Below are positions 1-41,919 of a stretch of 41,919 nt of DNA, one piece after another. The notes under the pieces are model-generated. The model saw only the letters and a list, made by a program, of their open reading frames with translations. It did not search any database and was not told the origin of the DNA. Source of the stretch: a virus; IMG/VR virus record IMGVR_UViG_3300042691_046815, positions 1 to 41,919 of that record. The stretch is one strand, 5' to 3'. Position numbers and translations under genes: made by a program. How positions within the stretch are numbered: position 1 is the first letter of the stretch; each line of letters begins with the position of its first letter.

Positions 1-1
1 T

Positions 2-199
2 TACCTACCTATGGTATCTGATATTTTAAGAGCTGCTAGAGCATATGAAGGAATGGCTGACTTGATTGAGTTATACGGCTCTGAAACAGATCCATACGAG
101 AAATATATGATATTTCAAGATATTTATAAAGAAGTAAAAGACATCCTAAATTCCCCAAATCAGCCTACTAAAATCGACATAGACTTTGCCAAACTATGA
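2..199 (+). CDS. Small hypothetical protein, probably 5'-truncated by the window edge
   Basis: I do not recognise this protein. The frame is open from the first bases of the window, and the first ATG is at 11 with no visible ribosome site. The gene therefore probably starts upstream. From that ATG it reads 62 residues, acidic and mostly helical in appearance (MVSDILRAARAYEG...), with no signal peptide or membrane segment. Its TGA stop lies inside the extended -10 motif of the promoter for the next gene. It belongs to the left-hand plus-strand early cluster. Confidence 0.6.
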   Translation, partial: YLPMVSDILRAARAYEGMADLIELYGSETDPYEKYMIFQDIYKEVKDILNSPNQPTKIDIDFAKL

Positions 200-205
200 T
201 ATTAT
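197..205 (+). promoter_or_regulatory. Extended -10 promoter motif TGATATTAT
   Basis: TG-A-TATTAT (extended -10) is followed by AA. It overlaps the stop of the preceding gene and sits 5 nt before the ATG at 211. I see no clear -35 box. The predicted transcript start falls at or next to the ATG, so the message would be leaderless. It belongs to a motif family found repeatedly in this window. Confidence 0.55.
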
Positions 206-210
206 AAATC

Positions 211-579
211 ATGAGCGTAAAGTGGAATAAATACTCAAATGTAGACGATGCCTTTAAAGATATATCCTATGATTGGTTTATTAAAACCGATAACGATAAC
301 ACATCCATAAGTGCCGTAGAATCAATTACTTTTGACGACCCTGGGGATACGCCGCTATGGAAGGAAAAGACTCTTAGATTAAGGATTAAGAACCTCAAAT
401 CCAGAGATTCTATTACTATTTGGATATCGGGATATCAATTAGATAGATATGAGTTTTGTAAATCAGGGCCAGAAACAGCTTATTGGAATCCTAAGCCATG
501 TTATTGCTCTGGGTATGATTTATTATTTAATGGTCATGGAGATTATTGTCCATTTGGGCTTTCAAGGAAAAATAAATGA
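211..579 (+). CDS. Hypothetical protein, 122 residues, Cys-rich C-terminus
   Basis: The family is not recognised. The first 75 residues alternate charged and hydrophobic stretches and look beta-rich (TLRLRIKNLKSRDSITIWIS). The C-terminal third has four cysteines and many aromatics (KPCYCSGYDLL, GDYCPFG), which could bind a metal. There is no signal peptide. The ATG at 211 has no ribosome site and lies just after a TGATATTAT promoter motif, consistent with a leaderless start. The end overlaps the next gene by 4 nt (ATGA). Confidence 0.7.
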   Translation: MSVKWNKYSNVDDAFKDISYDWFIKTDNDNTSISAVESITFDDPGDTPLWKEKTLRLRIKNLKSRDSITIWISGYQLDRYEFCKSGPETAYWNPKPCYCSGYDLLFNGHGDYCPFGLSRKNK

Positions 580-809
580 AAAGCAAAAAACGTAAAACAA
601 AGCACAAAAAACCCTTATATGGAACAGTAATCTGGTTTTGTGCTAGGTATTCAGAGATCGGGAATAGGGAAGATGGCGAACAGATCGTAAAAGAGATCCA
701 GGATATGGTATTTGAGATGGCGGCCAGCAATGGTGGATCTATGCCTAAGTTTGGTTCTAAAAAAGACTGGTTTAGAATGATGTTTGGTGAAGATCCTGAT
801 AGAAACTAG
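576..809 (+). CDS. Small basic protein of unknown function
   Basis: A 77-residue protein whose start overlaps the previous stop as ATGA, so it is translationally coupled. The first ten residues are almost all basic (MKSKKRKTKHKKP), a feature of nucleic-acid-binding or ribosome-associated small proteins. The rest is a mixed acidic segment (GNREDGEQIVKEIQDMVFEMA) likely to form one amphipathic helix. No catalytic motif is visible. It is the last gene before a new promoter at 810-838. Confidence 0.65.
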   Translation: MKSKKRKTKHKKPLYGTVIWFCARYSEIGNREDGEQIVKEIQDMVFEMAASNGGSMPKFGSKKDWFRMMFGEDPDRN

Positions 810-838
810 TTGACTCCTAAAAATAGACATGCTATTCT
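810..838 (+). promoter_or_regulatory. Sigma-70-type promoter with extended -10
   Basis: TTGACT (810-815), a 17-nt spacer, then TATTCT (833-838) preceded by TGC (extended -10). It lies 22 nt upstream of the ATG at 860, which has a strong GGGGG ribosome site at 851-855. It would drive the run of small genes and the helicase operon. Confidence 0.65.
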
Positions 839-859
839 GTTAATAATTATGGGGGTTTT

Positions 860-1276
860 ATGACAGATCAAGAAATTCAAGAATTTATAGATGCAGTAAA
901 GGGAAAGAAGATCAGATGGAGCGATTGGCCAGTTAATATGTATTTTATACCAAATGGGAATTTTAGTTTCAAACGTTTTTATGGTTATGACTATATTAAC
1001 AATACAATCTCCCCATATGGAGGCGGTTGGTACATAAAGAATGGTTTCAATACTACCGAAAAGCAAGATTGTTGGCAATTTATAGATCCACAAGATAAAA
1101 TCGATTATGAAAACAATAAAAACGATACCCATACAAGAAAATTAAATGAATCGGACGAAGAATTAAGAAAGCGAATAAATCCTTCCTGCTCACACCCCAA
1201 CAAGTACATTAATAAAGCTACTTTAAATAACTTTTGGGTATGTCCTGACTGTAAAGCTGATTTGGGGGATGCTTAA
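860..1276 (+). CDS. Tad2/DUF2829-like N-terminal domain fused to a C-terminal zinc ribbon
   Basis: 138 residues in two parts. Residues 1-80 carry G-K-K-I-R-W-x-D-W-P...YFIPNG..., a pattern (GKKxxRxxW plus a later W) shared with the genes at 1278, 1526 and 2721. It resembles the small DUF2829 proteins that include Thoeris anti-defence protein Tad2. Residues about 109-138 are a zinc ribbon, CSH...CPDCKADLGDA, encoded by a 94-bp sequence repeated exactly at 3359-3452. The linker between the parts is charged. The start has a GGGGG ribosome site and a promoter at 810-838. The fold assignment is by pattern only. Ligand binding (cyclic ADP-ribose-type signals in Tad2) would be inference. Confidence 0.65.
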   Translation: MTDQEIQEFIDAVKGKKIRWSDWPVNMYFIPNGNFSFKRFYGYDYINNTISPYGGGWYIKNGFNTTEKQDCWQFIDPQDKIDYENNKNDTHTRKLNESDEELRKRINPSCSHPNKYINKATLNNFWVCPDCKADLGDA

Positions 1277-1277
1277 T
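1184..1277 (+). repeat. Zinc-ribbon module, copy 1 of a perfect 94-bp direct repeat
   Basis: Identical by eye over 94 nt to 3359-3452. It encodes the last about 30 residues (C-S-H ... C-P-D-C-K-A-D-L-G-D-A) and the stop. The codons for L-G-D (TTGGGGGAT) give a GGGGG ribosome site placed 9 nt before the ATG of the next gene at 1278. Confidence 0.95.
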
Positions 1278-1529
1278 ATGAACTCATCTTCCTTTGAAAT
1301 AATTGGATCAAATAAAAATAAAAACGACCAAAAATCGTATTTCAAATTTATGCTAGAGGCATCTAGAAAGGCTGTAAGATTTAAAAATTGGAAAATCGGT
1401 GTTTATTATTACATTAATGGTATAGATTATCTCGATGGTTGTTTTATTGGACTTATGGAAAGAGATGGCATTTTTGAATCTACTATATATCAAAGAATTG
1501 GGAATCTGCAAGATTGGGAGATTTTATGA
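1278..1529 (+). CDS. DUF2829/Tad2-like small protein, paralogue 2
   Basis: 83 residues. An ATG at 1269 is only one base from the GGGGG ribosome site, so I prefer the ATG at 1278 (spacing 9). The core F-K-F-M-L-E-A-S-R-K-A-V-R-F-K-N-W...YYYINGIDY...GCFIG...QDWEIL matches the neighbours at 1526 and 2721 in order: helix, K-x-V-R-x-x-x-W, a Y/F-rich strand with N-G, then a terminal W-E-I-L. DUF2829 proteins also end in a D-W-E motif. The last codons (TGGGAGATTTTATGA) hold the ribosome site and overlapping ATGA of the next gene. Confidence 0.65.
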   Translation: MNSSSFEIIGSNKNKNDQKSYFKFMLEASRKAVRFKNWKIGVYYYINGIDYLDGCFIGLMERDGIFESTIYQRIGNLQDWEIL

Positions 1530-1783
1530 TAACAACTAGATCAACAACCAATCTTTATACTCCTAAATTAAATAATATAGAAAAATCCTATTTAAAGTTT
1601 TTTGAAGAAGTTTCTGGAAAGACTGTTCGATATAAGGGTTGGGTTGGTAATAAAATTTTTATTCCATGTCAAATAGACTCTGAAACGGGTTGTTTTTATG
1701 GATACCTTAATGACGCAAATGGTATAAGTGTAACTTATACTCCTATATTTATAGAAGATATGTCTAAATGGGAGATCTTATGA
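1526..1783 (+). CDS. DUF2829/Tad2-like small protein, paralogue 3
   Basis: 85 residues, starting at an ATG that overlaps the previous stop (ATGA) 5 nt after GGGAG. The core Y-L-K-F-F-E-E-V-S-G-K-T-V-R-Y-K-G-W...FIPC...GCFYGYL...MSKWEIL closely follows the preceding gene and indicates tandem duplication and divergence. It has no zinc ribbon. The C-terminal W-E-I-L codons again form GGGAG and ATGA for the next gene. The function is unknown; an anti-defence sponge role is inferred from the DUF2829/Tad2 resemblance only. Confidence 0.65.
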   Translation: MITTRSTTNLYTPKLNNIEKSYLKFFEEVSGKTVRYKGWVGNKIFIPCQIDSETGCFYGYLNDANGISVTYTPIFIEDMSKWEIL

Positions 1784-2724
1784 TAAATGAACTTCCCCCT
1801 AGAGAATTTAACGACGATCTCAATGGAGAACGGGCTACCATCAAAGACGACTTTGAATTAGTTTACCTAAGACACCGCTATTTTAAAGCTTCTCCTAACC
1901 CAGAACCCAGTAGATACAAAGCTTTGGAAGGGATTGCGATTAATGTGGCTAAGACCGTTCATAGAAGGTTTAAAGAAGTTTTTTCATTAGTTGGATTTGA
2001 GTTAGAAGATGTTCAAAATATAGCTAGATGTCATTTAGTTAGTTATTTAGGGCTTTTTAGTTCTACAAGTACAAAAAAGAAGTGGGATAAATTTATGGAG
2101 CGACACAAGGATAAATATGGCCAAGAATCCGAGCCATCGAGTACGGATCTATTAAAACAGGATACAGCTAAGCTTTCAGTTTTCATAAGGCAAAGAATTG
2201 AAGAGTGTGCCATGTTTTGTTCACATAAGGCTTCCAATATTCAGGGTATCAAGAAAAAAGAGTTTTGCTTTTTAAGCACACAAGAGCTAACTGATGAAAT
2301 TATAAATAAACTTATGAGGAATACCAATCTTACTGAGTGCGAAGGAGTTAACATAGAAAGGATATCTTTGTTAGACTACAACACACTAAAGAAAAATATG
2401 CCTAATAAGATAATTGGAAGATCCTTCTTTTTAGATGGTTTCTACTATACTTCAATTATTGTGCCATCAGAAACTCCTACAGAAGAAAAGCTCAAAGAGA
2501 GTGGTTGGGATTATAGCGAATATGAAAACTCTAATCCTGAAACTTTATTAATTGAAAGAGAAGCTGAAAGCGATATCCAGAGATATAAAGAAGAGTTTTT
2601 GTCTTCAAGCATGAAAGAAAGACGTAGATTATTGAAATCTTTCTTAAAAAATAATAGAAGGAACCCTAATCTAAAAGACGCCATTTCTTTGGCTAATAGT
2701 ATTATTAAACAGGGGCAAGTATGA
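1780..2724 (+). CDS. Divergent sigma-factor-like protein (candidate)
   Basis: 314 residues from the ATG at 1780, coupled to the previous gene. Residues about 50-90 contain a helix-rich stretch ending F-E-L-E-D-V-Q-N-I-A-R-C-H-L-V-S-Y-L-G-L-F, which resembles sigma-70 region 2.1-2.2 (acidic D-L/V-x-Q followed by an amphipathic helix). A second helix pair, L-S-V-F-I-R-Q-R-I-E-E-C-A, could match the following region. The C-terminus is basic (K-E-R-R-R-L-L-K-S-F-L-K-N-N-R-R), as a DNA-contacting segment would be. I see no clear region 4 helix-turn-helix. It could direct phage promoters such as the TGATATTATA class, but that is inference. It may instead be an unrelated helical protein. Confidence 0.4.
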   Translation: MINELPPREFNDDLNGERATIKDDFELVYLRHRYFKASPNPEPSRYKALEGIAINVAKTVHRRFKEVFSLVGFELEDVQNIARCHLVSYLGLFSSTSTKKKWDKFMERHKDKYGQESEPSSTDLLKQDTAKLSVFIRQRIEECAMFCSHKASNIQGIKKKEFCFLSTQELTDEIINKLMRNTNLTECEGVNIERISLLDYNTLKKNMPNKIIGRSFFLDGFYYTSIIVPSETPTEEKLKESGWDYSEYENSNPETLLIEREAESDIQRYKEEFLSSSMKERRRLLKSFLKNNRRNPNLKDAISLANSIIKQGQV

Positions 2725-3044
2725 CAGAATCTGAAAAATTAGAATTCCTTGAACAAGTAAAAGGTAAGAAAATCAGACGCTTTCAATGGCCCGATAATTG
2801 GTTTTTTGTTCCTAGTGGAATTGATCACTTCGACCCAAGTAAAATGTTTGGGTTAGATGAAAGAGGAAAGGAAGATACTTGGGAAATAGAGGGTGGATTC
2901 GGGAGTTGGCAAATTGTTCTAGAAACTTCTCCTAAAAGTGAAGAAAAAACTAATGATTGCCCCCACGATTGGAAGCTAACTCAAGGGATCTTTAAAACCT
3001 ATAAAGACTGCAAAATTTGCAACAAAAAGTGGGAGGACGTATGA
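2721..3044 (+). CDS. DUF2829/Tad2-like small protein with its own C-terminal zinc knuckle, paralogue 4
   Basis: 107 residues. The N-terminus E-Q-V-K-G-K-K-I-R-R-F-Q-W-P-D-N-W-F-F-V-P-S-G is close to that of the gene at 860 (KGKKIRWSDWPVNMYFIPNG). A later segment E-D-T-W-E-I-E replaces the terminal W-E-I-L. The C-terminus C-P-H-D-W...C-K-I-C-N-K-K-W-E-D-V is a CxH...CxxC ribbon of the same layout as the portable module but different in sequence. The codons for the final K-W-E-D-V (TGGGAGGACGTATGA) provide the ribosome site and ATGA overlap for the next gene. Confidence 0.65.
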   Translation: MTESEKLEFLEQVKGKKIRRFQWPDNWFFVPSGIDHFDPSKMFGLDERGKEDTWEIEGGFGSWQIVLETSPKSEEKTNDCPHDWKLTQGIFKTYKDCKICNKKWEDV

Positions 3045-3451
3045 GAGAATCGCTATATAGACGACTCAAACTATATCAAGATCTTAAAAAATTAAATGGT
3101 AATGTATATTTTAGTCAGATCGCGACTCTATCCTCTATTATCGTGGATTTTGATATAAAAAAAATAACAAAGACTGGATATGATATACGCATTTATGTAA
3201 AATGTGGACTTTCAAATTCAGATTTTTCTAATTTGGAAACCAGATACCATGACTTTGAAGGAATAGAAACGTTCGAATGTTTAGAAAAGGATATAATCTC
3301 TAACTTTGGACAACTTCAACATAAAATTATCGATCCTGAAATAGAATATTTAGAAACCTCCTGCTCACACCCCAACAAGTACATTAATAAAGCTACTTTA
3401 AATAACTTTTGGGTATGTCCTGACTGTAAAGCTGATTTGGGGGATGCTTAA
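3041..3451 (+). CDS. Hypothetical protein carrying the portable C-terminal zinc ribbon
   Basis: 136 residues from the ATG at 3041, which follows GGGAGG; an in-frame ATG at 3017 has no better site. Residues 1-105 (MRESLYRRLKLYQDLKKLN...) are not related to the DUF2829-like family and are not recognised. Residues about 107-136 are the zinc ribbon CSH...CPDCKADLGDA, identical at DNA level to the end of the gene at 860. The stop TAA overlaps the next ATG by one base, and the ribbon codons supply its GGGGG ribosome site. Confidence 0.75.
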   Translation: MRESLYRRLKLYQDLKKLNGNVYFSQIATLSSIIVDFDIKKITKTGYDIRIYVKCGLSNSDFSNLETRYHDFEGIETFECLEKDIISNFGQLQHKIIDPEIEYLETSCSHPNKYINKATLNNFWVCPDCKADLGDA

Positions 3452-3452
3452 T
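3359..3452 (+). repeat. Zinc-ribbon module, copy 2 of the perfect 94-bp direct repeat
   Basis: Identical by eye to 1184-1277, including synonymous positions, while the upstream sequences are unrelated. This points to recent duplication or gene conversion of just the module. The GGGGG at 3439-3443 lies 7 nt before the ATG at 3451. Confidence 0.95.
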
Positions 3453-3885
3453 GGCTGAGAAACGTTCCATCCAACAAATTATTCTAGATCTTTTTAGTAT
3501 TTTGCCTAATAATCGCATTCCTAAGGGCGAAAGGCTTAATTTCTATTACGACCTAGCCCAAACAATCAAAGATGAAGGATACGAACGATCTGACATTACC
3601 ACTTCGCATAAAAGGTATATTGAAGAACATAGCGTAAATAATGACTACAAAAACAAAGCAGCCCTTAAGAGCTGGAGAGAAATGTCCAAAATGGACCTGG
3701 AAAAAGCTCTAGCTGTGGTTTTTAAAGTTAATATCTCTAAGTTCCAACCAGATAAAGAAAGTATCGAAATATCTCAAAAGTATGATACTATATATAGGGG
3801 AAATCATGAGCAGATATCTGAGTCAGAAATAAGTCCTGATTTTGAATATTTTCTCAATGAAGGTCTAAAACATGCAAGAAAGTGA
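3451..3885 (+). CDS. Hypothetical protein preceding the helicase (possible loader or accessory)
   Basis: 144 residues, mostly helical and charged, with no motif I recognise. It starts M-A-E-K-R-S-I-Q-Q-I-I-L-D-L-F. The ATG uses the ribosome site embedded in the upstream zinc-ribbon module. The end overlaps the replicative helicase start by 14 nt, so the two are probably co-translated. Phage helicase loaders often sit beside the helicase, but nothing in the sequence itself shows that this is one. Confidence 0.7.
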   Translation: MAEKRSIQQIILDLFSILPNNRIPKGERLNFYYDLAQTIKDEGYERSDITTSHKRYIEEHSVNNDYKNKAALKSWREMSKMDLEKALAVVFKVNISKFQPDKESIEISQKYDTIYRGNHEQISESEISPDFEYFLNEGLKHARK

Positions 3886-4984
3886 TCGTCAAGATATCAT
3901 ACAAAGAGTTAAAGAACTCAATGAGGAGCAAAAATCCTTAGGTAAGACTATTGACGAAAACAAGAAGATCAAAACTGAACTAGACAATCAAATTCTTAAA
4001 AAAAGAAAAGAAGAACTAGACAAAACTAAAAATCTAAAAAGCGTTATTGAATCAGAAGACCTTTTAGATATTAAGGTCGATATTCGACGAGTTATTCAAG
4101 ATATCGAAGATAGAAAGCATACCATCCCATTCCTTTTCCCAGGAACAGAAGAAACGGTACTAGTAGCTCCCCACTCCATGCCTCTCATTTGTGGTATGAC
4201 TGGTAATGGTAAGTCGTCCTTAACCGCTGCAATTGCGGCCCCGTTAGTTAGTAGTGGCCAAAAAGTCCTTATTATGGGAAACGAGGAAGCTTCCTCAGAT
4301 GCTAGGGCTAGGGTCTCTTGTATTAGGACTAAAATCAGTTATGGTGGCTATAAGAATAATAAACTAACACAAGAACAATATGTTACAGTTATCAAAGATA
4401 TTAAGGCCATGGAAGAGAATTTAGTCGTATTGGGTAATGAGGATGATGTAAATAGTTATAGAACAACCAACGTAGATGGAGTTATTTTGACCCTAAATCA
4501 AGCTAAGAACAAGTTTGACTTGATTATTTTGGACTATATTCAAAATGTTACGGTTGATGATATTGGTACAAGTGAACCCCATAAAGCAAACAATAGATTG
4601 GCCTTTGCTTTGGACGTTATTAAAAATACTGCTTCTTGTCCCATTATCGTATTCGCGCAGTGTAGATCTATTACAGAATCAAAAAAACAAACTACAGAAG
4701 AAAAATATGCTTCATCTCATCCAGTTTATAGGTGGGTTGGTGGTACAGAGATCCTTAGAAAAGCTACCGACGTAATTGAATTGGTTAGTGATTTTAAAAA
4801 CTCCAGAAGTTTGCTATATGTCCATAAGAGACGCTTTCAAGATGCCGATTTTAATCCACTTTTACTTTTGGGATTTGACAAACAAAGACAGACCTATGTT
4901 CCTTATAATAAGGAATTTGAATTAGAAGTAGAAAATAGGAAGCTTTTGAGTGCTGTTTTTACCGAAAAAGAAGATAAAGAATGA
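3872..4984 (+). CDS. DnaB-type replicative helicase (RecA-fold ATPase)
   Basis: 370 residues. It unwinds DNA at the fork using ATP and would work with the primase at 10059. Residues 1-60 form a charged coiled coil (N-E-E-Q-K-S-L-G-K-T-I-D-E-N-K-K-I) in place of the usual DnaB N-terminal domain. Walker A is C-G-M-T-G-N-G-K-S-S at about residues 106-115. Walker B is L-I-I-L-D-Y-I-Q-N-V at about 211-220. The conserved F-A-Q-C-R-S segment follows near 259, and a K-R-R-F motif near the C-terminus resembles the arginine-finger region. The length is shorter than bacterial DnaB (about 470) and closer to phage helicases. Upstream and downstream genes overlap it. Confidence 0.88.
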   Translation: MQESDRQDIIQRVKELNEEQKSLGKTIDENKKIKTELDNQILKKRKEELDKTKNLKSVIESEDLLDIKVDIRRVIQDIEDRKHTIPFLFPGTEETVLVAPHSMPLICGMTGNGKSSLTAAIAAPLVSSGQKVLIMGNEEASSDARARVSCIRTKISYGGYKNNKLTQEQYVTVIKDIKAMEENLVVLGNEDDVNSYRTTNVDGVILTLNQAKNKFDLIILDYIQNVTVDDIGTSEPHKANNRLAFALDVIKNTASCPIIVFAQCRSITESKKQTTEEKYASSHPVYRWVGGTEILRKATDVIELVSDFKNSRSLLYVHKRRFQDADFNPLLLLGFDKQRQTYVPYNKEFELEVENRKLLSAVFTEKEDKE

Positions 4985-5445
4985 AAACGATTTTAATATT
5001 GCTGGCCCTAATAACTGTTCTTTTTGCTTGTAGCCATTATGATCCAGAATACTTTCAAGACAAATTCAGAAAAGATACCGGCGTCAACTCTAATGTGCCG
5101 ATAAAAATAGTCAAGAAATTTAAAACAGATAGCTATCCACTAGCGGTTGGTTTGTGCTACTATAATCCTACCCCAAATATCGAAATATTAGAGAGCTTTT
5201 GGTTAAAATCTTCTGACACCTTAAGAGAAATACTTATATATCACGAACTTGGACACTGTGCCTTAAATAGAGTAGAGCATTCTCAAATAAAAATAGGTAA
5301 CTATTCTACTTCTTTAATGTATCCCATCATACCCCACGAATTAGAGTATCTATCTTGTAAAGACGAATACATAGAAGAGCTTCTAGCTAGACACATAATT
5401 CCTATCTCTAGTTGCCTTTTTAAGTTGCAAAATATCAAAAGATAA
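4981..5445 (+). CDS. Secreted lipoprotein with HELGH metalloprotease motif
   Basis: 154 residues. A type II signal peptide (MKTILILLALITVLFAC, lipobox L-F-A-C) would export it and anchor it by a lipidated cysteine. A zinc-protease motif H-E-L-G-H-C-A-L-N-R-V-E-H lies at about residues 89-101, followed by S-L-M-Y-P, which resembles a Met-turn. Together these fit a metzincin-like or gluzincin-like peptidase. Similar HELGHC lipoproteins occur in bacterial genomes; the substrate is unknown. The start overlaps the helicase stop (ATGA). A lipoprotein among replication genes suggests a moron-type gene acting at the cell envelope. The peptidase call is fairly secure; the role is inference. Confidence 0.75.
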   Translation: MKTILILLALITVLFACSHYDPEYFQDKFRKDTGVNSNVPIKIVKKFKTDSYPLAVGLCYYNPTPNIEILESFWLKSSDTLREILIYHELGHCALNRVEHSQIKIGNYSTSLMYPIIPHELEYLSCKDEYIEELLARHIIPISSCLFKLQNIKR

Positions 5446-5452
5446 TATATTC

Positions 5453-5461
5453 TGATATTAT
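5453..5461 (+). promoter_or_regulatory. Extended -10 motif TGATATTAT
   Basis: TG-A-TATTAT overlaps the ATG (5460) chosen for the next gene. As a promoter it would start transcription near 5468, inside that gene. Either the real role is to drive the genes from 5678 on, or the start of the 5460 gene is misjudged. No -35 box is seen. Confidence 0.4.
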
Positions 5462-5681
5462 GGTATTAATAATATTTTGCAAAAAGTGCAAATTTAGCGT
5501 AGCTTTAAATAAAGGCGACAATGGAAAGTGTCTAAATTGTGGAAGCCATTACTATTGGGATGAAGATTTAAAGAAACACAAAATAGACGATGAAGTATAT
5601 GAAGAAAACGATCTTTTTGAATATATTAGTTTTATTGTTATTGGATTCATAATTATAGGTTTAGTATTAGGAGTAAAATGA
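5460..5681 (+). CDS. Small zinc-ribbon membrane protein
   Basis: 73 residues. The N-terminal half is a zinc ribbon, C-K-K-C...C-L-N-C-G-S-H-Y-Y-W (two CxxC pairs). The C-terminal half is one transmembrane helix (about residues 53-70, FEYISFIVIGFIIIGLVLG). This is the common layout of small membrane-anchored zinc-ribbon proteins. The function is unknown. The start codon is doubtful because no ribosome site precedes it and it overlaps a promoter-like motif. The end overlaps the next start (ATGA), and the last codons give its GGAG ribosome site. Confidence 0.65.
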   Translation: MVLIIFCKKCKFSVALNKGDNGKCLNCGSHYYWDEDLKKHKIDDEVYEENDLFEYISFIVIGFIIIGLVLGVK

Positions 5682-5977
5682 AAACTGTTAAATTGTTGAT
5701 TTCTATAGACATGCTTTTGAATTATCACGTAATTGCCATGAAATATAATCCAGAATTAACAGACGACGAACAAGATCTATTACAAAAATGGGTACGCCAA
5801 GTTAGAGTCAATATTGGGCATAGTTTGGACCCAAATCGAACAATGGACTCTCAAAAAGTCGCCAATATCAAAGGAACCGTAAGTAGGGTAGACGCTATCT
5901 TTTATCAAGGGAATCTAAGTCTAGATCTGAGCACAATAGAGCCAAAGTTTGATTTTAAAGTGGAGGAAATATGGTAG
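5678..5977 (+). CDS. Hypothetical protein, 99 residues
   Basis: The family is not recognised. It is a mixed helical/strand protein without signal or membrane segment (MKTVKLLISIDMLLNYHVIAMKYNPELTD in short pieces). The start overlaps the preceding stop after GGAGT. The end overlaps the next membrane-protein gene by 7 nt, and its last codons GTGGAGGAAAT act as that gene's ribosome site. It is part of the tight early operon around the methyltransferase. Confidence 0.65.
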   Translation: MKTVKLLISIDMLLNYHVIAMKYNPELTDDEQDLLQKWVRQVRVNIGHSLDPNRTMDSQKVANIKGTVSRVDAIFYQGNLSLDLSTIEPKFDFKVEEIW

Positions 5978-6189
5978 TTACGTTTGTGTCGTTGTTGGTT
6001 TTTGTAATATATTTAATTTTTATACTATCACTACTATACGTCGCTATAAAGTTCCTAACAAAAAATAATATGGTATCTTTTATTTTAACTATTTTGTCTA
6101 TTTGCATACTATATTACGGTTCTGTTTCAATAAATAAAATCCTAAATAGTACTACCTTAGATCTGCAATTTGAAAGGATATTGAAATGA
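5971..6189 (+). CDS. Small membrane protein, two transmembrane helices
   Basis: 72 residues, very hydrophobic. Two predicted membrane helices lie at about residues 2-25 (VVTFVSLLVFVIYLIFILSL) and 34-54, with a short K-x-x-x-K-N-N loop and a polar tail. No known family. The ATG follows a good GGAGG site. The stop overlaps the methyltransferase start (ATGA). It could be an inner-membrane accessory or exclusion-type protein, but nothing in the sequence proves it. Confidence 0.6.
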   Translation: MVVTFVSLLVFVIYLIFILSLLYVAIKFLTKNNMVSFILTILSICILYYGSVSINKILNSTTLDLQFERILK

Positions 6190-7070
6190 TAGTTTTGAGT
6201 CTTTTTGATGGAATATCTGCTGGCCAAGTAGCTCTGAAGAGAGCTGGAATTATTGTTGAAAAATACTACGCCTCTGAAATAGATAAGTCTCCAATATCCA
6301 TTACTCAATATAATTTTCCAAATACGATCCAATTGGGAGACGTTACTAAGTGGAAAGAGTGGGACTTAGATTGGAGCAAAATAGATTTGCTTATTGGGGG
6401 GAGTCCTTGTCAAAGTCTATCTGTGTCCGGCAAAAGAGAAGGCTTTGAAGGTAAGTCTGGGATCATAGAGTATTATTTTCAAATCCTAGAACACATCAAA
6501 ACTTTAAATCCTAATATTAAATTCCTTCTAGAAAATGTCAAAATGAAGAAGGAGTGGAGTGAAGTTATAACAAAAAGACTTGGAGTAGACTTTATCTTGA
6601 TTGACAGTTCTTCCGTTTCCGCCCAGTGCAGAAAAAGATTGTACTGGACCAATATTCCAAATATAACTCAACCAAAAGATCGTGGAATTGTTTTGAAAGA
6701 TATAATTGGCTATTCTAGATCTACCAGATATCCTAACTGGCCAGACAAGTCAGGTTCATATGCGGAAGAAAGGGTTAGACAAAATGGTAAATCCAACACC
6801 TTAACTTGTGGATCTGGTTGTGGATCGTTTTCTAGTAAAAACTATATCATACCAAATGATCCGCAAGACGAACCAAGACCATTATATCCAGAGGAATGTG
6901 AATCCCTTCAAACCCTAGATAGAGGATTTACTGAACTCGGCATTAAAGATAGAAAACCCATTAAAATCAGCAACTCAGCAAGATATCGCGCAATTGGCAA
7001 TAGCTGGACTGTAGAAGTAATTGTCCATATCCTAAAGAATCTGATTGACACCTCGAAACAAATGCCTTAA
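6186..7070 (+). CDS. Orphan DNA C5-cytosine methyltransferase
   Basis: 294 residues. It transfers methyl groups from S-adenosylmethionine to carbon 5 of cytosine in DNA. Motif I is L-S-L-F-D-G-I-S-A-G-Q (residues 4-14). Motif IV with the catalytic cysteine is G-G-S-P-C-Q-S-L-S (about 71-79). Motif VI is L-L-E-N-V-K (about 115-120), motif VIII is Q-C-R-K-R-L-Y-W (about 147-154), and motif X with the G-N-S-W end is near the C-terminus. The segment around T-L-T-C-G-S-G-C-G should be part of target recognition. No restriction endonuclease gene is adjacent, so it most likely protects phage DNA or regulates it. The start is coupled to the previous gene with AAGGAT upstream. Confidence 0.9.
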   Translation: MIVLSLFDGISAGQVALKRAGIIVEKYYASEIDKSPISITQYNFPNTIQLGDVTKWKEWDLDWSKIDLLIGGSPCQSLSVSGKREGFEGKSGIIEYYFQILEHIKTLNPNIKFLLENVKMKKEWSEVITKRLGVDFILIDSSSVSAQCRKRLYWTNIPNITQPKDRGIVLKDIIGYSRSTRYPNWPDKSGSYAEERVRQNGKSNTLTCGSGCGSFSSKNYIIPNDPQDEPRPLYPEECESLQTLDRGFTELGIKDRKPIKISNSARYRAIGNSWTVEVIVHILKNLIDTSKQMP

Positions 7071-7080
7071 AATAGATAGT

Positions 7081-7800
7081 ATGAAAGAAAAAATAGATTT
7101 ATCAAAATTTAAGAAAATCCCAGGCTTTGAAGGCTATCTTATCAATAAGCAAGGACAAGTCTATTCTGTAAAAAGAAAGATTTTAAGAAAGCCCCATGTT
7201 TGTGGGCCCTATAGTAGCGCGTTTTGTTATGTTCTTTTTTGTAAAAATAAATTCATTACTAAATCTGCCAGACAGTTGGTGCTATTGGCTTTTCCAAATA
7301 TAAAAATTACAAAACACCTAAAAGACAAGTTTGGATATAGAAAAAATAGTATCCTACAAAAACAAATAGAAAACTTGCAAATAAAAGACAGATCTACAAT
7401 TACATTCAATGAACTAATAACAAAGGGATACAAAAGAATCCCTGGTTTTTTAAATTACTTATTAACCCCAGATAACCAAGTATATTCTTTGAAGACTAAT
7501 AAAAATCTTAAACAGGGATATAACTCATATAATCTGTCTAAAGATAGTAAAGATCACTGGATGCACCTTGATACAATCATAAAACTCGTAAATGAGTCTC
7601 CAAAAGAGTCAAAACTATTAGTTGGAGATTTAGGGCCATATGGAGTGAGGAAACATAGAGTTTTAGATAAGTGGATTGCGAGTATCTATCAAAGTGGGAA
7701 AGAAATTTATATAGGGATTTTCGACACCAAAAAAGAAGCTGAAATGGCTTTTTATCACAAGTTCATAGAATTGAGAGGATATGCGCCATGGAAGATTTAA
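7081..7800 (+). CDS. NUMOD4-NUMOD4-AP2 DNA-binding protein, homing-endonuclease-derived but lacking a nuclease
   Basis: 239 residues from the ATG at 7081; a TTG at 7045 inside the methyltransferase is less likely. Two NUMOD4-like modules are visible: F-K-K-I-P-G-F-E-G-Y-L-I-N-K-Q-G-Q-V-Y-S (about residues 8-27) and Y-K-R-I-P-G-F-L-N-Y-L-L (about 120). The C-terminus (about 185-239) is an AP2-type domain: Y-G-V-R-K...W-I-A-S-I...I-Y-I-G-I-F-D-T-K-K-E-A. These modules normally bind DNA in HNH homing endonucleases. No H-N-H or GIY-YIG catalytic motif is present. It may be a domesticated DNA-binding protein or a decayed homing gene. Confidence 0.75.
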   Translation: MKEKIDLSKFKKIPGFEGYLINKQGQVYSVKRKILRKPHVCGPYSSAFCYVLFCKNKFITKSARQLVLLAFPNIKITKHLKDKFGYRKNSILQKQIENLQIKDRSTITFNELITKGYKRIPGFLNYLLTPDNQVYSLKTNKNLKQGYNSYNLSKDSKDHWMHLDTIIKLVNESPKESKLLVGDLGPYGVRKHRVLDKWIASIYQSGKEIYIGIFDTKKEAEMAFYHKFIELRGYAPWKI

Positions 7801-8057
7801 AACCTTCTCTAAGAATATTTAAAAGAGTTTGGTGTCCAGATTGTTCTGGGAAGGGTTTTACTAAGCAAATTAAAACTAAGAATAGTGAGTACTTTTATGA
7901 GTTTTGCGACAAATGTGGCGGATTTGGGTCGGTCTTAGTTCCAGAGGAAATAGATCCGTCATTCGTAGAAAGAAAACCAATTAAGGATGAATTGGAAAAA
8001 GCTAAACAAATATTACAAGACATATACAATAAAGGACTAGAAGATGAAGAAAACTAA
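7788..8057 (+). CDS. DnaJ-type zinc-finger small protein
   Basis: 89 residues. Two CxxCxGxG-type repeats, C-P-D-C-S-G-K-G-F near residue 15 and C-D-K-C-G-G-F-G-S near residue 38, form one DnaJ cysteine-rich zinc centre. A helical acidic tail follows. There is no J domain, so it is not a full co-chaperone; such stand-alone proteins are common in phages and may bind protein partners. It overlaps the AP2 gene by 13 nt and the next small basic gene by 14 nt. Confidence 0.7.
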   Translation: MEDLKPSLRIFKRVWCPDCSGKGFTKQIKTKNSEYFYEFCDKCGGFGSVLVPEEIDPSFVERKPIKDELEKAKQILQDIYNKGLEDEEN

Positions 8058-8223
8058 ACAAACTAAATCGACTAAAAAAGTCAAAAAAACTAAAAAAAGC
8101 AATAAGTTATTGAAATTTAAGAACGATGTACCAGTCTTTAAAACTGACGCATTTGGAAATCCTCTAAATGCAACTTTTGGAGAAGATTTGGCTTTACTTG
8201 AGTTGGGTCTTCCTGTAGAATAG
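8044..8223 (+). CDS. Small lysine-rich protein, 59 residues
   Basis: The first 20 residues are almost only K, T and S (MKKTKQTKSTKKVKKTKK). They are followed by a folded-looking segment K-F-K-N-D-V-P-V-F-K-T-D-A-F-G-N-P and a hydrophobic acidic end (E-D-L-A-L-L-E-L-G-L-P). The basic tail could bind nucleic acid or the ribosome. The frame is open to TAG at 8221-8223. It overlaps the zinc-finger gene and ends 4 nt before the nucleotidyltransferase ATG. No family is recognised. Confidence 0.6.
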   Translation: MKKTKQTKSTKKVKKTKKSNKLLKFKNDVPVFKTDAFGNPLNATFGEDLALLELGLPVE

Positions 8224-8227
8224 ATCT

Positions 8228-9235
8228 ATGGAGCTTATTGAAAGATTTCACAAAGAACATACCGACAAACAAATCCTCCTACTAGTTATGGCTGGTTCCC
8301 ATTTTTTTAATCTCCAATCTCCAACTTCTGACAAAGACTATCGTGGTATCTTTATTACAAAATCTGGAAAAGATACTTGCAATGAGATTTCTTTCAATAC
8401 AAACAATAAGACTAAGAACTCTAAAGAAGATATCGATTGTACCTTTTATTCGCTAAAAAAGTTTCTTACGTTATTGGGTAATGGCGATTTTAACATGATC
8501 GAACTTTTGTATGCTCCAGAAGATAAAATTCTTGTAAATTCTAAAATATATCAAGAGCTTAGATACATAAGAACTGGAATAGCTTCTAATGATATTTCTT
8601 CTTTTTTAGGTTTCATTAAAGGCGAATATAAAAAGTTTGGCATGGATAAAAACCATTATGGCATTATTCAAAACTTCGCCACTTTTTTAAATGACAATAG
8701 AATTAATTATCTATCTACCTTAAAAGATATTTGGTCAGAAATCCTAGAGTATTCAAATGAACCCGACAATTTCATCAAAATATCACAAACCAGAAATGAT
8801 AATAAAACTCTTCCTGCTATCGTAATTGCCAAAAGAATGTTTCAATATACGGCAAAGATAGATTACGTACTAGAGCAGACGAATAGTATGCTAGAAAAAT
8901 ATGGCCATAGAAGAATCCAGATGGCGACAAATAAAGTGGAATATAAAGGATTGTACCATACGATGCGCCTATTGATTGAAGCAAAAGAGTTCGCTACTAC
9001 TGGAGAATTGACGTTTCCTTTTCTAGATAAAGATTATAATAAGTTACGAGCGATTAAAGATGGCAATATTGAAGATATTGATGGATTGTTTTTGGAAATA
9101 GATCAACGAATTCAAGAACTTATGGATATAGAAAGAAATATCGTATCTAATAAAAAGAATACCCAGATTCTAATTGACAAACTAATTGAGACCTATTATT
9201 CTAGACTAAGAATTGCAAATATTATTGGAGAATAG
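8228..9235 (+). CDS. Predicted nucleotidyltransferase (COG3541/PF10127-like)
   Basis: 335 residues. The N-terminus carries the polymerase-beta-type signature A-G-S-H-F-F-N-L-Q-S-P-T-S-D-K-D-Y-R-G (about residues 22-40). This corresponds to the family pattern GSHxYGxxxxxSDxDxRG, in which G-S and the D-x-D residues bind nucleotide and metal. A helical C-terminal domain follows, as in the family. Substrates of these enzymes are poorly known; roles in RNA or nucleotide modification have been suggested. The ATG has only a weak ribosome site. It sits between small genes of unknown function, so context does not identify the substrate. Confidence 0.75.
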   Translation: MELIERFHKEHTDKQILLLVMAGSHFFNLQSPTSDKDYRGIFITKSGKDTCNEISFNTNNKTKNSKEDIDCTFYSLKKFLTLLGNGDFNMIELLYAPEDKILVNSKIYQELRYIRTGIASNDISSFLGFIKGEYKKFGMDKNHYGIIQNFATFLNDNRINYLSTLKDIWSEILEYSNEPDNFIKISQTRNDNKTLPAIVIAKRMFQYTAKIDYVLEQTNSMLEKYGHRRIQMATNKVEYKGLYHTMRLLIEAKEFATTGELTFPFLDKDYNKLRAIKDGNIEDIDGLFLEIDQRIQELMDIERNIVSNKKNTQILIDKLIETYYSRLRIANIIGE

Positions 9236-9236
9236 T

Positions 9237-9728
9237 ATGAAAAATACATTTTATATCGTAGTTGGAACTATCATCTTATTAAGTGCTGCTTTTTTTAGTC
9301 TTTTTCTTTACAAAAAAGATATAGCACAAAGACCTTGGGTTCGTGGATTTTTAAGAAATCTTTTCTATTCATACCAAAAATATGACCATAAATCTTGGAT
9401 CAGAAGATTAAAACTTTTGTATAAGTACCCAGAAACATTGCCCAAATATATAAAAATTCTCTCAAATAATGAACAAGTTGTTTGCGCTGGAAAGATTAGA
9501 ATAAATCCAAAAATATTAAAACCACAACACGATATAGTAGAAGATGACCATTTCTTCCAAAGAGTCGTCGATTATATGAACGAAGAAAGAGTTACATCGG
9601 ATTTTGGAGATATTGTCATTGTGAATAATACCATCCACGACGGTCATCATAGGGTTGCTGCGGCAATAGATGCTGGTATTAAAAAAATAGAAGTAGTTAG
9701 ATATTTTAGTATGTATAAAAAGGCATAA
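9237..9728 (+). CDS. Membrane-anchored ParB-like protein
   Basis: 163 residues from the ATG at 9237, which follows GGAG with good spacing; an in-frame ATG at 9213 would overlap the previous gene. Residues 5-25 form one membrane helix (YIVVGTIILLSAAFFSLFLY). The C-terminal 80 residues resemble a ParB/sulfiredoxin-type domain: I-N-P...D-F-G-D-I-V-I-V-N-N-T-I-H-D-G-H-H-R-V-A-A-A-I-D-A-G in pieces, with the D-G-H-H-R motif that binds nucleotide. ParB-fold proteins can bind CTP/ATP or cut DNA. A membrane anchor on this domain is unusual. The function is unknown. Confidence 0.7.
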   Translation: MKNTFYIVVGTIILLSAAFFSLFLYKKDIAQRPWVRGFLRNLFYSYQKYDHKSWIRRLKLLYKYPETLPKYIKILSNNEQVVCAGKIRINPKILKPQHDIVEDDHFFQRVVDYMNEERVTSDFGDIVIVNNTIHDGHHRVAAAIDAGIKKIEVVRYFSMYKKA

Positions 9729-9729
9729 T

Positions 9730-10044
9730 ATGAAAAAGAATATTAAACAATTAGTCAAAAGAATAAAAAAACCTAAAAATTTCCAAGTCTTGTCTATTCA
9801 TATCCCTAGATTTATTGAAAGCAATAATAGGACTGTTTTAGTAATAGATAAAACTTCTATTCGTTTTAGTTTTCCTTTTGGTATAGATTTTGAGAATGAG
9901 TTTGTAAAATATGAAAAGGGCATACTTACTGCAAAACTTTGTGGTGGGGCATTAAGAGTAGATAGTGAATCTAATTTATTTACTTTTTGTGTACAAATTA
10001 AAGATTTAGATCAACATTTTGTTGATAGTCTAGAAATAAAGTGA
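9730..10044 (+). CDS. Hypothetical protein, 104 residues
   Basis: A basic N-terminus (MKKNIKQLVKRIKKPKN) is followed by what looks like a compact beta-rich domain (R-T-V-L-V-I-D-K-T-S-I-R-F-S-F-P-F-G). No signal peptide and no recognised family. It starts 2 nt after the ParB-like gene and ends inside the promoter motif of the primase gene. Confidence 0.6.
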   Translation: MKKNIKQLVKRIKKPKNFQVLSIHIPRFIESNNRTVLVIDKTSIRFSFPFGIDFENEFVKYEKGILTAKLCGGALRVDSESNLFTFCVQIKDLDQHFVDSLEIK

Positions 10045-10050
10045 TATTAT
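10042..10050 (+). promoter_or_regulatory. Extended -10 promoter motif TGATATTAT
   Basis: TG-A-TATTAT overlaps the stop of the preceding gene and ends 8 nt before the primase ATG at 10059. The predicted transcript would have almost no leader, and I see no standard ribosome site (AGGATAGT only). It parallels the arrangement at 197-211. Confidence 0.55.
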
Positions 10051-10058
10051 AGGATAGT

Positions 10059-10868
10059 ATGGATAAGATTCAAGCTTTTTTAAATTTATTGTTTAATCCA
10101 GACGAAGAAGTATGCGCCACTTCTAACAAATATGCTTGCGAAAGCTCTCCAGTAAGTTCTATTAAATGTAAGCCAGAGCTAATAGCTATTAATCCCATCA
10201 AAGGCTGGAGATGCGATGAAGACGTGACAGCCTACAGGACCTTCCTGGTAGAGCTTGACTATGGCCCCCTACAAGAGCAGCACGAATATGTCAAGTCGCT
10301 AGATATGCCCTATTCCGTGTGTGTGTTTAGCGGAAACAAGTCATTACACTTTGGCATTGTTTTAAAGCAAGATCTTCCTTCTGAAGAAATCTATAGGTTT
10401 ATTGGAAAGTGGATACTAAACATAGTAGATAAAGCTGACCAAGTTACCAAGAACCCTAGTAGGAGCATTAGATTTCCAGGACATATTAGAAATGGGATTA
10501 GAGAGCAAAAGCTATTAGAAATTAAAGATAGGGTAGAAGTAGAGGAGCTTTACAAGTGGCTTAATAGGTATCCAGACAAAAAGCCGCAGCCTAGGGCTAA
10601 AAACAATAAGCCTAGAAATATAACGGCAGATATCGCCAATCTTCCTGGGTGGGTAATCAAAATACTTCAAGATGGAGTCCCAGAAGGGAAATCCAGGAAT
10701 CAGACTTGGTTTGGGATTGGTTATGAAATGTACTGTGCTGGTTTTGATGAAGATACAACTATTGAGACATTGGAACCATTTTATACAGAAGAAAATGATT
10801 TTAGATATAAAGAATGGCATGATACGGTATTAAATGGTCTTAAAAAGGCTGAATTGGAGAGAGAGTGA
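10059..10868 (+). CDS. Archaeo-eukaryotic-type (AEP/PrimPol-like) DNA primase
   Basis: 269 residues. The core shows F-L-V-E-L-D (catalytic acid strand, about residue 62-67), then C-V-F-S-G-N-K-S-L-H-F-G (the S-x-K-S-x-H motif, about 90-101), then N-P-S-R-S-I-R-F-P-G-H-I-R-N-G (about 131-145). This is the usual three-motif order of AEP primases and RepB-like primases. A linker rich in K, P and N follows, then a helical PriCT-like end with W-F-G-I-G-Y-E-M. It would make primers for the helicase at 3872. One catalytic acid may be atypical (E-L-D rather than D-x-D), so activity should be tested. Confidence 0.75.
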   Translation: MDKIQAFLNLLFNPDEEVCATSNKYACESSPVSSIKCKPELIAINPIKGWRCDEDVTAYRTFLVELDYGPLQEQHEYVKSLDMPYSVCVFSGNKSLHFGIVLKQDLPSEEIYRFIGKWILNIVDKADQVTKNPSRSIRFPGHIRNGIREQKLLEIKDRVEVEELYKWLNRYPDKKPQPRAKNNKPRNITADIANLPGWVIKILQDGVPEGKSRNQTWFGIGYEMYCAGFDEDTTIETLEPFYTEENDFRYKEWHDTVLNGLKKAELERE

Positions 10869-11041
10869 AAGATATCTTAAGCAAGCCTTGCTATATCAAT
10901 ATGATGGGTAATTTGATTGAGAGATATATCAAAGAAATATCCACTTTAAACAAGGCACTAGAGGTCGATTCTATGCCATTTTATGATGAAAACAATGGCG
11001 AGTATGATGAGTGGCCAGATCAAACGGGAGAAAACAAATAA
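10865..11041 (+). CDS. Small acidic protein, 58 residues
   Basis: A GTG start at 10865 overlaps the primase stop (GTGA). An in-frame ATG lies at 10901 as an alternative. The protein is K-D-I-L-S-K-P-C-Y-I-N-M-M-G... with a helical middle and an acidic end (Y-D-E-N-N-G-E-Y-D-E-W-P). No family is recognised. The coupling to the primase suggests co-expression. It overlaps the start region of the lipoprotein gene that follows. Confidence 0.55.
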   Translation: MKDILSKPCYINMMGNLIERYIKEISTLNKALEVDSMPFYDENNGEYDEWPDQTGENK

Positions 11042-11241
11042 AAATAGTTTCTTTATTGGTATTATTGTTTACTTTAGTGGGCTGTGATTGTGGTTGCGAT
11101 AATGGTCCCGTCACTATGAAATGTTATTCTGGGGGAACAGGATATGCAGTAAGATGTGCTATTGATTATGGAATTCCAACATATAATCTCAATAACTCAA
11201 AAGAAATGCAAGATTTTGTCAAACTATTAAGAAATCTTTAA
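11011..11241 (+). CDS. Small cysteine-rich lipoprotein
   Basis: 76 residues if started at the GTG at 11011. The N-terminus is a type II signal peptide, K-I-V-S-L-L-V-L-L-F-T-L-V-G-C, with lipobox L-V-G-C. The mature part has several cysteines (C-D-C-G-C-D, M-K-C-Y, V-R-C-A) and a tail V-K-L-L-R-N-L. The ribosome-like GGGAG at 11026-11030 lies just before ATA codons at 11038 and 11044, not before a standard start. A start at ATA 11038 would give a textbook signal peptide. The GTG start gives a longer but still acceptable n-region. Function unknown; perhaps envelope-located. Confidence 0.6.
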   Translation: MARSNGRKQIKIVSLLVLLFTLVGCDCGCDNGPVTMKCYSGGTGYAVRCAIDYGIPTYNLNNSKEMQDFVKLLRNL

Positions 11242-11288
11242 ATTCAAATAATAGCCATTTTATAAATTTTATGGCTATTATTTGAATT
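11241..11288. terminator. Perfect 18-bp inverted repeat, likely bidirectional terminator
   Basis: Arms at 11241-11258 and 11271-11288 (AATTCAAATAATAGCCAT and its exact complement) with a 12-nt AT loop. It follows the last plus-strand gene of the early block and separates it from the leftward clpP operon. The flanks are AT-rich, so it can stop transcription from either side. Confidence 0.75.
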
Positions 11289-11546
11289 AATATATATTCA
11301 TTAAAAAATGTATAAACTATCGTAATTGTTTACATTATGCACATAAATGTACAAATATCTGTTTTAATTATATTTTTATCTAATTTATTTTAAATCAATG
11401 TATATACATAGATAAAAAACGCCTAATTTGAACGTAAAAGACGGGGTCTCGTCGGATTCTTTTTGGCAGGCCAACTGAGACCTGTTATCCATATTTACCG
11501 AGTCATTTCAGTTCCCTACCGACCCCACCGTAGGTTTGCTTGTTAT
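11289..11546. other. Intergenic stretch: AT-rich left half, GC-rich structured right half
   Basis: No convincing gene. 11289-11420 is very AT-rich. 11430-11545 is about half GC by eye and holds competing complementary segments: GGTCTC (near 11447) can pair with GAGACC (near 11478), while the overlapping GGGGTC can pair with GACCCC (near 11521). The second set forms in a longer loop. On the minus strand GACG...CGTC followed by TTTT near 11440 could be a terminator for the clpP operon. It may be a small RNA or a 3'-UTR structure. Confidence 0.4.
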
Positions 11547-11813
11547 TTAAAAATTTCCAGTAATGCTAGCAATTATGAGTTTTTTGTCGACAAATTCAAA
11601 ATATCTTAACTTATTTAGTAAAACTTCTGGAGAGTCTCCAAATTCCATATATAATCTTCTTGATTTAAAGAATACCACAGAACTATTCAAATCTATAGTC
11701 CCATCATTGTTTTCTAAGTGTCCTATACTCAATATGTCATCTATAGCCATAGAGTCATAAATGACAGACTTTTTAATGGGAGTTAATCCCAATTCTTTAA
11801 AGCTAACTAACAT
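11547..11813 (-). CDS. Small FlbD-like hypothetical protein
   Basis: 88 residues. The N-terminus M-L-V-S-F-K-E-L-G-L-T-P resembles that of the gene at 40633 (M-H-L-V-T-L-E-E-I-G-L-K-P). Both continue with an N/D...I strand, a S-S-V-V-F-F-K-S-R-like strand pair, and an acidic helix, a layout like the small FlbD family. The function is unknown. It lies 2 nt after the clpP-like gene and is presumably in its operon. Confidence 0.6.
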   Translation of the reverse strand: MLVSFKELGLTPIKKSVIYDSMAIDDILSIGHLENNDGTIDLNSSVVFFKSRRLYMEFGDSPEVLLNKLRYFEFVDKKLIIASITGNF

Positions 11814-11815
11814 AT

Positions 11816-12652
11816 TTACTCCTTAGGTTTTTCTATGATTTCTGGTATTTTTTCTACAATTTCAATATCTGAAGGCTTATTTTCTACTACTATGTTCTTA
11901 TCAAACTGCTCTGTTGGAATGTGCAATTCTATTTTTAAATTTCTATTTGCATATATCCTATTAAGTAATCTATCAGTAATCTCAGGTAAGTTCTTAGTAT
12001 TATTGACATTTTTAAATGCACTCATTCTAACTTTTCTTAAATTCCCACGCTTCTTTGGTTCTAATATCTTATCAGCTAATCCAAGAGCAATTGCCTCTTC
12101 TGCACTAAGCCAAAGATCTCGGCCTACAAATTCATTCCAAAATTCTGCTGGCATACGGCTATTTTGGGCATATATCTTATTTAAGGTATCTTGTAAGTGG
12201 ACTTCTTCGTTGGTATCTATCTTTCTATCAATTGTTTTTGCGGGAGTTTCGCTAGATACTCCAGCAGGACCATCGTGAATCAATATGCGAGTATTTGGTA
12301 GTAGATATCTCTCATCACAACAGCACATAATCCACGTACAACTCGATGCAACATATCCACCTCCAATAAACTTGATTTGGCATGGAGACATTTGAATAAC
12401 ATCGTGCAATCTTAGCATTTCTATCGCATTGCCGCCAACAGAACTCATCCAAAGCTCTATTGGTTTTTTTGAATCTAAAGCTTCTAGAACGTGGATATCG
12501 CGAATTGCCCGCTCTACAGATCTCCATGTAAAATCAGACCCAAATTCGTCATAAGACTCAAGGAGAGCTCCATAATAGAGTCTTCTATTCTTAAAATCAA
12601 TACCTTCGTCGATACAATAATTGATATAGTCTGATTTTTCAATTTTCAGCAT
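11816..12652 (-). CDS. ClpP-like serine protease
   Basis: 278 residues. The ClpP fold is clear: oxyanion strand S-S-V-G-G-N (about residues 70-75), catalytic serine in G-Y-V-A-S-S-C (about 98-104), catalytic histidine in I-L-I-H-D-G-P-A-G (about 125), and the acid in G-R-D-L-W-L-S-A-E-E-A-I-A-L-G-L-A-D-K (about 176-194). All three catalytic residues are therefore present. A C-terminal extension of about 75 residues (to K-P-E-I-I-E-K-P-K-E) is not in bacterial ClpP (about 200). Phage ClpP proteins often mature the prohead. Here the neighbours are fibre genes, so a structural or regulatory target is also possible. The start has an AAGAGG ribosome site and a TGATATTAT promoter. Confidence 0.85.
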   Translation of the reverse strand: MLKIEKSDYINYCIDEGIDFKNRRLYYGALLESYDEFGSDFTWRSVERAIRDIHVLEALDSKKPIELWMSSVGGNAIEMLRLHDVIQMSPCQIKFIGGGYVASSCTWIMCCCDERYLLPNTRILIHDGPAGVSSETPAKTIDRKIDTNEEVHLQDTLNKIYAQNSRMPAEFWNEFVGRDLWLSAEEAIALGLADKILEPKKRGNLRKVRMSAFKNVNNTKNLPEITDRLLNRIYANRNLKIELHIPTEQFDKNIVVENKPSDIEIVEKIPEIIEKPKE

Positions 12653-12669
12653 AAATACCTCTTATCGAT

Positions 12670-12678
12670 ATAATATCA
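12670..12678 (-). promoter_or_regulatory. Extended -10 promoter motif for the clpP-like operon
   Basis: On the minus strand TG-A-TATTAT, followed about 10 nt later by AAGAGG and the ATG at 12652. No consensus -35 is seen, but two 16-bp direct repeats lie 22-65 bp upstream. Confidence 0.65.
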
Positions 12679-12699
12679 TATTAATGGAAAAATGTTTTT

Positions 12700-12743
12700 G
12701 TGATAAATTTGATACTTAAACTTTTAGTGATAGATTTGATACA
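12700..12743. repeat. Paired 16-bp direct repeats GTGATARATTTGATAC
   Basis: Copies at 12700-12715 (GTGATAAATTTGATAC) and 12728-12743 (GTGATAGATTTGATAC) differ by one base and have a 28-bp period. They lie just upstream of the clpP-like promoter, on the side where an activator or repressor would bind. A regulator site is the likely reading. Confidence 0.6.
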
Positions 12744-12770
12744 AAAACCCCCAAGAAGAGATCTTGGGGG
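12743..12770 (-). terminator. Rho-independent terminator (minus strand)
   Basis: Stem CCCCCAAGA / TCTTGGGGG (12748-12756 with 12762-12770) with a 5-nt loop. On the minus strand it is followed by TTTTT. It lies only about 30 nt downstream of a TGATATTAT promoter motif at 12799-12807, so the two would give a very short RNA or an attenuated transcript. Confidence 0.8.
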
Positions 12771-12798
12771 CAAAAATGAGGGAGATAACCTCTTTTTT

Positions 12799-12807
12799 AT
12801 AATATCA
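12799..12807 (-). promoter_or_regulatory. Extended -10 motif TGATATTAT upstream of a terminator
   Basis: On the minus strand TG-TG-A-TATTAT-AAAAAAGAGG. A transcript from here meets the terminator at 12743-12770 after roughly 50 nt, before any gene. Confidence 0.5.
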
Positions 12808-12810
12808 CAG

Positions 12811-12841
12811 TTTTAAAATAAAAGGCCCCAATTAAGGGGCC
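12811..12841 (-). terminator. Rho-independent terminator of the coiled-coil fibre gene
   Basis: Stem GGCCCC / GGGGCC (12824-12829 with 12836-12841), loop AATTAA. On the minus strand it is followed by TTTTATTTT. It lies 31 nt after the stop of the gene at 12872-13282. Confidence 0.85.
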
Positions 12842-12871
12842 CTATAAAGAGATAAGGTATTTTATGACCTA

Positions 12872-13282
12872 TTAAGCAACAATTAAACCAGCATAGAAAC
12901 CGTCGGCTGAAGCTGAAAGTAAGCCAGTTCCATCACGAAGAACTTCCAATTCAGTTAGAAGGGCATTTAGAGAAGTTTTAAGATTCCCTACTTCTGTTTG
13001 AAGGTCTGTAATGTCGCCTTGAGCTGTTCCAAGATCTGTTTGTAGGGTTGTAATGTCACCTTGAGCTGTACCAAGGTCAGTTTGTAGAGTAGTAATGTCG
13101 CTTTGAGCTGTACCTACATCAGACTGAAGAGATACGATAGACGCATGATCTGCGGCTTGAGCAACAGCTTGAGAAGCGTTTGCAGAAGTAGCGGCGTCGA
13201 TAGCGGCTGAGATTTCAGTAGCTTTAGCTCTGTTGGCCATAGCTACGACTAGAATTTCTTTTGCATCGGTTGATAGACTCAT
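12872..13282 (-). CDS. Coiled-coil fibre-like virion protein with 14-residue repeats
   Basis: 136 residues. The middle is a coiled coil built of near-perfect 14-residue repeats, G-T-A-Q-G-D-I-T-T-L-Q-T-D-L, three in a row with flanking partial copies. The N-terminal part is A-rich and helical. The C-terminal D-G-T-G-L-L-S-A-S-A-D-G-F-Y-A-G-L-I-V-A is a small cap. This is the architecture of short trimeric fibres such as head fibres or tail whiskers; which one cannot be told here. The start has AAAAGGA upstream and about a 90-nt leader from a TGATAATAT promoter. A strong terminator follows. Confidence 0.7.
   Translation of the reverse strand: MSLSTDAKEILVVAMANRAKATEISAAIDAATSANASQAVAQAADHASIVSLQSDVGTAQSDITTLQTDLGTAQGDITTLQTDLGTAQGDITDLQTEVGNLKTSLNALLTELEVLRDGTGLLSASADGFYAGLIVA
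12993..13118 (-). repeat. Three tandem 42-bp coding repeats
   Basis: Units at 12993-13034, 13035-13076 and 13077-13118, each ending in a CTTGAGCTGT-type core, encode the 14-residue coiled-coil repeat of the fibre gene. The unit number could vary between relatives by slippage or recombination. Confidence 0.9.
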
Positions 13283-13372
13283 TGTTTTTTCCTTTTCACA
13301 ATGGACGCGAAGGACGTTATTGCCTCCGGACTATGTACGTGAAAGTTAAAGATTAATATTAGGGACCCAACT

Positions 13373-13381
13373 ATATTATCA
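13373..13381 (-). promoter_or_regulatory. Extended -10 promoter TGATAATAT for the coiled-coil fibre gene
   Basis: On the minus strand TG-A-TAATAT, a variant of the TGATATTAT motif. The transcript would have a leader of about 85 nt before the ATG at 13282. It lies back-to-back with the plus-strand promoter at 13414. Confidence 0.55.
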
Positions 13382-13413
13382 TAGTTTTTCTAAAAATTAA
13401 TTGTTTCAAAGTA

Positions 13414-13422
13414 TGATATTAT
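13414..13422 (+). promoter_or_regulatory. Extended -10 promoter motif TGATATTAT for the ligase operon
   Basis: TG-A-TATTAT is followed by AAAAATAGAGGTAAT and the ATG at 13438. Here a GAGGT ribosome site is present, so the short leader is functional in the usual way. Confidence 0.65.
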
Positions 13423-13437
13423 AAAAATAGAGGTAAT

Positions 13438-14607
13438 ATGGCATTTAAATTTCCAGATATAGCGTGGGAAGATAGCGAAACCAAGAAAATCTGGTTTCCT
13501 AGACTCTATAAAAAGAGTTCGTTGGGCAGTATGATGTTTTGGGAGGTCTATGTCCTTGTAAACATTATACATATTGAATATGGACAAGTTGGCGGAAAGA
13601 CTCAAAAATCCCAGACACAATTGAGAAGCTCTCATAAGGATACAAATCCAAAAGAAAGGTGTATTAAAAAGGCTCACTCTTTATATGTCGCTAAAACTAA
13701 AGAGGGGTATAAATTAAGCCCAAATGACGCCCAATTAGACGATAACAAGCTTTTAAAGCCTATGTTAGCCCATACAATCCAGGACCATTTGTCTTCTGTT
13801 AAGTTCCCTTGCGCTGTCCAATGCAAATTAGACGGGAAAAGGATGGTTACTGTAGTAGAAAATGGGAAATGTCGAATGTATAGTAAAGTTGGGAATCCAG
13901 TAACTTGCCTTCCTCATATTGAAAGAGATTTGATTAGGATTTTTGGACAAGAATATATTGTTCTGGATGGTGAACTCTATAATCATGATCTTAAAAATGA
14001 TTTTGAAAAAATAATATCAATGACAAAAAGAAACGATATCCATCCAGATTCTGAAAAATTGATACAATACTTTGTCTATGACGTAATAGAGCCTGGAAAA
14101 TTCTATAGAGAAAGAGTCGCTTATGCTAAAATAGCCATTGATGGAGCTTTAAAACCTTCTAGTATTTTTTTCTTAAATTACGAAATAGTCAACAATTACA
14201 AAGACTTAATGGATAAGTTTCAACAATACGTCAAAGTTTATGGATATGAAGGCGCAATGTATCGCGATCTAAAAAGCGAATATATCCATAAAAGAACTAA
14301 TAAGTTATTGAAAATAAAAGAATTTAAAGATGATGAATATTTAATTGTTGGAGTCTTAGAAGGTCTTGGTAAAAAGTCTGGTATGGCCGGATCTTTAATT
14401 TGCCAAACCCCAAATGGGTCTAAATTTAGGGTTTCTTGTAAAAAACTACCAAATGAAACATCTAAAGAATTCAACGAAAGATTGACAAAATACTTAACAG
14501 ACTTTGATTCAATAAAAGGCAAAATGCTAACAGTTCAATTCCAAAATTTAACAAAAAAGGGCATTCCTAGAATTCTAGTAGGATTGCGAATTAGGAGTGA
14601 CAAATGA
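13438..14607 (+). CDS. ATP-dependent DNA ligase with N-terminal WGR domain
   Basis: 389 residues. It joins DNA nicks through an enzyme-AMP intermediate. Residues 15-85 match a WGR domain: K-I-W-F-P-R-L-Y...M-F-W-E-V-Y-V...I-E-Y-G-Q-V-G-G-K-T-Q, a nucleic-acid-binding domain best known from PARP proteins. The ligase core follows: motif I C-K-L-D-G-K-R with the adenylated lysine (about 126-132), motif III I-V-L-D-G-E-L-Y (about 178-185), motif IV Y-E-G-A-M-Y-R (about 271-277), and motif V L-L-K-I-K-E-F (about 291-297). The OB domain is at the C-terminus. It has its own promoter at 13414 and heads a plus-strand operon. Confidence 0.88.
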   Translation: MAFKFPDIAWEDSETKKIWFPRLYKKSSLGSMMFWEVYVLVNIIHIEYGQVGGKTQKSQTQLRSSHKDTNPKERCIKKAHSLYVAKTKEGYKLSPNDAQLDDNKLLKPMLAHTIQDHLSSVKFPCAVQCKLDGKRMVTVVENGKCRMYSKVGNPVTCLPHIERDLIRIFGQEYIVLDGELYNHDLKNDFEKIISMTKRNDIHPDSEKLIQYFVYDVIEPGKFYRERVAYAKIAIDGALKPSSIFFLNYEIVNNYKDLMDKFQQYVKVYGYEGAMYRDLKSEYIHKRTNKLLKIKEFKDDEYLIVGVLEGLGKKSGMAGSLICQTPNGSKFRVSCKKLPNETSKEFNERLTKYLTDFDSIKGKMLTVQFQNLTKKGIPRILVGLRIRSDK

Positions 14608-14852
14608 TAGACGTTGTACTACTTTCAGTTTTAATAACTCTTTTGATTTTATTAGTTGTTGTAAATAGTTTTTGTTTATTTTTTATTTATCGTGGACTAA
14701 AAGAGTGGAGCGGGTTAATGATAGAGCTCCATAAGAGTAATATGGACGTCCACGACGCATTGACTAGCAATAATACAGTAATTAGGTCTGCTATTGACGT
14801 AATTAACGATAAAGTTCCATCAGAAAAGAAAATAGGATTTATGCAACAATGA
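14604..14852 (+). CDS. Small single-pass membrane protein
   Basis: 82 residues. One long N-terminal membrane helix, about residues 3-30 (VVLLSVLITLLILLVVVNSF and on), is followed by a helical polar domain E-L-H-K-S-N-M-D-V-H-D-A-L-T. The start overlaps the ligase stop (ATGA) with GGAGTG upstream. No family is recognised; spanin or holin assignment is not supported by any motif. Confidence 0.6.
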   Translation: MIDVVLLSVLITLLILLVVVNSFCLFFIYRGLKEWSGLMIELHKSNMDVHDALTSNNTVIRSAIDVINDKVPSEKKIGFMQQ

Positions 14853-15229
14853 TCTATGTAATTGGAATTATTATAGTTTTATTTCTTTTTTTAGGACTAT
14901 TTTACAATTTTAAATCTAATGTAAATAAAATTTGTTTAGAAAAACATGAATGGACAGACTATGTAAGCTGGACCAAGGATGGGATAAAACGAACTCAATT
15001 CTGTCAGATTTGCGGTAAATTAGCCGGAACTAATGACAGATTTACTAAAGAGTTCTTGGATTCTTATAAAAAAGAGAAAGAAAAAGAGGCTTATTTTAGG
15101 ATGTACGTCGAAAGTAAAATAAGAGAATTGGCTATTTTACATTCAGTTGATTTTGAAGTAGCTAAAGATATCTATGAATCCGGTATGAAATATAGACTTA
15201 TGGGAACCTTATCCAAGGCCAAAGAATGA
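14849..15229 (+). CDS. Membrane-anchored protein with a C/H-rich segment
   Basis: 126 residues. Residues 2-20 form a membrane helix (IYVIGIIIVLFLFLGLFYN). Next comes C-L-E-K-H-E-W...F-C-Q-I-C-G-K, which could bind zinc in the same CxxxH/CxxC style as the ribbons elsewhere in this window, and then a long helical tail (K-K-E-K-E-K-E-A-Y-F-R-M). Overlapping starts and stops place it in the ligase operon. Function unknown. Confidence 0.6.
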   Translation: MIYVIGIIIVLFLFLGLFYNFKSNVNKICLEKHEWTDYVSWTKDGIKRTQFCQICGKLAGTNDRFTKEFLDSYKKEKEKEAYFRMYVESKIRELAILHSVDFEVAKDIYESGMKYRLMGTLSKAKE

Positions 15230-15672
15230 ATATAGATCCAGAACTAGACGGAATAGATCATATCAATATTTATAGCCAATCAAAAACTGAATTGGGTAGA
15301 TTTTTAAGCAATTTTGCATATTCTCCATTTGATCATCCGGAAGACGGTAATTTTGTTAGCGTAGAAGGCTATTGGTATTGGCTTGGTTGTAAGAACGATC
15401 AACTTAGGACATTGTATGGAGCAATGGCCAAAAAGATTGGTCGAGAATATGACGCCCCAGACTATATCGAAGATAGTGAATTCAAAAGAAAGATTAAAAT
15501 TGCGATATTAATAAAAATAAAAAATAGCAATTTTTTAAACATGTTCAAAGAAAGTACCCTTCCATTTTTACACTATTACAACTATAAAGGCAAGATAGTA
15601 GTTCCAAAAGAAGGCGTGTGGGTTATTGAGTATATAGAAAATCTTAGAAAATTCTTAGGAGAACAAAAATGA
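15226..15672 (+). CDS. NADAR-like (YbiA-like) protein
   Basis: 148 residues. The sequence L-G-R-F-L-S-N-F-A-Y-S-P-F...F-V-S-V-E-G-Y-W-Y-W-L-G-C-K (about residues 25-60) follows the NADAR pattern LSNFxxxPF...SVExxxxxxK. The C-terminal end G-V-W-V-I-E-Y-I-E-N-L-R-K parallels its closing segment. NADAR proteins remove ADP-ribose from guanine in DNA or act on NAD-derived riboses, and some pair with DarT toxins as antitoxins. In a phage it could reverse host DNA ADP-ribosylation; this is inference. The motif fit is good but the middle is divergent. Confidence 0.6.
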   Translation: MNIDPELDGIDHINIYSQSKTELGRFLSNFAYSPFDHPEDGNFVSVEGYWYWLGCKNDQLRTLYGAMAKKIGREYDAPDYIEDSEFKRKIKIAILIKIKNSNFLNMFKESTLPFLHYYNYKGKIVVPKEGVWVIEYIENLRKFLGEQK

Positions 15673-15932
15673 AACAAAAGACCAAACGTAAAGTAAAATA
15701 CAAAGCAACTCTTACTTTTCCTTTAGATGACTCTTTTGATACAAACAAATTCAAAAGAGCCCTTACAGCAGATGGAGCCTATATAAGTTTGTACGACATT
15801 AATGAACTTATCATAAAACATATAAATAACATGGGCTTAGATGAGAAAACTGTGAACATTTTTATCGAATTTTCTAAAGAGTTTGACAATATCCTGGATG
15901 AAAATAAAGTTGACTTGGATATATTAGAATGA
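15669..15932 (+). CDS. Hypothetical protein, 87 residues
   Basis: A basic start (MKQKTKRKVKYKATLTFPLD) leads into an alpha/beta-looking protein with an acidic end (D-E-N-K-V-D-L-D-I-L-E). There is a good AGGAG site upstream and ATGA overlaps on both sides. No family is recognised. Confidence 0.6.
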   Translation: MKQKTKRKVKYKATLTFPLDDSFDTNKFKRALTADGAYISLYDINELIIKHINNMGLDEKTVNIFIEFSKEFDNILDENKVDLDILE

Positions 15933-16086
15933 AAATAGCACTTTTTTAACTATTTTGATTTCAATTATCAGTCTTTACTCAATAGTTTATGGCTTTGAAT
16001 ACGAAAACATGAAGGTCGTTTTGTTTGGATCTATTTGGTATTCGATATGTCTAATCGTTTCTTTGATATTTGGGAACAGACTATAA
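15929..16086 (+). pseudogene. Small two-helix membrane protein gene broken by a 1-nt homopolymer change
   Basis: The ATG at 15929 overlaps the previous stop. The frame stops after six codons (MKIALF, TAA) at CTTTTTTAA. One extra T in that run of six would open a 51-residue membrane protein (L-F-L-T-I-L-I-S-I-I-S-L-Y... then V-V-L-F-G-S-I-W-Y-S-I-C-L-I-V-S) ending at TAA 16084-16086. That end meets the convergent gene exactly. Sequencing error, recent loss or slippage-based switching are all possible. Confidence 0.65.
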
Positions 16087-16851
16087 TTCAATTCCCTCAG
16101 ACAGAGTTCTACATGGGTGGTCGGGATTAGTAAAATATATCGTCATTAACTCATTAAGCCAAGTTTTTCCATACATATTCTTAAGCTTCTTATAACAGAT
16201 CCATCTTGTAAATCTTAACAATAAAGAACTCTTATAAGTGCTTTCTAGTCTAACAAAAGCTAACAATTTGCCCGAAGTTTCTTCTTTTGGAGAGCTACAG
16301 GCTAAAACTTGACTTATAAAGAAAATGGGCCACATTAAAATAGTTAACGCAGAAAAACCCCCAATATAGAGCCAAAAGAAAATATCTCTTGGGTGTATTT
16401 GTAGGGAAGTAGATAATTGGCCATCTTTATTTTTAAAAAAGAATCTTTCATCCATTGGTTGGGCATTATCAAATCGGAATTGATGTAATATAGCATGAGT
16501 TGCAATATCTTTTGAAAATGATAAATCAAATTTCTTAGAAAATGAAGAAATAGCCGTTAAATTATCGTGCGAGATTAGTCTAATATCCAACTTACTTGGA
16601 TTTAGAGACTCTTTTGATCCTCTATCGTATAAACCAGGAATTTGAGTAGTTTCTGAAGAATAAGAACTTAAATTCGATACTATGGTTTTAAAAATTTCTA
16701 TATGTTCATAGTTAAGTTTGTTTTTTAAATGTAGTAATAAAAAAGCTTCAACTAGAAACAATATCCCGTTTTCGTTACCTCTCTTACCTTCAGTATTACC
16801 CAAATAAAGTTCTAAACCATGAGAATTATTGATCCATTTTTTGATGTCCAT
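16081..16851 (-). CDS. Hypothetical tail-region protein with one membrane-like segment
   Basis: 256 residues, last gene of the leftward fibre block. It contains N-G-I-L-F-L-V-E-A-F-L-L-L near the start and R-L-I-S-H-D-N-L-T-A-I at about residues 92-102; an S-H-D-N-type motif recurs in helical phage tail-associated proteins I cannot name exactly. A hydrophobic stretch around residues 155-185 (FFWLYIGGFSALTILMWPIF) could be a membrane helix or a buried core. The end overlaps the convergent plus-strand gene by 6 nt. A glycosidase-like role is possible but unproven. Confidence 0.55.
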   Translation of the reverse strand: MDIKKWINNSHGLELYLGNTEGKRGNENGILFLVEAFLLLHLKNKLNYEHIEIFKTIVSNLSSYSSETTQIPGLYDRGSKESLNPSKLDIRLISHDNLTAISSFSKKFDLSFSKDIATHAILHQFRFDNAQPMDERFFFKNKDGQLSTSLQIHPRDIFFWLYIGGFSALTILMWPIFFISQVLACSSPKEETSGKLLAFVRLESTYKSSLLLRFTRWICYKKLKNMYGKTWLNELMTIYFTNPDHPCRTLSEGIEL

Positions 16852-16878
16852 AAAATGTCCTGATTATAAAAATATAAC

Positions 16879-17433
16879 TTAAATAGAATATTTAGTAAAA
16901 ATGGCAACAATATCATCCTTTAGCTGTTGGGTTAGAGTAGACGATATGGGTGAAGATTCAATAAGAGGTTTAGCCGATCTTGGCATAAAATTCTTAAGAT
17001 AGCTATTAATAGAAGAAAATTCTACCAATAATTGATTAATTTCAGAAGAAGTAAACGCTCTAGAAAGATTATACCCACCAATTAAATCAATGATTTCCTC
17101 ACAACAAAGTCTAGAATTTTTACCTTCATTAATTTGATTTTGTCTTCTTTGTTCTGCCTCGTATTCTAAAGTTATGTCTGTTATTTCTATAGAAAAATCA
17201 TTTGGGACATGTATTTCTGTTAGAACTTCTCCAGGTAAAACTTCTGTGGATCGTCTATTGTCTTCTCTAGATATCTCAAACTCTGTAGCTAGGGAAATAG
17301 GAATCCATCTTTCTGGTTCTCCAAATTTCTTTTTTTCTGTTCTGTCTTGTATAAAAAAATCAATAAAATCATCAGTAAGATCATGTTCTATTGTTCTACC
17401 AGTTTTTGCATTTGTTATCTTAATATGCTTCAT
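16879..17433 (-). CDS. Fibre-associated hypothetical protein
   Basis: 184 residues. The N-terminal half is beta-rich (I-K-I-T-N-A-K-T-G-R-T-I-E-H-D), followed by helices containing L-C-C-E-E-I-I-D-L-I-G-G-Y-N. It starts 3 nt after the 804-residue fibre gene and is probably co-transcribed with it. By position it could be a fibre chaperone or a short baseplate attachment protein. No family is recognised. Confidence 0.55.
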   Translation of the reverse strand: MKHIKITNAKTGRTIEHDLTDDFIDFFIQDRTEKKKFGEPERWIPISLATEFEISREDNRRSTEVLPGEVLTEIHVPNDFSIEITDITLEYEAEQRRQNQINEGKNSRLCCEEIIDLIGGYNLSRAFTSSEINQLLVEFSSINSYLKNFMPRSAKPLIESSPISSTLTQQLKDDIVAIFTKYSI

Positions 17434-17436
17434 CTA

Positions 17437-19851
17437 TTACTCCATTATAAATTCGACTGAATTGTATTGTCCGATAGTATCAGAAACGTCTACTGAAACA
17501 GATCCACCTATACCATGTCCTATAGATACCTTAAACGTATCTCCTTGATTAACTTTAGCTACATATGTTGCAACTACATAGTGAGAACCTAAAGATGCAA
17601 TATTAGTAGAGACAGGACCGGCACTCAAAAGAGTTCCTCCAGAGTTTCTAATTGATAATTGACTCCATGAAGTTGAAGTTGAGGTAAGTGTTACTTTTGC
17701 ATTTATTTTAAGTACGCCCTGTTTTGGAGCTGTAAATATTCCTGTAGAAGGATCATAGGCATTATGAGAACTACTTCTAATATCTTCATATAATAGAGTA
17801 GATCCTGTTGTATATGATCCAGTATTAGTTGCCCATTTTTCTAATACAAATTCTTGCTCTAGACCTATTGTTTGAATTTTTGAAGCATTTGATGCCCATA
17901 ATCCAGCTGTACTCTGTGTAGAGATTACTCTTGCTAATAATCTAACTGGCTTTGATATTTGGGCATTTGTAGAGTAAAACACTGAATTGGAATCTGCGGA
18001 AGAAGAAATAGCCGTTGTAGACCATACATCATTATCCATTCGTTGTGTTCTAACTACTCCAAGTTCTATTCCAGATCCTGTGTCAATAGCATAAACGTGA
18101 AATGGAGTCTCTATAGCGTTTGCAAATCCTAAAGTTGCTCCAGATGGAATTACTATGGATAAGTTAGAAGTAATTGTTCGTCTAATCTGAGATCCAGAAG
18201 ATACTGTAGGATCTCTAAATAATATTGTAGCAAAATTACTAGCAGATAAATCGCTTCCGTCCATTGATTTTAGAGTAACTGTCATAGCATTTGACGCAAC
18301 AGAAGTAACAATGCTAATATTGCTTATTAAGTTGACTTGTTTTTCTATCTCTGCTCTATCCAAAGCAGCAAATGCAGACTCTACTCCAGAATCATTTAAT
18401 CCATATAATAATCCATCAAGTTTAGGATAAATTTTATACTTTCCACTAGCAGGAGTAGCGGGAGTGGTTATTTCATTCAACAATAAAGCATCGGCAAATT
18501 CTTTATTGCTAAAAGTTTGAGTGTCAGATGTACCAACTACAGATCCTGTAATTCCATGAACGGCAGAACTGGCATTTATATGAGCGTTGATCTTAGCATT
18601 TACACTTTCCCATTTACTTCCTGTTTTTATTAAAATAATTGTGTTATCTACGGAAGATATAACCTCAGTATTCGCCTGATTTATTAGTTCTATACCATCT
18701 GCTACAATTGTAACTGTGTTGGAGTCTGTTGTCATTTTCGTAAACATCAATCTAAATCCATTAGAGAAATTAGATAATGCAGCTAAATTGAAAGTTATAT
18801 TTCCAGAAGATGTGTCACACGAATACCAAGTATCTCTAACTACTGAATTTGTAATACTTAAGGTACCAGCAGATTGTGTTGTAATAATAGGATTTCTTGA
18901 ATAAATTGTATTATGGTCATCTGACTGAAGGTCGTCTAAACTAGCGTGTTTTTTATCAAAACTTGGTTCATCTAATTCAAAAAGTCTAGTAAGTGTGATA
19001 GGATCAATGTTTCCAGATCCATCGCAATAAATTGCATACATTCCAATTAGCAGAGTTTGAGCTGATTGTGCCGGCATTCCGGCAATAGCTATATTTGGAC
19101 CTTCTACGCCTAGCGATATTGTTAAAGCTCCTGTATTATCGAGCATCATGAACATTTTTCTATAATTTGCATTACTGATTGTTAAAGTTACAGGAGTTCC
19201 ATCTGTTCCTCCAGAAAAGGTTGCTCCAGAAATAGATGCTCCACCAGTAGTTCCATTATCAGTATAGACTAGAGGCATGGAGTTTCCAGCAGTTCCACCA
19301 ACTTTTGCTCTTAAATATACAATAGATCCAATAGCTTCTGCGTAAACAGTATTCCAAATAGTATTGGTTGAATTAATACACTCAGCAAGATTTAAAGCAG
19401 TGGTTTCGTTATCTGACACTGCTCTAAAAGTAGCGATACTAGAACTAGCGGTAGTGGCAGTAAAAACAACACTATTAATTGTAAAAGTGTCATTTCCACC
19501 AGCAGTTAATTTTGTATAATCTAAAATAGTGATACTAGCAATAGCAGAAGTACCAAAAGTTATAGATCCACCAGCAGTTGTTGGTAATGTAACCGATCCT
19601 CCATTAAAAGATGGCAATAAGCTACCAATAGGCTGATTGATTCTATTTCTTAATGTTTGTGGATTTTGAAGTATATTTGGTCCAATAAAAATATTGCGAC
19701 TAGTTGTAATTATCGTAGTAGATAAGTCAAATAGTGGCCTTACTTTATATTCAAGATTTTTTAAAATCTTCCTTAAATCAGTATTATTTAACTGATTTGA
19801 AAGATATTTTAACATTTTCTTTTCGTTTACCAATCTTGTATCTTCTGACAT
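17437..19851 (-). CDS. Tail fibre with C1q/TNF-like C-terminal domain
   Basis: 804 residues. A helical N-terminus is followed by a beta domain (about residues 105-220) ending S-I-S-G-A-T-F-S-G-G-T-D-G. That domain is clearly related to two tandem domains in the giant baseplate protein at 28520. The middle holds beta-helix-like and S/T-rich segments. The last about 130 residues, A-Y-D-P-S-T-G-I-F-T-A-P-K-Q-G-V...K-V-N-Q-G-D-T-F-K-V...Y-N-S-V-E-F, match the jelly-roll C1q/TNF-like fold, which often forms the receptor-binding trimer at a fibre tip. The ribosome site GAGGAAATAGGT is strong. Confidence 0.75.
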   Translation of the reverse strand: MSEDTRLVNEKKMLKYLSNQLNNTDLRKILKNLEYKVRPLFDLSTTIITTSRNIFIGPNILQNPQTLRNRINQPIGSLLPSFNGGSVTLPTTAGGSITFGTSAIASITILDYTKLTAGGNDTFTINSVVFTATTASSSIATFRAVSDNETTALNLAECINSTNTIWNTVYAEAIGSIVYLRAKVGGTAGNSMPLVYTDNGTTGGASISGATFSGGTDGTPVTLTISNANYRKMFMMLDNTGALTISLGVEGPNIAIAGMPAQSAQTLLIGMYAIYCDGSGNIDPITLTRLFELDEPSFDKKHASLDDLQSDDHNTIYSRNPIITTQSAGTLSITNSVVRDTWYSCDTSSGNITFNLAALSNFSNGFRLMFTKMTTDSNTVTIVADGIELINQANTEVISSVDNTIILIKTGSKWESVNAKINAHINASSAVHGITGSVVGTSDTQTFSNKEFADALLLNEITTPATPASGKYKIYPKLDGLLYGLNDSGVESAFAALDRAEIEKQVNLISNISIVTSVASNAMTVTLKSMDGSDLSASNFATILFRDPTVSSGSQIRRTITSNLSIVIPSGATLGFANAIETPFHVYAIDTGSGIELGVVRTQRMDNDVWSTTAISSSADSNSVFYSTNAQISKPVRLLARVISTQSTAGLWASNASKIQTIGLEQEFVLEKWATNTGSYTTGSTLLYEDIRSSSHNAYDPSTGIFTAPKQGVLKINAKVTLTSTSTSWSQLSIRNSGGTLLSAGPVSTNIASLGSHYVVATYVAKVNQGDTFKVSIGHGIGGSVSVDVSDTIGQYNSVEFIME

Positions 19852-19890
19852 ACCTATTTCCTCTAATTTCTTATACTATAAGAATATTTA

Positions 19891-20205
19891 TTAAATCCTA
19901 AATCCTATAACGTCGCCAACTTCTAGATCAAATAAGAAAGTTATTTGAGTTCTAGCTCCAGAGCCAACATAATTATAACTTTTTCCAACTTCAATTAAAC
20001 TATCATTTAAAGTTACTTTTAATTCTGGCCCTGAATATGTTTGACTTGCTGGTAAAGTTATTGCTGTTCCAGCCATTGTATTTTCAACAGCAATTTGATT
20101 TGCTCCTGGAGTTCCAGCAACAACTGTAAGTAATTGATAATACGAAGAAGCTCCGTCATTATATGATCGTGGTAATCCATCTATCATTTTTACATAGATT
20201 GCCAT
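19891..20205 (-). CDS. Small fibre or baseplate beta protein related to the 875-residue fibre repeats
   Basis: 104 residues. The C-terminal half L-N-D-S-L-I-E-V-G-K-S-Y-N-Y...T-Q-I-T-F-L-F-D-L-E-V-G-D-V-I-G-F-R-I aligns with the first repeat unit of the gene at 23012 (L-N-G-R-N-I-D-D-G...I-N-I-D-L-E-I-G-D-V-L). It is probably a stand-alone copy of that fibre domain. It is preceded by a promoter motif and a hairpin at 20221-20259 and has an AGGAA ribosome site. Confidence 0.6.
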   Translation of the reverse strand: MAIYVKMIDGLPRSYNDGASSYYQLLTVVAGTPGANQIAVENTMAGTAITLPASQTYSGPELKVTLNDSLIEVGKSYNYVGSGARTQITFLFDLEVGDVIGFRI

Positions 20206-20225
20206 TTGTTATTCCTATTAAAAAA

Positions 20226-20250
20226 GGGAGTAAGACATGTCCTACTCCCT
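20226..20250 (-). terminator. Hairpin-plus-T6 terminator directly after a promoter motif
   Basis: On the minus strand GGGAGTAGGACATGTCTTACTCCC-type stem (GGGAGTA / TACTCCC) is followed by TTTTTT. It terminates the 552-residue fibre gene, but it lies just downstream of the TGATATTAT motif, so new transcripts would also begin with it. Confidence 0.75.
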
Positions 20251-20259
20251 ATAATATCA
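20251..20259 (-). promoter_or_regulatory. Extended -10 motif TGATATTAT between two fibre genes
   Basis: TG-A-TATTAT on the minus strand, 7 nt after the stop of the 552-residue gene and immediately before the terminator hairpin. If active, the hairpin is at the very 5' end of the message and could be an attenuator or a stabilising cap. Confidence 0.5.
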
Positions 20260-20265
20260 TACTAA

Positions 20266-21924
20266 TTAAGCGACAAAAACAGTACCTTTAAAGCTTCCAG
20301 GAGTTACGCAAATTTCTATAGTACTACTTGTAACAGTAGCATTATAAACTTTTGCATATCCTAATACAACAGAAGCGGCTTCTTCTCCAGAAGTTCCAGA
20401 AGCTTCTGGAAGAGCTGGTCCAATAAGTCCAGATTCTTGTAAGAAAATCTCTTTTCCTTGATCGGCAGCGGCAAAGTTTGTGTCATTTGCTTTTAAACTA
20501 AGAGTAGCTGTTTGGTAAAGAGTAATAGATGCTCCAGCGGTTTCTGGAGAAGTGGCAGCTTGAACAACTCCGCAAGCGCGATATTTTGTTGGAGCTCCAG
20601 TAAAATCTTTATCTGCAAGATATAATCTACCAGCAGTTTCTCCATTTACGGCCCAACGAACTGCGTATGTTTTGTCACCTGTAGGAAGATTTTCGCCCAT
20701 TACAGCAGATTTTGAAACAATAGCAGCAGAACTAGAAGCTATTGCGTCAGTATTTGCTTTTACTTGAGTATCCAAATCACCTAAAGCTTGTCTAATAGTT
20801 CTATTATTTTGGATAATTTGAAAACCAGTACCAAGATCAACAGCGCCTTGAGCTGATCCAGACAAAGTTGTTAAATCTACAGTATTTGCGGCCAATTTAC
20901 CAATAGCGGCCAATATAGAATCTGTAGCGGCTACTGTTCCGTTAGTTGAAACATCAATAGCTGTTAATACTTTTCCGATAACTGCTGAATTTGAAAGAGT
21001 TATTGCTCCAGAAGCGACAATCGAAGCTTCACCAGACATTGCAACGTCTGTAGCGATTCCACTTGCGTTACCTACGAAAATATGGTCTTGAGCAAGAGCA
21101 GAAGAAAGAACGGAACGAATTTCCCATGCTGGAGAACCATCATCGACAAATAATGCATCGACGTTTACGTTGTCAACGTATACAAGAGTACCTTCAATAG
21201 GACTGTAAGATACGATCCATTTTGTTCCATTATATTCGATAATATCGTTTGCAGCAAAAGCGTCGTTATTTCCGCCCCAATTAGCATCATTTGCGCTAAC
21301 AGCGGCTTGTACAATATATCTTTGTCCAGTAGAAGCGGCAGGAAGACCTGTTCCTGGATAAGTAGTTGCAGGATTAGCTACAATAGAATCTACTTTCTTA
21401 CGTCTTTGATATCCAGAAGCAACTGCTGCAATAGATGCAGTGTTAGCGGCTACTTGAACGTCCAAGGCACTTGCGGCAGCAACTAAAGAGGTTCCGTCTG
21501 TAATATAGTTATTGCTAGTGTAGTTTACAGCAGCAAGACTTGCAGATCCTATAGCAGCGACTGCATCACTAATAGCACCAGCACTAGTAAAAACTTGTGC
21601 ATCTAATGCACTAATTGCGGCTAATAAGCTCGTTCCATCGGTTACATAATGATTTGTGGTATAATCAATAGAAGCTAGAGCAGAAACTCCAGTAGCTCCT
21701 TGAAGGTTTGAGATTGCTGTTGCGTTTGTTGCAATAGCTCCCAAATCAACGTTAGCATCTGGCATAGTAATAGTTTTATTACCTGTGATTGTACCAGCAA
21801 ATGTAAAAGTAAAAGCTGTTCCTAAATTTACTTTTAAATTTGAAACAACCAATGTGTTACTGCTTAATTGTACGTTTTTAGTGGCCGCGCCGACTAAATA
21901 ACCTAATACTGAAATGTCTGCCAT
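20266..21924 (-). CDS. Repetitive tail fibre protein
   Basis: 552 residues, rich in A, S, T and N. The N-terminal third contains repeated units of the form Y-T-S-N-N-Y-I-T-D-G-T-S-L-V-A-A-x-S-A-L-D-x-Q-V in pieces, typical of a shaft of stacked beta/coiled-coil turns. The C-terminal 150 residues form a distinct domain (K-T-Y-A-V-R-W-A-V-N-G-E-T-A-G-R) that may be a trimer cap. The GGGAG ribosome site is good. It ends just before the promoter/terminator pair at 20226-20259. Confidence 0.7.
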   Translation of the reverse strand: MADISVLGYLVGAATKNVQLSSNTLVVSNLKVNLGTAFTFTFAGTITGNKTITMPDANVDLGAIATNATAISNLQGATGVSALASIDYTTNHYVTDGTSLLAAISALDAQVFTSAGAISDAVAAIGSASLAAVNYTSNNYITDGTSLVAAASALDVQVAANTASIAAVASGYQRRKKVDSIVANPATTYPGTGLPAASTGQRYIVQAAVSANDANWGGNNDAFAANDIIEYNGTKWIVSYSPIEGTLVYVDNVNVDALFVDDGSPAWEIRSVLSSALAQDHIFVGNASGIATDVAMSGEASIVASGAITLSNSAVIGKVLTAIDVSTNGTVAATDSILAAIGKLAANTVDLTTLSGSAQGAVDLGTGFQIIQNNRTIRQALGDLDTQVKANTDAIASSSAAIVSKSAVMGENLPTGDKTYAVRWAVNGETAGRLYLADKDFTGAPTKYRACGVVQAATSPETAGASITLYQTATLSLKANDTNFAAADQGKEIFLQESGLIGPALPEASGTSGEEAASVVLGYAKVYNATVTSSTIEICVTPGSFKGTVFVA

Positions 21925-21935
21925 GTTAACTCCCT

Positions 21936-22292
21936 TTAGTTATCTGACGTTATAAAATTTATAATAACTGAGACTCCGTATATATTTGCTAGTTCGTTTG
22001 ATCTTAATCTAGCATCGTATTCTAACTCTTCTAACAACTTAATAAAACTACCATATTTTTTATCATCTGTTTGGTGACTTGATCTTTTTACACAATCTTC
22101 GTCAATCCCAACACAAAACTCAAATTCAAATTTTACCTTACTTAACATCTTATTTTCTTGTAATTTTATGTTAAGTTTATTTACATTCTCATCTACTATC
22201 TTTCTTACATTTTCTCCTAAAGTATTACCAATATTCTCTAGGTCTTGTTTGCTAAATTTTGATACATCGAATTTCCTTACTCGATCTTTCAT
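21936..22292 (-). CDS. Hypothetical protein in the fibre block
   Basis: 118 residues, charged and helical at the start (K-F-D-V-S-K-F-S-K-Q-D-L-E-N-I-G-N-T-L), with a more beta-like middle (K-V-K-F-E-F-E-F-C-V-G) and a final V-S-V-I-I-N-F-I-T. It does not look like a fibre; it might be an assembly chaperone. Strong AAGGAG ribosome site. No family is recognised. Confidence 0.6.
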   Translation of the reverse strand: MKDRVRKFDVSKFSKQDLENIGNTLGENVRKIVDENVNKLNIKLQENKMLSKVKFEFEFCVGIDEDCVKRSSHQTDDKKYGSFIKLLEELEYDARLRSNELANIYGVSVIINFITSDN

Positions 22293-22300
22293 AGTTCTCC

Positions 22301-22999
22301 TTATATTTGCCCTATAGTTCTAATTCCTAATATTAAATCTTTTAATGTAGGATTTGATTGGTTTTTTACTAAAACTCCAACCCTGACAGACCACATACCA
22401 GAAGTAAAGGAACCGTTTCCGTCAAAAGGAACAACATTAGTAAGTAATCCACTAGGACTAACGAATAATTCGTCATCAACGTTAAAACTAGTTACAATAT
22501 TTTCTAATCTTCCAGTCAAAGCAACCGATCCAGAAGCAGTATCTAGAATCTGTTGAGTTACTATACCAAAAGCACTTTTTGCTGTTGCTTCCGCATTTAT
22601 ATTAATTGGAGATATTGTTCCACTAGAAGACTGAACAACGGTAAATGAATCAATGGTCGATCCAGTTAAGTTTGTAAATGTATCAGATAAAAGTTTTGAA
22701 GAAGTAGATCCAACTTGAGCTATAATTGCTTGTTTCACTCTAAGAGGAGTCATTCCTTTAGTGTTTTCTACTCCAGCTTCTGCTTCAGCTTGTGAAGCTA
22801 TAATAAATCCACCAACTGGTGTTCCATTATTTGTTAGTTGAGTGTCTTGTCCAAGTGCGTCTCTGTAAAAGGCTTCAATTTGTCCACCACCAACATCTTG
22901 GACAAAATAAGCACCCTTACCAGGACCAGTAGTTGGAACTGGCTGAGCAGAGTCTAGAGGTTTTGATTTTTCATCTATTTGGTTACTATTAATAGCCAT
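22301..22999 (-). CDS. Tail fibre/collar-type protein
   Basis: 232 residues. It contains I-A-S-Q-A-E-A-E-A-G-V-E-N-T-K-G-M-T-P-L-R-V (about residues 66-87), a segment found in many phage tail fibre and collar proteins. The C-terminal half is a beta domain (D-E-L-F-V-S-P-S-G-L-L-T). It starts 12 nt after the 875-residue gene stop in the same leftward unit. Confidence 0.7.
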   Translation of the reverse strand: MAINSNQIDEKSKPLDSAQPVPTTGPGKGAYFVQDVGGGQIEAFYRDALGQDTQLTNNGTPVGGFIIASQAEAEAGVENTKGMTPLRVKQAIIAQVGSTSSKLLSDTFTNLTGSTIDSFTVVQSSSGTISPININAEATAKSAFGIVTQQILDTASGSVALTGRLENIVTSFNVDDELFVSPSGLLTNVVPFDGNGSFTSGMWSVRVGVLVKNQSNPTLKDLILGIRTIGQI

Positions 23000-23011
23000 T
23001 CTAAAACCCTT

Positions 23012-25639
23012 TTATGCCAAATTTATGAAGCAAAAAACATCTGTCAATACAGCAGCTACTTGTAAAGTTACTTGAGAAGGTCCAGTTTCTTGGTATTGCT
23101 GAGCACTTGTTCCCAATACCAAAGAATTTGTCATCAATACTCCATTTTTAAATACCATTAATTTTCCATTACCTACGGTATAAGGAGTTCCTGTATTAAT
23201 TACTGTTCCAGTTACACTAGTTACAAAATTTCTAAAAATTGGAGCACTTCCTAGAAAAGCGATATCGAAAACATCTACAACAGTTGATGCCGAGGCTAAA
23301 TTTATCGTAGAAATACTTGCTTCTGTATATTGATCAGTAGCGCTACCCAATCCCTGATCGTTCATTAATATACCATTTCGATATATTGCGATTCTATCTA
23401 CTCCTTGGATATAGGCTGGTACAGATAAAACGCTGCCAGTAAATGTGCTGATTATAGTTCTCCAGTTTGGTATATCAGAATAATTGATAGATTCGATAAC
23501 GTCTGTAGATACAGCAGATAGTCCTAAAGAAATGGAAGAACTTCCAGCTTCAAGATATCTGTCAACATTGCTTCCAACGCTTCCAGAATTGATTAAGTGA
23601 ACCCCATTTCTCCATACATTTAACTTACCAGAACCTAAATTATAGACATTTGGAAGTAAGCTAACAGCGGTTCCGGTTATACCATCTTGAGCTAGTCTCC
23701 AAAAAGGAGCTGCTGGAATTATAGAAGCAAAAACTTCTGGAACAAACATTCTATAAGTTAAAACATCACCAATTTCCAAATCGATATTTATTGTAATTTG
23801 AGTACTTAAAGTATTTACAATTCCAACTTCAGAATATTCTATTCCGTCGTCTATATTTCTTCCATTCAACAGAACCATCAAGGCTCCATTTCCAACTAAA
23901 TACTGTTTTTGTGTATTTCCGTTCCTACTATCTAAAGGAATTGTAATAGTAGTTCCTGCGTCTATTTCCGCAGTTACTACAAATCTTTCATAGTAAACTT
24001 TTCTAATTCCATCAACTATATCGTTTATGTTTGCTGTATTTGTAGAAATAGCTTTGGCTAATGAATCTGTAGAAGTAAAGCTATTGCTTAGATCTGCTGA
24101 TGGGAAGGCTGTATAATTTACAGAAGTTCCATTTTCTGGATCAAATCCCAAAAATTGCTTTAGTGGTAGTGGGGTTTCATCTGAGATACTTTTGCTTTCG
24201 CCTTGTTCTAACTCAGCTCCCAAGAATCTAACATAAATCCTAGGAATAGAACCAGATCTGTCATCTCTAAAATATAACCAAAAAGTATCTTCATCAAAAG
24301 GAACGTTTTCTCTACTTGCTATCTTAACATGTCTGGTCGTAGATGGAACTGGACTAGTAGAATAAACCCCATACGAATATTGGGCATCTATTCCAGAAGC
24401 TCCAGAAGAGCCGTCTAAATAAACAGAACTTAAAGTTACTTGAGACGAACTATCAATTGTTAAGATTTTATAATATTTAGTAGCATCTAAAGCTGCATTT
24501 TTAATATAATCGCCAGCTACCAAACCAGATGTCCATGGAACGCTTCCTACTGACGTAACTGTAGGGCTTCCGTTAACTACTACTAGTTTTGGCGCTATTG
24601 CTTTATCTCTTTGTAATGTAACGTAAGCTACCTGACCATCGGCTAACAAGATATCTATAGTAGATGGGTTGGCGCTTATTTGATAACTAACTCTACTTGA
24701 TACGAAGTTAATGAAAATATTGTCTGACCAGTTTAAAAGGCCAGGAGTAGCCAAACTGTGAGTTAGAGTTCCTCTACCAGAAAGAACGGTGTTTGCGGTG
24801 TCTTGTTTTAATTTAAATAAAGAACCACCCTTATTTTCGCTGTACCAAAATACGGTACCTTTTATCTCTTTTAAAGACGACATCATCGCATCTATAAGAG
24901 TTTTAAGCGAATTTATCTGCTTATCTCCACCTCTAAATGGAGAAATACTAGAATCGCTAGAATTGTATGGGTTTTCTTGTCTGCCTTCTGACTGCAAACT
25001 CCAATCAAAAGTGTAAGATGGGTTCGGGTCCGAAACTCCAGCAGTCCCAAGCCTATATAACATTGGCCTACTGTCATCGATCTCTACTACATTGTTACTT
25101 GCGTCAGTTTTGATTAGTGCAATCGGGAGGGATACGCCGTCGAAAGGACTTGTAGATACGATTAACTTGTAGCCCAATATTTGAGCCAATGGGACTGTCT
25201 TGGAGGTTTCGTCTTTAGTCGTTTGGTTCCAGATTTGAATTGGACCCAAAGTACTATCGTCTATTTCCCTTAAAAAATCAATACTTAGATAGTTTGTAGT
25301 ATTAGGAGTAAAAGAGCCTATAACTTTTGTATTTGTAGATGAATTTAAATTTTCAGAAGGAGTTCCAGAAGGAATGCTTAAAAAAGTCCCAGAAGTAGTA
25401 GATGTTCCGATTAAACAAGCAGCATTATCTACGATTAATTGTAAACTACTAGCAGATGCGCCAATAGAACCTGGCATACTGATTTCTAGTCCGCGAACAA
25501 CATATGATTCTGGGCCGTTTGTTAAAAACGATTTAACTAACTCATCGAAATCATTGGATACAGCAGATTCAATAGATCGAAGGTGTGGTACGTCCACCCT
25601 TTGTTGTGAGATAAAATTATTTCTTCTTTTGACTGCCAT
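23012..25639 (-). CDS. Large tail fibre/baseplate protein with four C-terminal beta repeats
   Basis: 875 residues. A conserved-looking N-terminus (R-R-N-N-F-I-S-Q-Q-R-V-D-V-P-H-L-R-S-I-E) probably attaches it to the baseplate. The body is mixed beta. From about residue 560 there are four related units of roughly 75 residues around a core x-N-G-x-x-M/L...Y-x-E...V-x-D-V. They are strongest in F-K-N-G-V-L-M, Y-R-N-G-I-L-M and W-R-N-G-V-H-L. The upstream sequence has a TATTATAAT-type -10 and a GGAAGGA ribosome site, divergent from the plus-strand cassette. Confidence 0.72.
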   Translation of the reverse strand: MAVKRRNNFISQQRVDVPHLRSIESAVSNDFDELVKSFLTNGPESYVVRGLEISMPGSIGASASSLQLIVDNAACLIGTSTTSGTFLSIPSGTPSENLNSSTNTKVIGSFTPNTTNYLSIDFLREIDDSTLGPIQIWNQTTKDETSKTVPLAQILGYKLIVSTSPFDGVSLPIALIKTDASNNVVEIDDSRPMLYRLGTAGVSDPNPSYTFDWSLQSEGRQENPYNSSDSSISPFRGGDKQINSLKTLIDAMMSSLKEIKGTVFWYSENKGGSLFKLKQDTANTVLSGRGTLTHSLATPGLLNWSDNIFINFVSSRVSYQISANPSTIDILLADGQVAYVTLQRDKAIAPKLVVVNGSPTVTSVGSVPWTSGLVAGDYIKNAALDATKYYKILTIDSSSQVTLSSVYLDGSSGASGIDAQYSYGVYSTSPVPSTTRHVKIASRENVPFDEDTFWLYFRDDRSGSIPRIYVRFLGAELEQGESKSISDETPLPLKQFLGFDPENGTSVNYTAFPSADLSNSFTSTDSLAKAISTNTANINDIVDGIRKVYYERFVVTAEIDAGTTITIPLDSRNGNTQKQYLVGNGALMVLLNGRNIDDGIEYSEVGIVNTLSTQITINIDLEIGDVLTYRMFVPEVFASIIPAAPFWRLAQDGITGTAVSLLPNVYNLGSGKLNVWRNGVHLINSGSVGSNVDRYLEAGSSSISLGLSAVSTDVIESINYSDIPNWRTIISTFTGSVLSVPAYIQGVDRIAIYRNGILMNDQGLGSATDQYTEASISTINLASASTVVDVFDIAFLGSAPIFRNFVTSVTGTVINTGTPYTVGNGKLMVFKNGVLMTNSLVLGTSAQQYQETGPSQVTLQVAAVLTDVFCFINLA

Positions 25640-25711
25640 CAGATCCTTCCAATTAAGGCACCCTTAGGGCTATTATAATAAAAATTTTAGGATATGGAGT
25701 AAAGATTAATA

Positions 25712-25740
25712 TTGATCATTTATTTCCATTGTGATAATAT
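25712..25740 (+). promoter_or_regulatory. Sigma-70-type promoter of the plus-strand cassette
   Basis: TTGATC (25712-25717), 17-nt spacer, TAATAT (25735-25740). It reads into the gene at 25777, which has a strong AAGGAG ribosome site. It lies within the otherwise leftward tail block. Confidence 0.65.
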
Positions 25741-25776
25741 ATCTTTAAGATAATATTATTCTCTTAAGGAGTTTTT

Positions 25777-26205
25777 ATGGGAAGCGATTGTCAAGAATGT
25801 GATGGACATTGCAATTGTAACGATTCTAATCCAGATCCAAATTGGTCAGAAAGCGAACAATTACAAGCATCTACAAACTCACACAAAGAAGAATATCAAC
25901 TCACAGAAGAGGAATATAAGGCATTAGCTGAATTTTATGGGGCTTGTGGGGAAGGTCTTCCAGATACAGAAGTTAGGGATGTAGATGAAGCAGAGCCAAC
26001 TGCTCAAAAAGACGAGAATTCTTACGATTATAAACCAAAAGATAAGCGAGAGATGGATACAGAAACAGAAGGAGAGAAGAGATCTCGCTTAGAAAGAGAG
26101 TCTAAGCAAAAAAGTTGCTGGCATAAAAATAAATATGTCAATAAAGCAAATACTAAGCACTTTTGGGTATGTCCTGATTGTAAAGCAGATTTGGGGGATG
26201 TGTAA
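25777..26205 (+). CDS. Acidic protein with N-terminal Cys cluster and C-terminal portable zinc ribbon
   Basis: 142 residues. The start has a cysteine cluster C-Q-E-C-D-G-H-C-N-C. The middle is acidic and low-complexity (E-E-E-Y, D-V-D-E-A-E-P, K-P-K-D-K-R-E). The last 30 residues, C-W-H-K-N-K-Y-V-N-K-A...F-W-V-C-P-D-C-K-A-D-L-G-D-V, are a diverged copy of the ribbon in the genes at 860 and 3041. As there, the final codons carry GGGGG, the ribosome site of the next gene. Its placement inside the tail operon with its own promoter suggests an inserted moron. Confidence 0.75.
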   Translation: MGSDCQECDGHCNCNDSNPDPNWSESEQLQASTNSHKEEYQLTEEEYKALAEFYGACGEGLPDTEVRDVDEAEPTAQKDENSYDYKPKDKREMDTETEGEKRSRLERESKQKSCWHKNKYVNKANTKHFWVCPDCKADLGDV

Positions 26206-26206
26206 T
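26113..26206 (+). repeat. Zinc-ribbon module, diverged third copy
   Basis: Same length and same stop position as 1184-1277 and 3359-3452. The second half is nearly identical (CTTTTGGGTATGTCCTGA), the first half diverged but the same in coded layout. GGGGG at 26193-26197 lies 9 nt before the ATG at 26207. Confidence 0.9.
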
Positions 26207-26491
26207 ATGAGATTTATTAATAATTACAATGATTTAGAAGAAGGTATGAGAATTTTGGTCCAAGGTTATAAAGATCAAAATTTTACTGGAAATATTTACG
26301 CAGTAAGTCGATATATGGAAAGAAGTTGTAGTGTAAGTATTTACTCAGATGATGGAGATAGGATAGATATCGAATATGATAATCTTTATCCTACAGTACC
26401 AAGTAATGTTAAGATTTTGGTATTAAAAGAAGCTCCACCCAAAGACGTGTCGTTTAATCAACAAGATGACGATTGGGGATTTTCTTGTTAG
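26207..26491 (+). CDS. Hypothetical protein, 94 residues
   Basis: ATG at 26207, using the ribosome site embedded in the ribbon module; an in-frame ATG at 26135 lies deep in the previous gene. Beta-rich (M-R-I-L-V-Q-G-Y, C-S-V-S-I-Y-S-D-D-G-D-R-I-D-I-E-Y) with an acidic aromatic end D-D-D-W-G-F-S-C. The end overlaps the convergent tail gene by 4 nt. No family is recognised. Confidence 0.65.
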   Translation: MRFINNYNDLEEGMRILVQGYKDQNFTGNIYAVSRYMERSCSVSIYSDDGDRIDIEYDNLYPTVPSNVKILVLKEAPPKDVSFNQQDDDWGFSC

Positions 26492-26913
26492 GCTCGATCT
26501 AGTTCACTATAAGGGATAAGTGCTTTAAATTCAAAAGAATACCTTAAAACAGACTTTGCTCCAACCTCAACACTTTCGCTTGATATCTTTGCCCTAGTAA
26601 GTAAAAGTAAGTCATAACCACTATGTCTATCTTGTACGCGAATATCGATATATGGCGAGGCTTGAATATCAGTAATTAAGGAGGCCATATTATTTGCTTG
26701 GATACCCCCACTAGCCTTAACCCTAACTCCGGTAATTTTGCCCTTAATTGAAACTTTGGTCGTATAAATTTCTTGTGGAAAGGGAACATCAATACCGTAA
26801 ATCTCTTGCTCTCCTCGATCAATAACCCAAGACAGTTGCTGAACTGAGTTATAGACTTTTCCATTAATGTATAATTTTATATCTGCGCCATTTATTGCCA
26901 TTCTAGTTGCCAT
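26488..26913 (-). CDS. Tail tube-like or baseplate tube-initiator-like protein
   Basis: 141 residues. The pattern G-A-D-I-K-L-Y-I-N-G-K-V-Y...W-V-I-D-R-G-E-Q-E-I-Y-G-I-D...G-K-I-T-G-V-R-V and a long beta C-terminus is like phage tail-tube-fold proteins. The location at the end of the baseplate pair, after a 533-residue wedge-type protein, would suit a tube or hub-connecting protein. GGGGAG ribosome site. Assignment by style and context only. Confidence 0.5.
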   Translation of the reverse strand: MATRMAINGADIKLYINGKVYNSVQQLSWVIDRGEQEIYGIDVPFPQEIYTTKVSIKGKITGVRVKASGGIQANNMASLITDIQASPYIDIRVQDRHSGYDLLLLTRAKISSESVEVGAKSVLRYSFEFKALIPYSELDRA

Positions 26914-26916
26914 AAA

Positions 26917-28518
26917 CTAAACTCCCCAAATTACTGTTTTTTCATCGCCAACTTGATTCCACCGGCCCAACCCGATCGAATTTGGATATAAAATCGTTAT
27001 TACTATAGAAATTCCAGAAGCAGCTATAGAATTGATCAGTTCTTCAGCATATATTCTTCCACTAACGACGTCCGTTAGATAAAAACCATAATCTGTACCA
27101 TCGACATTGATATCTATTGGACTATTTTGAGAAATTATTGAAACATCAGTACCTATTGGATGTTTTTTAGTAAAAACAAACGATGGATCAAGTAAAAGTG
27201 AATTATTTGACGGTTTGGCAATATATGGAATTGGACCTTCTTCATGAGATGTTCCTAAGCCAAAAACAAGATTTCCTTGCTCGTCTGGAAAGTCACTAGA
27301 ATTAGAAACAAAAACAACATTATCGCTACTAGAATTTTCTATTTCTGTAGTGATTGTAGATATTCCTCCGACCACGTAAGGTTTGGCAGGATCGAAAATA
27401 TATGGCCCAAAATCGCCGCCAGTTGCAGGAGTATCGTCAATATAAATGTGCGCAGATCCGATTCTGTCTCGTCTGACCACTTTAGTTGTAGCTGGCATAA
27501 AAATTTGTAATAAATTTTCACTAGTTTGATATGCTGCCGTAAAAAGAGTTTTAGATAAAAGCGACTCTCTGGTTGGATGGAAAAATAAGATATCAGAAGA
27601 ATTTGTTTGTATTACAGTTTCTGGCATACCGTTATCGTTTTGGAACTCAACATAAGCGTTTCCAACGGTCCCACCTTGACTTTTTAAAATTGTAAAAGTT
27701 CCTCTGTTCGCTAGATCAAAAGGCAATCCATAAATATTTACATAATCTCCAATAGAAACCTTACCAACTACCGGATCTGCTCCACTAGTCCAAGTTGCTC
27801 GGATTACTCCACCAGACTGTTGAGTTAGGGTCCATTGAGTTCCTACGTCTCCAGAAGTATTTACAATTGTTCCAAATTTTAATAAATTATTAGCTCTTCC
27901 ACCTTTTACGGTTACAGAAGACGAAGGTCCTTTAGTTTCGGATATTAATATTACCTTATTGCCAATTCCCTCATCTCTAGCGATCGCTAGACCTTTTTTG
28001 CCTAGCCTTCTTAAATATTTTGTGATTGCGTCTGCGACTTCTTGAGCTTTTGCATTAGTTATATCTACAAATTGAGTAGAACTAAAAACAATTTCTATAT
28101 CTTCTTGATCGTCAAAAGATACAATTAAAGTATCTCCGTCTTTTAAAGCATAGTTTTCAACTAAAGATGAAGAATTTGTTGCTTGAGCAAGATCAAATCC
28201 ATACATAACTGATAAGATTTCGTGAACTAGATCTCTTACTTGTTTTCTATTTGTTACAGCTAAACCAAGTTGTCTAAAAACATCGTCAGATAATCCTACT
28301 TCTGTTGGCCTAGTAAATCCCTTGTCAGCAAAACGCATATCCAGATACCTACCACTAGCAGATAGTATAAAACATTGATCGTTTACGGCTTCTACAGTAT
28401 CAATCAAATGCCCACTGCCTTGAGCTAACGAATAAAGAATAGAATCTACGTTCGCTCCTTTTATAGCTGGATTAAGTAATTTTCTAAGTCTTTCGTATTC
28501 TTTTTGTTGATCAGCCAT
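26917..28518 (-). CDS. Baseplate wedge-type structural protein
   Basis: 533 residues. The N-terminus Y-E-R-L-R-K-L-L-N-P-A-I-K-G...S-I-L-Y-S-L-A is followed by beta modules of the style G-D-T-L-I-V-S-F-D-D-Q...V-A-D-A-I-T-K-Y-L, which also recur in the neighbouring 2413-residue protein (G-D-T-L-I-I-S-V-D-S-T). An R-G-T-F-T-I-L-K-S segment also has counterparts there. The pair probably forms adjacent wedge parts. It begins 2 nt after the giant gene ends. Confidence 0.6.
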   Translation of the reverse strand: MADQQKEYERLRKLLNPAIKGANVDSILYSLAQGSGHLIDTVEAVNDQCFILSASGRYLDMRFADKGFTRPTEVGLSDDVFRQLGLAVTNRKQVRDLVHEILSVMYGFDLAQATNSSSLVENYALKDGDTLIVSFDDQEDIEIVFSSTQFVDITNAKAQEVADAITKYLRRLGKKGLAIARDEGIGNKVILISETKGPSSSVTVKGGRANNLLKFGTIVNTSGDVGTQWTLTQQSGGVIRATWTSGADPVVGKVSIGDYVNIYGLPFDLANRGTFTILKSQGGTVGNAYVEFQNDNGMPETVIQTNSSDILFFHPTRESLLSKTLFTAAYQTSENLLQIFMPATTKVVRRDRIGSAHIYIDDTPATGGDFGPYIFDPAKPYVVGGISTITTEIENSSSDNVVFVSNSSDFPDEQGNLVFGLGTSHEEGPIPYIAKPSNNSLLLDPSFVFTKKHPIGTDVSIISQNSPIDINVDGTDYGFYLTDVVSGRIYAEELINSIAASGISIVITILYPNSIGLGRWNQVGDEKTVIWGV

Positions 28519-28519
28519 C

Positions 28520-31500
28520 TTAGCCTACCTTCGCTATTAAAATGTCACTTATATCGTCAATGATTATGGTTTTTTCTCCAGGACCTACAGAAATCAAATC
28601 TCCAACGCTATCTATTTGTGGAGAAGTAGCTGTAACTGCAACTATACCAGGAATAGAAGCTGCTGCGGAAATAATACTAGAAAGTGCAATAGATTCGCCG
28701 ATGTTGTTAGATTTTACCAAAGAACTTACAGTGCTTCTTACTTGTTCTGCTATTTGAGCAAATGGAATACCGGTATTAATTCTAATATTCAAAGAAACCT
28801 GAATTCTTTTGAATAGTGGTTCATTTATAAAAATTTCAGCACCAGCGGCAGCAACTCCTGAATAAGTTGCAGAATCTCGTGGATCTCCATATACAATTCT
28901 GTTAACTTCGGCAATTAATCCAGTATGATATCTATAAGCGTCTAGACCTCTTTTTATTTTTGTTGGAAAGTCTAATTTAGATTCAGAAGACATTAATAGT
29001 CCAGCATTTTCTGTTATTTTTTCAAATTGTGCATTTGAGTTAAATATGATGTTAGAAAGTTCTGGATTAGATGGATTAGAAACTAAGTAATTTATTTGCT
29101 TATATCCATCATAAGCTACTCCTTCCTCAACTAATAAATTATCAAAATCGCTACCCAATAAAACTGGTTGTATTCTGTTAATTATTCCATCAACTAATGC
29201 AGTTGTTTTGGATAAGGTTCGATTAACAGTATAAACTCCGTTAAAAGTGCTTCCAAATAAATCTCCAGTAACGTTGATCTTATCTCCCTGTACAGTTGCT
29301 TCGTATTCGTAAAAAACAATAGATGGTCTATTTATAATCAATCCTCCGACATTCGACACGTCGTTTGTAGCTAAAGGATTTATGTATTTTACAAAACTTC
29401 TAGTTCCAATTTGTATTATTTCCAACAAAAAAGAAACTGGCATATTCCCTACAGTAGGATCTGCTGTAAATGCCGCGGTATTTGCTGTTATCTCTATTAA
29501 ATCTACATTTATTGCTGCCGTTAAATCTAAAACTGTAGTCAATTGAGCGTATGTATTTTGAGCAACTGTTGCAGCGGAATCAGTAGATAGAATATTTACT
29601 AAAATACCAGTCTTTCCAACTAGAGCTGGATCGGTACCAATTCCATTAACCTTATACCAAACATAATATCCACCTTCTGGTAGTTCGAATGTCCAATATT
29701 TAGAAGCTGTAATGCTACTAGCAATTGGAAGAGTAATTCTAAAGATAGTTTGTTGTTTAAGGGCAGATTCTGTAACCATAAAAGTTCCAGCGTTATTTGC
29801 TGAAAATTCTGGTGTGCTTAGTATAATTTCATCTCCAACTTGAGCCAAACTAAAATCTGGTTCACTTCCAGCTCCAGTCCATTCTATCTTGCTTTCTCCA
29901 TTTACAGATAGTGAGTACTCGGTAGTACCACTTTGCCCTAAATTAATTATTGATGTAGATGTAGAGACTTTTTCTTCTACAGCGATTGGATTGTCAATAT
30001 AAAAACTATTCAAATATTTTCTAATAACTCTAAATTTTCCTCTATTTAAGATATTAAAAGGAGAACCAATAAAAGCCGTGTCTCCTTCAGAGATCGAAGA
30101 AGTAGAAGAAAAATCTCCAGTATTTGCGGTCGAAGATACTAATTGTGCTTGATTTACGACTGCACCAGAAGATCCTCCATCTGAGTATGTTGTTATTGGG
30201 TTGTAATTATGTATTTCGGATGAAATATTAACAGTACTACCATTAGACGATGCAGATATGTTAGTTATAGAATTGATAGCAGCAGCTAAATTCGATGCTG
30301 TTGCAGAGCTGTTTACGCCTACAATAAAATCGACACCCTCTACAAGCGTAGTTGTTCCAATAGTAAAAGAGTCTCCAGATAATAGAGAATCGGTTCCGCC
30401 AGAGAAAGTTGCTCCAGAAATTGTCATGGATGGAGATGATTGAGGAACATCTGTATAAGATAAAGTATAAGTATTACCAATGACACCAACTGTATCTGCG
30501 GTAAGATTTACAGTATTCGAAGACGATGTAGCGCTAATATTTGACAATAAAGGATTAGCGCTAGCTGTAATAGCTGCCGCTAAGTTAGTAGCTGCTTGAG
30601 AAAGAGAAAACCCCTTACTCCAATCTACTCCTTCTGTAAATGTTACACCATTAACATTCAATATATCTCCAGTCAACCCAGCAAAATCAGTTAAAATAGC
30701 GTAAGCAGTAGCGGCGGTACTTATTGTTCCACCAGTAAAATTAGATCCAGATGTCGTAATAGAATTTGATGGTTGTGGAACGTCTGTATAAGCTAAAGTA
30801 TAAGAATTTCCAGCGGTTCCAGCGGTAATAGCAAACAAATTAACAATATTTCCCGTAGAACTAGCTCCAATATCAGTTAATGCTAAATCTAAGCTAGCAG
30901 TAATTGCTGCGGCTAAATTTGTAGCAGCCTCATTAAGGCTTGCTCCCTTTGTCCAATTAACGCCTTCAGTAAAAGCTACTCCATTAACTATTGCAATGTC
31001 TCCAGTTAGTCCAGCAAAATCGTATAAAGTTATAGAAGCAAGAGCTGGAGTAGATGCTCCAGGATCGGTTATGAGAATAGAGCCAGAAGCTAACTCGTTT
31101 ACTGCATTGGGGTTTAAAACAACAAGCTCTTTTCCATTATCAGAAACTCCAATCACTTCAAATGTTCCAGAGTTAGAGGAGTTAGATGTATTAGAAATAG
31201 TAACAAAATCTCCCTTAGTTAGCTCTGAAAAAGTCAAATTTCCACTTTCTATTACATAAGTTGCTCTATTTGTTAAAGAGTCAAAAGATATGGTATAAGT
31301 AGAAGACGAAGAATCATTAAAAGCTAATGATTTAGAAAAATTTGGGTTACTTCCATCTGAAACTGAAATACAAACTAATTTTCCATGTTTCTCTACAACA
31401 AAATCTTTAGAACTAGTTCTTGTATAATGTCTTGGTAATCCAAAAATACGTTGATCTGCGTCTCTACTTTCAATAAAAATAGAACTTTTGCTTAATGATG

Positions 31501-34500
31501 GATAGTTTGGTATTACTTTTACTGTATTTGTAGATCTTAAGTCTGTTTGTTTATTTTGGAAATTCTGGGCTTGCAATTTTACCCATTGATCGCTTCTAAA
31601 TCCAATCAATGAAGATGCATCTATCGATGTCTTTATTTTTGATTGGTCATTTGTTAATTTAATAGAACTTCCTCTTAATGGAACTGTAGAAGCGTTGGCA
31701 CTACCGCCAACAACTCTAATTGCTCCAATAGAACCAAGAGAAAGGGTGGAAAACTGTACTTTAGTCTCTCTATTTGCAGAACTAATCGTTCCCAATGTCG
31801 AAAAACCACTAACAGCTAAAACGTTCAAAAATCTAACAACTTGTTCGGTAGATATAGGTATTAATCGAATCTCTTCTCCATTATTAAACGCATAGGCGTC
31901 TGGAGTCTGAGTATCAAAATAAGATAGAGTTAATGGGACCTTAAATCTAAATTGTTGTGTAAGTACTGGATTTTGAAAATCATTTTCTTTTATCCAATTA
32001 ATGCCATCTACTAATCCTATTCCTGAGTAAGAAAAATCGCTGTCTTCGTATGTAGAGTTGCCGATAATACCAGAGCCATCTGTTCCTATGTCTTGAACTA
32101 TGGTACATTCCAAATAATCCGAAAGACTAGCATTAACATATGTCTGTATTTCAGAAGCTAATGTATCAGAGTTTTCATAGAAAGATATAGAGCTAGAAAC
32201 AAGAGTTAATGCTCCAGTTTCTGCAATAGCTATTCCTGCTTTTTGTTTTACTACAAACTGAGTTGACGTAGATGATAAAATTTTAAACACTCCGGTATTA
32301 GAAGGATTTAATCCAGAGCTAGTTTTAATGTTTACATAATTTCCAGAATTTAACGTAGATAAGTCTCCAGGACCAGAAGATATGGCGTACGTAACTTCGT
32401 CGTACGCTCCCATATTTACAATACTAATATTCCAAGCAGTTGTTCCGCTATGGTTAGTAACAACGCTAGAACCAGACTTTAATGATATTCTAATCGAAGC
32501 GATATCGTCGACAGTAACCGAACTACTAATTGGCTGGTTTGCGGCTGCTGGATATGTATATCCAATATTATATTTTTCTCCACTTCTTCCCCATAAAACA
32601 GATCTAAACAAAAGAGCATCATTGTTTACTAGTGGATTTGTTGGATGTAAAACATTTTTAGCTCTCATAAGAACTTTAAAATTAGACATATCAAAAGATT
32701 GTCCAAAAAATTCATAAAATTCAATATTTGATCCAGATTGAATATCGTATGCATTAAAATCGGTAGTACTTACTGGTTTTGACGTATTTGTGGTTGCTTT
32801 TCTATACAAAGGAATAGAAAAAGTTTTATTTGTTGGATCGTTATCAAGGACTACTGTAACGGTATCATCACTACCAAAATCAAATGGGTTTGAAATAAAA
32901 TAGCGATCTCCAATTCTTGCTCTTTTTATAAATTCTTCTTGAGTTATAGTAAAAGCGGTAGGAGAAGTAAAAATATTTATTAAGGCACTTTCGTTCTTAG
33001 ACACATTGTCAGAAAAACTAGGGTAAGGATTTAGCATATTTGTAACAAAATTAGGATCAAAAACAGATCCCAAAGATTCTGTAGATACTAAATCTGACAC
33101 ATGGCTAGATGGAGGACTTGCTACTCTGTCTTGTGCAAATGTTCCATGTAAAAATAATGGAAATTCTTTATCATTTGACTGTGAAATATAACTAGCAACA
33201 AAAGAATCACTAGACTGACCAAAAGCTCCTTTTGAAAAACCAAATATTCCAGCAGCCGTATCAAAAGTTACCATCAAAATAGAGCCTGTATCGTTGTCTG
33301 TGGTAGTAGATAAAATTATAAATTCATCATTTTCTACTCTATAAGTTCCACCAACCAAAGAGTCGGCTAATAGGCTTGCTGCTGTATTTATGTTATATAC
33401 TCCAGCAGGAATTGTAATTTTTTGAACAGCATTTTCTGTTCTTATGACCACAAATCCGCTTGTCGTAATAGTTATAGGAGTTAGAGATACTGAAGTCGCA
33501 ATATATTCGCTAGAGGTTACAACTACTTCCACATAAGAGTTTGTAACAGTTTTTACTCTCCACTCTCCTCTATGATCTGAGTGTAATGGAGATAAGCTAG
33601 AATTAAACTCAGTTCCCCATATAATTAAATAATCTCCAGGCAAAACATCGGAAAAGGCGCTAGATGAAGACGAAGTAAATCTAATGGTGTTAGAACCTTG
33701 CTTAGATACTGTAATAGTAGTAGACCCTACAACGCCAGTTCTAATAATCTCGGCACTAGGAGTATCCATCAAAATCCAAAGATTTGCATCACTCGATAAA
33801 GAAACGCTAGATCCTAAAATAGAACTGCTACTTATCTCTCCTTTAGAAAATTGAGTTCCTACTGTTAAACTATCTCCTTGAGATAGAGCTATTGGAAGTT
33901 CAATTTGTGCTGTATTTCTAGACATCTTAAAACCAGAAGTAGTTCCGGAAGCAGTAAGGCCAGAAACAGAAGAGAACATTCCTTTTCCAACTAAAGTAGA
34001 AGATGGATCTATTTCTATCTTAGATCTTACATCTTTTCCCAGGTTAGATATGATTCTTATTTTATCTCCGTTAACGGATGCGGTAATTCCAGTTATTTTT
34101 GTATTAATTACATCAACCCAAGACTGTAAAGAGTTTGATGGGGATACAGTTAAAAAACTTCCTTGAGCAATAAAATCAGCATTATTAAAAGTATAAGTAT
34201 GTGAATCGGTACTATCTACACTTATTATTAACGTATCTCCATCTTGAATAGAAGCAGACCAAAGAGTTTGACTGGCTGAGTCAATTATTGCATTTCTTCC
34301 ATTTTTAAATAATGGTATATTGTTTTTATACAACCTAACAGTTTGAACTTCATTTGAGGCAAATCCTAAAATTTGTCCCACATCGTTCCCTTGCGTTGCT
34401 GTTCCTAGTTGTAAATATTCATCTACTTCTGCTTTTGCAAATAAGACAACTCTAGTATTGTTGTCGCTTGTCGATGCGCTAAATAATAGATTTGGATTGC

Positions 34501-35761
34501 CATTGATAGAAGAAACTATTTCAAATACGGTAGCAGTTCCAGAATTTTTAAAGTCTGAATTATTAAATATATGTTGACTAATTGTTCCACCAACAATAAT
34601 GGATAGGGAGTCTCCTCCAACAATAGAGAATGGAGATTGAATTGAAGATTCCAAAAAAGCCTTAGCTATAGAAGTTTGGCGTCCTCCAGTTTTTAATTGA
34701 AAAAAGCGCTCTCCTCCAATTGCTGAATCAATTATAGACTCAAGGCCAACACCTAAAGTTTTGGCTTCATATCCAGATCCGTCGTCTATATACAATACTG
34801 TTCCATTAGAAGTTTTTACTACTTGATTAGATATAACGGTAGCAGATTCATCTGGGGCAGTAGCTCCCAATGTCTTGTTTTTAATAGCTAAATCAGTTCC
34901 AAGCCCTTTAGATTGACGTTCTGCTTTTATTCGATTTCTTAACTCTTCGTCTGTTTCTGTGGCCTTTCCTGTAGTAAATCTAGAATCGTTTATTACTTCA
35001 GCTCCAGAAAATGGATCTGATGAAAATTCTTTAATAGCGCCCTGTGGAACGTTCCCATCTAGACCTGGCTGTTGGGCAGTTACAGCTATTCCACTAATGA
35101 TATTTTCGCCATCCAACATTATGTAAGTTCTATTTACAGAAAAATTAATATCAGCACTGGCTCCACTAGAAGGAGCTTTAACTACCGTATTTGCTGGGAT
35201 CGATCTTGTTCCACCTTGGGCCAAAATGATAGATTCTGAAATATTGTGAAATTTAGTAGTTGGGGAAGTTAGGGTTATTCTATAGAATCCACCAATTGGA
35301 GTTATTGAGGAATAAGGCAATGGTCCCTCGATATTGGGAGTCCCTCGACCAATATACAAAGATCCACTTAATGGAAAAGAGGAAGCGTCTGAGACGTCAA
35401 TTGTCAAAGATCCAATATTTGGACTTGCAGATCCTGCATAGATTTTGGTGGATATTTTATCAAAAGAAGTATCCCTAACGGTCACTGTTCCGGTAGAAAC
35501 TGTGGAAGTAAACCTAACAAGGCCTTCTTCTGCCGCTAGCTTGTCTAGAGCATTTCCTCTAGCTCTATCGACACTTAAGTCTCTCAACACAGAAAGTACA
35601 TCACCAGTGCTTCTATAAATAGCCTGGGCTACAGTTTCAAAAAAAGATAAGTTAACAGAACCAGTTATATTATCATTGACGCCTATTTTTGATTGAAAGG
35701 TAGCAAGAATTTCAGACAAAAGAACGGGATAAGATTTGACTTGAGGTAATTTTTCTGCCAT
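28520..35761 (-). CDS. Giant baseplate-J-like protein with many inserted beta domains
   Basis: 2413 residues, far longer than P2 gpJ (about 300) or T4 gp6 (about 660). The N-terminus (L-L-S-E-I-L-A-T-F...A-R-G-N-A-L-D-K-L-A-A-E-E-G-L-V-R) has the usual baseplate-J entry helices. The last about 130 residues (V-N-I-R-I-N-like strand, N-N-I-G-E-S-I-A-L-S-S-I...I-P-G-I-V-A-V) have the usual J exit domain. Between them lie dozens of beta modules. These include two clear tandem copies near 31040-30725 and 30705-30390 (D-F-A-G-L-T-G-D-I...A-A-T-N-L-A-A-A-I-T-A-S), a shorter third, and a relative in the fibre at 17437. It probably forms a wedge ring with large surface extensions. Confidence 0.8.
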   Translation of the reverse strand: MAEKLPQVKSYPVLLSEILATFQSKIGVNDNITGSVNLSFFETVAQAIYRSTGDVLSVLRDLSVDRARGNALDKLAAEEGLVRFTSTVSTGTVTVRDTSFDKISTKIYAGSASPNIGSLTIDVSDASSFPLSGSLYIGRGTPNIEGPLPYSSITPIGGFYRITLTSPTTKFHNISESIILAQGGTRSIPANTVVKAPSSGASADINFSVNRTYIMLDGENIISGIAVTAQQPGLDGNVPQGAIKEFSSDPFSGAEVINDSRFTTGKATETDEELRNRIKAERQSKGLGTDLAIKNKTLGATAPDESATVISNQVVKTSNGTVLYIDDGSGYEAKTLGVGLESIIDSAIGGERFFQLKTGGRQTSIAKAFLESSIQSPFSIVGGDSLSIIVGGTISQHIFNNSDFKNSGTATVFEIVSSINGNPNLLFSASTSDNNTRVVLFAKAEVDEYLQLGTATQGNDVGQILGFASNEVQTVRLYKNNIPLFKNGRNAIIDSASQTLWSASIQDGDTLIISVDSTDSHTYTFNNADFIAQGSFLTVSPSNSLQSWVDVINTKITGITASVNGDKIRIISNLGKDVRSKIEIDPSSTLVGKGMFSSVSGLTASGTTSGFKMSRNTAQIELPIALSQGDSLTVGTQFSKGEISSSSILGSSVSLSSDANLWILMDTPSAEIIRTGVVGSTTITVSKQGSNTIRFTSSSSSAFSDVLPGDYLIIWGTEFNSSLSPLHSDHRGEWRVKTVTNSYVEVVVTSSEYIATSVSLTPITITTSGFVVIRTENAVQKITIPAGVYNINTAASLLADSLVGGTYRVENDEFIILSTTTDNDTGSILMVTFDTAAGIFGFSKGAFGQSSDSFVASYISQSNDKEFPLFLHGTFAQDRVASPPSSHVSDLVSTESLGSVFDPNFVTNMLNPYPSFSDNVSKNESALINIFTSPTAFTITQEEFIKRARIGDRYFISNPFDFGSDDTVTVVLDNDPTNKTFSIPLYRKATTNTSKPVSTTDFNAYDIQSGSNIEFYEFFGQSFDMSNFKVLMRAKNVLHPTNPLVNNDALLFRSVLWGRSGEKYNIGYTYPAAANQPISSSVTVDDIASIRISLKSGSSVVTNHSGTTAWNISIVNMGAYDEVTYAISSGPGDLSTLNSGNYVNIKTSSGLNPSNTGVFKILSSTSTQFVVKQKAGIAIAETGALTLVSSSISFYENSDTLASEIQTYVNASLSDYLECTIVQDIGTDGSGIIGNSTYEDSDFSYSGIGLVDGINWIKENDFQNPVLTQQFRFKVPLTLSYFDTQTPDAYAFNNGEEIRLIPISTEQVVRFLNVLAVSGFSTLGTISSANRETKVQFSTLSLGSIGAIRVVGGSANASTVPLRGSSIKLTNDQSKIKTSIDASSLIGFRSDQWVKLQAQNFQNKQTDLRSTNTVKVIPNYPSLSKSSIFIESRDADQRIFGLPRHYTRTSSKDFVVEKHGKLVCISVSDGSNPNFSKSLAFNDSSSSTYTISFDSLTNRATYVIESGNLTFSELTKGDFVTISNTSNSSNSGTFEVIGVSDNGKELVVLNPNAVNELASGSILITDPGASTPALASITLYDFAGLTGDIAIVNGVAFTEGVNWTKGASLNEAATNLAAAITASLDLALTDIGASSTGNIVNLFAITAGTAGNSYTLAYTDVPQPSNSITTSGSNFTGGTISTAATAYAILTDFAGLTGDILNVNGVTFTEGVDWSKGFSLSQAATNLAAAITASANPLLSNISATSSSNTVNLTADTVGVIGNTYTLSYTDVPQSSPSMTISGATFSGGTDSLLSGDSFTIGTTTLVEGVDFIVGVNSSATASNLAAAINSITNISASSNGSTVNISSEIHNYNPITTYSDGGSSGAVVNQAQLVSSTANTGDFSSTSSISEGDTAFIGSPFNILNRGKFRVIRKYLNSFYIDNPIAVEEKVSTSTSIINLGQSGTTEYSLSVNGESKIEWTGAGSEPDFSLAQVGDEIILSTPEFSANNAGTFMVTESALKQQTIFRITLPIASSITASKYWTFELPEGGYYVWYKVNGIGTDPALVGKTGILVNILSTDSAATVAQNTYAQLTTVLDLTAAINVDLIEITANTAAFTADPTVGNMPVSFLLEIIQIGTRSFVKYINPLATNDVSNVGGLIINRPSIVFYEYEATVQGDKINVTGDLFGSTFNGVYTVNRTLSKTTALVDGIINRIQPVLLGSDFDNLLVEEGVAYDGYKQINYLVSNPSNPELSNIIFNSNAQFEKITENAGLLMSSESKLDFPTKIKRGLDAYRYHTGLIAEVNRIVYGDPRDSATYSGVAAAGAEIFINEPLFKRIQVSLNIRINTGIPFAQIAEQVRSTVSSLVKSNNIGESIALSSIISAAASIPGIVAVTATSPQIDSVGDLISVGPGEKTIIIDDISDILIAKVG
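30190..31040 (-). repeat. Tandem about 105-residue beta-domain repeats in the giant baseplate gene
   Basis: Two close units (about 31040-30725 and 30705-30390) both begin D-F-A-G-L-T-G-D-I and end G-x-x-F-x-G-G-T; a third shorter unit follows to about 30190. A homologous unit lies in the fibre gene near 19525-19195, suggesting domain sharing between structural genes. Confidence 0.75.
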
Positions 35762-35810
35762 GATTTCACCTAGTTAAGCGATTTTCATAGAAAATCTAAG
35801 ATTATAAATA

Positions 35811-35816
35811 AAATAA
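35811..35816 (-). promoter_or_regulatory. Possible -10 box of the baseplate operon
   Basis: TATAAT on the minus strand, about 50 nt before the ATG at 35761 (ribosome site TAGGTG). The -35 region (TTTAAG at 17 nt) is weak. It is not the TGATATTAT class. Confidence 0.35.
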
Positions 35817-35847
35817 AAACGCTATTTGTGTACCTTAAAGATTATTT

Positions 35848-36000
35848 CTACATAAAATAAAAATTGGCGGAACCCCGCCAATCCAACCATTCCCTTTTAC
35901 ATCCTGGGGGTTTACCAGACCTGACAAGACTGTCTAGAATTTCTTTGTCAGTATTAGCTCGTAGGTTAAACGTGCCTAAGTAAGGAGGATTTGTGGCCAT
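35848..36000 (-). CDS. Small ORF (50 residues) or small RNA between promoter and terminator
   Basis: From the ATG at 36000 the frame reads M-A-T-N-P-P-Y-L-G-T-F-N-L-R-A-N-T... to a stop at 35848-35850, protein-like in composition (G-K-P-P-G-C-K-R-E-W-L-D-W). It has a TGATATTAT promoter at 36031-36039 and an AAGAGG element, but that element is rather far (about 12 nt) from the ATG. The terminator hairpin falls inside the last codons. GC content is clearly above the neighbours. A regulatory RNA of about 165 nt is an equal alternative. Confidence 0.4.
   Translation of the reverse strand: MATNPPYLGTFNLRANTDKEILDSLVRSGKPPGCKREWLDWRGSANFYFM
35857..35881 (-). terminator. Rho-independent terminator
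   Basis: Stem TTGGCGG / CCGCCAA (35864-35870 with 35875-35881), loop AACC. On the minus strand it is followed by TTTTATTTT. It closes the short transcript from 36031 and separates it from the baseplate operon. Confidence 0.85.
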
Positions 36001-36030
36001 CGCTTGCAGAACTATCCACCTCTTGCTAGT

Positions 36031-36039
36031 ATAATATCA
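36031..36039 (-). promoter_or_regulatory. Extended -10 promoter motif TGATATTAT
   Basis: On the minus strand G-TG-A-TATTAT-ACTAGCAAGAGG. It would produce the roughly 165-nt transcript ending at the terminator 35857-35881. Confidence 0.6.
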
Positions 36040-36060
36040 CAATTTTTGTTTATATTTGTC

Positions 36061-36297
36061 TTAAAAAAAGATGTGAGTTTCGATTTCTTGGCCTATTTCT
36101 AGAAAAGTAGACTTTCCAAAGACCTCTACCCTTGCTCCGATAAGTGTTCCAATACTATCGTGAAAAAGTTGAACATAGTCATCTTTATTATTAAGTAGTG
36201 TTTTTTTGTCGTAGTCTAGAGTATGTAAAGCAAGGTTTTCTGCAAAAGACTCAAGATTACCATGGGTTAATATGGTTTTTGACATAATTTTAGACAT
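36061..36297 (-). CDS. Hypothetical protein, 78 residues
   Basis: Last gene of a five-gene leftward operon. Mixed alpha/beta composition (H-G-N-L-E-S-F-A-E-N-L-A-L-H-T-L-D-Y-D-K). It ends with E-I-G-Q-E-I-E-T-H-I-F-F. No signal peptide or membrane segment. The start M-S-K-I-M-S-K allows two possible ATGs. Family not recognised. Confidence 0.6.
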   Translation of the reverse strand: MSKIMSKTILTHGNLESFAENLALHTLDYDKKTLLNNKDDYVQLFHDSIGTLIGARVEVFGKSTFLEIGQEIETHIFF

Positions 36298-36299
36298 TG

Positions 36300-36551
36300 T
36301 TAGTTGCTCCTTATTGTCGTTTTGTATGGTATTTTTGTATTAGTACAGGGGAACTCTACTTCATATGAACAAGTGTTTGGATTGAAAGTAACTTTATTGG
36401 AAATTGGCGAACATCCAGCTTGAGTAAATACAAATTTATGATAAACGTCCAGACTAGAAAGAACCTCAGACTCTACCTGTTTTTGTGTCAACTGCTCACA
36501 ATAATTCGAACAAGAAGCTAATAAAAACAATGAGATAAGTAGTATTTTCAT
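36300..36551 (-). CDS. Small lipoprotein
   Basis: 83 residues. Type II signal peptide M-K-I-L-L-I-S-L-F-L-L-A-S-C with lipobox L-A-S-C. The mature part has four more cysteines (N-Y-C-E-Q, A-G-C-S-P, N-T-C-S-Y, F-P-C-T), so two disulfides are possible in the envelope. The start directly follows the previous stop (TAA next to ATG). It may act at the cell surface, for example in superinfection exclusion; that is a guess from class and context. Confidence 0.7.
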   Translation of the reverse strand: MKILLISLFLLASCSNYCEQLTQKQVESEVLSSLDVYHKFVFTQAGCSPISNKVTFNPNTCSYEVEFPCTNTKIPYKTTIRSN

Positions 36552-36683
36552 TTAAAGTTCCTTATCTTTAGAGTTCATAATGGGCAAACTTTCTTCATTA
36601 CATGTTTCGTAAAGAGCAATCCAAGATCCAATGACATAAAGAAATGATAAAGAATAAATAATCGCCTCACCAAAAAAAGTCAT
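36552..36683 (-). CDS. Very small membrane protein, 43 residues
   Basis: M-T-F-F-G-E-A-I-I-Y-S-L-S-F-L-Y-V-I-G-S and on, with one membrane helix at about residues 5-25 and a polar end (N-E-E-S-L-P-I-M-N-S-K-D-K-E-L). The ATG overlaps the stop of the preceding gene (TAATG), and its own stop abuts the lipoprotein start, which supports it as a real operon member. Confidence 0.6.
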   Translation of the reverse strand: MTFFGEAIIYSLSFLYVIGSWIALYETCNEESLPIMNSKDKEL

Positions 36684-37093
36684 TAGCTATTCCTTTGTTG
36701 TTGCGTGTTTTGATTTCTATCATTACTAGAATAAATAATTTTATTTTTATTAAAAACCTTAAAATCTACTCCATCCCAAAACAAATTCTTAATCCATTCG
36801 TGTAATATTGACAGTTTTTCTTTTTTTGTCTTTGTTAACCTAAAGCCTGGCTTAAAATTAAAATCATAATGGACTTTTCCAACACTACCGTCGTCATTTG
36901 CTTGTTCTGGATTTTTTATAATTCCTAGTCCAAAATCAAAACTTATGGTATAAGTAGTTAATTCGTCAAAAAGGGTTTTTGGCCACAATTTAAGGTGTTC
37001 TTGTTGCCAAGCAACTACTTCTCCAGTTAACATTGTCATCTTTTTCATATCGTCCATCGTTAGACTAGACTCACTTACTATTTTGTTTTCCAC
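36683..37093 (-). CDS. Hypothetical protein, 136 residues
   Basis: A helical N-terminus (S-S-L-T-M-D-D-M-K-K-M-T) is followed by a beta-looking middle (T-I-S-F-D-F-G-L-G-I-I) and a basic/polar low-complexity end rich in N and Q (N-D-R-N-Q-N-T-Q-Q-Q-R-N-S). No known family, no signal. Second gene of the operon starting at 37491. Confidence 0.6.
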   Translation of the reverse strand: MENKIVSESSLTMDDMKKMTMLTGEVVAWQQEHLKLWPKTLFDELTTYTISFDFGLGIIKNPEQANDDGSVGKVHYDFNFKPGFRLTKTKKEKLSILHEWIKNLFWDGVDFKVFNKNKIIYSSNDRNQNTQQQRNS

Positions 37094-37101
37094 ATTAGCT
37101 C

Positions 37102-37491
37102 CTATTCGAATTTATTTCTTAAGTTTTTGATATTTTCTTCTTTTTCTAATACTTCTTCAAGTGAAAAGGTATTTTCTATTACCTTAAGAGGATTTTCTAA
37201 CAAATTAGCATTTTGATTAATAAATTCAAGTGCTTGGCTAAGGCACTGATCTCCGGCGTCTAGTAATTGTTGAAGTAAACGAATTTGTGCTTTAGTTAAG
37301 GTTTCGTAAGTTCTATCTATCGTAGACTCTACAGAGTTGCAAATATTGCAATACTCATCGCACAAGGAATGCAATCTAACTAAACTACTTCTAGCCCTCA
37401 AATTATCACTAGCGACTAAGTACTTAGACTCTCCAACCGCACTTCTCATTTTAGCTACTACTTCGCTCAGATCTTTTTCCATTTTTAACAT
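37102..37491 (-). CDS. Helical hypothetical protein, first gene of a leftward operon
   Basis: 129 residues from the ATG at 37491, chosen because GGAGG lies 4 nt upstream; an in-frame ATG at 37536 lacks a site. Almost fully helical with heptad-like leucines (L-S-E-V-V-A-K-M-R-S-A-V, I-R-L-L-Q-Q-L-L-D-A-G-D-Q-C-L-S). Likely a coiled coil or helical bundle. The promoter motif is at 37547. Function unknown. Confidence 0.65.
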   Translation of the reverse strand: MLKMEKDLSEVVAKMRSAVGESKYLVASDNLRARSSLVRLHSLCDEYCNICNSVESTIDRTYETLTKAQIRLLQQLLDAGDQCLSQALEFINQNANLLENPLKVIENTFSLEEVLEKEENIKNLRNKFE

Positions 37492-37546
37492 GTTGCCTCC
37501 TATTGTGGAGTATATCATAATTAACCCATATTGCAATACCTATTTT

Positions 37547-37555
37547 ATAATATCA
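37547..37555 (-). promoter_or_regulatory. Extended -10 promoter motif TGATATTAT for the five-gene operon
   Basis: On the minus strand TG-A-TATTAT-AAAATAGG, about 55 nt before the ATG at 37491. It is divergent from the promoter at 37574. Confidence 0.6.
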
Positions 37556-37573
37556 TATTTTTGAACTTTATTG

Positions 37574-37602
37574 TTGACTCATATTAGCAAATCTGCTAAT
37601 CT
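37574..37602 (+). promoter_or_regulatory. Sigma-70-type promoter with internal inverted repeat operator
   Basis: TTGACT (37574-37579), 17-nt spacer, TAATCT (37597-37602) preceded by TGC. Between the boxes lies the inverted repeat ATTAGCA-aatc-TGCTAAT (37583-37600), well placed for a repressor. A similar sequence (GATTAGCAGATTGGTTAGTA) lies at 40880 in the leader of another small gene. Confidence 0.65.
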
Positions 37603-37620
37603 AAATAAAAAGGACAATAT

Positions 37621-38085
37621 ATGATTTATACGCGAACAGAATTCAAACAGATTTTTATAGACCTTAAAAGGGGTAAAGATTCTGGATTTCCTCTTTGTGA
37701 TCGTATTTGGTTCATTGTAAGACTCTTTTTAATGAAGTTTGGTTGGGAAAGGATTTTGTTTCCAGTAAACCAATTAGATACAAATCCAAATCTTTGGCAA
37801 AGAACCTGGTTTAAGATTGACAATACTTTATATGAATACTCTAGCCATGTAATTTGTCCCTTTTGTGCAGTTAAGTATTGGATTTTAGGTAAAATACCAG
37901 TTTATTACCGATGTAATGATTGTAACTGGTACCAATTGAGCCACTATTCTAAGCCAGACAGACTGCTAAATAAGCCATACTGTTTTTGTAATTTATGTAA
38001 AAAAAATATAAGCACAGATATAGACAGAAAAGAAAAGATGGTAGTACATAATGGAAAAATTGTAAGAATTAAAGATATAAAGTAA
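37621..38085 (+). CDS. Protein with several CxxC zinc-binding pairs
   Basis: 154 residues. The N-terminal 75 residues are basic and aromatic with a hydrophobic helix (R-I-W-F-I-V-R-L-F-L-M-K-F-G-W). The second half has three C-pairs: C-P-F-C (about residue 79), C-N-D-C (about 98) and C-N-L-C-K-K (about 122), so probably one or two zinc sites. A nucleic-acid-binding role is possible. It has its own regulated-looking promoter. Confidence 0.6.
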   Translation: MIYTRTEFKQIFIDLKRGKDSGFPLCDRIWFIVRLFLMKFGWERILFPVNQLDTNPNLWQRTWFKIDNTLYEYSSHVICPFCAVKYWILGKIPVYYRCNDCNWYQLSHYSKPDRLLNKPYCFCNLCKKNISTDIDRKEKMVVHNGKIVRIKDIK

Positions 38086-38099
38086 TAAGGGAGAGTTTT

Positions 38100-38585
38100 A
38101 TGGGAATTAATGTTGACCACAATGAAAATAAGCGTCAAATTATTGATTTTATTAAAAAAAATCAAAGAGTTCCAAAAGAACAGGATCAAGATTTAAATGA
38201 AACAGAATTGGCCATTGCAATGAAATTTTATAGAGACTCAAAAACCCTACTATTTGACGAGTCGTTTACTAATAAGATAACAAATATGCGATTAAAGCAG
38301 GCTCGTGATTTAAATAGACAAAAAAGAAAAAAATATCTTATAGATTTTATTAATAAAAACAACAGGTTGCCAAGTAAATATATCTTAGATGAAGTAGCGT
38401 TACATAGACAGCTAAATACCTATACAAAAATTAGTAATCCATGCTTTGATGTGGAAATATTAGATTTGGCTGTTATGACCGATAGGTGCTTTAAGTCGGG
38501 TATTGAGTTTTCTTATAGAAAAAAAATAAATAAAGCATTTGTTCAAACAAAACAATATCTCGATAGGAGTGAAAATGAAAAATAA
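38100..38585 (+). CDS. Two-repeat helical protein, paralogue A
   Basis: 161 residues in two related halves. Each begins with I-x-F-I-x-K-N-x-R-x-P (I-I-D-F-I-K-K-N-Q-R-V-P; L-I-D-F-I-N-K-N-N-R-L-P), then an acidic E-x-x-L/A helix and a Y...F-D segment. The next gene has the same two halves. The spacing resembles small DNA-binding 'helicase-associated' repeats, but I cannot confirm the family. Good AAGGGAG ribosome site. Confidence 0.65.
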   Translation: MGINVDHNENKRQIIDFIKKNQRVPKEQDQDLNETELAIAMKFYRDSKTLLFDESFTNKITNMRLKQARDLNRQKRKKYLIDFINKNNRLPSKYILDEVALHRQLNTYTKISNPCFDVEILDLAVMTDRCFKSGIEFSYRKKINKAFVQTKQYLDRSENEK

Positions 38586-39048
38586 CAAAAGATCACAATT
38601 AACAAAAGATAAGATAAAATCATGGATTTCTCGTAATGGTAGATTGCCAAAAAGAAATGGGGCTTCAGTAGAAGAGTCTAAATTTGCCGCTATTATGGAA
38701 AACTATCTATCAAAGAAAAGTGTTCAATTTGATCCAGATTTTAGGGCATATGTTTTGGCCAATTTTAAAAGAAGAGAAAACAATAAAAGTGAACATGATC
38801 TTGATGGTGGAAAAAAGAGATTACTTAGTTTTATCAAAGCACATAAACGGGTTCCTTCTATGTTTATCCCAGAAGAAAAGAAGCTTTGTTATTTTCTAAG
38901 ATATTTGACACAGCCTAGTAGTGTAGGATTTGATAAAAATATAAGAAAGCAGATACAAGAAATGGACCAAACTTTTGGGACAAGTATTCCTTGTAAATAT
39001 CGAACCCAGATAAATAAAGTTTTAGACAAAGCGGATATAAGCTTGTAA
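38575..39048 (+). CDS. Two-repeat helical protein, paralogue B
   Basis: 157 residues from the ATG at 38575 (GGAGTG upstream); an earlier in-frame ATG at 38539 is inside the previous gene. The halves start I-K-S-W-I-S-R-N-G-R-L-P and L-L-S-F-I-K-A-H-K-R-V-P, matching the preceding gene. Tandem duplication followed by divergence is evident. Basic overall (many K and R), consistent with nucleic-acid contact. Confidence 0.65.
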   Translation: MKNNKRSQLTKDKIKSWISRNGRLPKRNGASVEESKFAAIMENYLSKKSVQFDPDFRAYVLANFKRRENNKSEHDLDGGKKRLLSFIKAHKRVPSMFIPEEKKLCYFLRYLTQPSSVGFDKNIRKQIQEMDQTFGTSIPCKYRTQINKVLDKADISL

Positions 39049-39059
39049 AGGAATAAGTA

Positions 39060-39281
39060 ATGGAATCAAATCTAATTAAGCCAGGAGATGTATTTGTTCG
39101 TGGATCTTCTATGTTTACTCTATTAAAAGGACTAGAAAAAGGATTTTTCCTACTAAGATTAGAAGGAACAGAATTTGGTCACTACATTTTTGATGAAATT
39201 TACGATCACTATTATTTTATTAGTATAGAGGATTTTGTTTCCAACCTCCTTTCTGGAGAGATGGTTCATCTAAGTATCTGA
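39060..39281 (+). CDS. Small paralogue family member 1 (xIKxGDxF type)
   Basis: 73 residues. Pattern L-I-K-P-G-D-V-F...L-L-K-G-L-E-K-G-F-F-L-L-R-L...L-L-S-G-E-M-V-H-L is shared with the genes at 39437 and 40097. It looks like a compact beta-barrel-like strand set closed by one helix. Function unknown; small tandem families like this are common among phage counter-defence genes, but there is no direct evidence. Confidence 0.6.
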   Translation: MESNLIKPGDVFVRGSSMFTLLKGLEKGFFLLRLEGTEFGHYIFDEIYDHYYFISIEDFVSNLLSGEMVHLSI

Positions 39282-39353
39282 AATCATGTGTGGGGGGCCG
39301 CGCAACGGGGGAGATCTTGCATGGATGCTTTCGGAAATTTTTAAAACTTTAAT

Positions 39354-39382
39354 TTGACAATGATTGTCATAAAAATATTTAA
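39354..39382 (+). promoter_or_regulatory. Palindromic operator overlapping a -35 box
   Basis: TGACAAT-G-ATTGTCA (39355-39369) is a perfect 7-1-7 palindrome overlapping TTGACA (39354-39359). A weak -10 TATTTA follows at about 39376. The 7-1-7 layout and the sequence resemble Fur-family boxes (TGATAAT-n-ATTATCA), with one change per half-site. Confidence 0.5.
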
Positions 39383-39390
39383 TTTTAATA

Positions 39391-39418
39391 TTGACTTAAG
39401 TTGGGTTTCTGGTAAGAT
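39391..39418 (+). promoter_or_regulatory. Sigma-70-type promoter with extended -10
   Basis: TTGACT (39391-39396), 16-nt spacer, TAAGAT (39413-39418) preceded by TGG. It lies just upstream of AAGGGAG and the ATG at 39437. Upstream, 39285-39335 holds a short GC-rich stretch (GGGGGGCCGCG, ACGGGGGAG) with no gene. Confidence 0.6.
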
Positions 39419-39436
39419 TGAATAAGGGAGATAAAT

Positions 39437-39655
39437 ATGGAAAACGATACTATCTATTTAATTAAAGCTGGAGATGGATTTTATAGATCTCACGATGAAA
39501 CTCTTTGGTTCTTAGAAGATGGACTAGGTAGAACTCCTCTATCTAGAGGACAATTTGTACTAAGAAGCTCTGGAGAGGTTTGGTGTAGATATTATGATAT
39601 AAGGAACCTTGCTTTATTGCTTAAAAAACAAGAACTTATACACTTACCTCTTTAG
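39437..39655 (+). CDS. Small paralogue family member 2 (xIKxGDxF type)
   Basis: 72 residues: L-I-K-A-G-D-G-F-Y...L-S-R-G-Q-F-V-L-R...L-L-K-K-Q-E-L-I-H-L-P-L. The start and end blocks match the genes at 39060 and 40097; the middle differs and has no cysteine-rich metal site. It has its own promoter at 39391 and a GGGAG ribosome site. Confidence 0.65.
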   Translation: MENDTIYLIKAGDGFYRSHDETLWFLEDGLGRTPLSRGQFVLRSSGEVWCRYYDIRNLALLLKKQELIHLPL

Positions 39656-39663
39656 GAGTTTTT

Positions 39664-39846
39664 ATGAAAGTATATGTTATAATGGATTATTCAGTAGATC
39701 TAGATACTTATGAAATCAATTCTATTTGGTCAACTGAAGAACTAGCTGATAAAGAAGTAGAAAGATTAATAAATCTCGATTTTGAAAAATTTTATAGATT
39801 GTTCCCTTTTGAATTAGATAAACAAACAACAAGGATTAATAAATGA
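39664..39846 (+). CDS. Small hypothetical protein, 60 residues
   Basis: Strand-turn start M-K-V-Y-V-I-M-D-Y-S-V-D, then an acidic helix W-S-T-E-E-L-A-D-K-E-V-E-R. The good GGAG ribosome site is in the spacer after the previous gene. This type (MKVYxV... EexAxxxV) resembles many small phage proteins that sense or report, but no family is certain. Confidence 0.6.
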   Translation: MKVYVIMDYSVDLDTYEINSIWSTEELADKEVERLINLDFEKFYRLFPFELDKQTTRINK

Positions 39847-40097
39847 CAACTTTATTTACGATTTTACTAGCCCTTTTTCTTATAGCATCTGACATTTTTA
39901 ACGATTATGTAGTATCTGATACTAACAAATACAATTTTGGATTTATTGTTGGTGTCACAGCCTTATCTTTAATAAATTCCTTATTTCCTAATAATTCTAT
40001 GACATTAAAAGACTTTGGTATTTTATTTGGCACATATGTTGTTTTTGGCATCGTTAGAGGAATATTAGAAGTATTCCATAAAAACAGGAGCTTATAA
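39843..40097 (+). CDS. Small membrane protein, 84 residues
   Basis: Two to three hydrophobic helices (L-F-T-I-L-L-A-L-F-L-I-A-S; F-G-F-I-V-G-V-T-A-L-S-L; F-G-I-L-F-G-T-Y-V-V-F-G-I-V). The start overlaps the previous stop (ATGA) and the end overlaps the next start. No signature of holins beyond hydrophobicity and small size, so I do not call it a holin. Confidence 0.6.
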   Translation: MTTLFTILLALFLIASDIFNDYVVSDTNKYNFGFIVGVTALSLINSLFPNNSMTLKDFGILFGTYVVFGIVRGILEVFHKNRSL

Positions 40098-40327
40098 TGA
40101 AAAATAAAGTAAAACCCTACACACAAAAGTCCCATATCGAACTGATCAAGGCGGGAGATATCTTCTATCATGGCGATTTCCATAATTTCTTTGTTTTGGA
40201 AAAAGATCTACGTGATGGTCTTTTCCGCCTAAGGTTCGTCGATAAATCTTATGTTTCCTTAGTTTTCCCTATAAAAGTTTTAGTAAATCTGATGAATAAA
40301 GGTCAGTTAGTCCATTTGCCTTTATAA
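40097..40327 (+). CDS. Small paralogue family member 3 (xIKxGDxF type)
   Basis: 76 residues: L-I-K-A-G-D-I-F-Y-H-G...F-V-L-E-K-D-L-R-D-G-L-F-R-L-R-F...M-N-K-G-Q-L-V-H-L-P-L. Clearly related to the genes at 39437 and 39060, with a longer basic N-terminus. AGGAG site upstream. The last gene before a gene-free stretch. Confidence 0.65.
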   Translation: MKNKVKPYTQKSHIELIKAGDIFYHGDFHNFFVLEKDLRDGLFRLRFVDKSYVSLVFPIKVLVNLMNKGQLVHLPL

Positions 40328-40632
40328 TCAGCTACTTAAATAATATTTTGACAAGTTTTTCGATGCATTTACTCATCAAATGTCGTCGGTATTCAGCTTG
40401 CAGCTTCATCGGTATGTCGTCGCCCCACCTAAATAGCCCTTTTTGTGCTTCCCCGGTATTCGCAATACGCATTTAACATACAACTTATACCTAAAATATA
40501 TAATAAGTTGGTATATGTAACTAATAGTTATACATAAAGGTTACAAAATATTGGGTCCCATATTAGCTGGTACCGGTAATAGCAAAACAGAAATAGGGTG
40601 GGGGTCTTATTTTAGGTGGGGGTGGGTCTATA
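40328..40632. other. Gene-free stretch with repeats and hairpins
   Basis: No ribosome-linked ORF is convincing. 40380-40420 has TGTCGTCG twice and a CGGTATT element three times in all. 40480-40510 contains CAACTTAT...ATAAGTTG (an 8-bp inverted repeat) and GGTATATG/CATA elements in very AT-rich DNA. 40597-40627 has two close copies of GGTGGGGGT. This could be a regulatory or origin-like region; I see no iteron set or AT-unwinding pattern that proves it. Confidence 0.35.
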
Positions 40633-40869
40633 TCAATGAGGGTATAGTTCGTCGTAAATAGCCTTAACAACTTTTTCTGCTGTATTTTCTACACAATGAG
40701 CGTGTCCATTGCTTAGATATATAAAAGTCACTATCCTATCGATACCCGTATGATCTTGTACGTGTTCTTTTATGTCGCATATCTGATCTAAATTAATAAA
40801 AGTATCTCTATTAGTTTGACTTAAATTCGTAGGTTTAAGACCTATCTCTTCTAAAGTAACTAAATGCAT
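40633..40869 (-). CDS. Small FlbD-like protein, paralogue of the gene at 11547
   Basis: 78 residues: M-H-L-V-T-L-E-E-I-G-L-K-P...F-I-N-L-D-Q-I-C-D-I...V-T-F-I-Y-L-S-N-G-H-A-H-C-V-E-N-T-A-E-K-V-V-K-A-I. The order (strand, N-L-D-x-I, strand pair with N-G, then helix) resembles FlbD family proteins. The leader carries the GATTAGCAGATT element shared with the promoter at 37574, suggesting shared control. AGGAG ribosome site. Confidence 0.6.
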   Translation of the reverse strand: MHLVTLEEIGLKPTNLSQTNRDTFINLDQICDIKEHVQDHTGIDRIVTFIYLSNGHAHCVENTAEKVVKAIYDELYPH

Positions 40870-40879
40870 AAAAGCTCCT

Positions 40880-40900
40880 GATTAGCAGATTGGTTAGTAT
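40880..40900 (-). promoter_or_regulatory. Operator-like element shared with 37583-37602
   Basis: GATTAGCAGATTGGTTAGTAT lies in the leader, about 11 nt before the ATG at 40869. It matches, with few changes, the reverse complement of the inverted repeat inside the promoter at 37574. Confidence 0.45.
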
Positions 40901-40925
40901 TATTATTTGCCTGCCAACTTCCAAT

Positions 40926-40934
40926 ATAATATCA
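40926..40934 (-). promoter_or_regulatory. Extended -10 promoter motif TGATATTAT
   Basis: On the minus strand TG-A-TATTAT-ATTGG, about 57 nt before the ATG at 40869, with the operator-like element in between. Confidence 0.6.
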
Positions 40935-40950
40935 TGGTTTAAATTGGTCA

Positions 40951-40977
40951 TCAAAAACACCCTTAAAAGGGGTGTTT
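40951..40977 (-). terminator. Rho-independent terminator at the edge of the GC-rich block
   Basis: Stem AAACACCC / GGGTGTTT (40955-40962 with 40970-40977), loop TTAAAAG. On the minus strand it is followed by TTTTT (overlapping the arm). It would stop leftward transcription coming out of the GC-rich block at 40985-41660. Confidence 0.75.
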
Positions 40978-40984
40978 GGGTATC

Positions 40985-41660
40985 CGTTTCAAACCAAAGG
41001 ACCAAGTTACGAAGATCGATTGTGAGCTAATGTGGGCTTGCGTGAGAAGTCCTGCTTTTGAGTGGCTTTGGTTGGTAAGGGCTTTCTAGAAAAGAGCCAA
41101 GGATGAGCTGTTTGGGGCTAGCTTAGGGGACTAGCTCTTTACTTGGGGATTAGGTTGTGGCTTATTACTACAAGGCTCAGAATTGAGCTATGTAGGGGAG
41201 CCAGGTACTTATTTATGGGATTAACCACGGGAATAGTTAATTGGGGCTTTGTAGTGGCTCATTTGGGTATGTCTTTGGGGAAAGGACCAAGATGGTGGTT
41301 AAAGTGGTGGCTTATTTGTTTTGGGGAAATTGGGTTGGACTTTGGAGCCAAGGGTAAGAGTGGCTCTTTTGTTTGTGGGGATAAAAAGTTTTAAAAAATT
41401 TTTGGGTATTTTGGGGAGGGGGCCTAATTTGGGAAAACTCTAAATTCTATGCTCACGCTGGGGCAGTACCGCCCCACAGTCCCAGTACCAGATGGGACCC
41501 TTTCCCTGGTCCTCACCTCTACCCCACGGGTAATGCCTACCCACGAGTACCCACCCCATACTTTGGACCTAGAGCTTGTGTGTGAACTCTTGATGTTGGG
41601 CCTTGACTTCGAGTAGTTGGCCTCTTAACCTGGCCTATAAGTACTGGAATACCAGCTTAA
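40985..41660. ncRNA. Candidate large structured RNA: GC-rich, hairpin-dense, gene-free
   Basis: About 680 nt with GC near 50 percent by eye in a roughly one-third-GC genome. Strong G-excess on the plus strand to about 41430 switches to C-excess at 41440-41600. Many short perfect hairpins follow one another: AAAGAGC...GCTCTTT (41092-41140), GCTAG...CTAGC, GGCTC...GAGCC (near 41172-41205), ATTAAC...GTTAAT (41220-41242), GAGCCA...TGGCTC (near 41345-41368), GGGGC...GCCCC (near 41460-41475), GGGTA...TACCC (near 41528-41543) and CTGG...CCAG (near 41643-41655). AAAGGACCAAG occurs twice. No long ORF with a ribosome site is seen. The strand is uncertain: the terminator at 40951 would suit a leftward RNA. 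Confidence 0.4.
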
Positions 41661-41739
41661 TGTTATCTGACTCTCCATATAGCTAAGGCTTTTGCGTAAG
41701 TACTTGATATTACATTGAGTGCCCATTATTTGTGGTGTA

Positions 41740-41767
41740 TTGACATTGGTTGTGGATCTGGTACTAT
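41740..41767 (+). promoter_or_regulatory. Sigma-70-type promoter with extended -10, near-leaderless gene
   Basis: TTGACA (41740-41745), 16-nt spacer, TACTAT (41762-41767) preceded by TGG. The ATG of the last gene is at 41773, so the message would be close to leaderless. Confidence 0.55.
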
Positions 41768-41772
41768 TAGGT

Positions 41773-41919
41773 ATGGAAAGCTTATTAGGTATCTGTGTAT
41801 TTATTGTCTTCTTATTTATTATGACCATATCAATAGTGGTATTTGGCTTAGGTTGGGTGCTCATATATCATGAGCTTAAGAAGAAGTGGGCCATTACGAT
41901 GTTGGACATTGCGCTTATA
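41773..41919 (+). CDS. Small membrane protein, 3' end beyond the window
   Basis: The open frame reads to the last base: M-E-S-L-L-G-I-C-V-F-I-V-F-L-F-I-M-T-I-S and on, with one long membrane helix (about residues 4-32), then a basic segment H-E-L-K-K-K-W-A-I. No ribosome site precedes the ATG; the promoter at 41740 would start just before it. Only 49 residues are visible, so no function can be given. Confidence 0.6.
   Translation, partial: MESLLGICVFIVFLFIMTISIVVFGLGWVLIYHELKKKWAITMLDIALI

Follow-up and report, generated by a model that had tools for sequence, protein, structure and literature searches.

What does it mean that two phage genes with otherwise unrelated products end in the same 94 bases? 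The question arises in a 41,919-base linear IMG/VR virus record, itself a fragment, which was analysed over its full length and is called the window here. An initial annotation of this DNA had described a perfect 94-bp repeat with a third, diverged copy, and had read it as a small zinc-ribbon module at the C-terminus of proteins whose upstream parts differ. We asked whether the repeat is real, whether the DNA or the peptide is the conserved unit, how the two identical copies arose and what the shared tail might do.

A 94-bp repeat at the ends of two unrelated genes

Direct comparison across the window bore out the repeat and its diverged relative, which is 73% identical to the first copy. Copies 1 and 2 share not one further base to the left, and the identity ends at base 94 on the right, so that the repeat is maximal. 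Their 60-bp flanks match at 22/60 and 19/60 positions, about the chance level. The bounds of the repeat are the first ribbon residue and the stop codon: copies 1 and 2 encode the 30-residue SCSHPNKYINKATLNNFWVCPDCKADLGDA and a TAA stop codon, followed by a single T at the junction with the next gene, and each of the three copies closes an open reading frame, supplying its final 30 residues and stop codon.

1184..1277, plus strand: module copy 1, identical to copy 2 at 94/94 bases; profile match E 4.9e-19
3359..3452, plus strand: module copy 2, identical to copy 1; matched by the module profile
26113..26206, plus strand: module copy 3, diverged, 69/94 bases identical to copy 1; profile match E 1.8e-18

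An exact 94-bp repeat within 42 kb is far beyond chance, and the remaining direct-repeat families of at least 30 bp in the window are all shorter than 94 bp and at most 88% identical. Misassembly at a repeat of this length could shuffle the flanking sequence but is unlikely to have created two copies, each within an intact gene that is part of an operon.

The genes that carry copies 1 and 2, named here by their start positions, lie within a tightly packed plus-strand run that adjoins a DnaB-like helicase.

860..1276, plus strand: gene carrying copy 1; its body, the part upstream of the module, is paralogous to the 2721, 1278 and 1526 products (BLASTP)
1278..1529, plus strand: tail-less paralog of 860
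1526..1783, plus strand: tail-less paralog of 860
2721..3044, plus strand: paralog of 860 (BLASTP) with a different C-terminal CxH...CxxC tail (CPHDW...CKICNKKWEDV), outside the module profile matches
3041..3451, plus strand: gene with copy 2; its body shows no relation to the 860 body (identity at the shuffled level)
3872-4984, next to the plus-strand run: DnaB-like helicase (PF03796, E 6.6e-11)

Identity between the 860 and 3041 bodies is 17.9%, and shuffling gives 18.7%, which agrees with the earlier statement that the repeat forms the last 30 residues of proteins with unrelated upstream parts. A TTG at 3017 would give gene 3041 an earlier start; the ATG at 3041 overlaps with the stop codon of the preceding gene. 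The body of 860, on the other hand, recurs nearby, with BLASTP E-values of 4e-10 for 860 against 2721, 4e-5 for 1526 against 2721 and 0.003 for 1526 against 860. The four paralogs 860, 1278, 1526 and 2721 end, respectively, in the module, in no tail, in no tail and in the different CxH...CxxC tail. That one tail ends different bodies, and that one body bears different tails, shows most clearly that the two are independent units.

Among the contigs inspected, this phage is the only one with the module in its replication region. In the relatives G004 and G023, homologues of gene 1780-2724 and of the helicase stand only about 15 and 12 bases apart, and genes 2721, 3041 and 3451, which lie between these two conserved genes in the window, are absent there. 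Used each as a single query, the 860, 2721 and 3041 proteins and the helicase found no relatives in viral contigs, and the three small proteins found none in annotated phages; the 3041 protein has no detectable relative in either collection, with or without the module. The 860/2721 body, as a small early phage protein with a K-K-x-R-x-x-W motif, resembles the Tad2-like sponge proteins, but this identity found no support: PF11195 has no match in the window even at E 10, and no Tad2 appears among the PDB profile matches. The model of this body is poor (mean pLDDT 55), and a fold search with it gave no significant match.

Conservation at the level of the peptide

Copy 3 and the module of contig L005 have the same amino acid or stop at 20 of 31 codon positions, yet they use the identical codon in only 4 of the 19 degenerate positions. 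The predicted RNA structure of the repeat is no better than that of shuffled sequences (fold z-scores +0.54 and +0.16). Because the amino acids are kept and the codons are not, and because no RNA structure rises above the shuffles, the selected unit is, as judged from these comparisons, the peptide, conserved at the protein and not the DNA level. We considered that the repeat could instead be a DNA or RNA element, such as a recombination site, a terminator or a regulatory RNA, with an incidental effect on coding; the perfect DNA identity and the equal position at the stop codon would suit such an element, but the drift of synonymous codons among homologues, the unremarkable RNA fold and the in-frame location of the copies at gene ends in every contig make it highly improbable. 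The TR/VR pair of a diversity-generating retroelement was also rejected, as only 9 (copy 3) or 4 (copy 1) of the 25 mismatches fall on A.

The module in related phages

The module was searched for with degenerate DNA patterns for the C-terminal motif and with a profile built from 15 tails. It was found in 23 further IMG/VR viral contigs, some of the module-bearing contigs being evidently near-duplicates of one another, and with the three copies of the window this gives 32 copies and 21 distinct sequences. Every copy lies at the extreme C-terminus, with 1-6 residues after ADLG. A module that belonged to a single orthologous gene family would have spoken against the initial annotation; in the relatives the bodies instead form at least seven dissimilar clusters. 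Mean pairwise identity is 59% for the module and 25% for the bodies (21% for shuffled bodies), and the module is more similar than the body in 104 of 105 pairs.

Wherever contigs were inspected together with their flanks, the module locus is a small accessory cassette that runs antisense to two conserved tail genes. In the relatives these bounding genes are a 141-aa gene and a gene whose product starts MAVKR/MSVRR...QRVDVPHLKSIESAV, and the cassette holds one or two module genes, often separated by a 71-aa gene. Gene 25777, which carries copy 3, occupies the same position between tail genes as the module genes of the relatives.

23012..25639, minus strand: tail gene bounding the cassette; 52-54% identity to L010, L012 and L022 over about 500 aa
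25777..26205, plus strand: cassette gene with copy 3; acidic body (net charge -17) with a Cys-rich start; 77% identical to its ortholog L004:857-1321
26207..26491, plus strand: second cassette gene, 94 aa, no module; 71% identical to L004:1321-1608
26488..26913, minus strand: 141-aa tail gene at the opposite boundary of the cassette; 44-94% identity to relatives

The body clusters at the cassette include a KKRRT...VYS family, an acidic MSRD family and a QECDGH family (the window and L004), and further separate bodies occur in L011 and in L012/L021. The L067 protein is chimeric: its residues 2-134 belong to phrog_5070 (E 4.5e-48), and its end consists of a pre-module segment and the module. In Pfam, the L067 body matches YdcK-like beta-solenoid repeats at E 2.1e-6, below the cut-off. 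Since the bodies at this locus differ, the L067 chimera included, the tail is kept at the cassette while the heads are exchanged.

These results narrow the earlier proposal that the module moves between phage proteins. It is attached to several unrelated bodies in the relatives, as proposed, but movement across phages at large did not emerge: in these searches the module was seen only in one group of related phage contigs and nearly always in one cassette. Spread between loci may be rare, because the module lies outside the cassette in this phage only and the 129-kb relative G023 has a single copy. A profile search of five sequenced phages did not recover the module; it returned a partial match in phage G and another in MarsHill, neither being the module, and the MarsHill match is without the first knuckle. 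Short-query tblastn against annotated phages returned nothing useful, and a pattern scan of genome contigs returned hydantoinase-like proteins with an internal FWxCxxCxADLG, as well as noise, neither of which is the module. The phage group is distantly related to Myxococcus phage Mx1 through a baseplate gene (34% identity), and the profile search did not find the module in Mx1 itself.

GIY-YIG homing-type endonuclease genes adjoin the cassette in L008 and L016. Such endonucleases could promote the exchange of heads, which we put forward as a suggestion only.

Age and origin of the identical copies

Copy 3 matches the module of its L004 ortholog at 75/93 bases and copy 1 at 68/93, and copy 1 matches the L004 module at 68/93 as well. 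The flanking 141-aa tail gene matches at 356/426 bases between the window and L004. Copies 1 and 2 are 100% identical, and so their common origin is much more recent than the split from L004; as copy 1 is equidistant from copy 3 and the L004 module, copy 3 was not their recent source. The description of a discrete C-terminal unit, copied recently without the upstream parts, holds.

Two origins fit these distances: a second gene received a copy of an older module of the early region, or two modules, both of them old, were converted to the same sequence. In the latter case 860 and 3041 would both have had the module for a long time, and recent gene conversion would have made them identical with no new attachment. 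We regard this as a serious possibility that falls somewhat short of an even chance. The 25/94 bases at which copy 3 departs from copies 1 and 2 imply that the early-region lineage is old, and conversion would be confined to the shared 94 bp, as is observed. However, the 3041 protein is without a detectable relative, so that an older module on this gene cannot be demonstrated, and in L005, L014 and L033 the two modules of adjacent cassette genes have stayed far apart in sequence and have not been homogenised. Gene conversion concerns the origin of the repeat and is compatible with either of the main functions considered below, a docking tail or a stability cap.

A predicted zinc ribbon with a variable first knuckle

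The module follows the pattern C-x-H or CC, about 15-18 residues, and then W/Y-x-C-x2-C-[K/G]-A-D-L-G-D. It falls into two classes, CC..P.KYKN and C.H..KYIN, with the common end W/Y-x-C-x2-C-x-A/T-D-L-G. The first Cys and the CxxC are invariant in 21/21 distinct sequences. A further Cys stands at -1 of the first invariant Cys in 14 sequences and a His at +2 in the other 7, never both and never neither, so that four Cys/His ligands in two knuckles, the first of them non-canonical, are present in every distinct sequence. Such a swap of ligands is to be expected of a metal site and supports the assignment, although the switch tracks the two module classes, each of which may descend from one ancestor, and may therefore reflect a single evolutionary event. 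Conservation extends well past the metal ligands in both classes, to K7, N10 and the entire A-D-L-G-D end.

An AlphaFold model of the 3041 protein, made from an alignment of 19 rows, gave the module block a pLDDT of 83-87 and three short strands (residues 114-116, 123-125 and 132-135), which are predictions and not a structure. Outside the module the model is mostly below pLDDT 50, and the body is unreliable. Given this model, Foldseek matched 30 columns to chain 8iue_V (2.0 A, probability 0.57, E 3.9) and 30 columns to chain 6f40_V (rmsd within 2.0-2.1 A, E 7.5). We take both to be Brf1 chains from initiation complexes of RNA polymerase III and, as neither E-value is significant, treat the matches as no more than a lead. 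In the VIA-align, PDB and viral fold searches run from this model, the low-confidence body dominated the results, which were disregarded for the body itself. For 15 members, no curated Pfam zinc-ribbon family scored above its cut-off, the best being Zn_ribbon_LapB at E 0.0026 (14.6 bits against member 1, cut-off 25.7); no PHROG matches the module well, and the PDB profile matches are mainly rubredoxin and LysW knuckles, none of them significant. The invariant CxxC, the mutually exclusive Cys at -1 and His at +2 and the confident three-strand model together support the prediction that the module is a zinc ribbon.

Possible roles of the shared tail

Within one group of tailed phages the module is an exchangeable unit of protein. 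The reading that we prefer, and to which we give an even chance, is that this mobile ribbon at the C-terminus serves as a docking tail spread by recombination at gene ends. The ribbon of about 30 residues would fold by itself around one zinc ion, and its gene end would be copied by ordinary homologous or ectopic recombination. With moderate confidence, we propose that it would dock small, fast-evolving accessory proteins onto one shared partner during infection. Zinc ribbons often serve in nucleic-acid and transcription complexes, and for this reason our first guess at a candidate partner would be a nucleic acid or a transcription complex. A broader version is more tentative: a general addressing tail, in which one ribbon is fused to an open-ended set of small effectors, would deliver all of them to the same host or phage complex and recruit new ones through gene-end swaps at the cassette and elsewhere. 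If the tail is a docking address, a single pull-down with it could reveal the shared target of many unrelated and unannotated small phage proteins.

The main rival to a docking tail is a folding or stability cap, that is, a ribbon on the C-terminus of otherwise disordered, fast-changing small proteins, with no dedicated partner, which would spread because many proteins gain stability from it. Several cassette bodies are indeed strongly charged or of low complexity (net -13 to -17 in the MSRD and QECDGH families). CxxC-G-A-D-L is a usual signature of structural ribbons, and the rubredoxin and LysW knuckles that prevail among the non-significant PDB matches point the same way. The conservation of K7, N10 and the A-D-L-G-D end beyond the metal ligands goes against a mere cap, even though folding by itself could require the conserved residues near the ligands, and the tail-less paralogs of 860 imply that at least this fold needs no cap. 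On balance we consider the cap doubtful. Even if it does nothing but cap, the ribbon would be a minimal domain for repeated use and may speed the evolution of new small phage proteins. A degradation or ribosome-targeting tag, to which the constant C-terminal position would be suited, is very unlikely, given last residues that vary (GDA, GDV, GNV, GDIK, DVND, GDC, INES), unlike a C-terminal degron, and a conserved part that resembles a metal-binding fold.

Comparison with known systems

The docking tail and the cap share an exchangeable 30-residue ribbon, for which we found no description in the open-access literature searched. Bacillus phage G encodes another zinc ribbon in about 35 copies, for which a role as transcription factors or as structural DNA-binding proteins has been suggested (PMC7824862). 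The presence of many zinc-ribbon proteins in one phage, a feature of phage G, is a likeness, whereas the module profile finds only a 16-position partial match there (E 0.15) and the ribbons are not the same family by this search. With the zinc-ribbon fold group at large (the Brf1/TFIIB B-ribbon and the rubredoxin-like LapB and LysW), the module, as predicted, has the small two-knuckle beta fold in common, but its first knuckle is C-x-H or CC and not CxxC.

Unrelated phage proteins are known to share homologous fragments through ongoing recombination, a process termed domain mosaicism, for which a survey set a sequence-based definition of fragments of at least 50 aa that cover at most 50% of both proteins with an identity of at least 30% (PMC10684548, Nat Commun 2023). 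The module covers 30/138 and 30/136 residues of its two proteins at 100% identity, within the limits on coverage and identity; its length of 30 aa (33 aa for the BLAST stretch with flanks) falls below the 50-aa limit. It also differs in that a short tail is here reused within one genome at 100% DNA identity. The module is a real, somewhat unusual case of this known process within one phage group, and documents the exchange of gene ends at a scale of 30 residues that the length cut-off of that survey excludes.

Other genes of the window and of the cassette

Several further genes were noted in the window and in the cassette, the accessory locus between two tail genes where related viral contigs carry the module (a zinc-ribbon-type C-terminal tail of about 30 residues).

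Window 860-3044: four paralogs (860, 1278, 1526 and 2721, named by start position), tandem or near-tandem
Window 1780-2724: conserved gene whose counterparts in relatives G004, G007 and G023 adjoin the DnaB-like helicase gene
Window 7081-7800: NUMOD4/AP2 homing-type gene, weak match
Window 8228-9235: RlaP-type nucleotidyltransferase (PF10127, E 4.2e-15), replication region
Window 38100-39048: small paralogous pair 38100/38575 (E 6e-13)
Window 39437-40327: small paralogous pair 39437/40097 (E 2e-7)
L008 7328-8026: GIY-YIG endonuclease, beside the cassette
L016 2856-3545 and 5074-5874: two GIY-YIG endonucleases, beside the cassette
L014 1364-1750, and relatives: cassette protein of the CC class (module starting with CC rather than C-x-H)
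L067 2671-3315, minus strand: chimeric protein in which a phrog_5070/YdcK-like beta-solenoid is joined to a C-terminal copy of the module

The four paralogs share a K-x-[IV]-R-x-x-W motif, differ in their C-terminal tails and did not match PF11195 (Tad2-like). The product of gene 1780-2724 had no match in Pfam, and its N-terminal part may resemble sigma-factor region 2; Myxococcus phage Mx1 encodes a weakly matching counterpart. PF10127 is an RNA-repair family.

Among the relatives, GIY-YIG genes lie next to the cassette in two (L008 and L016). The L067 chimera lies within the cassette, and the CC-class cassette proteins conserve the motif DNGGWxxRDxLPTGDPIGDV, the remainder of the body being variable.
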